From Cenococcum geophilum 1.58 (taxonomy: Eukaryota > Ascomycota > Dothideomycetes > Gloniales > Gloniaceae), in NCBI GenBank assembly GCA_001692895.1, contig KV748221.1, positions 347,919-411,918 of the forward strand: DNA of 64,000 nt. The letters run 5' to 3'. Shown in pieces: positions 1 to 64,000 of the stretch (within the stretch, counting starts at the first letter, position 1; every line of letters begins with the position of its first letter). A program made the position numbers and the translations under genes. The notes below the pieces were generated by a model. That model was not told the DNA's origin, did no database searches, and saw nothing but the letters and a program-made list of their open reading frames with translations.

Positions 1-1187
1 ATACTCTTTTGTTCCTTGTAGTATATTGTTGTCCCTTTATACGTATATATCGTTTGCTAGTCTCGTACCCTTTACTATATAGTAACTCTGCCCACTTCTA
101 TAGTCTTTAACATAATGACCCTGTTTTCCGTAATTTATATAAGCTCCTTCTTTAAACCATTTCTCTTGCTGTGGAGTCCGCCTAAATATCTTCTACTGTT
201 AAAATCCCTAATTTGGCCTCTGCTCTTTGGACCTTTGATTACTTAATCCTTGTCCTCTAGGTTTCTATAGTTTGCTCTATCTCTTATAGGCTTTTTTGGT
301 ACTACTTAGGTTTATTGGCTCTGCGCTATACTATAGTTTCTGACTTAGCTTTTGTCGTTATATACTCTGCGCCTTATACGACTGTGGAACTCTATCCTAG
401 CCTCTCTTAGCCTGTTCCCTTTAGAAGATCCTATTATTAATCTTAATCGCTTAATCTATTAATTTCCTTAGGGTGTCCGTATCTTCCATTAGGATAATTA
501 CGTCCTGGACTTTAGCCTTAAGTCCCTGTTTGTACTGTGCTATAAGCGCCCTATTATTCTACTTTACTTATATTGCTAGTGTCTGGAACTATGTTGTATA
601 CTTAATTGCTAAAGTTCGTTATACAAGGTTCTGGAGTTTTCTTTCTGCTATAGTTGTTTCTTCTGGGTTTCTAAATATCTGCGTAAGTTATTCTGCGAAT
701 CCTTCCTAACTTAAGAATATAAATTGCACGTCTTAGTTAGCGGTTATTATTCCGTTTACCTATATCTTCGTAAGGTAAGGTTTAAACCACTTAAGTACTT
801 TTCCTAATAAGAATAGTCCTACGTAGGCTATCCGATCTATGGGTGTAGGTAACTTTACTCCCTCTTATAAGACCTTAAAGTACATCTGCGTAAGGAATCC
901 TTTGAGCTTTAACCTCTCTTCTATAAATCTCTTAATTAATAATAGCTTAATCTTTGCTGCTCCTATTCCGTTAAGTCTTTCTTCCAATACTATATTATTA
1001 GCTATTAGCTAGTTAACTATCTTCTATAACTGTCCGACCATTATAGGTTGCTATAAGTTAGTATCTGCTATACTGGTATCACCTCCTGTCCTTAAAGTAG
1101 TTGCTACTGTTAATGGCGTTATAGTGGCTGCTTTTGGTAGCATGTTGTTTAACTTCTTATATTAATACTGTAACTAGGTAGTAATTG
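1..1187 (-). mobile_element. Ty3/Gypsy LTR retroelement fossil, gag part
   Basis: On the minus strand the block retains the outline of a retrotransposon Gag region of the fungal Ty3/Gypsy type, read away from the LTR-like sequence at 1188. The DNA is extremely TA-rich, as expected after RIP. It is heavily broken, with many interruptions, and runs off the left edge of the window. It is an old fossil with no remaining function visible. Confidence 0.6.
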
Positions 1188-1495
1188 TGTAACGGAACCT
1201 TGTAGCAAGAACTACAATAGGCTCGTTATTGGGCTAGGTGTGTAGGAAATGCAAGTATAAAAGTTAACAACGTAATAATAACTGGTGGAGTAGTTGCCCA
1301 ATAGATTAACTCTAATTATATTCTGAGAATTACTATAAGGAAGGAACTATCTAGGTAGGGACTAAGGGTCCTTAAATACATAGCTGTACTTCTAGGAAAG
1401 TCATTGCTCCATCCACTCTATCTACTCTATTCGCTCTGTAATAGATTTTATAGATTATACAGATTATACAGATTACATCACGTAACTCTGCTTAC
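1188..1495 (-). repeat. LTR-B copy 1 (Gypsy-type LTR)
   Basis: The first about 220 bp match, in inverted orientation, the sequence at about 7270-7486. The edge reads TGTAACGGAACC on the plus strand, so the LTR's 3' end reads GGTTCCGTTACA on the minus strand and lies next to the Gag fossil, as a 5' LTR would. The outer boundary near 1495 is approximate because the AT-rich half has diverged. Confidence 0.55.
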
Positions 1496-2349
1496 CATTC
1501 CTCGTCACATGGTTCCACGGGTTCTATCCTAGACCGTGCTTATATCAACCAACTAGCTTCTTCCAACTCCTCTCCAAGTAGTTATAATATCGTACTTAAA
1601 GCGTCCGTAACATTTTAAGTAGTTTATAAACTAGACTACACTCTAGCCTTCTTGCTGTTTAGCGTTATAGTATTACTAGTTATAATCTATCCCTTAATTA
1701 GTAGGGTTTTGGACCTAATTAACCAACTAGGACTTAAGTTCGCTGAATTTAAGGGGTATAGTAAGTTTCTTCTTATAACGTGTCTATAAACTCTTAACGG
1801 TGCTATATAGAAAGGTAGAAGCAATTAGTGTCTGATTATACTTATTAGAGTATTATTTTGGATCCAGCCAAAACTTAGTTTTATATTAACGGATAAAATA
1901 ATTATAGTTCCGGAGACTATTACTATAGTACTTATTAGGTTCCTTTATGCGGAATTTAGGTTTTTTTAATATTATAGCGTAGTATAGTGTTACTCCTTTA
2001 AGTCCGCTTTATGTCTAGGGTATTTATACTTCCCCTAATTGTCCTTATAATTGTTCTTAATAGTCTTAATATACTTATCTTAATTATATCTCTAACTCCT
2101 TTATTTTTTATAAGGTCTTACATAGCGACTACTCTAATAACTCCCTAGTGGTAATCATTTCTAAAGGTCTTGTAAGGTTAGACGGACTAGCCGTGGCTTC
2201 TTTATAGGAAGAGGGAATGCGCTCCTCTGGGGAGACTCTCTAAGCCTCTTGCGGTAGGGGCGTCGTTTTAGGGGGTAAGGAGATATGGCCCGTTATCGTC
2301 GATTAATAGCCGTACGTTCCTTCCGTAAAGGATTAAGAGCAATTAGAAT
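1496..2349. other. AT-rich repeat-derived DNA, no gene recognised
   Basis: This stretch is TA-rich with stops in all frames and a few GC-richer patches near 2210-2330. It is probably decayed retroelement DNA joining LTR-B to LTR-A. I see no domain I can name. Confidence 0.5.
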
Positions 2350-2690
2350 TATAAGAGGCTAGTCTAACCGGAACGTATAATTATCTAATTAATAGTATAG
2401 AATAAGAGTTACCGGTAAGTAGAAGATAAGTTAAGGTAGAATAATCTTTATATATAAAGGATAAAAGCTTTCTAACCTCTTCTATTTAGAGACTAATTGC
2501 TAGTTCTTCTCTAGAGGAGAACTAGCTTTCTATATAAACCTTCTAAGACACTAATAAAACCTTTCGCCCTTATTTACCTAATTATATCTCCTCTAGAATA
2601 TATCTGGAATATATATAGGACGTAGGCAGGACACTAATAAAACCTCCTACTGTCTTATCTGATATGTACCTTTTAGGGGATTCCGTTACA
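2350..2690 (+). repeat. LTR-A copy 1 (decayed solo or truncated LTR)
   Basis: The sequence aligns along its length with 12091-12420 and 10691-10976. Its 3' end keeps the family terminus GGGGATTCCGTTACA, and its start resembles the family 5' end TGTAAGAGGCC. It is more TA-rich than the 12091 copy, so it has been mutated longer. It abuts Gypsy pol sequence, which suggests insertion into, or deletion within, that element. Confidence 0.7.
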
Positions 2691-5300
2691 TATACCTTAA
2701 TAATATTATTATCTACTTAATAAGTAAGGAAGAGTACGGAGAATACATTAAATAGGTCTTAAAAAGACTATAAAAGGAGCAGATACTAGTAGTAATTAAG
2801 AAATATAAGTTCTTTACTAAAAAGATAGATTTTGTTAGATTTATTATTAAACTAGGCTAACTTAGTATAAATCTAAAGAAGATTAAGGCTATAGTAAATT
2901 GGCAAGAACTAGAGAATATTATATAGTTAAGGTTGTTTTTAAGGTTTTGCAATTACTACAGAAGGTTTATAGCTTAATAGTTAAAAGATATTAAGCCATT
3001 TATAAGGTTAATAAAGAAAGAAAAACCTTAAGTATAGGAAGAAGAATAAAGGAAACTATTTAAGGAGGTTAAGGAGTTGTTTACTTAAGACCTAATCCTT
3101 AAAATCTACTAACTAAAACTAGAGATAGTGGTTAAAATAGATATATTAGACTTTATACTAGGGGCGTACTTCCTATAGAAATATAAAGACGGATAGCACC
3201 TAGTAGTATACTATAGTTAGAAGATAATACTATTAGAACTAAACTATAATATTTATAATAAGGAGTTATTAGGTATAGTTATAGCACTTTAAAAATAGAG
3301 AGCATTCTTATAAGGTATAGAAAAGCTATTTATAGTTAAGATGGATTATAAGAACCTAACAGGGTTCCTAATAATAAAAGAACTTAATTAGAGATAAGTT
3401 AGATAGGCAGAAATGCTTATAAAATACTATTTTAAAATTTAGTATACTAAGGGTATAGATAATACACGAGTAGATACTTTAAGTAAAAAAGCTAAACTAT
3501 AAAATAATAAAAAGCTATTAGGGGCTTTACTATAAAAAGATATAAACAGATTAATTAGATATAATTACCTAAAAATCGCAGTAATAAGAGAAATTAGTTA
3601 GACCTATCCCTTAACCCGTCAACTTGGGCACGCAGGTTATCGATAAGAGCACACCAATCAGATCAGTACCTTTGGTAGCCGTGCTCAGGAATACAAAATT
3701 CGGGGAGTGGCCAAGGCTTCGAGGGGGGTTTTTTCGCCGTCTTATTTGGGTGAATCTTATATTGAGTCTTCTGAACAAGATCTGCATCAATTCTAGCGTG
3801 ATTAGAAGGNATGGTGGTGGTGTATTTGATGGTTGAATTCTACGCGTTGTTCTGATTCTGGTGTTCGCGCACGGGCCTTCCCCTCTGCTCGCCCTGACGG
3901 GTCAAGGGATAAATTACTAGAGAGTAATTAGTTATAAAAAATCTAAGATATATAGGTAAAGAATCTAAACTTAAAATAGTATAAGAACTAAGAAGTAATA
4001 TATATACTAAGAAATATTATAAGAGAATTTATTAAGTTATTCTATAAGGGACTAACTTAAGGACACAATAGAGCTATAGGCTTAGTATTAAGACTCTAAA
4101 AGGAGTATATTATTAATAAAATCTAGGGACTAGTAAGACAAGTTATTAAGAAATATTTAAATTACTAAAGAAATAAACTAATAAGGTATAAGCTATATAG
4201 AGGGCTATAACCTATTAAAATACTAAAGAGACTATAGGAGGTTATATTATAGGACTTTATTATAAAGTTACTAAAATTAAGAGATCCTATTACCGGGTAA
4301 GATTATAACGTAATTTTAGTAATAGTAGACAAGCTAATAAAGTGGGGATACTTTATAGCATATATAGAAGAAATCTTAGTAGAAAATATCGCTAGAATCT
4401 ATATTAAAGAAGTATTTATAAAATATAGAGTATTAAGTAAGATTATATCGGATAGAGATCTAAGATTTATAGCAGCATTTTAGGAGGTATTCTTAGCAGA
4501 ATAGGGGGTTTAAGTAGTAACTTCTACCGTATATTATCCGTAGATAAACAGTTAAATGGAAAGATTAAATTAAATACTAAAGTAGTATTTAAGACACTAT
4601 ATTAATTATATATAGAATAATTAGGTATTATTATTACTAGTTATATAGTTTATATATAATATAACACCCTAAGAAGAAATAGGAATATTACTATTTAAGG
4701 CGAATTATAGGTATAAGCTAAGAACATTATTATTACTATATTAAGTAAAGAAAATAAGTAGTATAGCTAAAGAAAGAATAGAGATACTAATAAATCTTTA
4801 TATAAACCTTACGGAAACAGCTAAGGTGGTATAGTAGAGAATAAAAAAGTACTATAATGCTAAGAGATCTAAGGGACTAGATCTTAAGGAGGGAGATAAA
4901 GTATAGCTACTATATAAAAATTTTAAGAGTTAACAACTAAGTAAAAAATTAGACTAGGACCTTTTAAAATTACATAAAGAATTTTACTAGTTATATTTAA
5001 GTTAAACCTACTAGCTAAGATAAAGATCTACCCTATATAGTATATCGCGATACTAAAGCTAGCATATAGGAATGTTAAGCCACTAGTTTATAAAGTAGAC
5101 ACATATAGAGAATAGAAGGAAGATAAATAGCAAGTTTTAAAGATTATTAGCTATAAAGACGTTAATAATAAAATATAGTATAAAGTAAAGTAGATAGGCT
5201 ATAATAAGACTACCTAAGAGCTATTAGAGAATTTAAAGAATACTATAGGAAAGGTATAGAAGTATTAAAAGAGAAAAGGTTAGGCAGTATTAATAAAGAA
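2691..5300 (+). mobile_element. Ty3/Gypsy retroelement fossil, pol part
   Basis: Reading along the plus strand the recognisable parts, in order, are the end of reverse transcriptase (about 2700-3000), RNase H (about 3100-3500), the integrase core (about 4000-4900) and a chromodomain-like tail (about 5050-5280). This is the order of Ty3/Gypsy chromoviruses. It is broken many times over and very TA-rich. A GC-normal MITE (3607-3909) lies between RNase H and integrase, so the MITE arrived after most of the decay. Confidence 0.75.
3607..3909. mobile_element. MITE copy 1 (TCCCTTAACCC family)
   Basis: The element is 303 bp with 15-bp terminal inverted repeats TCCCTTAACCCGTCA (left) and TCCCTTGACCCGTCA (right, reverse complement; one mismatch). 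It is flanked by TA on both sides (3605-3606, 3910-3911), as for Tc1/mariner-type target duplications. The inside contains TTATCGATAAGAGCACACC, shared in variant form with the copies at 18880 and 24660. It has no coding capacity. Its base composition is normal although it sits in RIP-decayed Gypsy DNA. Confidence 0.8.
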
Positions 5301-7189
5301 GGATTACTAAAAAATAAGTCACCTAAGGGGGACCCAGGAGGAGTACCTACTAAGGTACTTAGAGTTATTTTCTGCCCTATTAGAAGAGAATCCATTCTTT
5401 TATTACTAAGTTCCTATAAACCTTATTTTATAAGATTCTACTCCTTAAAACAAACCTTCTTATATACTTTCTTAAGATAAGTTAACCGAGTAAACGTAAC
5501 CTACTAGGACTTAAAGGAGCGACATTAAACCTTAAGGGCCTAAGCGGTTTCCTTGGCGGATTAATAAAGTTTAGCGCGCGCTGCGGCCAACTTAGACTTA
5601 AGCTTTACAGTAGTAAATTAAATATAAAACCCTAAAATAAATTACTTAGGGAACTTAGAGACTATTAAAAGTAATAAAATATATACACTTAGTGTTAAAA
5701 ACAGAGCGAATATTATAAGATAATTAGATATTTACTCTAGTGCACTTTAAATAAGAAGAGGGTTGTTAGGATAAGGGACTTATTAGCGTAATATAAACTA
5801 ACCCCTCTTTTATATAACGAGAACACGGAGATAATATTATCTCACTAAGTAATAATATAGTAGCAATAGTGCGAGCACAACGTTGCGCTTATAAAGAAGG
5901 AGAGGCTTTAGGTATAATAAGTAATAATATTAACTAAATTAATTAGACGGATATTATACCTCTAATAAATAACTTAGAGATACTAGGAATCTTTAAGGAC
6001 AAAAATAAAGAGGAGGGAGATAGTATTATGGACGCTTTAAGTATAATATTATAACTAATAATAATAATAATAATAATAATTCTTTAATTAACGTCTAATA
6101 CGGATGCTATCTAGCCCCACGCAGACTACTCCGTATATAAGGGAAAAGTAATATTAACGGGAAAAAACCCTTGCTGCTAGGGGGGAGGAAAAACCCTATA
6201 AGCCACCTCAGTAGGATAAAAAACCCCAATTTGCCATGTCCGTCCATAGCGGCGGCCCTGCGGGTCTACGGCTACGTCCTATCCTCCTTAGATATTTAAA
6301 CTTCTTAGAAACCACTACTTCCTTCTTTAGCTTACCCTAGCTAGGGTTCACTACGTCCCAGCTAGGCCTTACCAATTAATTGCCGTACTACTGTTTCCTA
6401 TATCTTAGCCATCCCCTATATACTATTTCTTGTCTAACTATTGCCATATACGCTATACCTTCCCCCCCCTAGGGCCTATTAAAGGCATAAGGGGGATTTA
6501 TCTATTTTAACCACCGTAATACTAATAAGCGAGCGGGATATTATATTGTATTTAGGTATCTTTTATGCCTAGGCCCCAGCTAGGCCCTTTCTAAGGGTTA
6601 CCACTCCGTTAAAAGAAGATAGGGAAAACCGTAGGTCGCAATCCAGGCTACTAGGTAGTATTTGGTAGAAAAAACGGCGAGTAACCGCATGCTCCGCGGG
6701 CGATCGCCCTAGGGGTTAGGAGGGGCCGTATATTTACTCATTCGTCTACTTATTCGTTCGCGATCGCTCATTCGTTAATATAAGAGGTCGTTAATACTTT
6801 CTATTAGGGGTTAGGGGATGCTATTAAATGCTATATATCCACGTTGGATTATATAGGTGCCTTAATAGGAGAATAGCGTAGCTAAATTATAGAGGGCCAT
6901 AGTAGTAGTTTTTAAGATCTCACTATCTAAAAAAATTTTACCACCGCCTATAACGCTTACAACTACGACCACTAGGTCCTATCGCACGCTATACGATGTC
7001 TCTGCGTTGGCTCTAAGTCTGAACTTTAAAGACCTAGGTTCGTAGCCGTCACCACGTATAGGTGCAGAGTCCGTTTTCGACGGCCTAATATTATAACTAC
7101 TTAGAGAAAAATTAGAAGAAGCTAGTTAGTTAATAAGAGTACGGTTTAGGATAGAGCTAATAAAACCATATAATGAAGAATAGTAAGTA
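5301..7189. other. AT-rich repeat-derived DNA with AAT microsatellite
   Basis: After the chromodomain-like tail the DNA stays TA-rich with no reading frame of note. A pure AAT microsatellite lies at about 6056-6080. GC-richer patches at about 6160-6270 and 6640-6720 may be other repeat pieces. I recognise no family here. Confidence 0.5.
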
Positions 7190-7486
7190 AGTTATATAAT
7201 ATTATACGCGGTATACGCAGTATATATAGTGTACGTTTACGTATAATATGTATAATACGTACCTTATGTATAAGAAGGATTTCTTAGGAGTACGGATATG
7301 TATTTAAGGACCCGCAGTCCCTACCTAAATAGTTCCTTCCTTATAGTAATTCTTAGAATATAATTAGAGTTAATCTGTTAAGCAACTACTCCACTAGTTA
7401 TTATTACGTTATTGACTTCCTGTATTACCTACACACCTAGCCTATTAACGAGTCTACCGTAGTTCTTGCTACAAGGCTCCGTTATA
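7190..7486 (+). repeat. LTR-B copy 2, opposite orientation to copy 1
   Basis: About 7270-7486 is the reverse complement of about 1188-1405, sharing the segment around ATTCTTAGAATATAATTAGA and the end GGCTCCGTTATA. No matching coding region follows it in this orientation, so it is probably a solo LTR. It directly abuts the mariner-like fragment at 7487. Confidence 0.6.
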
Positions 7487-7745
7487 TTATTAGCTCTCGT
7501 TAATACCTTTAGCTGGCCAGTCTTTTGTATATAAGGCCTAATAGGCTAGCCATATTATATAAGGTAATGTTTGATTTTGTATATAGTAGTTTGACTAACG
7601 TGTAGCTGTTCTATAATAGTATCTAGCCGCCAACCTAATTTAAGCAGACGGACTATATCCGCGCGATGAGTAGGGTTAATATAAGGCACTACAACACTAG
7701 GAAACGCGTTAAGATAGGGCGAATAGCAGGGCGACGTTGGCTTTA
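7487..7745 (-). mobile_element. mariner/Tc1-like transposase N-terminal fragment
   Basis: On the minus strand a helix-turn-helix of transposase type is readable (HRADIVRLLKLGWRLDTII, then EQLHVSQTTIYKIKHYL), followed by a stretch resembling the GRPRKLT linker seen in Tc1/mariner-like proteins. Stop codons interrupt it and the catalytic DDE part is absent. The fragment ends where LTR-B copy 2 begins. This is a family-level judgement from motif shape only. Confidence 0.5.
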
Positions 7746-7796
7746 ACTTACTGACTGACGGCAGGGACGTTGTATGGACAATAAGGCGCGTTTAAC

Positions 7797-8162
7797 GTGG
7801 AAATGGGCTATCTCACGGTTTTACACGTTGGGTTGGGTGCAAAAATTGGGGATCTGCATGCCAAGGATTCTCATTCGTTTTGCAACCGACTAATCGCTTT
7901 TAATGTTCCAGGATGTTTTGGCAAAGTTTGCACGGATCCTCGCTTAGAAGTCTGCCACCTCGTGCATAAGGACCGTGCACGAGGCGGCACTGACTTCTAC
8001 ATCCTTATCTTAATCGGTGGTAAAATGGGGTGCTTCCTTTCACTATCTTCACTGCACGTAACTCTCACCTTACCGGAAGACCGGAACCAGACAACTGCGA
8101 AATATGCTTCCAACCCCCATTTGATGGGATCTCCCAACTATTATCTTCGTTTCCACTTCTGA
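7797..8162 (+). CDS. small orphan ORF, doubtful
   Basis: This 121-codon ORF sits in GC-normal DNA between the AT-rich block and the gene at 8743. I see no recognisable domain, no signal peptide and no transmembrane segment. A strong imperfect inverted repeat (7945-7999) lies inside it, which is more typical of a repeat than of a coding gene. It could be chance. Confidence 0.15.
   Translation: MEMGYLTVLHVGLGAKIGDLHAKDSHSFCNRLIAFNVPGCFGKVCTDPRLEVCHLVHKDRARGGTDFYILILIGGKMGCFLSLSSLHVTLTLPEDRNQTTAKYASNPHLMGSPNYYLRFHF
7945..7999. repeat. imperfect hairpin, arms 22 and 24 nt
   Basis: The left arm starts TAGAAGTCTGCCACCTCG and the right arm ends with its near reverse complement, GCACTGACTTCTA. They are separated by about 9 nt. 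The arms differ by a 2-nt indel and one substitution (G:T pairable in RNA). Confidence 0.6.
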
Positions 8163-8742
8163 GCGTCTCAAAGGATTAGACATTATTTGGCTCCGGCTTT
8201 TAAGTTCACCGAAATGGAGCCAAAAGCATCTGCCTTCGTGCTTGGGCTAGCGCTCTGCTCCTCCGTATGTTTAAGATATCAGCCTCTATCAGAGTATTTT
8301 ACTGATCCAGAAATCGAGAAACAGCCCGCATTGACACTCTCGTTCACGTACCCGTGATATTCTCACAAAGCGTTGTTCATACTGCACCCCCCAATATTCC
8401 TCACAGGCTCGTTTCTTTATTTCCCTGTTTCATAATACTACAAGTATTACGACCAGCATTGTTCAGTCTGTCCAGGTCATCAGCACTGCTACATGAAACT
8501 TGAGCCGCGCATTGTTTATAAGCTCCGAAGACTCAGCTGTATTGTGAAGACACTCGTCGCAGCATATAAGAGCTAATATTTCCCCGCAAATCAATATTAC
8601 GGAAGCTGGGGAATTCACGGAGCTTGTTGTTTCACTGGTAACTGATTCCACATCGCAATTCACCAGACTCAACTAATCGATAAATCAGCAAGCCCGATTA
8701 TCCTAGACTCTTCTTTCATATTTTCCTTTTCTAGATCTAAAT
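8163..8742. other. upstream region of the gene at 8743
   Basis: No gene is seen. The last 40 bases before the ATG at 8743 are pyrimidine-rich (TCTTCTTTCATATTTTCC and similar), which is common just upstream of fungal starts. Confidence 0.4.
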
Positions 8743-10041
8743 ATGGTTGAAGATTCTGTCCAGAAAGGCAAGCAACAGGAACCCGGAAACTCTCAAGCCG
8801 GAAATTCATCGATCCAGGAACAACTTCAACAGAACTCAATGATGGATCCCCGCAATGCTGAGATATCTAGTCACACCCTAGGCACGGATAGCGCACCGCG
8901 GTTGCTCCTCGTAAAATTTTCGCACGCAGAAAAGTGTGAGCACATTTTACACCCAGGTTCACTAACGCAAGTGTTGCGCTATTGTCCCCCTTGCGTTATA
9001 AAAGAAGACCTCGAAAACTTCAAATGTATTAAAGAGGTATTCGATGAGCATATTGAGAATCAGAAAACTAGGGGCAATGAATTTAATCGTATCCGAACCA
9101 AGCTTCGCCAGCGAAGACTAACATTAGCCAACGATGTCATCAGGTTCGAGAAGTGGGTCAGCTGCGAGACGAAGTGGGACAAAAGGAACCCTGGTGTAGA
9201 TACCTCTAAGTGCCACTCTTCTTCTGCTGCACTTAAACTGGCTCGGGATGCGGCGGACGCCGCTGCCGCCGCCGAGCCTGGAATACCTGAGACGGAGTCG
9301 GCAAAGGAGGGCGCGAAAAAGAAAAAACAGAGTAAAAAGCAAAGAGTTATGTTCCATCCCTTCCAGCAACACCGGCCGGAATCGCAGTATCGTCCTCAAG
9401 CCTACTGGACCAGGAAGAACCAGGAGTACAAGCCTGGGCTTTACTCTAACCCGACTGGAGATGGCTGGCAAAACACAAGTTTTATGAATGATCTGGGGTA
9501 TTACAACCGTGAGCGCAGGCTGTCTCGCGGGGAGAAGAACGCCTCTCGACGGAAGAAGATTGGTGATTTTTTTGGATTCGGGGTATCGGATCTTGATTCT
9601 ACAAACCAAAGAAGAGGGCATGAGGAAGAGCTTATCGACACGTCCGATTCGGACGATGATATTGAGCAAGATTCTGAATCTGATGCAAGCTCTGATTCCG
9701 AGGACATTGAGACGACTATAAGGCGAGAGTCTGATCAAGATAACATTCTGGACGATATCGTCTTCGAAGCCTCAGATGACGGCTTGTATGACTTTGCGGA
9801 ATACCGCCCTAATCCCCTTTGTCCTTTCCATTTACACACTCATTTTCCAAAGTGGGGAAAGGCATCCGTTAAAGAAACAGATCAAAAAGAGAACCATCAA
9901 GGAGTAAGCAAGCCTGGCTCATTGAGCGCCTTCACTTCCCGCACTTTAGACTCAAGTTCTGACTCAGCCCCAGATTGTCCAACAAGAGAACCATTTCCCG
10001 AGCCTGAATGGACCTTTGTTGGCTTTCCCCCAATCGAGTAA
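8743..10041 (+). CDS. acidic, Lys/Ser-rich protein of unknown function
   Basis: This uninterrupted ORF encodes 432 residues. The N-terminal third carries a CPPCVIKEDLENF segment and a basic helix rich in Arg. Residues about 195-205 form a strong basic run (KKKKQSKKQR) that could be a nuclear localisation signal. It is followed by a QHRPESQYRPQAYW region, and residues about 294-322 are very acidic (DTSDSDDDIEQDSESDASSD). The composition suggests a nuclear or chromatin-associated protein, which is inference. I do not recognise the family. The start is the first ATG after a pyrimidine-rich leader. A second reading frame with similar coding character begins at 10016 and overlaps the end, so the real protein may once have been longer. 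Confidence 0.6.
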   Translation: MVEDSVQKGKQQEPGNSQAGNSSIQEQLQQNSMMDPRNAEISSHTLGTDSAPRLLLVKFSHAEKCEHILHPGSLTQVLRYCPPCVIKEDLENFKCIKEVFDEHIENQKTRGNEFNRIRTKLRQRRLTLANDVIRFEKWVSCETKWDKRNPGVDTSKCHSSSAALKLARDAADAAAAAEPGIPETESAKEGAKKKKQSKKQRVMFHPFQQHRPESQYRPQAYWTRKNQEYKPGLYSNPTGDGWQNTSFMNDLGYYNRERRLSRGEKNASRRKKIGDFFGFGVSDLDSTNQRRGHEEELIDTSDSDDDIEQDSESDASSDSEDIETTIRRESDQDNILDDIVFEASDDGLYDFAEYRPNPLCPFHLHTHFPKWGKASVKETDQKENHQGVSKPGSLSAFTSRTLDSSSDSAPDCPTREPFPEPEWTFVGFPPIE

Positions 10042-10396
10042 TTGTATTATAGAAACTGCCACGGTTGCCATTCCCCTTGCTATACATAAGGCCAGGACGG
10101 CTCGAGAGCCCTTGCAAGGTTTAGCACCCTCGATATTAGCCATGCTTGTTAAACTTCGGAAGCCACCCCAGTCAGCTTTTTTCCTTAGCGGACACATGAA
10201 GCGTAAATGGCTTCACAAGGTTTCCCGTGATCAGTTTGACTCAGAAGGGAGGATGAAAAGGGATTGTATTTTACTAGCTTATAAAAATAAGCTTGATGAA
10301 CTTGGCATTACAGAAGAGTATTGGAATTGGCTTTCTGTCAAAAACATAGACGACTGCACAGTGCCTAGACCTAGACAGGAATGGTTTTTGCAATAA
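10016..10396 (+). CDS. possible 3' continuation of the 8743 gene in another frame
   Basis: This 126-codon ORF overlaps the end of the previous gene in a different frame. Its C-terminal part (GHMKRKWLHKVSRDQF, then LDELGITEEYWNWLSVKN) looks like folded protein rather than chance. I found no good GT-AG intron that would join it to the upstream ORF (the only GT-AG pairs are 13-35 nt apart). It may be a separate small gene, or the two ORFs may be one gene split by a frameshift. Confidence 0.35.
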   Translation: MLAFPQSSNCIIETATVAIPLAIHKARTAREPLQGLAPSILAMLVKLRKPPQSAFFLSGHMKRKWLHKVSRDQFDSEGRMKRDCILLAYKNKLDELGITEEYWNWLSVKNIDDCTVPRPRQEWFLQ

Positions 10397-10690
10397 TGGA
10401 AATTTCTAATTAGACACTTTAATATATTCTTGTACAACGAGGGTATTGTACGCTCTTGTTAGCCTGCATGTGACTGAAGAGAAACCTTAACACTCTAAAC
10501 ATGCCTGATGCTAGGCGCATGATACCAATGGTTCAATCGATGTTTACGCTCCCATAACTCAGGGACAATATCAATAGAGCTAAACAGAAACCGTGAAAAA
10601 CTCATCCGAAATAAGATCACACGAGCTCATCTAGTGTTGTGTTTCGTTATGGGATTTGGTTAAGGACTCGTTCATTAATATATATATATT
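10397..10690. other. intergenic, transition to AT-rich repeats
   Basis: No gene is seen. The sequence becomes TA-rich towards 10680 where LTR-A copy 2 begins. Confidence 0.4.
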
Positions 10691-10976
10691 TACAAGAGGC
10701 CGGTAAGACTTCTAACTGGAACGTATAAATATATAATCGATAGTGTCGAATGCAAGTCATAGGTGAGTCGAAGGTAAGTCGAGGGTAGAACGAGCTTTAT
10801 ATATTTAAAAGATAATTGCTTTCTAGCCTCTTTTATTTAGAGACTAATTACTAGTTCCTCTCTAAAGGAGAAGTGGCTTCCTTTATAATCCTTTTAAGAT
10901 ACTAGTAAACCTTTTACTCTTTATTTATCTAACTACTATCTTATCTAATATATACCTTTTAAAAAAGCCCGTTATA
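10691..10976 (+). repeat. LTR-A copy 2 (decayed)
   Basis: It aligns with 12091-12420 and 2350-2690 through shared blocks such as GAAGGTAAGTCGAGGGTAGA and TTTAGAGACTAATTACTAG. Both ends are worn, and it lacks about 45 bp relative to the best copy. It looks like a truncated solo LTR. Confidence 0.65.
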
Positions 10977-13060
10977 TATAGTATATTATAAGAAAAGCTA
11001 CTTATAATACGATAATACCTTAATAAGTGTTACAGCGACTTAGTTAATCAAGAATTTAGCACTATAATGTAACGAGCGTAAGTCTGTACAATTAGTAGTC
11101 TATTGACGCGGATATTAAGCTAAGGAGAAGAAGAATAGGTATATATAGGAGGGAGAGATATGCTATATACGTGTTAGGGGCCAAGCCTTTAGCCGCATCC
11201 CTAACTAGGTCCCTGATCTAGGTAACGCGCCTTAGCGCCGTCACAATAAGTATTTAGAGAAGAGATTTATTCGCCCTAGTTAATCTCCATTTACTTACCT
11301 ATACCATTTATTAAAAAGCTAAAAGGAGGCCTAAGATTCTATATTAATTATTAAGCTTTAAACGTAATTATAATTTTAAACCAATATCTAATTCCTCTAT
11401 TTTAAGGGACGCTTAACCGTTTAGCAAAGGTATAATATTTTATAAAGCTTAACGTAGTTACTACCTTTAATTAAATTCGCGTCTATAAAGGAGATAAGAA
11501 GTATACGGCTTTTTATCTATAATAGAGACTCTTTAAATATTTGGTAATACCGTTTAGTATAAAGAACGGTCCTAGTATATTTTAGTAATATAATAATAAT
11601 ACGCTTTATAGATTTCTTAGTATATTTATTACTACGTATATAAACGATATTTTAATCTACTTATCCTCGCTTTCTAAATATTAAAAATACGTCTAAATAG
11701 TTCTTAAACGCCTACGAGATATAGGCTTATAATATAATATTTAAAAATATATATTCTACGCGTTTAAATTTATATACCTAGGCTTAATTACGTCCTATAA
11801 CGGAATTAGGATAAATTCTAAAAAGGTTACTATAATTATAAACTAGGAAAGTCCTCGTAATATATAAGATATTTAAGGATTTCTAGGATTTATAAACTTC
11901 TATTAATCCTTTATTAACTACTTTTTAGAGATCGCCTAACTATTAGTAAATTTAATGAAGAAAAATATAAGATTTAAATAGACCGCTAAATGCGAATAAG
12001 CTTTTAATAGCTTAAAATATTATTTTATAACTACTTTAATTCTTGCCTACTTTAACACTAACCTTAAATATATTATTAAAAATAACTAATTGTAAGAGGC
12101 CAGCCTGACCGGAACGTATGATTATCTAATCGACAGTGTCGCCGGTAAGTAGAAGGTAAGTCGAAGGTAAGTCGAAGGTAAGTTGAAGGTAGAATAAGTT
12201 TCACGTATTGAAGGACAAATGCTTCTGACCACTTCTATTCAGAGACTAATCGCTAGTTCTTCTCTAGAGGAGAACCAGCTTCCTATATGTTTCTTCCGAG
12301 ACGCTAGTAAAACCTTTCGCCCCTAACCTGTCTGACTGTGTCTTCTGGAACATAGATGGGACATAGATGAAACCTCCTACCGTCTCATCGGATATGTACC
12401 TCTTGGGGGATTCCGTTACACTCTTCCAATTATATATTAAAGGGAGTATTATTATAATATAATAAGAATAGCGTACTATATCTAGTAGCCTTCCTCTTCT
12501 AAAAGCTTACCCCTACTAAATTAAACCATATATAAGGTAATAAGCTCCGTACCACTTAGCTATAGTATAAACTTATAAAAGGTAAGCAAGTAACTAGTAA
12601 GATACTAGGTATAGCTATATGGAATAATATATATAGGTAAGGTAACTTCGTTACCTAATACTATAAAATATATAATAAGGAACTATTTATAATTATTATA
12701 TATTTTAAATAATGGTGTCTAGAACTTAAAGGATTATTATTGTCAATGCGTATATTAACGGACTATAAGAACCTATATTACTTTATAACTATAAAGTAAT
12801 TAACGTATTACTAGATTTGCTATGCTAAATACCTCTTACGATTTAACTTTAAGATTATATACTAACCCGGAAGCTGGGTTAGAAGCCTAATATATTAATA
12901 TAATAATTATAGGACTTGCCCGCGAACGCTTTAGATAAATTAATTATAAATTAAATACGAATTCTACTCCTTTCTAAATGTTTTAAAAAACTACGTCCTA
13001 TATTTCTAAGCACGGAACTTAATAGAGATAGATTAGAAATTAATCCTTTATAAATAGTAA
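10977..13060 (+). mobile_element. Ty3/Gypsy retroelement fossil, RT to RNase H
   Basis: The plus strand keeps the outline of Gypsy reverse transcriptase (about 11450-11950) and RNase H (about 12420-12920). An LTR-A copy (12091-12420) sits between them. The host element is extremely TA-rich and broken in many places. The inserted LTR is far less decayed, so it came later. The boundaries of the element are not visible. Confidence 0.7.
12091..12420 (+). repeat. LTR-A copy 3, best preserved (330 bp)
   Basis: The repeat starts TGTAAGAGGCCAGCCTGACC and ends GGGGGATTCCGTTACA, giving the TG...CA termini of an LTR. It contains a short tandem array of the unit GTCGAAGGTAA (about 12150-12190). Unlike its surroundings it retains many CpA and TpG sites, so it has seen little RIP. 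No clear target-site duplication is visible. It is probably a solo LTR nested in the older Gypsy fossil. Confidence 0.8.
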
Positions 13061-13690
13061 GGCTTTATATTTCTCGCAGCTAAATAGGTAAGGACGTAGT
13101 AAGTTAGTTTTCCACGATCATTCGTAGCCGTAATAGGTATATTAAGCTCGCTTAGTCTTCGGGCCATCCTTCTTAAACTTCTAGAAGGCGGCTACGACAT
13201 TAGGATCCTTATTTCTACTACGTTTAGTAGATATATTAGCAGTAACAGAGCTTTTAAATTATTGGAAAGACAACGATTTGATTTAATAAGAGATGCGAGT
13301 ATGTTTATACACTAATTAAAGGCTTAGGATTTTGATAGGTGTTAGTGACTATCTAATTCGGATATCCGCAAATCCACTCCTATATATGCCCCTTTTCTTA
13401 ATTTCCTTTTTAGCTCCTCCCCTTTCCGCAGCTACCTACTATTACTATATTGGGCATAGTAACTACTCTACTAGGCCTGGCTACTACTATATTAGGCATG
13501 GTACTGGCGCTCTTGGAGCTCCGAAGCCTCGAAATCCATTCCACGCCACTAAAAAAATTAGCAGATCGGCCCCAACTATCCGCGCCAAAAATGCTCTGAT
13601 CCAAATAGATCACTAGCAGATATTTATGAACGACTCTTACTTATTGTTTTCTCTGGCAATGAATGGGCCTCTCTTTATATGGCGGGCTAA
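13061..13690. other. repeat edge and intergenic DNA
   Basis: The first about 250 bp are TA-rich repeat-derived DNA. At about 13435-13505 a short direct repeat of TACTACTATATT(A/G)GGCAT type occurs. The 94-codon ORF crossing it (13332-13616) is low-complexity and I do not call it a gene. Confidence 0.4.
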
Positions 13691-14488
13691 CTAAAGGTTT
13701 TGGGGTGCGAGAGGCTCATTCCCCGTAAGCCCTTTTTCCTTTAGAAGAGCTGCCCGGTCATCCAGAAATGCTTGGTACGGCGCTTTCGGGACCGTTTTCT
13801 CGTCGTTCTCCCATACTTGATATCCAACCTGCTCCCATACTTGAAGTTGCCGGGTGAGATTAGCACTTGGTTTGACCTTCTGCTTCGTCTGAACAAATGC
13901 CAGAATGTCCTCTCGCTTAGCGCTATACTTGCGCATGAGATATGCAATGATGACAGTCGGAGAACGCGATATTCCCAGATCGCAGTGGATCAATACCGCC
14001 TCTGAAGATGCGGCGTTTGGCTTAACACTTAGTTCGGCCTCATGTTCGATCGGTAGAGTGGACGATAACTGCAGGGCTGAAGAAGCCATCTTGTCGATGA
14101 AGTCGCAGATGTCGCTCATATGAACTAGAAGGTCCTGGGTCGACGAATCCACACACTGAACCCATTTGTGACGATATTCTGGAATCCCCGCTTCCCTTGT
14201 GGTGCCATTCCACCATACCCATCGAGCGTTAGTGAGTGAAACTATGGCGTTGATCCGATTCTCTCGAAGCATTTCTCGCTTGTGTGAGGCCTCGACATTC
14301 CCAAGGAAGAGACCGGGGACAATCTCCCTCATCCGGGCTGTGTGGGCCATTTTCCACTTCTTATTCCTTTCCTCTTGCCTCTTTATATCTGCCTCTCCCT
14401 CCTTTTTCTCCCCTGTCTCTTCCTCATCCCTTCTTTCGTCTTTTCCTTGAACATTTTGTCCTCTTCCCTCAAAGTGCTCATTCCCCAT
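13691..14488 (-). CDS. dual-specificity protein phosphatase
   Basis: This single-exon ORF encodes 265 residues. The catalytic signature HCDLGISRS (HCx5R type, followed by PTVIIAYLMRK) lies near residue 170 and defines a cysteine-based dual-specificity phosphatase. The domain opens with MREIVPGLFLGN near residue 54, the usual start of DSP domains. An aspartate-containing segment (WVQCVDSSTQDLL) precedes the P-loop at the distance expected for the general acid. The first about 47 residues are highly charged (Lys/Glu-rich) and may be disordered; a second in-frame ATG (KMAHTARM) could be the real start. The family dephosphorylates Tyr/Ser/Thr on proteins, and the substrate here is unknown. The gene is divergent from cyp8. 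Confidence 0.85.
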   Translation of the reverse strand: MGNEHFEGRGQNVQGKDERRDEEETGEKKEGEADIKRQEERNKKWKMAHTARMREIVPGLFLGNVEASHKREMLRENRINAIVSLTNARWVWWNGTTREAGIPEYRHKWVQCVDSSTQDLLVHMSDICDFIDKMASSALQLSSTLPIEHEAELSVKPNAASSEAVLIHCDLGISRSPTVIIAYLMRKYSAKREDILAFVQTKQKVKPSANLTRQLQVWEQVGYQVWENDEKTVPKAPYQAFLDDRAALLKEKGLTGNEPLAPQNL

Positions 14489-14747
14489 GCTGGTGGAGGA
14501 TTCTAGTGATGCCTCTGTCGATTCTCGTCTATTTTGACCAGCGTGGAGTCTGCAAAACCGTTGCGTTCTGTACTCCGTAGCTGAGAAGGGGAGAGCAAGA
14601 ATGTTTCTGTGCTCCGTCTAACTATTTAGCGGGAACGTCCATGNGGTCTGCCGGATGATGTACGGTAGCCAAGATATGCAAAAGGCAACGACATAAAATA
14701 ATTTAGGCTGGACTTCCACAGCGCCAAATGCTTCGATAGCTTTCAAT
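14489..14747. promoter_or_regulatory. divergent promoter between phosphatase and cyp8
   Basis: These 259 bp separate the two divergent start codons and must hold both core promoters. I see no clear TATA box. One base (14644) is undetermined. Confidence 0.5.
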
Positions 14748-16523
14748 ATGGGCAAAGGTACAGTTTTCAGTCTCCATTACAGTCCTTAAATAAGCTTGGT
14801 TTCAATTTCTACGTTTGAGACGCTAACTCCAGGAACCACAGGCACGGATAGGCTCTATATAACGCACTCGGAATGGTCCTCTGAAGACGCCTACGGCACC
14901 AGTACGGGTGCTGGCGTCTCGAAATCCAAAGCCGTCGGAGCCTCCTTCAAGCGCCTTCCGTTCAACTTCTGCGCCGTCTCCCTCCAGCCCTTCACCGACC
15001 CCGTCTGCACCTCCACCGGCACTATCTTCGACCTCACGCACATCCTCACATGGCTGCAGAAGCACAACACCAACCCCGTGGACGGCACGCCACTGAAGCG
15101 CGCAGATCTGATTGCGCTACATTTCGCAAAAAATGAGGACGGCGAGCACGTCGACCCGGTGACATACAAAGTGTTCACGGACAACACACACATCGTCGCG
15201 CTGAAGAACACCGGCAACGTCTTCGCATGGGACACGGTGGAGCGGCTGAACATCAAGGCGAAGAACTGGTGCGACCTCGTCAGCGACGACGAGTTCTCGC
15301 GCAAGGACATCATCACGCTGCAGGACCCGCAGAACATCGCCGCGCGGGACCTCAGCGCGTTCCAGCACGTCAAGGACGGCGTGACGGCCCACGAGCCCGC
15401 GGATGCCGCGACGAGCAACGTCAACGCCGACGCGCTGGGCAGTGCGGCGAAGGTGCTGCGGGCCAAGGAGGCAGTAGCCAAGGCGCGGCTGCAGCGCGAG
15501 CAGAAAGCGCAAGCTGCGCAGAGCGGCGCGAAAGCGCTCACGGCATCGCGAAACGGCGGCGGGCCGCAGTCCTCGCTCCAGCCCAGCAAGCCCATCCCCT
15601 ACAACGCGGCGCAGCACACGACGGGCAAGGCGGCAGCCTCATTTACCAGTACGGGCCTGACGCCGCACACGTCGGGCGAGCGCGCGCTGCTGTCCGATGA
15701 GGACTACATGTTGCGGCCGCGACGCATGAAGCAGAAGGGCTACGCGCGGCTCTCCACGTCGCTGGGCGACCTGAACGTCGAACTGCTGCCCGAGCACGCC
15801 CCGCGCGCCGTGTGGAACTTCGTCCAGCTGGCCAAGAAGGGCTACTACCGCGACACGCTGTTCCACCGCAACATCCGCAACTTCATGATCCAGGGCGGCG
15901 ACCCGACCGGCACCGGCAAGGGCGGCCAGAGCGTGTGGGGGAAGCCGTTCAATGATGAGCTTGAGGGTCCCATGGTGCATAATACCAGGGGCATTATTAG
16001 CATGGCGAATAAAGGGAAGAACAGCAATACAAGCCAGTTTTTTATTCTTTATAGGCCTGCACCACATTTGGATCGGAAGCATACCGTTTTTGGGAAGGTA
16101 GTTGGGGGGCTGGATACGACGCTTAAGGCATTGGAAAATGCGGAGACGGATGAGGGAAATAAACCTGTGGAGGATATTAAGCTTCTGGATGTCGTCGTGT
16201 TTGTGGATCCGTTTGAGGAGTTTGCGAAGGAGAGGGTGGAGAAGGAGGGAAGGGAGAGGGAAGAGGAGGAAATTAGGAGGCAGGGGGGTAGGGAGGATGA
16301 GCGGACAACGTGGACGGGGAAGAGGATTCGGGCTGATGGGAAGGTTGAGGGCACATCTGGGGAGAGCGTTGGAGTTGGGAAGTATTTAAAAGCAACAATT
16401 CAGGGGGAGGGAGGTGGTGGAGCGAAGGTTGAAGATGAGATTATGGGAGACTGGGAGGAGATCGAGGAGCCTGTTAAGAAAAAGGTCAAATCTGGGGGGT
16501 TTGGGAATTTCGATAATTGGTAA
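14748..16523 (+). CDS. cyp8: U-box peptidyl-prolyl isomerase-like 2 (cyclophilin, cyp8)
   Basis: Two exons encode about 563 residues: exon 1 is 14748-14757 (MGK plus the first base of a Gly codon), the intron is 14758-14841 (GTACAG...CACAG, branch-like GCTAAC), and exon 2 is 14842-16523. The splice restores the conserved family start MGKGTDRLYITHSEWSSE; the next in-frame ATG (14796) lies in the intron. A U-box region (FNFCAVSLQPFTDPVCT, then HTNPVDG-like NTNPVDGTPL) occupies about residues 40-110. The cyclophilin domain (YARLSTSLGDLNVELLPEHA ... FHRNIRNFMIQGGDPTGTGKGG ... NTSQFFIL) spans about residues 300-450. The charged Glu/Arg-rich tail is usual. Family members act in the nucleus in or near the spliceosome, as proline isomerase and possible ubiquitin ligase. 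Confidence 0.95.
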
Positions 16524-17020
16524 ATATTATTCAGGGACTTCAGCGACGGCGTTACGGTGTATGAGTCCCAAGGCGTTGAAAGCCTGGAAGTGTATATGGG
16601 CCACTCATCATCTTATGCTTGAAGTTTACACGGCGATTCTTGGGCCATGATATCCGGTATACAAAATAATCGACATTGCATACACTACATTCTATGTTCG
16701 CTGAATAGAACCGGTACGCATCTCTCCTGACTGATCTGATCTAGATTGTATATCTTAAGATAGAGCTCCTCATTTCCGCCGGACCTCTCCTTAGCCTACG
16801 AGCTTTAATTGACCTACGCCCGGGTTCCCTAGTCTTCCATTTAGGGCCACTACACTAACAGTAATTGCAGCTCCCTAATGCCAAACAACCCAAAGACGTC
16901 GTAAGCATGCTAAACGAACGACATCAATTGATAGTGTCTGAAAAGGGTATTCTATACCATCTAACGCCGCCCCTATTCTCGGGCCTGAAGTCATGTTCAT
17001 ATCATGAGTTCGTTCCTTCA
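16524..17020. other. convergent intergenic region (cyp8 / hydrolase 3' ends)
   Basis: The two neighbouring genes end towards each other here. No gene is seen; it should hold both 3' UTRs and polyadenylation signals. Confidence 0.5.
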
Positions 17021-18602
17021 TCATGACACCTCCAGCGGTCTCACATTCTCAAACTCCTCGTCCTCAGGCCTCTCTACCAGCTCCGGATCCTCATCCAACG
17101 TCTCCCTCTCCGTCATCGTCTCCCCTCTCGTCGCCTCCTCATACCACTGATTCGTCGCCCACTCCACCACCAACTCCTTCGCGTTCTCACTCATGCCATA
17201 ATACCCCGGATTATTCCGCGGCTCAAACATACCCATATGAGCCCACGTCTCCGTCGTTGCCTTATCATTAACCGTCGGGAGAAAAAATTGCTTCAGCTCC
17301 CCCTTCGGTATATTGCAGAACGTGCGATCCGCCCCCAGCACACCCGCGCTCCAGCTCGGCTTGCCCTTAGTCTCCACGGCCAGGCCCAGACACGTGTACA
17401 TGTTCATGAACCCGACGCGCTGACCCTCAGACAGTTCCGCAACCGCAACAACCCGGCGCTTCATCTCCTCGCCGCGCGCCAGCGCCCCGACGAACTCCAG
17501 ATGCGACCCGACCCACGACCAGCCCTCGCTCAGCGTGTCGCGCTTCATGTAGGCCGCCGCACCGCCCGCGGCGACGGCGCCCGCAGCCCCGGCGAACAGC
17601 GCGACGCGCCCGTACCGCTGCCACAGCGGCGCGGCAGCCGCGTCGGCGTTGACGTCGTTCACGGCCTGCGACGCCGTCTCGGGCGCTGGCAGCATGCGGC
17701 TCGCGCGCACCGCGCTCTCCTCGGCCGTGGCGGCGGGCTTGGCGCCCCAGCCGAACGCGCTGGCGACGTTGCTATACGCCGCGTAGGCCGCGTTGGCCGT
17801 GTTCCAGTGGCCTTCGGCACCGTGGGCCACGACGCCGGGGGCGATGCCCAGGTACGGCGTGTCGAAGGCGAGGATGCCCTGGATGTAGGGGAACATGAGC
17901 AGCGAGGGGTCGGGGAGGGAGGCGTCGGACGAGGAGACAGATGGACTGTGGATGGGCTGCTCGTTAATGATTGAGAGGAGGGTTTCGGCGGCCACGATGC
18001 CGCCCATCGAGTGGCCGATCAGGATGGTGCGCACGCATGGGTCGACGGTGGGGGATGGGGTGCAGTTGGCGACTTCAAGGTCGATGACCTTGTTTTGGAG
18101 CCTACGGGTATTAGTTGCTTGGTGGGTGAGATCGGTAGGTGGAGTGTGGGGGGTTCGGAGAGGCTTTTGGTGACCAATTGCAGAATGGAGCTTGGGCTTT
18201 GTAATACGAATGTGTTCCCGGTATGAAGTGGGCTGTAGACTTTTGAAAGACACTTGAGACACTTGAGAGCGAGGGGTCTTCCGCGGACACTGCCACGGAA
18301 TGATGTATGTGTGAAGTCGACATACCATTCCTTGAACCTAGCCACACACTCGTGTAAATCTCCCCTGGTCTCAAACTTCGGATATGTTATCGCGAGAACT
18401 GTGACCTTCGGGAGAGCATGCTGCAGAATGGCCTTCAAGTGTGAAGGGAAGCCGGCAAAGGTGTCGTCGCCGCCCTAGGAACATAGCCATGGTCAACCAC
18501 GAGCTCTGGAAAGTGGGGTCTTTATAGTAGATTCTGAAGTTGGAGGAGGGTAAAACTAACCTTGAACCCGTGGATGAAGCATAGCAGCAGCGTCTTCTTC
18601 AT
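17021..18602 (-). CDS. alpha/beta-hydrolase (lipase-like, DUF676-type)
   Basis: Three exons give 423 residues: 18561-18602, 18326-18474 and 17021-18101. The first intron is 86 nt (GTTAGT...CTAG). The second, 224 nt (GTATGT...GTAG), is long for this window. The spliced N-terminus reads [14 protein letters not shown], then [14 protein letters not shown], and exons 2 and 3 join at REW-like [13 protein letters not shown]. The nucleophile elbow GHSMGG lies near residue 107. A C-terminal hydrophobic stretch ([19 protein letters not shown]) could anchor it in a membrane. This family of serine hydrolases is widespread in ascomycetes and usually annotated as a putative serine esterase or lipase; the substrate is unknown. 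Confidence 0.88.
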
Positions 18603-18879
18603 TCTGGGCCTGAACTGTGTTCCTGCATGGTAGTCACAAGAGCTTCGCGAGCTGAGGCTTGAGGTCGATCCAAGCGATTACGTGGGAAGGACGTGGGTTT
18701 GCGCTTGCGAGATAGCTTCTCGCTTGTGACTGGCCGATTTGAAAGTGAGATACTGAAGGGCTTGGAGACTCTTTAGGTGTCACAGCATCGTTACAGAGCA
18801 TTTATCACTGCTCTATATCGTTTTCTGCTTCCTATTCGTCTAGGGAAATAAAGGGTTTTAGATTCTAGATCGACAGTTA
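18603..18879. promoter_or_regulatory. upstream region of the hydrolase gene
   Basis: This is the 5' flank of the minus-strand hydrolase up to the MITE that begins at 18880. I see no specific element. Confidence 0.35.
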
Positions 18880-19176
18880 TCCCTTAACCCGCCGAAATTC
18901 GTCCACTCAGTATCGATAAGAACCAACCAATAATATCAATGCAATGAATCGTCGTGATTAGAAATATGAAGCCGTTGTAAAATCGGGCAGCGGCCACGGC
19001 CCTGGTGGCGAGCTTTTAGCGACCCGGTTTGGTTGAACGCTATATTGAGTCGGCTAAACAAGGTCTATATCATTGGATGTACGATTGGAAGGCATATTTA
19101 ATAGTATTGTATTGATTAAATCTACTTAGTGTTCCGCACGGACCATATGCTTGGTGGACGTCAGCGGGTTAAGAGA
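18880..19176. mobile_element. MITE copy 2 (TCCCTTAACCC family)
   Basis: The element is 297 bp with ends TCCCTTAACCCGC (left) and TCTCTTAACCCGC (right, reverse complement), flanked by TA (18878-18879 and 19177-19178). The inside shares TATCGATAAG followed by ACCAACCAAT, and CTATATTGAGTC, with copy 1. It has no coding capacity. It lies in the promoter side of the hydrolase gene. Confidence 0.8.
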
Positions 19177-19893
19177 TACGCGCTTAAGAATCCTACATTA
19201 TCATAGGCCAGCTATCAGCGGAATGCTCACGTGCATATATTTTCAGTCTAATCAAATTTAAAACCTCTGCGAACTCCCGAAAAAAACCGCCCTTATAATA
19301 TTCTTTACATATTGGAATCTACTGTAGGAAGTGCTAATCATCAGTCCGGTTTAAGCGACCGGATCTACGAGCACCTGCCACCGTATTACAAAGCGATACG
19401 GAACTAATGGCGGATATGCATAAGGAACTCTCATGCACGCCCTTATACCTTATCATCAGAGCGGGAACAACCTATGATATTCAAGATGAATCTTGCTAAT
19501 CTCAAAGAGTTCATGATTACCCGAGGCATCCAGTAGAAAACTGTGGATGACTAACATGCAAACAGAAGACTTCAGCCAATTAAAACATAAAACGACCAAT
19601 AGATTGCCTCCATATCCAGAAACGTAGGTACGGCCGTTCTTTGGCTTTATGCACGCCGAGCATGAGAGAGGGGTTGCTGCACTTTAGTGGTGGTGGGGCT
19701 TGGAGGGGGCTTGGAGGGGTCCTGCAAACCCATGATGAAAGAACTGCAGTTAATAACCACCCCGACAGCTTGCTAATGTATAAAGGAACATAGCACTGCT
19801 TGTTCAAGAATCTGGATAGCAATTCTTTTCGCTTCTGCAAAAGTTCTAATAAAAACCTCCTTTGCTTTCAAGTTGTTTTGAGTTATCTAGACA
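19177..19893. other. intergenic, upstream of the alcohol dehydrogenase
   Basis: No gene is seen. A short tandem of CTTGGAGGGG-type repeats lies near 19697-19720. The stretch should contain the dehydrogenase promoter. Confidence 0.4.
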
Positions 19894-21095
19894 ATGGCTC
19901 CAAACATTCCAAAGAGCTGCAAAGCCTGCGTCATTGAGAAGGCAGGCGCGCCTTGGACCATCAAAGAAGTTCCTGTCGAAGAACCCAAGCACGGAGAGAT
20001 CCTCATCAAGGTCCATGCTTGCGGTGTCTGCCATAGTGATGTGGGCGTGCAGCAGGGTCATTTTGGACCAATGTAACATGCTCAAACCAGAGTTCTGAAT
20101 CGAGCTGGTCGAACTGACTGGCTTTATAGCATTCAATACCCGATAATCCCAGGCCACGAATTAATTGGAACAATTGTGGCAGTCGGTCCAGGAGAGAGCA
20201 GGTGGCAAGTTGGCGATAAGGTTGGCGGCCCATGGCACGGAGGCCATGACGGAGTATGCAAGGCGTGCAATCGTGGTTTGTTCCAGATGTGCCAAAACGA
20301 GCAAATCAATGGCGTTTCCCGGAATGGTGGATGTTAGTATAGCTACCTCGTCCCAAGGGTGAGCTGTTGACTTTCATTAGACGCGGAGTACTGCACCCTT
20401 CGCACTGAGGCCGCCGTTCGCATCCCCCCCGACGCCGATCCTGCACAATACGCCCCTCTTCTCTGCGCGGGTATCACCGTCTTCAACGGCATTCGTAAGA
20501 TGAACATTACCGCGGGTGATATTGTTGCAGTGCAAGGTCTCGGAGGCTTAGGACATCTCGCCATTCAGTATGCACGGAAGATGGGCTACCGTACTGTCGC
20601 GCTTTCCAGCAGTGACGCGAAGAGGGATTTCGCGATGAAACTTGGAGCCACAGATTACGTCGACAACAGTAAGGAAGACAGTGCTGAAGCCCTCCAAAAA
20701 ATGGGCGGGGCGTCTTTGGTCGTGGTTACAGCGCCAAATCCTAAGATCATGGAAAATCTAGTCAAAGCATGCGGTCCATGTGGCAAGATTCTGATTCTCT
20801 CTAGTGAGACGGCCAAATAACAATCCCAGCCGTGTGAAATGCAGGATTCTAACATTGACATTGCGTAGCTCTCGGCGAGGTGTCCGTGGACACCGGTGTG
20901 ATGATTCACTACGGCATCTCAGTTCACGGATGGCCTTCTGGCCACGCCCTTGACAGCGAGGAAGCAATCGCATTTGCTGAACGGCAGGGCGTCGAATGCT
21001 TGATTGAGAAATTTCCGTTTGACAAAGTCGAGGATGCGGTTGAACACATGATGAGCGGGAAAGTGCGCTTCAGAAGCGTGTTGATTATGGACTAG
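19894..21095 (+). CDS. zinc-type alcohol dehydrogenase
   Basis: Four exons encode 343 residues: 19894-20072, 20130-20332, 20381-20803 and 20869-21095. The introns are 57, 48 and 65 nt (GTAACA...ATAG, GTTAGT...TTAG, GTGAGA...GTAG), and joining them restores the continuous family pattern NGGYAEYCTLR and LILSTLGEVSVDTG. The catalytic zinc site is shown by HACGVCHSDVG (residues about 43-53) and PGHE. The Rossmann NAD(P)-binding motif is VQGLGGLGHLAIQYA. The structural zinc loop reads GGHDGVCKACNRGLFQMC, with Asp at the place of the first of the four usual Cys. Members oxidise alcohols or reduce aldehydes in the cytosol; the exact substrate is not readable. Confidence 0.92.
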
Positions 21096-22404
21096 ATTGA
21101 GAGTGGTGCAGAAGCTGATGCAGAGACGAGAATGAAATTGATTGACTGATTCCGAATGAAGCTGAAATCTGCAACTTACCTCTTTCGTTCGAGCCCTTTA
21201 AGATGTCGTCCTATTATATGGCAGCGCGCCATCAAGATGTTGCCTCTCGCGTCCTAGACTCGGCGGCGGTGCTCCTCAGCGGTGCTCCTCGGCGTTACTC
21301 GGCGGTGCTCCTCAGCAATGCTCCTTAGCAATGCTCCCCAACACCCGCTAAATCCCACGGCGAGAATTTTCTTGAGGATATGAGCCATGGACCGCGAAGA
21401 AGATAAAGTGCAGCCTCTCTTTTTTTAGCTGTAGAGCAGCGTATATGCATGGTGCTGACGGATTATGCTTCATTATGCGCGTTAAGCGGTGTTCCCAGAC
21501 TCTGGGCTTGCGGGGGCCTCGATGGGGTCAAACCAGCAGATGCAGGTGCTGGGCTCACGGGCCAATGTGATGTCAAGCTGAGCAGGGCCTGGGTAGCGCC
21601 CCAGGGCCTCGGTGTTTCATCGACCCAGCGCTGCAACGAATGCTGCAAAGATCCTCTCTCTCCAAGTTCATCATTTGGAAACGTGAGATATCCCGGCCCG
21701 AAACAGTCTGATGGGCGCGACTGATGGGCGCCAAAAACATGTCACAAAGCTAATCTCCCCCATAACTGTCTTGCACCGACCTGATAGACCCTCGGCCTTC
21801 CTCACTTGCTCCCCCACCAAAGAGTCATCACCGGCCGCCCGCTATGGCAAGAACCGTCCGCCCTTTTCCCACCAAACTACACCGCTGAGTGTGATCTCCT
21901 CTACTTCAACCTCTCTTCCAGCTCCCTTGCAGGCCTGGTGCCGCATTTCCTCGCAGTGTCTCGTCTCCTTTGCAGACGCTGTTTCAGCCCTTATTGCTTG
22001 TGTTTCGTGCACGAACTGTCGCTCACTTGTCCAAGACAACTGCCGTTGTTCCCCGTCCGGCTGTCCAGGCCAGACCGACCGCACACCAACATCATCACGA
22101 CCAAATCCAAGGGTGTTGTTAGGTTTGAGTTCTAGAGACATCCTGCGAAGGCCCAAAAGTTAACCCAACTGATCCACCTACCTGCACCCACCTGCGCCTA
22201 CTAGCATCCACCTACCAGCATCCTCCTCGTTCATTGCAGTATACTCAAGCCCAGCACATCTCATCGACACATCCGAGCCGTTCCGGAACGCCTATACACA
22301 AAATTTCCTTAGGGATCAATAGTTCTTGTCTTTGATCATTTTCTGCTGGGCAGCAGCGTTTGTCGCTTTTCAATTACTTCCACAACAGAGCGGCATATCT
22401 CACG
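21096..22404. other. intergenic with short tandem repeats
   Basis: At about 21255-21345 a variant tandem array of a roughly 13-15 nt unit (GGTGCTCCTCAGC and relatives) is seen. Several ORFs of 100-150 codons overlap in 21700-22160 in different frames, but none has a recognisable domain. The last 200 bp are C-rich (CACCTACC-type repeats) and probably form the leader of the wall-protein gene. Confidence 0.45.
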
Positions 22405-23187
22405 ATGCGTATACCACACAACACACAGCAAGCCGTTACGCTGTTTCTCCCCCTCTGGGCAACCGCTGCCACCGCTATCTCCCTGTCAAACTTTACGCCT
22501 CGCATCAATGACCTCCCGTCCGCCTGCAACACCGTCTACACACAAACAATCCCAGGATGCCAAGTATCCGACTTCTCAACAAACGCACAATGCTCAAAAG
22601 CCTGCATAAATGGACTGGTTCAAATCAGCGCTGAGGTGAATTCGCAGTGCGCGAACGCAGACGTGTCCGAGACCTCGATCATTGGCGTATTCCTGCTGGG
22701 CCAAGGCATCCCGGCGCTCTGCAACATCCAAGTGACGACGGCTCCTGCAACCACACAGGTGAAGAGCACAGCGGCGCCGTCATCGTCAGCAGTGCCATCA
22801 TCGTCAGCAGCGCAGAAATCGAGCGCCGGAATCATCATGGATACATCGAGCTCACCTATCATGAGCTCCACGCTGGTCACCTCTGCCGTCGCCTCATCAA
22901 CACCACCGGCAGTTTCATCTGCACCGGAAAGCTCAACACTGTCTTCTGCCGAGGTGCAGAGCTCAGTCAAGGCGTCCTCAACCTCAGCAACGTTCTCACT
23001 AGCATCTAGCACCAAGTCAGCTGCATCGACCAAGACGTCCACGATACAGAAATCCAACCCCAACAGCGGCGGCGGCAGTCCCTTCGACGTGCAAGCCGTC
23101 GGCAACTCAAGCCCCGACTCCAACGCCCCGCGCTGGCTAGCAGGCACCGCAGCCCTTTTCCTCATCACCCTTTTCATGATTCCCTAG
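22405..23187 (+). CDS. GPI-anchored Ser/Thr-rich extracellular protein
   Basis: The ORF is open from an ATG at 22360, but the ATG at 22405 gives a better secretory signal (MRIPHNTQQAVTLFLPLWAT ending at ATA/ISLS), so I choose 260 residues. The mature N-terminus (SNFTPRINDLPSACNTVYTQ) has a domain with about six Cys and the phrase VSETSIIGVFLLGQG-like, typical of a conserved family of fungal serine-rich extracellular proteins. Residues about 130-215 are Ser/Thr/Ala-rich and likely O-glycosylated. The end is a small-residue site followed by a hydrophobic tail (WLAGTAALFLITLFMIP), which is the pattern of a GPI-anchor signal. It should sit in the plasma membrane or wall; the function is unknown. 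Confidence 0.85.
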   Translation: MRIPHNTQQAVTLFLPLWATAATAISLSNFTPRINDLPSACNTVYTQTIPGCQVSDFSTNAQCSKACINGLVQISAEVNSQCANADVSETSIIGVFLLGQGIPALCNIQVTTAPATTQVKSTAAPSSSAVPSSSAAQKSSAGIIMDTSSSPIMSSTLVTSAVASSTPPAVSSAPESSTLSSAEVQSSVKASSTSATFSLASSTKSAASTKTSTIQKSNPNSGGGSPFDVQAVGNSSPDSNAPRWLAGTAALFLITLFMIP

Positions 23188-23680
23188 CCATTCTAGCACC
23201 CGGCCGCCCGCAGCGGGCTCCGGATCTTGTACAATTCTATACTTTCCTTGAATGATGCTTGTATTGGGTAGGCACTTGGCGTTGGGCTTTCTTTCCTTCA
23301 CTTTGCATGGCGTTTATGCGAGCGGCTCAACCCTCGCTCCGCTACTGGCATACTGCATCCTTCGTCTGACTGGTCGGCGAAGCTAATGACTGATTGGAAA
23401 AACGTTGAGGGGCGAGTGATATGATGTATGATGAAGTAGTATTTGTGGCTGTGAATGTTCGCAAGGACATCGAGATGGATGAATCCGATGGGATTCCATG
23501 TACAGAGACGTGGAAAATGAAGAAAACAAATTCGAAACAGATTTATATTATTTCTCGTTTGATCTATGGGTGCCATGTTTTGTGCATGACTTCCGGAATC
23601 CCTGCTATCGAGAGTAAGGGGCATCCCTACTCCTTCACGACACCTCCTATGGAGGATGGTTCAGAACACACCGCATCCTT
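23188..23680. other. intergenic
   Basis: The first part is the 3' flank of the wall-protein gene. No further gene is supported. Confidence 0.4.
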
Positions 23681-24043
23681 TCATGATTGTCTGCCCGAAT
23701 TTTCCAAAACCCCAAAGACAAACGTTTCGGTGGCCTTCAGGAACCCATGATTTAGAATCATGTCATAGGTACACGACGGCACCACATGTAATTTCCGATC
23801 AAAAAGAGATGTTTCACCATCAAACGCAAAAGGAAGAGTGATAGTACCACGTGAACGTATGGTCTTGGTAGGTAGACGAACGGGTACACGCTCGCTGGAG
23901 TCAAGTGGAAGGCTGTTTTGTTGGATAAAATCGGCAGGAATTATATCCAGATCAGACCCAGAATCGGCGAGAGCGGACACTGGTATGTTATATATTTTGC
24001 CGGAGATGGATAACTCCAATCGATCTCCGTTTGGCCATAACAT
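23681..24043 (-). CDS. retropepsin-like aspartyl protease fragment
   Basis: The minus strand encodes a roughly 120-residue segment with the retropepsin-type active-site phrase ALADSGSDLDIIP and a later MILNHGFLKATETF stretch. This resembles the aspartyl protease domain of LTR-type elements and of a few fungal host proteins. No other retroelement part is seen next to it, so it is either an isolated fossil piece of an element or a domesticated domain. It looks incomplete. Confidence 0.5.
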   Translation of the reverse strand: MLWPNGDRLELSISGKIYNIPVSALADSGSDLDIIPADFIQQNSLPLDSSERVPVRLPTKTIRSRGTITLPFAFDGETSLFDRKLHVVPSCTYDMILNHGFLKATETFVFGVLENSGRQS

Positions 24044-24659
24044 CTAATTATCTAGTAAATAAACATTCTCTCCTGGGGTGAACTATACCTACACTCCCAA
24101 TTCGTGGGTGCTCTCAAGCCGCCGTGAGCCGTGCCTTCAACCTTCCCAAACTCCAACACAAGGCTATTTCTACCCCCCAGCTACTACCTCAGTTACTACA
24201 TGGACCACTGGAGCACTCAGAAAGCAAATAAAGAAACCAGTGTCTGGCACAATGTTCATTACGCTGCTAAACATAAGTATTTCTAAGGTCACTAACTACC
24301 GTAAACGGATCCAAGAACCGAAGGCCGCTATCAGCAAACCAAACAAGAGGGAAAGGTTAAGGGGCGTCAGATGCAGCATCGGTCTGCGACCATGCCTCAG
24401 AATCAGATAGTCATTACAAGAGGTGAGATAGTCAATCTACGCCGCACACCAGACTAAATAACGCAGGCCTACGGTGGTCAAACATGGTCATTGTGAGTAT
24501 ATTAGCGAACATGGTTGCGAGAGCTTTGTAGACAGGGTCAATCCACCCATTGCCACCAACACGGTGTCAGTCCGCCCTCCTAACTTCCTCCTCGCTCCTA
24601 TGGCGCTGTCCAAGGAAAAATCCGCAAGCTGTGGGAAGCTCAAGGAGGTGAGGTGTTAA
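24044..24659. other. intergenic
   Basis: Short chance ORFs only. The region leads up to MITE copy 3. Confidence 0.4.
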
Positions 24660-24779
24660 TCCCTTACAACGTTGAAATGGGCCCTGCGGTTATCGATAAG
24701 GGACTAGCCAATCGGAGAACCTGGTTCAATGCAAGTGCCCAATTAAATCCAGTAGCGAACTCTCCAACGTTGTAAGGGA
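24660..24779. mobile_element. MITE copy 3 (short relative, TCCCTTACAACG)
   Basis: The element is 120 bp with 15-bp perfect inverted termini TCCCTTACAACGTTG. TA follows on the right; AA precedes on the left. It shares the internal core GGTTATCGATAAG followed by a CCAAT box-like motif with the longer copies, but the TIR differs after TCCCTTA. It is either a deleted derivative or a sister subfamily. It sits immediately 5' of the DUF6594 pseudogene. Confidence 0.7.
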
Positions 24780-25698
24780 TAAGAAGGATGGCTTAGTCGT
24801 GGCAAGCCGTGTTCCACCTAAAGCCTCTTCATGCCAAAGCCTCCTCGTCTTACTTTGGCCTCTCCATGGATGCTGCGGACACCGAACCGTCCGGAGGCGC
24901 GTCGTGATGACTTTGCCGCTGTTGCGGCTTGGATGGCGCGCGATCCGGACAGCGAAATGTTCGTTACAGGAAGTTCGATGAATTGAGTACGCGCACCCTA
25001 TTAACTCTCCAAAGCGAGTTGATTGAACTAGAAGTGAGGCTAGAGGAGTGAGACGAAGAGACCAGGCGAGGTACAGACATGGGACTAAAGCAGTCTGCAC
25101 GCACATGGGAGACGTTTAGCAAGAACGCCTCAGTTAGAGACGCAGAGAAAGCGAGAATGGAATTAATCAAAGATATCCATCTGAAATTTTTACAGTACCG
25201 TTAGCGCTTATACCTTCTCAAAAAGCTAACGACGGGCAGACAGGACGTTACTCATCCAAAACCAGATCGCGAATTTGGACCGTCCAAGTAACCGCGTGCT
25301 GTTGCTCTTCCGCAACTGGCTGAGCGGTGGAACGGACAAAAATGGTGGTATAAAACAAGGTCCCGTCCTTGGAGGGCAAGCAAAAGGTATGCTGGACGAT
25401 GGACAGGATCTTATCGCCCTCAGGGCTCCAGCGGACATCGATCTGCTCTCACGACTTCTCCAAAATCACTAGCCGTTCCCAAAGCGAAGTCACCAAGGAT
25501 CATAGCATCAACGGGCCCAATACTTCGAGGAGCACGTTGTGTGGACCATTGCTGCCATCAGTATTATTGTCGCAGCAATACTGTTTTTTATTTTTAATCC
25601 TTTATATTCATATATCATATTGGATTAATTAATGTTATATTAATATATAGTAAATATTAATATATAAAATTTAAATAAAAATTTTAAATAAATAAAAA

Positions 25699-25775
25699 CG
25701 CGTACAAGATTTGAACTTGTAAAAATATGTCCGTAGCATAACACTATACCTTTATAAAAATATTTTTATAAAAAT
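25699..25775 (-). pseudogene. mitochondrial tRNA-like segment, possibly trnR(acg)
   Basis: The minus strand has a perfect T-arm (ACAAG stem, TTCAAAT loop, CTTGT) at 25704-25720 and an anticodon arm TATG-CTACGGA-CATA at 25726-25740 whose loop gives anticodon ACG (Arg). The 3' acceptor strand ACGCGTT has no matching 5' strand, and the D-arm is poor, so the 5' half looks altered. Its position downstream of nad3 fits a mitochondrial origin. Confidence 0.5.
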
Positions 25776-25953
25776 ACTTTATGTTATTACCTTAAATTAA
25801 TAAATACCTTAAATTAATATAAACATAAACACCTGCGTTATACGGTTTAATTTTCACTATTGTTTTAGCTATTATATTTACCTATTTGTTATAAAACAAA
25901 TATTTTTTGAAAAACCTTCTTACAAATTAAATCCTGTTTTAAATGACTTAAGT

Positions 25954-26067
25954 TTAAACTGCGTTATTAGTAACGATTTTTAACGCATTTTTACCTAATT
26001 CAAAAGCAAATCCTAAAGTCAATAATACAAAAAATATTAGCATAATAATTAAACCATATATATCATT
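25954..26067 (-). pseudogene. nad3: nad3 3' fragment (NADH dehydrogenase subunit 3) in NUMT
   Basis: The minus strand encodes 37 residues and a stop: NDIYGLIIMLIFFVLLTLGF, then AFELGKNALKIVTNNAV. This is the last transmembrane helix and the conserved GF-ELGK-AL tail of mitochondrial complex I subunit ND3. The N-terminal two thirds are missing. No stop or frameshift is seen in the piece, so the transfer is not ancient, or this short reading frame escaped change. Confidence 0.85.
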
Positions 26068-26310
26068 TGTTTTTGTATTTTCTTTTTAATTATTTCAAAT
26101 ATAATTGGAGCCATCATTAGCCTTTATATCGTCAAACAGCCGAAGAGGAGACTCGCTATGATTGCGTGTTACACGGTTCTCTTTGCACTCAGTGTGGGTT
26201 TACTTACTAATGCCTAAAGAGCAGAGATGTTTGCGACGACTGCTGCAGCAGTGTTAGTAGTATTCGTTTCGGGTGACCTAGGTGGCTCGTCTACCTCCAA
26301 GAAGTCGTAA

Positions 26311-26577
26311 ACGGAGTCAGAGGGTTTCCTTTGGACAGACTACCATTCCTATGTAGCCTGGAAGCCTGATAGCCCTACCCCAGCGGTGAGACCCAAAATT
26401 CAGCACAGGCAAAGCAGACACTATTCCAGAGGCCGGATTCATTCAAGCTCATTCGCCGCTTATTCTGGCAGAACTGGAAATACAACGCTCATCTAGCTGT
26501 CGGTGAGACTACTTAGCGGATTTTAAAGCGTATTTATCCTCTAATTGACACAGCAGAGCAGGATGCTTCTAAAATGG
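26311..26577. other. convergent intergenic region
   Basis: This is the 3' flank between the DUF6594 pseudogene and Atg22. No gene is seen. Confidence 0.4.
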
Positions 26578-28551
26578 TTAAGTACGACCCCTCAGCAACC
26601 CTTCCACCTCCTGAAACTCCCTTTCCTCCTCTTCCTCCTCTTCGGCCTCTTCCCGCCGCTCATCCTCCCCATCCCCATCTACGGCCTCCCAATCCTCCCA
26701 CCTCTCCCCATCACCTTCCCTCACCTCACCCTCGTCTCGCACACCATTCAGCACACCAGCCATGTTTATCGCATCCGCCCTGCCCTTCTCCACATCTACG
26801 CACCAGATCAATGGAATCGGCAACGCAATCAACACGGCCAAAAAAGCAAACGCCGGCCGAATCGTCCCCGTCGCATCGACTATCTTCCCCACGATGGCCG
26901 GCCCGACCGCCGAACTCCCCTTATCCGTGACCGCATAGAGTGCGAAAAACGCCGCCTCGGCGCGCGGTGGGACCAGCAGGCCGAAAAACGAGCGGCAGTA
27001 GGACGACAGCCCGCCCATCACGAAGCCATGCACGACAGCCAGCGGGTAGATCTCCCACGCCTGCTGCAGGCCGCCGACGCCCCAGGCGCGGATGAAGGGG
27101 AGGTAGCCCAGTAGCCCGTACAGCGGGATTATCTCCATGATGCCGAGGCAGCACATGATGAGGTGGTTGGTGGGGAGCGCGAGGCGGTGCTGGATCAGCG
27201 GCCAGGTAAAGGCGCCGGCGATTGCGGAGGTGGTGGAGGTGATGGAGAGGGCGGCGACAGCTACGGTGCCCATGTGCAGTTCTGTGCGCGCGAAGAGGAC
27301 AGCGGTGCCGGAGACGGTGGCGACGCCGTCGGAGAGGAGAAACCAAGCGATGAGGAAGAGGACGACTTGGCGCAGCTTGAAGGCAACTTTGAGGGTTTGG
27401 AAGATAGAAGACCAGGCGAAGAGGAGGTATGCGAGGGCGGAGCGGGCGCGGTTGGTGTGCTGGGCTAAGGCGCTGGAGATGGGTGGACCTGGACGAGGGC
27501 GCAGCCAGAGCGCGGTAGGGATTGTGAGAGCAAGCCACCATGCACCGACGAAGAAGAGGACTATGCGGAGTGGGAGGGTTGCTGAGGTTGGCGATAAGGA
27601 TACTTTAGATAGGGCGAAGAGAAGGGCGATGCTGAGACATTGGACGAAAACTGCGGCTATGTATCCGATGCCTGCGCCCTTGGAGGAGATTTTCGCTGAG
27701 AGTTGCAGCTCGAAGGATGCTTTTGTGGGATGTGATTCGGTCCCATCATGTGCTGCTGAGGTTGTATCATGAGCAGTTGATGACATAGCTTCCAGAGCTA
27801 TGTCCGAAGAGCGTTGACCGCGTATCAGCGGGTGGTTGGAGACAAGTAAAGGTAAAAAGGAATTTAGGAGAGTGAAAGACGATCCAAGACATGTAACGCC
27901 TATTATCAGCAAGATAGATCCAAGGAGGTACACTCTGGGTGTCACAAAGAGAAAGAGCATGCTAGTTGTGGCACCCGTAAACCCAAAGCACAGAAGCAAT
28001 CTCTTGCGGTAGGGACCTAGGCCATCCCGTCAGCCATGGACGTGGTCGATGATACACAACCAACCGTGATCAGCTACTGAGCTGAACGAGATGAGTGCAA
28101 GTGCTTGAAAAAGCACGGCTATGGAGAACGTATACATAGCAAAGCTCGCAGTAGTAATTTCGGATCCAAAAATGGTAATGATACACTGGTCGTTTTCCTT
28201 CTCTGTAGCGGCTCTGACGAGAAAACTCGCCAGCGAAGCATTACCGTCAGAGCCATTTCCTAACTCAACTTTTGCAACGCAGGGCGTGGTTTTATCGGAC
28301 CAAAACACTCCTCTTTCACGAGCCAACTGCTCCAGTGTAACAGGGAGAAAGGAGCCTATATGCTGTTACAAAACGATATTACTTGACGAGAAGCCGCACA
28401 AGTAGGGCCTACCAACACCGCACACAGCGAACACTTCAGCACCAAAACTGTAAGCGTACCATCCCATCAACTCCCTCTTCGTGGTGACATTGGTGTCCTC
28501 CCCATCATATCGCGGGAAGCGCTGCGGCCTTGCTCCCTCATAAATCGACAT
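26578..28551 (-). CDS. atg22: Atg22-type vacuolar amino-acid effluxer
   Basis: Three exons encode 622 residues: 28413-28551, 28065-28355 and 26578-28016; the introns are 57 and 48 nt. The joins restore family phrases: EVFAVCGVGSFLPVTLEQLA across intron 1 and SFSSVADHGPYRKRLLLCFG across intron 2. The N-terminal cytosolic stretch (TTKRELMGWYAYSFGAEVF) is diagnostic of Atg22. About ten to twelve hydrophobic helices follow, including SMLFLFVTPRVYLLGSILLI and AGAFTWPLIQHRLALP. The tail is strongly acidic (EEAEEEEEEE). In yeast Atg22 exports amino acids from the vacuole after autophagy. Length fits the family (about 600). Confidence 0.93.
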
Positions 28552-28936
28552 TGAACGAGTGTTGTAACATTGAGTGACGGAATGATTAGCAATTTAGGTT
28601 GTTCTATATCGTGAGGTTATGATAGAGATTATTAGTGCAATTAGATCTCCGCGCCCTCCGGTTACGCGCTTACCACTTCGCGCCAAAAACACAGAATAAG
28701 CACGGACTACGCCATCCCAGGCCTATCAATGGCATCAGATCTCCATATCTAAGGCGCGATGCCACGTCAAGACCAGCAACCATACCTCCCTTCATCATGA
28801 ACTTCACTGTTCGATGTGTTTTCAAAAGGCCTCCCATCCCAAGACTCGACCTACTGACTCTGAATAAAGCATCCGCGGAACACTAAATACCTCTGTCAAG
28901 TGGTGCGGGGCATGGTACTCGCAAGTTCCTCTACTC
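28552..28936. promoter_or_regulatory. divergent upstream region of atg22 and F-box gene
   Basis: The two genes diverge across about 385 bp if the F-box start at 28937 is right. No defined element is seen. Confidence 0.4.
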
Positions 28937-30346
28937 ATGCAACCCACGCAGCCTCAAAAGACTATGAAATCTCTCACAACACAATCTCATTCGACGCGAG
29001 GCACCTGTATCTTGCGTTCTGGATTGGAGCTCACAGGGCGTCTGTTTGGGCACCTTTATTTCCATGAGCAAACCCGGATTAGCGGCCAAGGGATCTATCC
29101 TCATTCTGAAGGAAAAGCAGCCCCTCTGGATGGACGATTCCACCGCAAGTCTCGCAAACGAACGAAGCAGCCACCCGTTTGTTTTCTGTATCGTCTCCCC
29201 AATGAGCTTATCCAGGCTATCGGAAACCTGCTACCCCTCAGCTCTGCAGCTTGTTTCTCGGCGACCAGTCGGAAATTATTATTCATTCTTGGAACTCAGT
29301 ATTTATCCAATCTCCGTTGGGCTACGAATGACGAGCAAGTATCTTTTCTTTCCCTCATGGGCGAAGAGATACCGTGCTGTAATAATTCCGAAGTCTGCAG
29401 TCCTACACACAGATCATCTCGCCGGGCCCCGGATAGGAGAAGAGCTCTTGGCGTAAGGCGCCTGCAACCATATGACCCCCCGAGGGAGAGGATGTGTCCC
29501 ATTATTGAAGATTACCGGTCATCGTCGATCGACTATCTTCTTGGTGGGCACATGAAGGAGGTTTATTATGAATTAGGCTCAGTGCGTCACCGAATCACAC
29601 GCCATGAGGTTCAGCTTTACATGCAACTGTACCGCTCCGGGCTTCCGGCCAAGGAAGCTTTCTCCAGGTTGGTTTTTGACCCTCCAAGGATCGAGTTTCT
29701 TGTCGAGCCACGAGCTTTCGGTGAGGACCTTCTCTTGCGAGTGACATACGCCCTTCCCTGGCCCGGAAAGCGACGTGCATCCTCTACTTTTCTTAATAAA
29801 CACGACAAAGCTCCATCGCTCGTGCTCGATACTGACGCAAAGATTTGCCCACATATGAACAATCTTGCTGATATTGCAGCTAAAGATTGTATATCTTATG
29901 CATTCCACGAAACTGAGTCGAGCTTTGACTACAGAACCAATGTCGAGTCCTGCTCCTACTGCGCGACAGATTACCAGTTGTGGTACAAGCCGCACAAACA
30001 AAAAGTAAAGGTTCGGGTTTGGAAGAATCTTGGAAATGGTTCTTTTCCTCCGGATGAGAAATGGCGTAGCCAATTAAAGAGTGCTTGGGTTTATGAGCCG
30101 AATAATGTAAAGATGGAATATGAGCATGGGAGCGTGTGCAAAGCTTTTGAAGAGTTGAACTTATTGTCGCATCATCAACCCGTAATTTTTTCGGAAAGAT
30201 ATCGTCGTTTTGCTCTGAGGTATGTCTTAGGTGTCCGTTCTGTTGTATCCTGCAGTGGTGTCCGTCTGGAATCGGCAAAGTCATGCTTGGTTCAGCCCAC
30301 TCACAAACAGACTCTAAACCTCCCCAAAGACAATTTTATTGACTAA
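28937..30346 (+). CDS. F-box protein
   Basis: The single ORF encodes 469 residues. An F-box lies at about residues 84-120 (YRLPNELIQAIGNLLPLSSA then ACFSATSRKLLFILG), which would bind Skp1 in an SCF ubiquitin ligase. A Cys-containing motif (SCSYCATDYQLWY) sits near residue 340, and the C-terminal half resembles the long variable part of fungal F-box proteins. The first about 75 residues (basic, low complexity) may not be translated, because the start is weakly supported; an upstream or internal start is possible. The substrate is unknown. Confidence 0.75.
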   Translation: MQPTQPQKTMKSLTTQSHSTRGTCILRSGLELTGRLFGHLYFHEQTRISGQGIYPHSEGKAAPLDGRFHRKSRKRTKQPPVCFLYRLPNELIQAIGNLLPLSSAACFSATSRKLLFILGTQYLSNLRWATNDEQVSFLSLMGEEIPCCNNSEVCSPTHRSSRRAPDRRRALGVRRLQPYDPPRERMCPIIEDYRSSSIDYLLGGHMKEVYYELGSVRHRITRHEVQLYMQLYRSGLPAKEAFSRLVFDPPRIEFLVEPRAFGEDLLLRVTYALPWPGKRRASSTFLNKHDKAPSLVLDTDAKICPHMNNLADIAAKDCISYAFHETESSFDYRTNVESCSYCATDYQLWYKPHKQKVKVRVWKNLGNGSFPPDEKWRSQLKSAWVYEPNNVKMEYEHGSVCKAFEELNLLSHHQPVIFSERYRRFALRYVLGVRSVVSCSGVRLESAKSCLVQPTHKQTLNLPKDNFID

Positions 30347-30840
30347 TTGGCCGGGAGCGAACAGATATCCCATACATCACTGATGACGACGTACACATAA
30401 GGAGGTCCTTACTCAATTTACACAATATTGTGCAACTTTTGAGTAGGTCTCCGAGGAACCTTAGGACTTGTAATACAGAGGTGTTTTACGGACGTAATTT
30501 TGGAGTTTTGGCTGAATGAAGTCCAACGGTTAAATTTTTAATGGTCTATTTATGCAATTAGTTAGTCTAAATGCAACCACTTTATTAAAACACTCCGCAA
30601 GGCTCGCACTACTTCTCTACTAATCGGTTACACATATCGAAATACTTTTCAGTATCGATCGCAATCTTGGTATTTAGTAAACTATATACAGTTAGTTAAT
30701 TGCGGCTGAGTGAGCACTCATCTAAACACACCCTCGCGAGAACGACACAAATGCGACTTTAACACAAGAGATTCTTTAGGCCACTAGGCTGCCGGCTCAA
30801 AATCTGCAAAAGACAACCGCCAAAATACGATAGCGTGAGC
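30347..30840. other. intergenic
   Basis: No gene is seen. A short inverted repeat GTAAGGTCCTCC-like pattern near 30402-30455 (GGTCCTTACTCAA ... TTGAGTAGGTC) is present. Confidence 0.35.
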
Positions 30841-31137
30841 GGAACCAAGGAATAGTTACGCTTTGTCGTCCAAATATTGAGAATTGCCCAAATACCAGCA
30901 TTGTCCTTATGGTCAATACGTCTCCTCGAGATACGCCCAGCCGTGCCAAGTACGGAGGTCGTCGACTGCCAGCTGGTCCTGAGCGGACTAGAAGACCCTT
31001 TAAACCGACGTGATCATGCCAGGCTAGGCTATGAAGAGCTGTCTTGGTACTGGGGCAAAGAGGAGAAAAACGAGATTCATATACGCCAAGGACAGCGCGC
31101 TTACCGCTTCAAAGTCTCTAATCTGAAGTCCGCCTGA
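30841..31137 (+). pseudogene. HET-domain N-terminal stump
   Basis: The encoded segment IRLLEIRPAVPSTEVVDCQL, followed by YEELSWYWGKEEKNEIHI and VSNLKSA, matches the opening of a heterokaryon-incompatibility (HET) domain (RLL-L, yeALSY-WG, nL-sAL). It stops at a TGA just where the next conserved block should begin. The following DNA is repeat-like, so the rest has been lost. HET proteins trigger cell death after fusion of unlike hyphae; this remnant should not. Confidence 0.65.
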
Positions 31138-32510
31138 GGTTGCAATATATTTCATCAAGGATTGTCTCTTGAGCCCTCGGTGGTATGACGGCAAGGTTGG
31201 CAGGCTTGTCAATCAATCAACGAGACTTCAATATGGAATTGAACTAAATGCCATAACTCAATTTAATTCAATCAACTAAGAGCCCGTGGGCTTATCAACG
31301 CATTTAATCTGGAGGTCCTAATTGTCGACCTGAATCGGACTTTCTTACCACCATCGTACTACTGTCTGTCGACCTAGATCATGGTTACGTACAATGTCTC
31401 AGTTGTCTCTTAAACTTATGACTCATTACCGTCTATCTTGATTTCGTATGTCTCATCGAACGTCTCATTACCTGTTTCCATTAACTATGACCGACTGAAT
31501 GACGACGTCGTCGTCATTCTATTTGCCACCTGTCTGGTGTATATAGTGAGGCACTAGAGCCTCTTGCAATAAGACAGAGTTCTCGTTCCTGATCGTCCGT
31601 TCAACACTAATTAAATTAAGTTAATTAAAAATATTAAAGCTATTGATATTATATAGAAATATACTAAAGTTTATATATAGTAATACCCTAAACCTTATTA
31701 TTTCCTAGTATTCCTTGCTGAAAAATATTTATCTGAGTATTACTTGTTATTTATTCCGTTATACCGCCACCAAAGCCTTAGTAGATAGGGTTTTACTACT
31801 AGATTCGTCTATTAATAACATTAATTCGAATTAATAACGATTCTACTAATATTAAACGTATATTTAACCTTACGGGCTTACTTCTTACTAATAATCGCGC
31901 ACGGCTATAATTTAATATAATTGGAGCTTTAATGGCGGTAGGATCGTGGGATAAGGAAGGTATAATTAATATAGTAGATAGGCAGTTGAAAGCGCCCGTG
32001 GAAGGAAGGGACAGGACATACACGGCAGGAAGGTGACTTAATACCATACTAAGACTCGCGATAGGCCTGTATTAAGGGCAGGGGCGGAAGGAACGACGGT
32101 AGAAACAATCTAGGCGTCGGTAGGTAGGTCCTCCTGCATTAACACCATGCTAAGACCTATGGTAATTACTAACCACTGCACTAATTAAATTTAGTTGCAA
32201 CCGTTGCAATATTGGTTTAATCAATTTAATTAACTAAGCCCCTTGCTTACAAAGTTTTTAATTCAACCAGTTCAAGACGTCAATTGAATTAAATTGGTTG
32301 ATTGGCAGGCCTGAAGAGCGGTTGTCTGGAACTTTCCCCTAGCTCGTGTCTTCTTATGTCTCTGATGCAACGCCCCTAGTTTACTTGAAGATGGGTTGTT
32401 CAAGAGATAGGGTTGGCAAAAGCCGGAGTATTAAAGTCCCAATCCGTCCACTCCCTTCTTCAGGCTGACTGGTCACGCGGTGCAGTCCCATGTCACTAAC
32501 ATTCCTAATC
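31138..32510. other. AT-rich, repeat-derived DNA
   Basis: The stretch mixes TA-rich DNA (31600-31960) with normal patches. A direct repeat of ATACCATACTAAGAC / ACACCATGCTAAGAC type lies at about 32040 and 32150. Partly inverted AATTTAATTCAATCAA-like motifs occur at about 31257 and 32283. The segment 31530-31606 looks like the end of an LTR but I cannot define an element. Confidence 0.4.
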
Positions 32511-34103
32511 CTAAAATCTCCAAGTAAACTTATGCGGCATGCAATGCGCATCATCGAAATCACTCGTCCACCAAGAGACATTCTCATGCACATTCCATCC
32601 CATTTCCTCTACATCAAAGGGGTTCTCCTCACTCCCATATAAATACCCGCTTATAACGTCGTTGAAGTAAGTCAGCCGAATCGTANCATGGTGCCAGTAC
32701 CTAATCGTCATACACGGCTTGCGCTCTCTCCACGCACCCTCCTCCGCTTCTACGAGATTGGCTTTCAGTCGTCGCAGCAGTGACTAAGCGGAGCGCATTT
32801 TCACCTCTTCCCCTACCGCTAAGACGATGGAGTCGAGATCGATCTCTCTAAGTACCGGGAGACTTGAAAGAAACATGAAGAGATTCTGCTCAGTAACCAG
32901 CAGGTTCGCGAGCACAAGATAATGCAGCCGGGGCCAGGCTTCCTCGTACGGCGTCGGGAAGATATCTACTAGGTCGATCCAAGGCCATCCATCGCCCCAC
33001 ACGTGATTCCAATCACGCTCATCCAAATCATTCCGCAGGATGCTGATATAAAAATGAAAGTGCTCCAGATTCGTAAGATTTGAAAGCGCTCTCTTCAACA
33101 ACCTCCGATGCCAAAAGCTCGTCTCCGTCCGCCCCTCAATCACCGTCCTAATATTCAGCGCTAAATCCAGCCTCGTCAACTGCAGGGTCTCAAACAAATT
33201 GATTGTATTACTGTAATCGACACTCTCTCCGCAGAACAGCTCTTGGCTAATCCCCGTCGGCTCGCGATTCACATCGATGACGAATTCGCGCACCCCGTGG
33301 CGGGAGGCGGTTGCCAGGAGTTCGGACACGAGAATGCTGTAGCCGCGCCACTCTTGGTGCTGCTCGTCCCATGATGCCTCGAGTTGTTCTACTTCGTCTT
33401 TGGTCCATTCGCGGTAGTGGGAGGACTCGGAGGCGAGAGCACCGAGCCAGGGCCAGGGGATTGGCATGCGAAATCCTGGGGGAAGAGAGCGGAATAAGGG
33501 GGTTTCGTAGCGGGGGAAGAGGGGGTTGTACCACCAGGTCTCGCTTGTTAAGGTAATGCGCTGTAGGTTTGGGAATGAGATGAGACCAAGCCGAAGCGTG
33601 TCTACGTCTTCGCCGCTCGCAATGATGGATTCCTGCTCCGCATACAGTTGGCAGTATATTATAAAGCTCTCTTCTATGCCGATTTCCTTTGCGTCGCCCC
33701 AAAGCTCTTTCCTCCGTTGCATATACAACGGAATCCTGCGAGTGCGATCTTTTCCAACATCGTCTATGTAATCAATGAGCCCCTTCGCTTTTCGATCTCC
33801 TGGATCATCGGCGTCGCGAAGATAGTATTGGTCCTCGAGGCCGTGCTTGCACTCCACATAGTGCTCGAACTGCGCGTCATCCCAAACAATCTCGCGTACT
33901 TGTGGATTGAAATCTGGGTGTGCGACAATGCCTTTGAATGCGGAAATGTTGGTTGGGTTTGGAGAGATGAAGACTCGATCGAATTTGAGCTTTGCCCAGG
34001 TTTTGATCGCTCTGCAGACTAGGCGCAGACTTTTGATATCTCTTTGGGCGAGGTACTCGAAAGCTAAGTTGAGAAGCTCCACTGGAAGGTCTAGCAGCGG
34101 CAT
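32511..34103 (-). pseudogene. F-box protein with one in-frame TAG
   Basis: The frame runs 530 codons from an N-terminal F-box (LPVELLNLAFEYLAQRDIKS then LRLVCRAIKTW) to a C-terminal GYLYGSEENPF segment typical of this fungal F-box group. It is broken only by a TAG at 32784-32786, after VGEEVKMRSA. The sequence after it (SLLRRLKANLVEAEEGAWRE) clearly continues the family pattern, so CAG-to-TAG is likely. Without read-through the product would be 439 residues and lack the conserved tail. One base (32686) is undetermined. It could be a young pseudogene, a polymorphic null or a sequencing error. Confidence 0.75.
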
Positions 34104-34379
34104 TGTTGCTGCGTTCCTAGCTGGGTTTCAAGGTATCATGGGAAATTATGTTCGTTAGGTGCGTATGAAAGTCCTGTTCTAGATTAGGCAGGCATAGAGG
34201 CTTCTTTAAATGCTCGTCGTTGGAGGCCCGTGCGTTTGAGAACCATGGGCGGTCACTCACGTGCGTGAACACGACTCTATTTATCCTTAAGATATTCGAC
34301 GGAAGACGTAGCCAGGAAGCTTATTGCTTAATGTATACTAATGTAGCTTTGCATACATTTCAAGATCTGAAATAGACTC
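34104..34379. other. upstream of F-box gene
   Basis: No gene is seen; this is the 5' flank of the minus-strand F-box gene. Confidence 0.35.
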
Positions 34380-34620
34380 ACTCGACCACGTCAATGCCTA
34401 GGGCTGCGTAGAAGGCACACCATTCCGAAATATTCTCCGAGAAAAAGCTTCGCAGCATTACCGATTCACGCTGTAACCTACGAGTATATTGGCATGGAAT
34501 GATACATACGCTTGAGAAAGGTATGGGACATTCTCAATAAAGTCATCTTCGCTAAGAGTTCGATTGGGAACCAGGGTGTAGTTCTGGGATGATCGGGACG
34601 ATAAGGCTTCATTTCCGAAT
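34380..34620 (-). pseudogene. possible C-terminal fragment of a Zn2Cys6 transcription factor
   Basis: Two minus-strand pieces join through a 43-nt GT-AG intron (GTATGT...ACAG): LVPNRTLSEDDFIENVPYLS and MLRSFFSENISEWCAFYAAL, ending GIDVVE and a stop. The second resembles the LLR-F-E-LSPW segment at which the C-terminal domain of fungal C6 factors begins. No zinc cluster can fit upstream because the DUF6594 gene is there. I hold this loosely. Confidence 0.3.
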
Positions 34621-34682
34621 CCCGATTAGCGACATAAAGCTGAGTTTCTTTATCAAATACGGATAGAACTGAAGTCTATCGA

Positions 34683-35622
34683 TTACCGATTTGAAGAAAG
34701 ACCATCAAAACTGCAGAGTAGCTTCAAAATTCATTAGCATATTCTTTGCTTAGTCTTGCGATTAGGAAAGGTACTTACGCGGCAGTAGCAGCCAGTACTT
34801 CAAATGGCTTCGCTACAGTTGCACTCGCAAGTAGGGAGGTGAATAGTAAGATAAATGCAGTAATTACCCCCAAACGTTTGGTATTATTCGTCATATATTG
34901 GAGAGTCCACATCGGCCCCAACAACAACAAGATACCAGAGAAGATGAGAACTGCAGTAACGAAGGCATCGAACTTTGCATTACTGTAGTATGACGTCGTA
35001 GGTGACTGGACCTGGTCCGTCCGCTGCTTCGCTCGAAACAAGCTACAGGTAAGCAACGGACGGAACTTCTCGAGCAGGAGGCGAAGCGGAGACTTGACCC
35101 GAGCCACGAGTGCTACTACATCACCCGCTTTCCGCACAAACTCTTGTTCTTCTTTTACAATAGCGGTTGGGTGATTCCAGAACCATGCTTCAATATTTTC
35201 GATTTGATATTTCTGCGCCGAACGCCAGGTCCTTATTTGTGAAAAAGATAACATGTACTCATCTGATGTACCTAATTAGTTTGATTCTTATGAGAACGGC
35301 GGCTGGCCTTACTGTATCGCTGAAGCATAGGAATCAGCTCATCCAGGATCTTCTCTCGATCTTTCTGCGGCTCGTAACGCAATGAGCTTGAATCGCCCAT
35401 ATCATCAGGCCCCATCCGAGCGTCTTCATCTATGTTCCGTAGCTCCTCTTCTTTTCTGGCGATACGGTCTTGCATGAGGAGCATAGCTCTGACGTTCAAG
35501 TCGTTGAACCGTCGAAATATGAGGAAGTCTTCCGATGAGGCCATCCATTTCGAAAAGCCTGGATATCCTTCGAATTTCCAAGGTTTCTTGAGCTTTTCTT
35601 CTTCTGATACTATCCCAGTCAT
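34683..35622 (-). CDS. DUF6594 membrane protein
   Basis: Exon 1 is 35313-35622 and exon 2 ends near 34775, joined by a 50-nt intron (35263-35312; GTAAGG, branch AAACTAATT, acceptor ATCAG). The join gives LQRYNEYMLSFSQIRTW, matching the family. The stop at 34775 coincides with a GTAAGT donor. A 68-nt intron to CTGCAG would add FDGLSSNR and end at 34683, in the style of the usual family end, so I extend the gene there. Features are GYPGFSKWMASSEDFLIFRR near the N-terminus, charged helices, then two or three transmembrane helices (FVTAVLIFSGILLLLGP and TAFILLFTSLLASAT). The function is unknown. It is an intact relative of the broken copy at 24840. Confidence 0.8.
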
Positions 35623-35940
35623 GCTGGTCCATCAGTAGAAGAGCGATTTGGCTTCTGCGGCAGTAAAGAAGGGCTGGGGATATTTCGGAATGGTTGATAG
35701 GGAGTCGATAGGCTTCATGCTCCTAATAGGCAGATACATGTTTCGGATAAAGGAGTATGCGTGCGCAACATTACAACATCTCGAGTGGAAATTGGGAGAA
35801 AGTTTAAAAGAGTCGCAAGGCTCTCTCCACAGAGAAAAGCAAAGAAAAGTTATCACATGATGTGCGGGGCAGATCTTCAACTGCTGGGAGAGGCCATTAC
35901 CCCTGTTCCAGAAACATCATTTAAACTTACGAAACTATGA

Positions 35941-36468
35941 GTGATGGCTTCCCCATATCAGCAGAGCTCATCAGGCAACAGCAAGAATGAGCTGGGGCAC
36001 CCCGAGGGGCTGCGAGAAATCCCATTCTCATCGGAGTCCGCGTCCTCCGTGCAGCTCAGTGAGGACAATCTGAGGTCTCAACATGAAACTATTTCCAAAA
36101 GTCCGATAGAAAGATGGCTTCACGAGACCCCACGAGAGGGCCCTTGGCCCCTTTATGACCCCCCTTATACCGATTATACCTCTTGCGCTGGAGGTATCGA
36201 AGAACGAGGACAACGGCCTCCGACAACCTGCCTTCCACCTCGACTAGCGGAACAGCCAATTTCTGGTGGAAATGGCGGAAGTGATATTCCTCGTTGTGCC
36301 AGATGCAACAGAACAGTATGTATCAAAGACATTCGTCGAGGGATGCTGAAAACTGACGTACTCAAGCTTGTCCGAATGCCTGTGCCTAATGACCCTACAT
36401 CATTTCGCTATGTGTGTCCTGTGTCCTGTGTAGCCCTAATATACGGCTCCTATAATGTAGGATCATAG
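35941..36468 (+). CDS. orphan protein with Cys cluster
   Basis: The ORF encodes 175 residues, Ser/Pro-rich at the N-terminus, with a compact IPRCARCNRTVCIKDIRRGM segment near residue 120 that could bind metal (CxxC...C). I do not recognise it. It may continue in an exon past 36468. It starts about 320 bp from the DUF6594 start, divergently. Confidence 0.35.
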   Translation: MMASPYQQSSSGNSKNELGHPEGLREIPFSSESASSVQLSEDNLRSQHETISKSPIERWLHETPREGPWPLYDPPYTDYTSCAGGIEERGQRPPTTCLPPRLAEQPISGGNGGSDIPRCARCNRTVCIKDIRRGMLKTDVLKLVRMPVPNDPTSFRYVCPVSCVALIYGSYNVGS

Positions 36469-39349
36469 CAAAATTTGGGGTTCAAAAGTCTCCTTATCAT
36501 CGCTCTTGTATTACACCTATACCATCGGTCCTTCCTGCGACGTCCCAACCCTAGATTGAGATGGATACAGTTTCGCTTCAAGCGGATTCGCTCATCTGCA
36601 TCGACAAACTACGACCAGGGCATAAAGATTAGCCCCTATTAGAACAAGCTTACTGGCGCATGCTATGTCAGAACTCGTGTGAGGATCAATCTATGAGAAT
36701 CTAGGCTATTTACGTAGGGGGGAGTGACCCCCTACGTAGAACCCCTGAACTAGGCCCCTTTCGCCTTTCGACATGCTATTTGCACGGTATGATGGGTGGA
36801 GAAGCCATTCGTGTTCAGAATGAGCTCGGAACTAAGCCAGAAACATTTGAAATACGATGATAGACAGGTTGTTGATTCGAATGAGTTGGAATCTGGACAC
36901 GAAGCGTTCGGGTTTCACAGGTCGATACGAAATTTGGGTATCGGGGAGAAAAACTTAGTGTGTCCATTAAAAGATCTACAATTGCAGAAGTCTCGTAAGC
37001 AATAGTTAGTGAAATGACAGTTGGGTTGTAGGCTCCGCGAAGAGAAGTCCTAGCTCGCAGTGAGAGTAAAGGAGGGAGGGCTGTGAATCAAGGTAGACTG
37101 GTAGTAAAGCATAAAGGGGTACTGTTAAATCGAAGCACTGCTCTCAGTTGCCGCCCGCTTTTCTGCGAGATGGTTTTTGATGTCCCCGGAGCACAAGCCA
37201 AAATTGCGCACATGAGAAAAATAGTCTGTGTTCTATTGAATATGCTTTGTGATGTGAACATGCATGTACGTGGGGAGCTGAACAAGTGGCTGCGCTCGCA
37301 TTGAAGCTCATAGGTATTCGTATCCTGAAGCAGGACCTGGAAATCATCATGGGGGTCTTTTTGGTTCGGACAAAGAGATTGACCTAAGGAAGTACGAAAG
37401 GGATAAGAATGAGGCGCACTTTGAAGTAATCCGGAACCTGCCAATGCATTCGAAAGAATGAGCGGGAAGAAGTAAATCAGGTGGAGATATGCATGGATTA
37501 TGTAGCTGAAGACAGATAAGGAAACTGTAGTGGACGATATATGGTATTGAGCAGATTGATCAGGAGGATATAAGCGATGGAGGGGGGAGAAGTGAGCCTT
37601 TGAATACTAGGAATTACCCGTTTAGGAATCGACGATGAATTGCACGCCCACAATTGCTTCAGCTGCTGCGGTCATGCCAATGTGGCCCTTCCAAACTCAA
37701 AGACCGCTCAATGCATGCACAAACAGTAGATCAACTGGTTCACGATAAAACCTGAATTAAGCCAGCCTTGACCGAGCAAGCCCTGCAGTCCCCAAAAACA
37801 AAACTCACCCGCCACACAACTGCGAACGTCCCGCCAATTAGGCCAAACCGCTGCACCCCCCCTGAAAAACCCGCGTCCCCGCGGAGACGAACCCGCCTTG
37901 GGAACCCGAACCAACATTTAGAGTTCGCAGCTTCCGATCGTCTGCGCTTGCTTTGGCTCTCTTCTGGCGCGGCGCGCCACTGTGAACCGGCTGCAGGACG
38001 GAGGGAAAATAATTTCTGCAGTGAAGACACGCTGCCAAAACGTGGACGGCTCGCGCACGGGCCTGGCTGCAGGGACAGCGCCGCCACGCCCGTGACGGCG
38101 CCTGCAGGTACGGTGCGGAAGGTTTAATCTATTCTTTGCTTCTTCTGCGGGACAGGGTGGGGAGCAGCAGCAGCAGTAGCAGGCGGCCGCCTAGCTATTG
38201 CGGATAGCCTTTCGGGGGCGGAGAGTGAGGGTGTGCTGTGCAGAGTGCGGAGATGAAAGGGGGTTTGCGGTGATGGTGGAGAGGTTCTGGTAAAAGGTTA
38301 GCGAGATGGATGGTTTGAGAGCTTGCCGTGTTTTGGTTGGCAGAAGATCTGCGCGAGGCTGAGGACCGGTTGTCAGCAACTCAAGTTATGAAAGACCCTG
38401 GTTAGATCGGCAAGGTGAGGACGTCCGAGGCAGTCTTATTTAGGCCTGGAAGCTGTGACGATGTCTTGAAATCCCTCTAGTCTTATTGGAGTGATGGAGG
38501 GCATGGCGTTTGAGAGAGCAAGAAAGCGAGCAGGAATTCCGGGGTGGAAAGAATATCCGAATGCGCCACCTGACTATCAACCACTATGTCCACGTGCGAA
38601 CGGATCCGTCGGAAGGTCATTACGTAGCCTGTCACGATGCGTATGCTAATCACCAAGATAGGAGAACTTTTGAGACCAGAAAAAGGCTCAGGCTTGTGAA
38701 AGCACTAGAAGCCATGGTATTATCTGCTCGCGATCAACTAATGTGTTACCTGGAACCTGGACTGGGCCGGCTAGGTGACCCTCAGTTCCCTCCAATAACG
38801 AGGGGTAAACCTCCGTGAAATGCAAGGTGGAGCCGTCGGGGCAGCCAACTATGTTACATATCTATCCCGCTTAATGAAAAAACGCCAGTCCCATTCCGAA
38901 CCCTTGAAGGGTAGGGTTAACATCGAGATTAATCATCACGATGGCCCATAGATAAAACGCCAAACAGATGCAAATATTGTATGATGCCGGCTGTAAAAGT
39001 CACAGACATGGACACAAGACGAGCTTGGTCGCGATCGTGATGTGCTCAACGTAAAAAAAAGACCCAGCCGAATGCAATGCAAACGCTTAAACGCAGCAGA
39101 TCAAAAGTAAAGCTCGAGGTAGGTGGATGACGCCTTTTTCATTGGCACTAAAAGCCATAAACAGGGCGTGAAATGCACCAATAGTATCATACAGAGAACT
39201 AAGACATCTCAACCAGTAGTATGATTGAGTCCATTGGAATTCCAATGAAGCGACAGAAATTTTTGTTGATTTTCGAAAACGACCCCTCAGGCTTGTGATA
39301 GGTCTTCTCACGTGATCGCTTAGCTGACAACCGCATGACTTCCAGCTAA
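36469..39349. other. long intergenic region, no supported gene
   Basis: About 2.9 kb without a convincing coding gene. 37740-38130 is GC-rich and CpG-rich with several short overlapping ORFs. A CAG/CAGTAG microsatellite lies at about 38165-38182. A perfect hairpin is at 36711-36738. Confidence 0.4.
36711..36738. repeat. perfect 11-bp hairpin
   Basis: TACGTAGGGGG is followed by a 6-nt spacer GAGTGA and then CCCCCTACGTA. It could be a terminator-like RNA hairpin, a protein-binding palindrome or a transposon footprint. Confidence 0.65.
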
Positions 39350-41364
39350 TTATCGGTGAAAATTGGGTTGCGGTAAGACTGGTAGCTGGTTGAACTGATT
39401 CGTCTCCGGCCATGCTTCATGATGCATGTACGGCAAAGGCCCCACTCGTCGCTCGTTAATTGGCCTTCCTAAAGGTTGATATTGCATCTGATCAAATGCA
39501 ATATGTCGTGCTGGATTATGCATCGAGGATGAAGGAGGCGGGACAAGCAAAGTGGTCACACTTCGTACGGGCCGATATGGTGACTGTCTCTGAGAGAGGA
39601 AAAACGAAGGCGACAGTCGGTTTTGGTTCGAAGAAGGAAACGTTGCGCTGACGGGTGAAGAGCTAGCAGAACTTGTTGGGAAAGGGCTAACCTGCCTTGA
39701 ACGATCTCCAGCCGTGGGTGTATTCGTGGTGGTGTGTGCTGGGGCGGATGTTGAGGGCAATGAGTATGGTTGGCTCCACTGTACTGGAGGCGGGTATACC
39801 ATTGACATTGTTCTTGGTAGCTGGGGACCTCCAGCCAACTGAATAGGAACGTGGCTATTCTGTGGAGGGGGAATGGATAGGGTTGGAAGAGGAGGGAGTC
39901 GTGGCATGTTTCCAGATCCCTCAAGCCGCCTGTCATGAGGTGTTTGTAAAGAGGGAATCATAATGCCGTTGCTGCTAGGTGGCTGCGTGAATCCTTGAGC
40001 TTGTCTCTTTGGAGGGGGCTCTAAGGACTGGTCGTAGCTACGCTTTCTAGTGATGGGACCAAGTTCCGGGAGAGGTCCTATCGGTGACACAGCAGTTGAG
40101 TTGGCCTGGGGATGAAGCATGGGGGTATTGGAATACTGTGAACGATTCGGCGAGTAGTGTGTCATAACCGGAGGAGAGGTATGGAGAGAAGTTGGTGGAG
40201 ACGGCAGAAGGGCAGGAGGGATTTGCAGAGAAGGCGTAGGTGGGCCGATCGGGCTTCGTGCTGATTCAGAAGGCATTCGAGATGCTCGGTCGAAGAACGT
40301 TCCAAAATTTCCAAGTGTGACATGCCATTCTTTCCACTCTTTCTGTGAGGTGAACAAGCTATATCTCATGTTGCTGAGAAATTCTACCTCCATGATATGC
40401 ACTTCCAAAACCGAGATGCCCGATACCTCGGCCCACGTCTTATTCGTGTAGGTGTTGTCATCCAGGACTGCGGGCGAGGAAATTAGAATGTGAGTGGGAT
40501 GGGTTTATGGAGGGCTTACATTTGTTTCCTAGCATCAAAGCCACTGTCAAAAGCCTGTACTCGCTGCCTGGCTTCCCTTTTACACTCGGGTTGATCTGCT
40601 TGAGCCTGTAGATGAACATGAGAGCAAGCAGAATGACATTTTGAGCCACCTGAGTTGTCGTCAAAATCGTGGCAACCCATTTTCTAAAGCCAGTGGTTGG
40701 TATAGCGTCTGGAACTAGAGGGCCGGTAGGGAAACGAGGGGAGCCTGGTTCCAGAACTTGCTTGAGCGTGGATGAGTTCTCAAACCAGAAGAGGCACGTA
40801 ATCTGCAGATATATGGTTAGTAATCTCAAAATCAGCAAAAATACTGCCGAGGTGACAAACTTCTGCAGCAAGTTGTGGTAAGCCCTCCTGGGGAGTTAGG
40901 ATCGTTGCTGGAGTTTTTAAGTTAGGAGCAATGATATTATTAGACGTTTTTCTTCGATGGGCCGATTCTTGGCTGGATCCTTGAGCACGCGATGAAGATG
41001 GACTTGGAGCAATTATAGGCCTTGAGCCCACTTGACTAGGAACTTGATAATTCGGGCCATTCATATTTGAATATGAAGTTGCAGTTCCATTGTGCCCTCG
41101 ACTGCTAGGAGCTACCTCTCCTCTCCTGGTCCCATACTGGTATAAAGATACAGACCCGACAGCTGAGCCAGGCATGTCCGTAGGGGGGGTAAGAGGTCTC
41201 CGGGGACCGGAGGCAGCGAATATGGGGTCTGCTCTTGAATTCGGTTTGGGCAGCGGCAGTCTTGTTTGTTCGTGCTTCGAAGTCGGCGGGTGAGGAAAGT
41301 AGTTGAAAGGTCGCTCGGAGGATATAGCGTGAGGCATTGGTTGGGGTAGTTGTAGTTCGAGCAT
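39350..41364 (-). CDS. Clg1/Pcl-type cyclin
   Basis: Three exons encode 634 residues: 40861-41364, 40520-40802 and 39350-40467; introns are 58 nt (GTTTGT...CTGCAG, branch TACTAAC) and 52 nt (GTAAGC...CGCAG). Splicing restores LPQLAAEITCLFWFENS and ALMLGNKFLDDNTYTNK. The cyclin box runs from about residue 165 to 300 and includes ILLALMFIYRLKQINPSVKG, TYTNKTWAEVSGISVLEVHI and MEVEFLSNMRYSLFTSQKEW. Both flanks are long Pro/Ser/Gln-rich tails, as in fungal Clg1-like cyclins. In yeast such cyclins partner the Pho85 kinase. The partner here is inferred. Confidence 0.9.
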
Positions 41365-44300
41365 GTGGGCTGTCTTGGTGGAGGGTTTGGGAGGAAGGTT
41401 GGCGTGGGTGTCAGAGTGTTGATATTGACGGCCTGGCAGAGAGTATTAAAGGCGAGCCGGCGTCTGAGTGGCTGCTGAGGGGAGATTGGTTCCGGTTGAC
41501 TTCACGGCATTGCCAGAATGGGTGAAATGCAAACAGGGCGAAGCAGTCCAGCAGCGTGTTGCGGTGCCCGATATATGAAGCAAGGAGGCCTTCAATGAAT
41601 GAAGGTATGCCAGCAAATATGTCGATTGTCCAAGTGCAACGCTGACACTAGGGAGGAAGGCTGTGGTGATAGAGCAAGTGAGGAAGTCCAAGGCGGGAGG
41701 CAAGCAGGATAAAGAAGTGAAGCCGTCAAAGGTTAGCATAGGCAGTCGCAAGGTTTGAGGCGGTTCGCTTTCCGTATTTGGGGCCGTTGGGTTTTGATAA
41801 AACATTATTCACGACTCCGTGGACTGTGTCTATGAGCTCGGAAGGTTCCAGGCATTGGCACAGCGCCCCAAGAGGCTGATCCAAAATGAGAAGCAGGTTC
41901 TGACATCAACCGCGCCTTGACGCCGGTGGGGTGGTATGCAAGCTACAAGGGCCGAAGAGGAAAGGGACCGCCCACCAACGGGTTAATTATGGGACGAGCA
42001 GGACGAGCAGGACAAGCATAGGCGGGCGTTGCAAGCAGAGACGCCGCATTCCGTGGGATTCGCTACTAAAGCCCTCTGGAGCCCGCCAGGATAGGACATG
42101 GTGGTCATGGTGGTGTTGGCGCAGGACGGACGTCTGAACGCGCACACTCTTTTCGCTTCGCGTCAGGGAATTAATGAAGTGACTGGCACCGCTGCGGTCC
42201 ATCACATCAGCTCTATCAGCTCCAGCATCTGACCCAGAGCTATGCCCGATGCTGCCCTAGCATGCGCCCGCAAAAGATCTCCAGTCCTTGCCAGCAACGT
42301 CTGCCGCGCCTGCTGATTGGCCGCGAGCACGGCCTTTTTGGAGGGCAATGCCGCGCTGGGTTGAGCGGGCTTGCCTGGCTGCGTGCTGCTAGAAACCTTG
42401 GGCGGCCCACACGGCTGTTGAGCGCGCTTTCAAGGTCCCTTACGCAGACGGGCTGCTGCACAAAGGCGGAGCGTGAGGGCAACCTAGGAGCAAGCAGGAC
42501 CAGACACTCTCCACCGCTGCTGCCACCGCTCGCCATCGCTGCCACGAATCCCGCGACGCCGGACCAGCCTGCTTTGGAGTCTCTAGGCTGGATCGAGCAT
42601 CTAAGTTTCTGCTACCGCCGCAGAGACTTGACAGCGCTGCGCAACACAGCACCAGTACTGGCAGGCCGGCCGGCGGAGAGGCAAAGCACAGGAAAGCAAG
42701 CACGGGAGAGAGGCACGAGCATCGTCAATCCATCACTCATCGAATCATCAAATCATCAGATGGTCGGGAAGGATGGTCTGGAATGGAATTTGAGAGTGCA
42801 TCATTCCGCTCATGCCGTGTCTGATTTGCCTGGTTCGACTGCGTAGGGACGCTGCCTTCCCTGCGACTTGCTGAGGAGGACACACCCCCAAAGCCTGCAC
42901 GCAAGCACGCAAGCAAGCACGCTGTGCTTCCAGCTGTTTCGCCCTCGCCCGCAACCTGAAAATCAATACGAACAAGCCGCCGTGGCTCGCTGGCCTAATT
43001 GCTGTCTTACCTTAAGTCATCTATTCCCGAGCCAAAACCCTGTCCAACGCCGCTCACCATGCTGATCGAAAGAATCCTCTTGCAAATTATTTGCATCCTG
43101 TGAGGCCTCCCTCCGCCGGCCACCGGCGAATCAGCGGCGCGCATGGATCGGAGCTAGAACCGGCACGGCGAGAGGCCAGATTTTTACAGTTCCAAGTTGA
43201 GGCAATCTGCACCGCAGGACCGCCTACTTGCACCCCTGCGAAACACGTATCGATACCCGCGCCCTCACTCAATTCCGTGGCCGGCCCCGAGCTTGTCCTG
43301 CCTGAGCTAGCCATCCGCGGGCTTTTTTGTTTCCACTGCTAGTCTACAACCAGGCGCTCCTCATGATTACGGCGGGTGGACGACAATTTGCTCTGACACC
43401 AGGCGGGGGGGGGGCGTAGAATGCAACCGAGCAACCAACTCGCGAAGCCTCTTCCCGCGGTTCGCAAATCACTCCTCCAACAAGCAGGTATTGCTTTTCG
43501 GGTCGCCATTCACCTTGGCGCTTCTCCAGATCGTGTGGGCATTTGTGTGGCATGGCAAGATACTCGTACCGGATCCCCCGGTTCAGGAGAAGAAGCACTA
43601 AAGTGCTATCCATTGATAAAATACGCCTATGATAATGCATTTCTCGAAGCTGGAGGCGCAACACAAGGAGACGCAACGGCCAACGAGCGACCCCTCCAGT
43701 GCCGCCCTTTAGTGGATCATGATTCAAAGCAGTTCTATGCTTCGCTTGATCGGTGATTCGCTGGTTATTGCTCATTGGACGGATTGGTCAGTTCTGCCTG
43801 GACCGCAATGCGACCACCGACGCCAACGGCGGGCGTTGTTTGGCTGGTGGAGGTATGGTGTTGGTGAGTCTGCTCCCAGCCAGAAAAAAAAGTACAGTCC
43901 CGTTGAGGGGCACAACAACAGGGCATGCACAACCACCAAACGGGTGTTTGAAAGAGGCTGGCGTTGGTGTTGGGTGGGCAGATGGCGGGCTGAAGGGGGG
44001 AAGCCTGCTCGGGCGTGATACGATCACCATGGTAGGATTGCGGCAATGATGCATTCGGCAGCTGGCTCATCATGTCCTTGGCGGGCTCGTAAATGGAGTG
44101 AATCCAGAATCCATGATACACCGCGAGTTCCGAGAAACCGATAATAGAGTGGAGATCGTGTGAGTGGCTTCGGTCGGTGAGGGATGGGGCAAGTCATACG
44201 GGTAGCACTATGGCTAGGTTTATTCCCACACGCGCAAAGTTATTTATTCGAGGTGGCCACGCCAGACGACGACGCGCTCATGCGTTGAGGGTAAGACGAG

Positions 44301-47300
44301 CTAGGTGAGATCGGGAAGCATTATTAGTTGCCCACGGCTCGGCGCCTGAGACGTACCGCGCCTTGGAACGGAGACGCTCAGTGGCTCTGTGGCTCGATGG
44401 GCTCTTTGTCGACTTGTCATGATTATCGACGTGATTATTTCGGCTGCCTCGTCGCGACAAGGAATTGAAGCGCATGCCGAGCCTAACATAAGATTCCCGG
44501 CAGACTCCTAGTGCGTTTCTTCCTCATGCGACAGCCATTTCCGACCACTTCGTGCCCGCCCTAGACCGTCAGAGGCGTGGAAAAACCTTGCTGACTGGCT
44601 GCCACTGCTTTGCGTGCTGATCGATGGCCGTGAAAAGTCCGCGCGTAGAAGGCTTCAAACTTCTAGCCCCAGTAGCCCTAGCGGTAGCCCAAGTAGTAGC
44701 CCCAGGTTGCCCCCTTCGACATTTGCATCTCTGCACAAAGCTTCATCTCACCGATTTGCTCCGATAACAACGCCTCAAAAAGTGGAGTCGGAGATGTCAC
44801 TTTCTCTAGTTTTCCCGTAGTCTTGCGAGCAGCTGGCAGCGGGCATTAGTCAGGCCAGCGGCCAGCAACCATAGCTAAGCCGCTGCAGCTTACACATATG
44901 CCACGACTTCTGCCCCCTCCCCCGGCCGCTGTGTGTGCTTTGAGGAGCATCGAACGTCAAGCGTCAAGTGTTAAGCGTCAAGGCTTTGAACACGGCCACC
45001 GACCGCCCTGCCTGCTCCCCCATGTCCGCTTCCGTAAAGTTACGAGTGTGGCGAGCCCGCTGCACTCGTCGCGCTGAGAGGCGCCAGACTTCATGCAGTA
45101 AGGCCTGGTAGTGCACTTCGGCCTGGTAGTGCACTTCAACACCTTGACGCCACTCATCGCAGAAATTATCCATTCAGCCATGGGACAACGACCCGAGTCC
45201 AAGGCAATCATCACCGGTCTGACTCTAACTAACACTGATGGCTTTTCGCTGATAACTTCGTACTGCAATTGTGTCATTTGCATGCAACCACTTGTGGCAG
45301 CACTTTCTTTGTGTTGTACATCTGATTGTGTCACGGGCGAGCTGCCTCAACTAACTGGCAGATCTGGCTGCATACGAAACACGCTCAGCTCACATCACCG
45401 CCGGTCTCTCCCTACGGATCGTGGGATCAAATAGCAATAGTGGCATCTGAATCCCCCGAAGGCAGTCTGGAGTCGCCGTCGCCCGCACCGATGTGCAGCT
45501 GACCCAACAGAGCAGAAGCGCTGGCCCTAATGCTGGGCTGGACTGCTGGACCGCTGGACGGAACTGCTGGACGGGCTGCTTTACAGGACTGCTGTGGACT
45601 TCCCTGACCTGTCACCAATTCGGAGTCTACTTCCATGTGCATCTTGCGGAGCTCGCCACGCGTTTTAGTATTGATCATTACTCGTTGCTTATGGTAGTTC
45701 GGACGATACAGGCATGTGAGTGGTTCGTAGTGCTATTGACCAGCCTTGTTGGTGTGACCACCAGGTAGCGGTGTTCCAAGTTTCGATAGCCATCGCAGGT
45801 ACATTGCAGCAGGCCTCGACCTGCCTCGACCACTTATCAGCCTGCGAAATGCGCTGGCCCTGTTCCAATAAAAGCGCACGATATTATTATTTGGGTCAGG
45901 CTCTGCTATGGTGACTGAATCATGTGCTACCTTAATTAGTCTCCAGCATACTGGTGACAGACTGGCGAAACGCCTCCGCAAATTCCCACGCCTCCTCCTT
46001 TCACCTCCCCGATGCGGCAACGATTAGGCCTTCGACTATTCATATCTCATGATTTTCATCGTCGATTTTCATCTCCCTTCGCGAAGGTAAAATCACGGAG
46101 CGCCGAAGACCTTGCTGGGGTGGCCTTTAGCATGATTGGGGTCCTCCGCACCTCCACCCTGGGTCGGCTAGATCGTTCGGCGTTGTCTCCGTCGACTATC
46201 AATTTTCAGCCCTGACGCGACGCCAAATGCACGGAATTCCCTACATCAGTACAACCACCAAAACCGTTGTGAATGATCCTTGTTGGCTGAATTACCCTCG
46301 GCTCTTCCACCGTTGGCCGGGATGGATATTTAGTCATGTTATTGGGGAGCTGTGCCGCCTTCCATCTCTCCTGAAGGGCAGGCAGCAGAAAGTAGGATGC
46401 CGCGACAAACTGCAATATCGAGTCTAGAGTTGCGCGAAATGTTTTCACTGGCTCGCATCTACAAGGCTGTAACCCATAAAAACATTTCAGCCCGACATTG
46501 AATAGCCCTCGGGCCAGTGCTTATACACATGTCATCCGTGGGCAGGTAGGTTGAACATCTCGTTGTCTTGATTCTCTCGATTGGGCAACGCCGCTCAACG
46601 CCTTGTGCCCCTATTCCAAGATTTACCGCAAGCCGTATCACTCTGTCGCGGCCTGTACCCCTGCCAGCCTTGGTTCTTCTCAGTCAGCTCTGATCCGGGG
46701 CACAACGAAATCGTTTTCCGTCTTACGTCGGGCATGCTCGTCAAACAAGTTTCTGCGAATCCGCGTAAAGCGCAATGAGTTACAAAAAATTTACACTTTG
46801 ACTGCATCCGAGACAGGAAAAACGTTAGGCTAGCTGGCTGATCTACATACATGCGGAGCCTGACTCCATATTATCACCGTTTTGCAACTTTGCTTCTAAC
46901 TTGTCTCGGAAAAGAGTTACACGAGGATTGAAGCGACCGTGTCTGACAGAAACCACGCCTGTCTGAGAACATGACTCTGCAGACATGGTCCTCTACCCGG
47001 GTCCGTACTATATCGATCATCTACCATACCTCGTACGTATGCACCGACCGCTGGGCCAGCCAGATGCAAATCAGCGCATAGTACCTCAGTCAGCGTTGCC
47101 GAGTGCTACAATGTCTTGACGCCCCTGAAATTGTCCCTAGATTCCCAAATGTACACGAGTCCACCCTACAATACGATGGAATGTAGCCGGTGACCTTACT
47201 CGCCCAAATTTGTTCAGTGCGATGTCCGATGGATCTGTGTAACGCTGCAGGGAGCGATGGCGTGGGGTCGAGCCCTTCGTATATCTCGGCTGCACTTTCA

Positions 47301-47881
47301 TCTTTCTGGCGAGAACTAATATTCCAGCATCATCCTAAATTGCAACCACAATAACTCATCCTGAGGATAGTTGTGAACGTAAGGAGTATCACTCCACAAT
47401 CACCTGATTTCAGAAACCCTTGGAGTCTCATGTGCTGAAATTACCATAATTTATCCCGGCAATGCCTCCAACATCCAGGAGGCCTTTCGGTCTAGCATTC
47501 TGATCCTCCTGAAGTCCTCGAATAACTCGAAATTATGTCTTACCATGTCCGACCATAGCCAGGTAACTGAGGGGCTTGGGGGACGCTGAAGCAAGGTTGA
47601 GTTGAACGTCCCGCAAAATTCACGGATAAAACCAAATGGATATTGAATCTTTGTGGCCAGGATGTATGCTCCACATCAACTAAGCAAAACTCTAACCCAC
47701 GGCAGTGCAGCTCAATACCGTAGCACAGCAAACAAAGGCTCGCACACTCAAAGATTCTTTGTTGGACGAATGTCCAGCCCAACCCTCTCATATCATACAC
47801 AGCATATTCTCACTTTCTAATTATGAAAGCGATTTTAGCCCAAAAATAATGTACATTTTCCCAGCACGCTATTTTCTCCTA
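41365..47881. other. 6.5-kb gene-free region upstream of the cyclin
   Basis: No reading frame here shows a domain, a family phrase or a credible exon chain, although many chance ORFs of 60-194 codons exist because GC is near 50-55%. It is not RIP-like. Small tandem repeats occur at about 41994-42018 (GGACGAGCA), 42898-42925 (GCAAGCAC), 44940-44985 (GCGTCAAG), 45100-45140 (GCCTGGTAGTGCACTTC twice) and 45536-45590 (CTGCTGGAC). It may hold a long promoter, 5' UTR or noncoding RNA for the cyclin. Confidence 0.45.
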
Positions 47882-49059
47882 TCACCAGATCCTGTTCTCC
47901 GCCTTCGCCGCACTCGCCTTCTTATTCACATCCTTCTTCTTCGACCCCAGCGCCCCTGGCACCTTGAAGAACAAGCTCGGGCTCTCGCCCTTACCCAGCA
48001 GATGGCTTAGATACCCTCGATGTGCCGGGTCCCTATAGTACTCTATATCCTTCCTACTGGTCGGATCGGGGAGCCTATACGGATACTTCTTCGCCTCCAG
48101 CGGCGCAGCCCCCGCGGTCTCAGTCACCAAGGCATCGAGCGATGGAACGGTAGTCTGCAGCGAGACGACGGGATCGACTAAGCCGCGCAGCACGCGCTTG
48201 ATCGAGGCCGGGGTGTAGAAGCGCGTGGTGACGGAGCCGCCGGCACTTTCGACGGCGGCGATGGCGGAGGCGGAGGCGCGTGAGACAATGACGTTGACGG
48301 GCGTCTTTAGCTGCTCCGAGCCCTATAGTTGAGAATCGAATATCAGCATTAGCAACAAATATCGTCATTAGTCAGGCAATGCTGACGATTCCCCCCCGGG
48401 GAGGGGGGGGCGGTGCAGGTCGTGGCTGTGCAGCGTGCGGCGTGCAGGCGGAGGGAAGAGGGCCACGCACCCGAGCAAGTAATTTCACACCGTCTTTGAC
48501 GCCGTGCAGGCAGCGGGAGTCGTTGAGCTCCTTCATTGTAATAGGTTTGGAGGGGTCGAGTCTGCCTTGGTCGATCCAGTCTTGCAGCCGGTCAACGTTG
48601 AGGGGGAACATGTTGACTGAGAAACTGTGCCAATTGCAATTAGCATGCCGTCCCATGACTCCCAATTCCAAATAGCATCCCAAATCCTCCTGTCCTTGTA
48701 ATATTCCTTTGGTATGTGATGGCTGGTGGGAGATGCACGTACTGGTTTAGAAACCCATGCGGCCCCTTCGTGATCTCCTCCTTCGTCTGCCCCCCATTGA
48801 AGCCCGCCGGCACCTTCCCATGCTGCTTCTGCCCCTTGTGTCCACGGCCTGATGTCTTGCCTTTGCCAGATGCTGGCCCACGACCCCGCCGAATCTTCTT
48901 GCTATACGCGCCTGGGTTGTCGGAGAGCGATGAGAGGATGGACACCGCCCGCTGCTGGTGGGCGGGGAGTAGGAACGGCGCGAGTAAGGGGATGAAGGAG
49001 GGTGAGTTGGAGGAGAGCAGCGCGCTGCAGGTTTGCAGCAGCTGGAGGCGCGGCGGCAT
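47882..49059 (-). CDS. mrpl10: mitochondrial large-subunit ribosomal protein uL15m (MRPL10)
   Basis: Three exons encode 303 residues: 48743-49059, 48471-48624 and 47882-48322; introns are 118 nt (GTACGT...CACAG) and 148 nt (GTGCGT...TATAG). Joins give HGFLNHFSVNMFPLNVDRLQ and VKLLARGSEQLKTPVNVIVS. The L15 signature is clear: RRGRGPASGKGKTSGRGHKG near residue 60, then GGQTKEEITKGPHGF. I use the ATG at 49059 (MPPRLQLLQTCSALLSSNSP), which gives a mitochondrial presequence; the frame is open to an ATG at 49188. The protein works in the mitochondrial 54S subunit. Confidence 0.94.
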
Positions 49060-50299
49060 CGTGGGCGTTGGGATTTTCTGCCCAGATGCTGCTGGGATGC
49101 GTTGTGGTGAGGTGTGCATTTGGAGAAAATCTCGATCACGTGCTACGGATGGTAAGGCTTGGCGAGTCGAGGTCGAATGTGGCGACAAGTCAGATAAGTC
49201 GACGCTCAGTCGGTATCACAGCATTCGTCCCATGCACTTCTTGCAGTACAAGTCTTGCTAACTTGCATGAAGATGGCTTACATCACGTGGAACTGCCTTA
49301 CCTCCTGCAATTTTCCTAGCTGCGGTTTCAAGCACGGTTCTGGTTAAGCAGTTTTCTTGTGGTACGAAATTCAATATAATAAGGCTACTAAATACGCTGC
49401 TTGTCCTAGTCACCCAAACAGCGTTTGCCGTAGTCACCCAATTTCTGCTTGCATAGATCTGCGGCCGCACAGTATGATCGATCACATCAAAGCAGCCATG
49501 GAACAAACAAAATCAGTCTTCCGACAGGAAGTACGTCTGGATAACAAGCCTCCTCCCAACCGCGCCAATGAGTAACTGTCAATCCAAAAACAGCAGCAGG
49601 AAAAGCAGGGACAAGATGCGAGCCGCACATACCGCATCCTGAAAGCAGTACGTGATTTGAACACCGCGTTGTCCGCCTGATCTACTGCGCTGTCGTTTGC
49701 AGGATCTTGCACCTACTGGCTTGCATATCGGAGTCTCCGACGCTCGTCTATCCAATTGCTTTGCTCATGGCATGCAGAATATTGAGCAGGGTCCTCGCAT
49801 TGCGGAATGTCATCCAACGTGCTTGCTGCGGCATTGTAGATGAGAGGAACAAAGTCAGGGGCGCTGTGTCAGCTGTGAGCGGCTGCTACTTTCTAAGATC
49901 AATAGTCTGGTACAAGTATGCTCTTGTAGGGTTCAGGATAGTGTTGCAGCAGCGCGCAGAGATTTTGATGGACGGTGTAACACCGAAGATTGGCTTCAAT
50001 TGTGGAATGTGACTCGGTGGGCGGCGGACTCGAGTGACTACCACGTGAATTCATTATATGTCTCTTAGCTAACAGCAATGTAACTCATTGCGCCAGTCCA
50101 GGCCCGAAGCTTCCACTAGAAGTTAATGGTGTTAGAGCGACCACGATGCCGCGTTCTCTAAGTTCTTTTAGCGCATACGGAGGTATTCAGGAACCCTCTC
50201 ACGTTACAGTGTCCGATATTTTTCATGAATCCAAAAATGGCACAGTGTGCTTGTCCAGGCGGCAGGGAAATGCTAAAGAGTCTCTTCTCACTTCGAATC
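49060..50299. other. intergenic
   Basis: No supported gene. It contains the mrpl10 promoter side and about 1 kb of ordinary sequence before the F-box pseudogene. Confidence 0.4.
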
Positions 50300-51830
50300 T
50301 TCTTCTAACTCTTCAGTAGAATCATACTCGCTAGATTTACTACTGGAAATGTCATAGGCGCATGTAGATATATCGAAATTCTACACCTATTCGAGCAAAG
50401 ATCGGTTGTAGATGGTCGAATCCCTGCAGGTCTAACAGTTTATGTATCTTAATGGTGATAGTCTTAAGCCTTGGCAAGGGGAATCGTGAGTATCGGCCAT
50501 TTCAAGTAGCTTTGGTATGATCGAAAAGGTGCAATGAATTATCATGAGAGTTTCTAATGAAGAGGGGAGGATATCAAGAAGCCTACTCTCGATGAGTCAG
50601 TCAGGGTAACCTCCGACTTGGCCATTGCCAATCAAAGAGTATTCTTCCACTTTCAGTGATTTTAGCGCTGCGAAGTCGTGAAAAGTGCCAGAAGCATCTT
50701 TCCGAGCGAGTTTCGGGAGTAAACATCACTGAGACCACCGCGAGATGCTCCAGGCACAATTCATAGGGAGTCAAAACCTCGAACAAGCCGCCAGGGCTGC
50801 AAGTTGGAACCTCGAAGTATTCTGTGAAGGCAGATGTGAACGAGGTAAGGCGTTTGCATGACCGGATGAAGTTCCAGAGTCCCGGCAGGCTGAAGGCACA
50901 ATCCAGAAGTTTGATGGTTGTGATCGATGAAGAGCCCATCGGGCATGTCCACCCTTGAAGATGGTACAAGTCTTCACCAACAACCCGCTCAGCTTCAAAA
51001 ATTAGGAGGGATGGCAAATGGAAAAATGCAGATACTCTTGCCAAGGAAGCCATGCAAGCGTCTTCATCGTAATTAACGCGAAGTCTCTTGAGTTTTAACA
51101 GTCGTCCGTGGAGCCATGATGCGGGACTCTGAACCATTTTCCTTGGAAATACCCATGAGGGATCAGGGCGCTGACCCAGGAGGACCAACTGGAGTTCTTC
51201 TAGCTCTGGGAGATGAACTAGGAGAAGCCTAACTTCGGCGTCTTTTATACCAAGTTCCAGACACCTTGACCAAACCTCCGGGCCAAAGAAAGATCACTCG
51301 CCTCCAGGAATTTCAAGTTCTAGTCCTTGCGAGCAATCCAGAAATAGCTTCAAATCTTCAGGGGAAGGAGGACCGGCTAAAGTGAATGATAAAAATCAAG
51401 GGACTTAACATCGAGCCGAGTCTGCTATAATCCTAGATCGACTTTTTTTTACTAAGCTGGCGAGCCTGGAATTCTTAAGAATGAGCCGTAGGAAACTCCG
51501 GAGAGACAGGCCATCGAGAAGAGTGTTCGTTTCTTCACTTTCTCTATTCTTGTAAGTATGGTAGAGAGAGGCTGTGCTGATTCCGCTGAAGGCTATGGAA
51601 ATGATCGGTTATGTAGAGTAGAATGATTTTTGATATAAGAAACGATGCGCAGAATGAGTTCGTTTGGCAGACCGTAGATGCCCGCCATGTCTGTTAGCAT
51701 AGGAGTTTCGAAGAGGATGACGCGAAGTGGTGCCTTGTAGGAAGTCTTGGCAGAAACCCCACAGCCGAAAATGACTCGTAAAGATACCCCCATTTCGTCT
51801 TTGGGGGCCCGCGAGTACGTCATTTTCCTT
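50300..51830 (-). pseudogene. F-box / leucine-rich-repeat protein pseudogene
   Basis: The minus strand opens with MAGIYGLPNELILRIVSYIK, an F-box start, at about 51690. It continues in pieces across several stops and frame changes: ISTASLYHTYKNRESEETNT, DAEVRLLLVHLPELEELQLV, then a 195-codon open part (50601-51188) with LEHLAVVSVMF. After 50600 comes LLDILPSSLETLMIIHCTF in another frame. LxxL spacing is typical of LRRs in SCF-type F-box proteins. It has at least four interruptions (for example TAA near 51407 and TGA near 51290). Confidence 0.7.
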
Positions 51831-52010
51831 CACCTTACAACTCACTCTACATTCGCCATTTTCTGCTGCTCTATTGTACCTCTACACACCAAGTCTATAC
51901 TTAGGAAGAACATACTGTGTAGAACTCCTCAATTATACATCAAATACGCTCTAGTGTATATACTTATGAAGTCAACTTTGCCTTCAAATTACCTTGTTTC
52001 TCCCTTACCC

Positions 52011-52967
52011 CTATGCACCCGTCTTCTTCATCGGCTCCCCATTCGGTTTCCTACCAAGTTCAGTATCCCCTCTATCCTTATCCATAAATAACCAGACTCC
52101 AGCCGCAGTCAAAAACTTCAACCCCGCACCTATCCACATTTGCCCATAGATATTCAACCCCCTCTTCATCATCCAGGCACTCGAGATTGCGCCCGTCAAG
52201 ACGAGAAAAACGGATGCGATTCGCCGATCCCTCTTCGGATTCCAGTGAAATGAAAACAACTTCGGATCGCCTACAAGATCTGCGTATGTACTGGTCAACA
52301 CATTCGCAGGCAATTCGTTGAATCCTAGGATCCGGCTTGTTGCAATCTGCATCCCAAAATGGAACGCGAGTGGCGGGAGCGCTGTCACAATGCGAATGTT
52401 TCCGAGCTCTTGGCCACCGCCATTACGGTCTTCGGGGACTAGGCCGGCGGTGGTTAGAGCCGCGGCAACAGCGATGAGCGCGGCCTGGATGCAGAAGGAG
52501 AGCATGACGAAGAGACGGCTGAGAGACCCAGACCACCGAGATATAACGAAAGTAAGATAAGCTCCGAGGAGGAAGGATCCAAGCGAAGTAAGCGTTGTTG
52601 CAGTCGCATGATGTTGGGTTTCTGGGAGTGAGGCAGTAGAGAGGGCAAGGAGAACGGTGTTGCCTATGACGTAAGATCTTTGGTGAGTAAGATGTATTTG
52701 ATATTTGGTAAATTTTTTTTGGAACGCTCTTGCATCATTTGATTATGAATTTGGACTCAATGGGGCTCAATGAAGCTTAGAGGCCTAAAGACAGTATTGT
52801 AGGGCGGAGGAAGTCTGCGTACCAGTCTGCATGCCCACAAAAACACCCCAATTATTGAAGCTCACACTATCCAGCAAGCCAGAGGTAAAACAGCATACGA
52901 ACAGAGGTATATCGCCATGGCGCTGATCAACAGTCTGCGACAAATACCGTCTTGAAAAAATTCTCAT
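52011..52967 (-). CDS. DUF1275 (YoaK-like) membrane protein
   Basis: Two exons encode 265 residues: 52823-52967 and 52011-52663, with a 159-nt intron (GTACGC...CATAG). The join gives GVFVGMQTGNTVLLALSTAS, the hallmark of DUF1275 (GxxxGMQTGN). The N-terminus is RRYLSQTVDQRHGDIPLFVC. About six hydrophobic helices follow, including LGSFLLGAYLTFVISRW and MLSFCIQAALIAVAAALT. The charged C-terminus ends KKTGA. The start is the first ATG of exon 1; an upstream exon cannot be excluded. The family is found in bacteria and fungi and its function is unknown. Confidence 0.85.
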
Positions 52968-53917
52968 GGTAGAAATTACGAAAATTGACGTAAACTGGTC
53001 GGGAGCGGGGAAAGATCGAATCGCTTAGGTGGGAAAACAGAGGAGTTGAGTAGCAACTTGAAAAATATTCGGTACTGACAGCAGCAATAGAAAAGAAAGA
53101 AGAAAATTCGAAACCAGGATTTGAACATTTCGGCGTCTTCGAGATAAAGATTTGGTCTGGACGGGAGGCGTTGATCAGCATGAGTCATGCGCGAACCGAC
53201 ATCTCCGGAACTCATGATCAAAAAAGTCTTGCCACAAAAATGTTCTGAACATATTCAAGAATACTGCATACCAGAATTCTCCAGTCTGAGAATAATGCTT
53301 AAGGCATTAATTTTTAAATATCTATTTTGATCTCAATTATTCTATTGTGATTGATATACGAGTATAACTGCTCCGTCGTCTTTGGTAAGCGTACTACCAC
53401 TGTATTATGTTTTTCTATATGTATCTATACTAATCCGGGTGCATTACGGTACAAGAGATATCATTTTCCTAGTTTTAAAATGAGACTAGCGTAAGTACTA
53501 AAATACACGATATTTTCGACGTCATGCCACTACTGCAGAATAAGTCTAATTTCGCTATACACAGAGGAAAGCCGAGAGGATGCTCTTCAAACAGCAAGAG
53601 GTTTTCGGTCTAGCCGATTAGTTAGCCGTCCACTACAGCATGGCGTACTAATAGCATCCGCCCTCTTGCAAACACGACGTACAAATAACGTCTCAAAATG
53701 CAGCCTCCACCTGAGAAGTATGAGACCTTTTGGGGATTTCAGTTAGAAAAAAGACCCGGAGCGGTCCATGAACATCTCATGATCATAATTTCCCGCTTGC
53801 TTTCACGATAACGGCTATCCCGGCCTTCTCAGGGTGCCAACGCTCCGAACCATCCGCTTTTCTCGGCCACGATATCAAACGACTAGCGAGCGGTATTCAG
53901 GCTATTCTTACCAGAGA
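52968..53917. other. intergenic
   Basis: About 950 bp between the DUF1275 gene and the alpha-glucosidase pseudogene. AT-rich patches at 53290-53500; no gene seen. Confidence 0.4.
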
Positions 53918-54724
53918 ATGCCATCATCATCCACTTACATTAAGCCCAAATGGTGGAAAGAGGCTATCGTTTACCAAGTCTGAAAGGGCCCTTTTGACCT
54001 CAGGGTGAAGGATGGCGCAGTTACTTACAAGCCATAGATCTATCCTGCCACTTTCCAAGACTCCAACGGCGGTGGCTGGGGTAATATTCCTGGAATCATC
54101 TCCTGACTAGACTATCTCGAGTACCTGGGAAGTGTGTGACTCGCTAATATCAACACTAAAGTGTCGCCCTATCTGATTAAATATAGTTGACGTAGTATGG
54201 CTTTCTCTAAGTAAGAATACCATTTCTCGTGAAAGGAAGAGATAGTAACCGCAAAATGTATACAAGAGTCCTATGGTGGATATGGGATACGACATTTCTG
54301 ATTACGAGGATATTCACCCCAAATATAGGGCTCTTGCGGATGTCGACAAGCTTATCAATGAGCTGAGGAGTAGGAAGATGAATCTTATAATGGACTTTAT
54401 GGTCAATCACACCTCAAATCAGATTAGCTACTATACCGCACCCAATAAAGGTAGAACTCCTTCTAAATGTAAATTTTTTTTGACTCTTTTTTGGCGTCCG
54501 TGGTTCCTTGAATCACGCTCTTCCACCACCAACAAGAAGCGCGACTAGTATATCTGGAAGAAGCCAAAGTTCACCAATGGCAACCGCCAACCGCCCAATA
54601 ACTGGGCCCAAATTTTAGGGGAACAAAATTCTGCATGGGTCTACGACGAAAAGACTGAAGAGTACTACCTCGCCCTCTCCTCACCTGAGCAGCCGGATTG
54701 AACTGGGAGAACCCTGACGTTTGA

Positions 54725-54856
<132 letters not shown>

Positions 54857-54963
54857 TAGTCTAGCGACAAGTGTTTTGCTGACGGGCCCGGCCTCCATGA
54901 GTTTCTGAGAGGTATGCGCAAAGAAGTAGTAGACAAGTACGGTACTATTACGGTTGGAGAAAT

Positions 54964-55264
54964 CAGGGCTTCCATCAATATTCAATATCAGTATAAGGCC
55001 GTATTGATATTGATATTGAATATTGAATATTTGCCAAGCCTCCATACAAATATAGGCTGCGAACCGTGCATAATTAAGGCCTTAGCATAAACGTACGCCC
55101 AAAACGGACACCTTACATCCAAAACAGCCACCTTATATTGTCCTATAGCCTTTATACACCTTATTATACTCTACTGCGTATAGCAGAGTATATATTTCTA
55201 ATACTGGCTATTTTATATACTTTAATATATTCTTTTTCAATATTCAATACTGATGGAAGCCCTG
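54964..55264. mobile_element. hAT-type MITE inside the alpha-glucosidase pseudogene
   Basis: The element is 301 bp and AT-rich. It begins CAGGGCTTCCATCA and ends with the reverse complement TGATGGAAGCCCTG, a hAT-style terminus. The octamer GGAGAAAT precedes it (54956-54963) and recurs at 55287-55294, an 8-bp duplication as expected for hAT. A 22-bp stretch separates the right terminus from the second copy. It has no coding capacity. Confidence 0.75.
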
Positions 55265-55309
55265 CCATACACATACGGCATTTCTCGGAGAAATGCCGTA
55301 TGTGTATGG
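55265..55309. repeat. 45-bp near-perfect palindrome at the MITE edge
   Basis: The arms (55265-55286 and 55288-55309) are exact 22-nt reverse complements around a single central base, 55287. The right arm is host coding sequence of the alpha-glucosidase (GAGAAATGCCGTATG...). The left arm is an extra inverted copy lying between the MITE terminus and the target duplication. Confidence 0.9.
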
Positions 55310-56203
55310 TGAGGACCAAATTCCCCGCGTCGTCCACCTGGAGACTGGTTCTTTGAAATCGATCTTCACATTCGAGCACACGGAAGTCGACCCAATCCCT
55401 GGAGAATCGAAATGGAGCCTGCATAAATGGAAAATCCAGGGAGTGAAGCGGATTACGAACAGACTCCAACACCTGATGATCGAAAAGGATGATTGGAATT
55501 CTACCTCCTGCGAAACTACGATAACCCAAGAGCAGTAACCCGGTTCACGGATGACAGCGATGAGTGCTGTGAGCTGGGGCCGAAACTGCCCCTATGGGAC
55601 ATATGGCCTTAGGCGGCACCATGTACATATATCAAGGAGAGGAGCTAGGAATGCGAAACGTCCCATCAAACCAGCCAATTGAAGAATACAAAGATGTCGA
55701 ATACTAAATGATTTCGCCTCTCTTACCTGCTAGAATGGCAACTGTTTCCTAATATATTCTAGGATGACTACAAAATACCCAAAGACCCCGAAAAGACCCG
55801 CCCTAGTCAAAAAGATTATGCGACACAAAGCTCGTAACAACGCCCGTATTCCAATTTAATGGGATTCTAGCCCAAATGCAGGTTTCTGTCCTGCAGACGT
55901 TAAACTTTGAATGAGGGTCAATGGCGATCATCGTACGGTCAACGCTGCCGAGCAACTTGCTCGGCCCAGCTCCGTGCTATCGTACGGAAGGGTATTCACG
56001 AAATTTCGAAAGCGGCACAAAGATGTTTTCGTGTGCGGGACTTCGAGCTACTGGATCCCGATCATTCGCAGGTGTATGCGTACCGCAGATTCTCAAATAA
56101 CAAGGCGTGGGTTTTGGTGCTGAATTTTTCGGGACAATCGGTGGATTGGGATATACTGCCAACGGTCAAGCTCAAGTGTAAGCTTTGCAGTGCGAAGAAT
56201 TGA

Positions 56204-56758
56204 ATGAACGACTTGATTGTGAATGTAGCTCTAAAGTCTCTATATATACACGAAGAAGGTGGAGGTAATAAGACATGATGGGGTAATAGGTAACTGAAAT
56301 GGGAACAGTGATCTGCAAGCAATATTGATCTGCAATCAATATATAGGGTGGCGTTGACGCTGTCTTGGAGCCTTCCAAGACGGTAATCTTGTGTCTCAGC
56401 ACAGTATCGGTAGTCGGTTACATCAAGGATTGGGTTGCAGGAAACTATAAGGTTGGCAAACCGGGTTACCGGAGCATGACCCAAGATGGAGACATCCACA
56501 TGCATTGCTTGGATTACAAAATGGGGAAGATGCACATTTCCGTATGTAGGGCTTGAATGTTTTTCCCGCATGAGTCAGTCCTCCATGGTACCTTTGCATA
56601 TGGAAGTGCGCCATGAAAAGCTTGTGCTTTTTTAGGACCCTAAAGACATCTAATATTTGGGATTACATAACTTGATTTAATAGATTTAAGCTTGAAATTC
56701 CTATGAGCGTGGCGTTAGAATACGTGAAATATGATGTTGTCATGGCTTCGGCCACTGT
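56204..56758. other. intergenic
   Basis: No supported gene. The sequence just before 56759 (GTCATGGCTTCGGCCACTGT) may be the 5' end of the HsbA-like gene broken by the hAT element. Confidence 0.35.
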
Positions 56759-59700
56759 CAGTGGTCTACTTGGACTGGACTGGACTGGATCTAGGCTCAA
56801 ATCCAGTCCACACCAGTTCTATTGCGATTTGGCTCCAGGAGCGCCATACAATCCATATACTATTTATAGTAAGTCTTGGCATCCTTTGGTGTTGCAGTAG
56901 GAAGTTATATGGAGTACCAAATTCGGCCCAAATTGTTTATATTGCTCCTTATATATTACTCCTCAAAGGCCTCAATCGTCTCAAATGCGTCCTCATCGTT
57001 GCCTTCATCCTCATTATTGCCCCCACCCTTACCGCTAGCACGCTCTATTATCGCCAGAACCTCATCATCCTCCTCCGTATCCTCTTCCTCCACCTAGGCA
57101 GCGGCGGCGGCGGCCACATCCGCAGCTTGGCGCTCCTTAATGTACTCCCTAAGCTGCTCCGGTATAGGGTCATATAGAGGTAACAGCTGAGGCTCTCCTT
57201 CCACTGATCCAACGCCCTTGTCATTAAATGTATTGCTTCTTAGGGGCCCGTAGCTATAGCGAAGCCACTTATTTGCCTTAATTATATCCATCTTTAGGCG
57301 CGAGCGTCGGTCCTTAAGGAGTATCTTATAACTGCTAAATAGGCGTTTACATTCGTCGCTTATAGGTAGAGGAGTAAGTACGTTAAGGGCGAAGCAGGCG
57401 AGGTCGGGTTAACTATAATAGAGCCTTTGCCAATAGTTAATTATATTAAAGTCTTTATTATCGGCGACTTCAAGAGGGCCCTCTTTTAGATACTTATCTA
57501 AAGCACTATCCTTCTTTACTGCGGAGGTTTAGTGGGTGCGTTTAATGCGCTTATAATTACAAGCAGAGGTATAGTCCTTTTCCTTTTATAGCTTCTTAAT
57601 AGGGTAAATTAATGGATCTTAAGGCTGTAATCTAAAGCTCTTGCCTTTGTAGTCTTTAAATATATCCTAACCCTTTTTTTTAACCTTATTAATCTAGGCC
57701 TTTTTATTCTTATCTAACCCCTATTTCTAGTAAAACCATTCCATTTTAAGCATTGGATTTATTATAATGGCGGTATAGTAGGCAGGTGTCTTATTAGCCT
57801 TCTTAAAGTACTTCTTATACTTCTCCTATACAGCGCTCGCGCAGCTAGATAGCAGCTTATAGTTTTAATTATTAGGTTAACGTAGAGCCGTAAGCTTAAG
57901 GAACCGATCTTTAATAGTATAGAGTTTATTAATAAGCCAATCTAGCGTCTAGAAATAATTAGTAAGGCTTATATAATTACCCTTTACTATAATAGTCGCC
58001 TTATAAAAAGATTCTAGATGCGTATAAAGGTATTTAAACTCTTTCCATTAGTGGGGCTTAAGGTAGTCCTCCTTAGTAAGAGGCTTTAAGTTAGTAGATA
58101 GAACGTAGTTATTACAGAACCGAGTTATATATTCGCGGTAATTTAAAAACTAAGTAATTACTATAAAGAGCAAGTTCTAGCGAGTTTGATTATTTTAAAT
58201 AAGCTAATAAATTATTAGTGTCGCTTTTAGTAGAGTATAAGAAAATAGAAGATTGCGACTATAGGTAAATCTTACAACTGTAAAGGCGGCTAGATACGGT
58301 AGAACTAAATCCTAATAATCTAATTAGTCCGGCAATAGGCTAGGTAGCGAATATTACCACTTTTAAAAATATTACTTACCTCTAAGTAGTTATATTTTGC
58401 CAGATCTCCTCTAATTTTAATACTCTTAAAGAACCTATACCTTTAGGGAGTTATTTAAATGTACTAGATAAGATTATAAAGTAATCTAATAGACCCCTAC
58501 TTCTTCTAGAGCTCCTAAACCCTTTTAAAGTCCATCTTATAGTATATAGAGGCCATTTCCTTATAAATCTTCTTAGCGTCCTTTCTAATTATAAAGGCTT
58601 ACGCGTAGAGGTTAATAATATAGCTAAAGCAGTATAGCTAACAAGCTTTTTATTTCTTTGCTAATATCTTTAGGTATAGAACTTAAAGTACTGCATTAAC
58701 GCATATATTATTTAACTCTGCATTATCGCCCATAAAATAGCCAATATTACCTTTAAATCTATATTCCTTAATTAGCTTTAGTAGAATAGCCGCTATATTT
58801 TTATTAGAGTGTTTACTAATAACCTTATAAAGCCCTAGAACTATATGCCGTCGCCTTCTATATTAGTTAATAAAATAACTAATAACACTAAGAATTACGT
58901 AGGAGTTTAGCGATGTCTATAAATTAAAGGATATAAATATAGAGCTATAAGCAGAGGCCAGCTCCTTCTTTAGGTTATCCTTCTTTTACTTAAACTCTGC
59001 TATAACCTAGCCCTAGATTATCTTTCTAGCTTTTAGTAGGAATTTTAGAAGGGTCGGATAGAGGTAATAGAGAAGGCTTTAGAAGTACTCGTTTTTAAAC
59101 TAAAAGAAGGTAATATAATAGCAGATGATCCACCTAATTAATAGCTGCTTAAACGCCTTAAAATTTGACCTCTACTTAAGCACCCACTGCTTAGGATAGT
59201 CCTTAATTATTGGCTGGTTGGAGTTGCTTAGTTTGGGAGGCTTAAGAAAGCCAGTATATTGGTTTATCTGGTGATCGTTAACAAGGTAATCTAAAGCAGT
59301 AGTACGTCCTAATGAGATTATTATAAGCTCCTGCTAACGCCTCGCTCTCTTATAAATATAGTAGTAGTAGTATACCTTCTTCCTATCGCCAACCTCGCCC
59401 TTAAGCTGAACGTCCTCCCCTTATTTCCATATTGGTGATATATAAGGCTTAGTGTTTTTAACGCCGAGCGTAAGGGACTTGCACCGGATATACTGCCTAC
59501 CGCTATATTTAAACTCCTCTACCTCTAGGCGGCCTTTGGCTGCAGAGTTAATATATTCTAGGGTAAGAATAACGTCATTAGATAGGGGTGTAGCTAAGTA
59601 ATTAGGCAAGAAGCGCGCAATACTGGATTAAGTCGCTAGTGGGCGAGTTTATTTAGCGGCTATGGTAAAAACAAAACACTAAATTGATGAGTAGTATGCG

Positions 59701-59988
59701 CAGTAGGAGCGACAGGAGGGTAACTCCTTATTTCTACGGGCAATTAACCGTCTTTTGAGATGGTGTAATACTATAAAAGTCACTAATTGGCCGCCACCAC
59801 CTGCACTAACTCCTTAGCGTCCTGTCCTTATCAGCCTTACGTCTAAATGAGGAATGGAACTGGAGCGCCAGGAGCCTCCATAAGCTCAGATCTAGTCCAG
59901 TCCACCAATAAAATTAAGCGATCCAGCTCCAGAAGTTTAGGCGATCCATATGGCGCTCCAAGATAGCTCCAGTCCAAGTAGATCACTG
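56759..59988 (-). mobile_element. hAT DNA transposon, whole but RIP-decayed
   Basis: The element is 3,230 bp with 21-bp terminal inverted repeats CAGTGGTCTACTTGGACTGG (left) and CAGTGATCTACTTGGACTGG (right, reverse complement; one mismatch). Subterminal TCCAGTCCA and GGCGCTCC motifs occur near both ends. The minus strand keeps the transposase C-terminal hAT dimerisation motif at about 57240-57370: SDECKRLFSSYKILLKDRRS, followed by RLKMDIIKANKWLRYSYG. The central transposase region (57370-59640) is extremely TA-rich with stops throughout, so the copy is dead. The flanks GCCACTGT and TTCCCAAT do not form a clear 8-bp duplication. Confidence 0.85.
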
Positions 59989-60400
59989 TTCCCAATCCCT
60001 TCAACAGTCGCAATGCTTGGAGTTGAGAAGGAATCTATCATCAGTTCCTTCCAGTTCAGTGTTCAGCAGATTGTTTCCGCAATCTCTACCGCTGCTGCGA
60101 ATACTAAATGCATTGCAGTTAGTAATGTTGACCAAGTAATGGCAACTCTCAGCCCCCTTCTTTCTATTTCTGCTTAGATTGCAAGCGAGATATATTCGAC
60201 TCTTAATGGCATTGCCTCTAAAATTCAAATGAGTACATCTCCCCAGCTACCTCATCCTACTGATGGAAAGGCAAATTTACTCACGTTTTGCCGTAGACAT
60301 CTCTGATCTTCTTAGGAAGCTCAGCCCTGCCCTCACAGATGCAATTTCTTCACTCACGTCGGCCATTACTTCGGTGCTTAACAGCACCAAAGGTTCATAA
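59989..60400 (+). pseudogene. HsbA-like / wall mannoprotein fragment
   Basis: Directly after the hAT element the plus strand encodes a Ser/Ala/Ile-rich helical segment (SVQQIVSAISTAAANTKCIA, then VDQVMATLSPLLSIS). A stop at 60176 and a frame change precede VDISDLLRKLSPALTDAISS and LTSAITSVLNST. The pattern resembles fungal hydrophobic-surface-binding (HsbA) proteins. The N-terminal signal peptide is missing and may lie left of the transposon. The assignment is tentative. Confidence 0.4.
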
Positions 60401-60767
60401 ACGAGAAGGACAACTTCCATAACCAGCAGAAAGTGCTCGCTCAGGAGCATGATATAGCAAAGCGTTAATTCAACATGCAGCGCCTAGTTCTCTTTGTGGG
60501 CTTACTACATTAGATAGAACCGATTAAATCTCATATTATATCTTTGCGGTTTTGTGATGATTTTTGACTCACCATTGGATAGCAACTCTGAAGTCATCAT
60601 GAGCCGTCGAAAGTTGAGTCATGTTAGGGGTTGTATTCTGGCTCCTATAAACACCTGAGTTAAGATTATGTGACGAGTATTTGAAACATGTATAAATACA
60701 GATACTGCAATACAGCCATCGCTAAAGAGTTGAGAGCACCTGAGAAGGCCAGAAACACTACTCTTAT
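60401..60767. other. intergenic
   Basis: No gene is seen. Two TGACTCA/TGAGTCA sites lie about 60 bp apart near 60567-60619. Confidence 0.35.
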
Positions 60768-61802
60768 TCAACGGAAGAATATAAACCGTACGAGCCTCAA
60801 TAGGAGTACGTAAAAGAACAGCCTCCAGCCTTGTGAATGTCCAACCGTGATACTCATGTGTGACATCTTTACTGTGGATCTCGCACGCGGGACGCTCAAT
60901 CTATCGTATGATACAAGAGCAGCGCGGAGCGAGCTGGATTTGCACATCTGCTCGGCAAGATCCCAACCATCCATCTACAGAGAGGTTGTGCTGGTCAGTA
61001 TAGGAGACCGGAATGATAGCAAGGAAGATAGAGACATGGTTATTACCATTGCAAGGTTGGCACCGTTGCCCGCAAAAGGCGAGACTGCATGATTGCTGTC
61101 TCCAATAAAGACGACCGGAGCTTGGTCATCACGATATTCTCGATCAACGTTAGCAAAAGGTTGCTTATCCATGGCGTTGAAAACCATAACAGTGGACGGA
61201 TCAGTCCCACGGACGAGCGTCTGGAAAGGCTCATTGAAAACCTTCCCAACCTCCAACGCCTCCTGGCAAATCTCTTGGCTCTCCTCCTCACTTAATGGCG
61301 GCTTCTTACACTCTCGCGGCCCCGACGCCAGATAACTCAGACTCCAAAGCGCACTCCGCTCATCCACCGGCGACACAAACAAGCACTTCCCACCACCACC
61401 CCCAAGCACAATCCCCCAATCCCGATCCATAGGCTCCGGCACCACCCCCCCAGCAAACCTCGCCGTGCCACTCAAGCACACAGCCCCCGCAAACCGCAAA
61501 CCGTCCCCCGGCCTCAACCCCGCCCTGATCTTGCTGCTCGCCCCATCCGTCGCGATCAGAATATCGCACTCCGTCACCCCCCCATCACTCAACCGCACCC
61601 GCGCCCTGCCGTCCACCAGCCGCTCAGCCCCCGTGCACGCAACCCCCCAGCGGATCGCGTCCCGCGCCTCCACCGCCTCGACCAGCACGCCCCGCAGCGC
61701 CCGCCGCGCAATCCGCATCACGCCGACCGGCAAGCCGACCGGCACGCGCGGCCGGATCTTCAGCAGCTCATTCCAGGCGGTATCCCAGACCACCACCGCC
61801 GC

Positions 61803-61843
<41 letters not shown>

Positions 61844-62106
61844 AGGCCCGTGATGCTGGCATCGAGCGCGCGGTCGGGCAGGCCTAGCTTCTGTAGCGCT
61901 TGGATCCCGCCCGAGCGCGCGTCGCTGCGGATCGAGATCGAGTAGCCCTCGCGGCCGGGGAGCAGGTCGCGGGGCTCGCGCTCGTAGATGAGGAGGGATT
62001 GTAGGTGCTTGCGGAGGGCGAGGGCGAAGGAGAGGCCGGAGAGGCCGGCGCCGGCGATGAGAAGGGTTTTGTTTGAGAGGAAGTGGGGTGGGGGAGGGGA
62101 GGCCAC
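60768..62106 (-). CDS. FAD-dependent monooxygenase with a frame change at a hexamer repeat
   Basis: Exon 1 is 61047-62106 and exon 2 is 60768-60974, separated by a 72-nt intron (GTAATA...GTAG) that joins GNGANLAM to MDGWDLAEQM. The N-terminal dinucleotide fold is IAGAGLSGLSFALALRKH. The DG motif region is ILIATDGASSKIRAGL and the GD motif is FIGDSNHAVSPFAGNGANLA, as in PHBH-type monooxygenases. The C-terminus is hydrophobic (LFFYVLLLRLVRFIFF). The frame changes between residue about 85 (DASITGLGDGDG...) and VVVWDTAWNELLKIRP, at a GGCGAC repeat; the summed exons are one base out of phase. It is a young pseudogene, a sequencing error in the repeat, or an unusual gene. Substrate unknown; such enzymes often serve secondary metabolism. 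Confidence 0.75.
61796..61843. repeat. hexanucleotide microsatellite (GGCGAC)n in coding sequence
   Basis: About six to seven units of GCCGTC (plus strand) lie in the monooxygenase ORF, giving a Gly-Asp repeat in one frame and Ala-Thr in another. A GCC/GGT-rich run adjoins it. Confidence 0.85.
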
Positions 62107-62689
62107 GGTGGTGGTGGTGGAAGGGGGGAGGATTGTGGGTTGTTGGGAAGACGGGGTTGATGATGGAAGAAAGAAAGGTTTTTATGTCTTATGCGCTAGG
62201 AAATAAAATGGACTGTGGGATCTGATATCTCATGTTGCTGCTTGGCCTGCGATAGTGGCTAGCGGCTTGCCAATGGGAGCTGTCCGCCAAATGACGACGC
62301 GTGGATAATGCGAGCTTGACCGTAGAGACATGGCACTACACGCATAATCAGGCTTTGGATGTTTGACCTGGGGGTATTGTGGAGGGTTGGAGTTAGTGGT
62401 TGAGGGAATGACGCATCATCAGGCAACGTCAACTAATTCTTATTTCAGTGACGGCAGCCGTGGCAGTAACCCCTGTTTTTAGGACTGCCTTTGGTGCGAA
62501 AACATAGGGGGTCGACTTGAGACTGGTACCTTTCTACTACCTTTTCTAATACCCTACTCGTACTCTAGATATATTTTTTAAAAATCTAATTGATTATACA
62601 CGCGGTCGAGGGGTCATCTTCTTGAAATTTTCGAGATAAAATAAGCCCAACCCCATCGACAGTTGCTGTTACCTCTTCAATGCTTCGAG
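62107..62689. other. upstream of monooxygenase, then AT-rich DNA
   Basis: The first about 100 bp are the promoter side of the monooxygenase. After 62470 the DNA is repeat-like. No gene is seen. Confidence 0.35.
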
Positions 62690-62935
62690 AACCAGGAAAT
62701 AATCCAGGTAAGCCCGCGTCTGCGTTCTCTCCGCCACTATGATCATAGCGGCTTCTTTATAGATCCTATGCGTAACCTGTAGTGTGTTAGTTCTCTCTTC
62801 GGCATCGTCCTGCATGACGCAGAGGGCGTCGATCTAGATATAGTTCTCGCTAATTAGTCTTGTGAGCTCTATTGCGTCCTTAAATGTCTGTGGGAGGGTA
62901 GAGAGATACAGTCGCTAGCGAAACCAGCTTCCGCC
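62690..62935 (-). pseudogene. HET-domain internal fragment
   Basis: The minus strand reads LPTLPQTFKDAIELTRLISE, then a TAG where Trp is expected, then IDALCVMQDDAEE and IYKEAAMIIVAERTQ. This is the central HET block (LP-TF-DAI-L-R-L...YLWIDALCI-QDD). Only this middle portion is present, so it is a remnant. Confidence 0.65.
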
Positions 62936-63509
62936 CCAAAGCGCGTTCTTTTGAATGTTGCCCCAAAGATCCTGGCCCCTGCCGATTACCTTACTAGACT
63001 TGGTCAAGCGTCAAATAAGGGTCTGGGGGCGAGGTACTAACAGGACTGCTATTGTGCTGTAATACAGCCTTGTAACTAGTATAAAACCAAGCCACTAGAC
63101 TTATCTAAAGTAACCTATATCACTAATTAAGCCTTAGACTCCTCACCATAGCAGCGGCCGGCCCCACATTATCACTAGCACGTATGCCGTTAATTATAGA
63201 GCAGTTCTTTAGAGCCTTCTATTATCGCTACAAGATATAGTTTGGTTAGCAAATTAGTTAGTTTTATTACACTTATCGGGTTAAAGGGTGTGGCCTGGAC
63301 TAGTCGGCACCCTGCACGTTCGGGTGTACTCGATCTCAGTACTATATCATTGCCACTCTTAACGAACGTTAGCTCTACAACCAACGAAGGCTGCTACTGG
63401 ACCGCCTATATACATTTCCTATCTATTGTATTAGTTTTTAAACGTAGTCATTTAGATACGAATCTACCTAATGATCTCCCCCCCCTAAAAAAAGGAAAAC
63501 GTCAGCTGC
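62936..63509. other. repeat-like intergenic DNA
   Basis: AT-rich with isolated normal patches; no supported gene. Confidence 0.35.
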
Positions 63510-64000
63510 TTATAATTCCTTACGCCAACTATCCAATGTCTGCAAAGATGCCCTCGTGTGAGGATGGTCAGGGCCAATTATCCGTGTACGTAGTTGCACA
63601 ACTTTAGTTAATAGCTGCACAGCCATACTCCTATTGCTCTGATGGATCCAGATCCGTGCAAGGTTTTCCATACTGATGAGGGTGTCTGGATGTTCCTCCC
63701 CAAGTGCCTTTGAACATAGCTTTAACTCTCGTGCCTGCAGCTCTTCTGCCTCCGTCCATCGTCCTTAATTCCGGTACGTTGACGCTAGATTAGCTATGCT
63801 GGCCAGCGTGTTTGGATGCTCCTCTCCAAGCACCCTCGAACTCGTCTCTACCACTCGTACCCCCAGCTCTTCTGCCTCCGTCCATCGTCCTTGATTCCGG
63901 TACGTCGACGCCAGATTGGCCATGCTGGTCAGCGTGTCTGGATGCTCCTCTCCCAGCACTCTCGAACTCGTCTCCATCACTCGCACCTCCAGCTCTTCTG
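63510..64000 (-). pseudogene. TPR tail of a probable NLR-type protein, with one stop
   Basis: The minus strand encodes kinesin-light-chain-type tetratricopeptide repeats of 42 residues. Each unit reads approximately GRWTEAEELGVRVVETSSRV, then LGEEHPNTLASIANLASTYR-N. About three repeats are visible and the gene continues past the window edge. One in-frame TAA at 63765-63767 stands where sister repeats have CAA (N-Q-GRW). The frame is otherwise open to a natural-looking C-terminus (PDHPHTRASLQTLDSWRKEL) ending at 63510. Such TPRs commonly follow NB-ARC/NACHT domains in fungal NLRs, which is inferred because the N-terminal part is outside the window. Confidence 0.8.

What the first reader, a model, noticed from the sequence alone, without database searches (positions are those of the whole stretch)
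25584..26103. Mitochondrial DNA inserted into a transmembrane exon of a DUF6594 gene
The host gene reads up to ...VAAIL, is interrupted by about 520 bp containing the last 37 codons of nad3 plus a tRNA-like segment, and resumes as IGAIISLYIVKQPKRR. Both sides match the expected DUF6594 transmembrane sequence with little or no loss at the junction. Clean integration of organelle DNA into a coding exon, with the nad3 piece still open, points to a fairly recent NUMT. It could give a datable marker.
Basis: partly seen in the sequence, partly recalled or inferred. Interest (0 to 1): 0.75.

Follow-up and report, generated by a model that had tools for sequence, protein, structure and literature searches.

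The report
Mitochondrial DNA fragment in fungal pseudogene
A 520-base scrap of mitochondrial DNA sits cleanly inside a broken copy of a fungal gene of unknown function; it is a real but ordinary nuclear mitochondrial insertion, and its age cannot be read without the strain's mitochondrial genome.

Summary
Window 25584-26103 is a 520-base island of 17.7% GC between flanks of 51-55%. It splits a DUF6594 homologue between Pfam positions 185 and 187. On the minus strand it carries the last 37 codons of mitochondrial nad3 and a tRNA-Arg-like segment without a recognisable 5' end. Three stretches of it recur at four other places in the same 177-Mb assembly; one shuffled control had no hit. One of these places, L004, is a separate AT-rich insert in a repeat, and six uninterrupted repeat copies show that it entered without target duplication or loss. 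The best reading is an ordinary NUMT joined by end-joining. The host is a pseudogene today, with four in-frame stops besides the insert, so insertion into a working coding exon is not shown. The short open nad3 frame barely dates the event: it would stay open about half the time at 20% divergence. No mitochondrial contig was found in this assembly, so no molecular date can be given. New member of a known kind, low interest.

The parts
25584..26103 (-). NUMT: 520-base insert of mitochondrial origin (sense strand of nad3 is minus); edges uncertain by about 2 bases because of shared letters
   Evidence: GC 0.177; nad3 match; short matches to four other places in the genome; one shuffled control without hits
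25954..26067 (-). last 37 codons plus stop of nad3, open under the mould mitochondrial code
   Evidence: only nad3 hit in the assembly, 19.2 bits, under the cut-off
25703..25757 (-). tRNA-Arg(ACG)-like segment: T arm 25704-25720, anticodon arm 25726-25740; 5' acceptor strand not recognisable
   Evidence: Rfam tRNA 16.3 bits, below cut-off; relaxed ARAGORN, not significant against shuffles; part of it recurs at L003 and L005
26068..26103 (-). 36 bases upstream of the nad3 piece, identical at L004, where the sequence continues into further AT-rich sequence; a stop codon in the nad3 frame here suggests an intron or spacer before a last nad3 exon (inferred)
24831..24962 (+). probable N-terminal part of the host gene (inferred by eye; no Pfam hit of its own), in a different frame from the next piece
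24965..25201 (+). host DUF6594 pseudogene, profile positions 17-85, in-frame TGA at 25049
25245..25583 (+). host DUF6594 pseudogene, profile positions 88-185, in-frame TAG at 25470 and 25503; the preceding 40-odd bases look like a short intron (inferred), which would take in the TAG at 25202
26104..26310 (+). host DUF6594 pseudogene, profile positions 187-236, in-frame TAA at 26215, terminal TAA at 26308

Best explanation
The insert is a NUMT: one fragment (or a few joined fragments) of the fungus's own mitochondrial DNA, spanning the end of nad3 and a tRNA-Arg-like region. It was captured at a nuclear double-strand break by non-homologous end joining, inside a DUF6594 gene copy that is a pseudogene today. 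Nothing seen suggests a function. Shown: composition, nad3 match, collinear host on both sides, recurrence of its pieces at other nuclear sites, other lesions in the host. Inferred: the end-joining mechanism at this site, the order of insertion and gene decay, and the species (Cenococcum geophilum, from genome size).
For: 520 bases of GC 0.177 between flanks of 0.51 and 0.553; nad3 C-terminus PF00507 67-98 in a 37-codon frame ending at a stop; DUF6594 profile 88-185 then 187-236 across the insert. The own-genome search finds only the window copy in full and four partial matches of 36-59 bases, against none for one dinucleotide shuffle. L004 is a 297-base insert of GC 0.185, of which 36 bases are identical to the window insert; all six repeat copies looked at (of 20 places that match its left flank) are uninterrupted, with no target duplication and at most one ambiguous base. 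A second mitochondrial piece (PF00361; nad2 by recall) lies in nuclear DNA on C89. Literature, passages only: numts enter by end joining, blunt or with 1-7 bp microhomology; more than half of such repair events in human and chimpanzee show no deletion (PMC2820518).
Against: No mitochondrial genome of this strain was at hand. The PF00507 score is just under the curated cut-off. The tRNA match is below its cut-off and its 5' half is not recognised. The middle of the insert (about 25760-25950) matches nothing that was searched. Only one shuffle was run as a genome control.
Confidence: 0.94

Rival explanations
1. The NUMT landed in a working DUF6594 gene and was the inactivating event; the stops came later.
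For: Host protein identity to a few paralogues is close to that among them: C-terminal segment, host 51-66% to four, those four 48-58% to each other; N-terminal segment, host 39-46% to three, those three 43-49% to each other. So the host was under constraint until fairly recently. These are 4 and 3 of the 30 paralogue loci fetched, and some of them carry stops themselves.
Against: Four in-frame stops plus a probable frame change. If the insert is at most about 5% diverged (8 differences in 147 aligned bases to L002-L004; L005 left out as a duplicate of L003, with it 16 of 201 columns), about 1.6 new stops would be expected in the host since then. This leans towards some decay before the insertion but is not decisive.
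Confidence: 0.3
2. The insert is a mosaic of two or more mitochondrial fragments joined at the break.
For: The tRNA-like segment lacks a recognisable 5' acceptor strand and is preceded, in its own sense, by AT-rich direct and inverted repeats (read by eye); matches to other sites are separate short pieces.
Against: Separate short matches are also expected if the other NUMTs are simply short; no internal junction is proven.
Confidence: 0.25
3. Assembly chimera of mitochondrial and nuclear reads.
For: Reads were not available to exclude it.
Against: The host resumes one profile position later on the far side, inside a contig of 1.49 Mb; the same kind of insert occurs at L004 beside uninterrupted copies.
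Confidence: 0.02
4. A transposable element or MITE rather than mitochondrial DNA.
For: Pieces recur at four other places, and some of these lie in or beside repeats.
Against: nad3 coding sequence; no full-length second copy; no target duplication at L004; L003 and L005 share their surroundings (85% over query 1-224), so they look like one duplicated segment.
Confidence: 0.02

Closest known systems
NUMTs (nuclear mitochondrial DNA segments), as surveyed in 85 genomes including 20 fungi (PMC2820518, passages seen)
   Same: Organelle DNA in a chromosome, clean junctions, often short, later decay and segmental duplication
   Different: Nothing that matters; the host is a DUF6594 pseudogene of a large fungal genome
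NUMTs in human exons (GLI3, MCOLN1, USH1C; PMC2820518, passages seen)
   Same: Insertion inside an exon
   Different: Those hit genes whose loss causes disease; here the host carries other disabling lesions and the order is unknown
Two NUMTs in Penicillium rubens (PMC12125605, passages seen)
   Same: Filamentous ascomycete NUMTs; there, presence differs between some strains
   Different: There the authors did not find any coding region disrupted

Membership tests
NUMT | Sequence of mitochondrial origin | tested here: met
   nad3 C-terminus, PF00507 67-98, E 1.4e-4, under the curated cut-off by 0.9 bits; GC 0.177
NUMT | Located in nuclear DNA with nuclear sequence on both sides | tested here: met
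   DUF6594 on both sides in collinear register; contig of 1,486,244 bases
NUMT | Alignment to the mitochondrial genome of the same organism | not testable with these tools
   No COX1 or cytochrome b match in the assembly (six-frame searches that introns can weaken); the only nad3 hit is the insert
NUMT | End-joining junctions: no target duplication, little or no loss | tested here: inconclusive
   The host profile skips only position 186, but no allele without the insert was available for this site. Shown directly only for L004
NUMT | Uninterrupted allele in a relative | not testable with these tools
   The host flanks match only themselves in the genome; no other strain is held
DUF6594 (PF20237) | Pfam profile coverage of the host pieces | tested here: met
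   17-85 (41.4 bits), 88-185 (33.2) and 187-236 (37.5), cut-off 30
DUF6594 (PF20237) | Intact reading frame | tested here: not met
   Four in-frame stops and a probable frame change
Mitochondrial tRNA-Arg | Complete cloverleaf | tested here: not met
   Rfam tRNA positions 7-64 of 71 only, 16.3 bits of 29

The most novel reading that the evidence does not exclude
In this genome mitochondrial fragments may break at recurrent places. The insert's left edge and a separate 59-base copy (L002) end within about four bases of each other, in one T-run, and the copy at L003/L005 begins just past the anticodon arm. NUMT ends would then mark specific cut sites in mtDNA or its transcripts rather than random breakage.
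Probability: 0.08. Interest if true: 0.3.

Novelty: new member of a known kind. Interest (0 to 1): 0.13.

Why it matters
Mostly as bookkeeping: it should be annotated as a NUMT in a pseudogene and not as a gene with a novel domain. If the species is Cenococcum geophilum, whose species limits are open (PMC11799279, passage), the site could serve as a presence/absence marker among isolates, but that needs the mitochondrial genome and other strains, which are not held here.

Tried and rejected
Relaxed ARAGORN tRNA calls were rejected as evidence because shuffles give some tRNA too (407 of 500 and 116 of 500). Intron or other RNA families: at E up to 10, the insert gave only the weak tRNA match and L004 only one weak unrelated match. 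The 64-residue open stretch in L004 has one sub-threshold Pfam match of no evident meaning, so an intron-encoded protein before the last nad3 exon stays a guess. The order of host decay and insertion could not be settled by stop counts. No paper in the library uses the name DUF6594. Papers with both 'Cenococcum geophilum' and 'numt': 1, seen as a listing only. One search with five terms on fungal numts and microhomology found 0 papers. The mitogenome listing was used only to read nad3 passages in PMC8260586; PMC10512394 was seen as passages and adds nothing decisive.

Full report
WHAT IS THERE. The window is G000:C46:347919-411918 of a 177.19-Mb assembly in 162 contigs. The size agrees with Cenococcum geophilum, listed at 177.57 Mb in PMC4392786 (passages); this is an inference. 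From 25584 to 26103 the GC content is 0.177 between flanks of 0.51 and 0.553. On the minus strand a frame of 37 codons plus stop (25954-26067) is the C-terminus of NADH dehydrogenase subunit 3: PF00507 positions 67-98, E 1.4e-4, 22.4 bits against a cut-off of 23.3. It is the only nad3 match in the assembly (19.2 bits). A tRNA-Arg(ACG)-like segment with a good T arm and anticodon arm lies at 25703-25757, but Rfam gives it only 16.3 bits and no 5' acceptor strand, standard settings call no tRNA, and relaxed ARAGORN calls are common in shuffles.

THE HOST. The flanks match DUF6594 (PF20237) at positions 17-85, 88-185 and, beyond the insert, 187-236, so the insert sits between neighbouring profile positions with about one residue unaccounted for. 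The host is nevertheless a pseudogene today: in-frame stops at 25049, 25470, 25503 and 26215, and probably a frame change at 24962-24965 (the piece before that point has no Pfam hit of its own). A further change of frame between 25202 and 25245, with a TAG at 25202, looks like a short intron and is not counted. The genome holds at least 93 DUF6594 stretches, many listed with stops, some of which may lie in introns. The flanks match only themselves at DNA level, so no second copy shows the empty site here. Host protein identity to the few nearest paralogues is somewhat higher (C-terminal segment) or slightly lower (N-terminal segment) than among those paralogues, so its decay looks fairly recent.

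INDEPENDENT COPIES. Besides itself, the insert has four partial matches in the genome: L002, 55 of 59 columns; L003, 48 of 52; L004, 36 of 36; L005, 46 of 54 with four gaps. L003 and L005 cover the same stretch. One dinucleotide shuffle of the insert has none. L003 and L005 share their surroundings at 85% over query 1-224, about 150 bases before and 20 after the piece, and so are probably one event, later duplicated. L004 is informative: 297 bases of GC 0.185 (neighbouring 500-base flanks 0.374 and 0.298) lie in a repeat. Of 20 places that match its left flank, six were looked at, and all six run straight through, with no target duplication and at most one ambiguous base. Its last 36 bases equal the window insert upstream of the nad3 piece. 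Since the nad3 frame has a stop just upstream, the last nad3 exon is probably preceded by an intron or spacer (inferred). A further mitochondrial piece (PF00361, 46.7 bits; 43.6 bits for the piece alone; nad2 by recall) lies in an AT-rich stretch inside what by eye is nuclear repeat DNA on C89. No COX1 or cytochrome b match is found, so no mitochondrial contig seems to be in the assembly; these are six-frame searches that introns can weaken.

MECHANISM. Capture of mitochondrial fragments at double-strand breaks by end joining explains the clean junctions, the small sizes and the absence of target duplication. PMC2820518 (passages) describes this route, blunt joins or microhomology of 1-7 bp, and frequent insertion without deletion in human and chimpanzee. 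The mechanism at this very site is inferred; at L004 the lack of duplication and loss is shown.

AGE. Expected new stops are 0.18 at 5% divergence, 0.37 at 10% and 0.73 at 20%, so the chance to stay open is 0.83, 0.69 and 0.48. For a young age: 8 differences in 147 aligned bases to L002, L003 and L004, a sum of both copies' changes; with L005 it is 16 of 201 columns, gaps counted. At 5% divergence the host's 260 codons would be expected to gain about 1.6 stops against four seen, which leans towards decay that began before the insertion but does not decide it.

VERDICT. A genuine, ordinary NUMT in a pseudogene. Fungal NUMTs are well known; among the 20 fungi surveyed in PMC2820518 the highest content was in Phaeosphaeria nodorum (passage; that this is a Dothideomycete, as Cenococcum is, is recalled for the former).

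Noticed in passing
window 34775-35565, minus strand: A second DUF6594 copy about 8.5 kb from the host pseudogene, with one TAA in one of its two stretches.
   Followed up: no
window 26578-28029, minus strand: Neighbouring open frame of 483 residues matches Atg22-like vacuolar effluxer (PF11700, E 5.2e-134).
   Followed up: partly
L073 about 1356-1665 (HMM match C89:233204-233386): Mitochondrial NADH dehydrogenase piece (PF00361; nad2 by recall), without stops, inside repeat-like nuclear DNA: probably another NUMT.
   Followed up: partly
L004 (C34:293629-293925): Clean 297-base AT-rich insert in a repeat with a 64-residue open stretch of no clear family; pieces of it recur at C63 and C26.
   Followed up: partly
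window 23681-24043, minus strand: Open frame that by eye resembles a retrotransposon aspartic protease; no Pfam match at 0.01.
   Followed up: partly
window 25760-25860: AT-rich direct and inverted repeats just upstream (in tRNA sense) of the tRNA-like segment, where its 5' half should be (read by eye).
   Followed up: no
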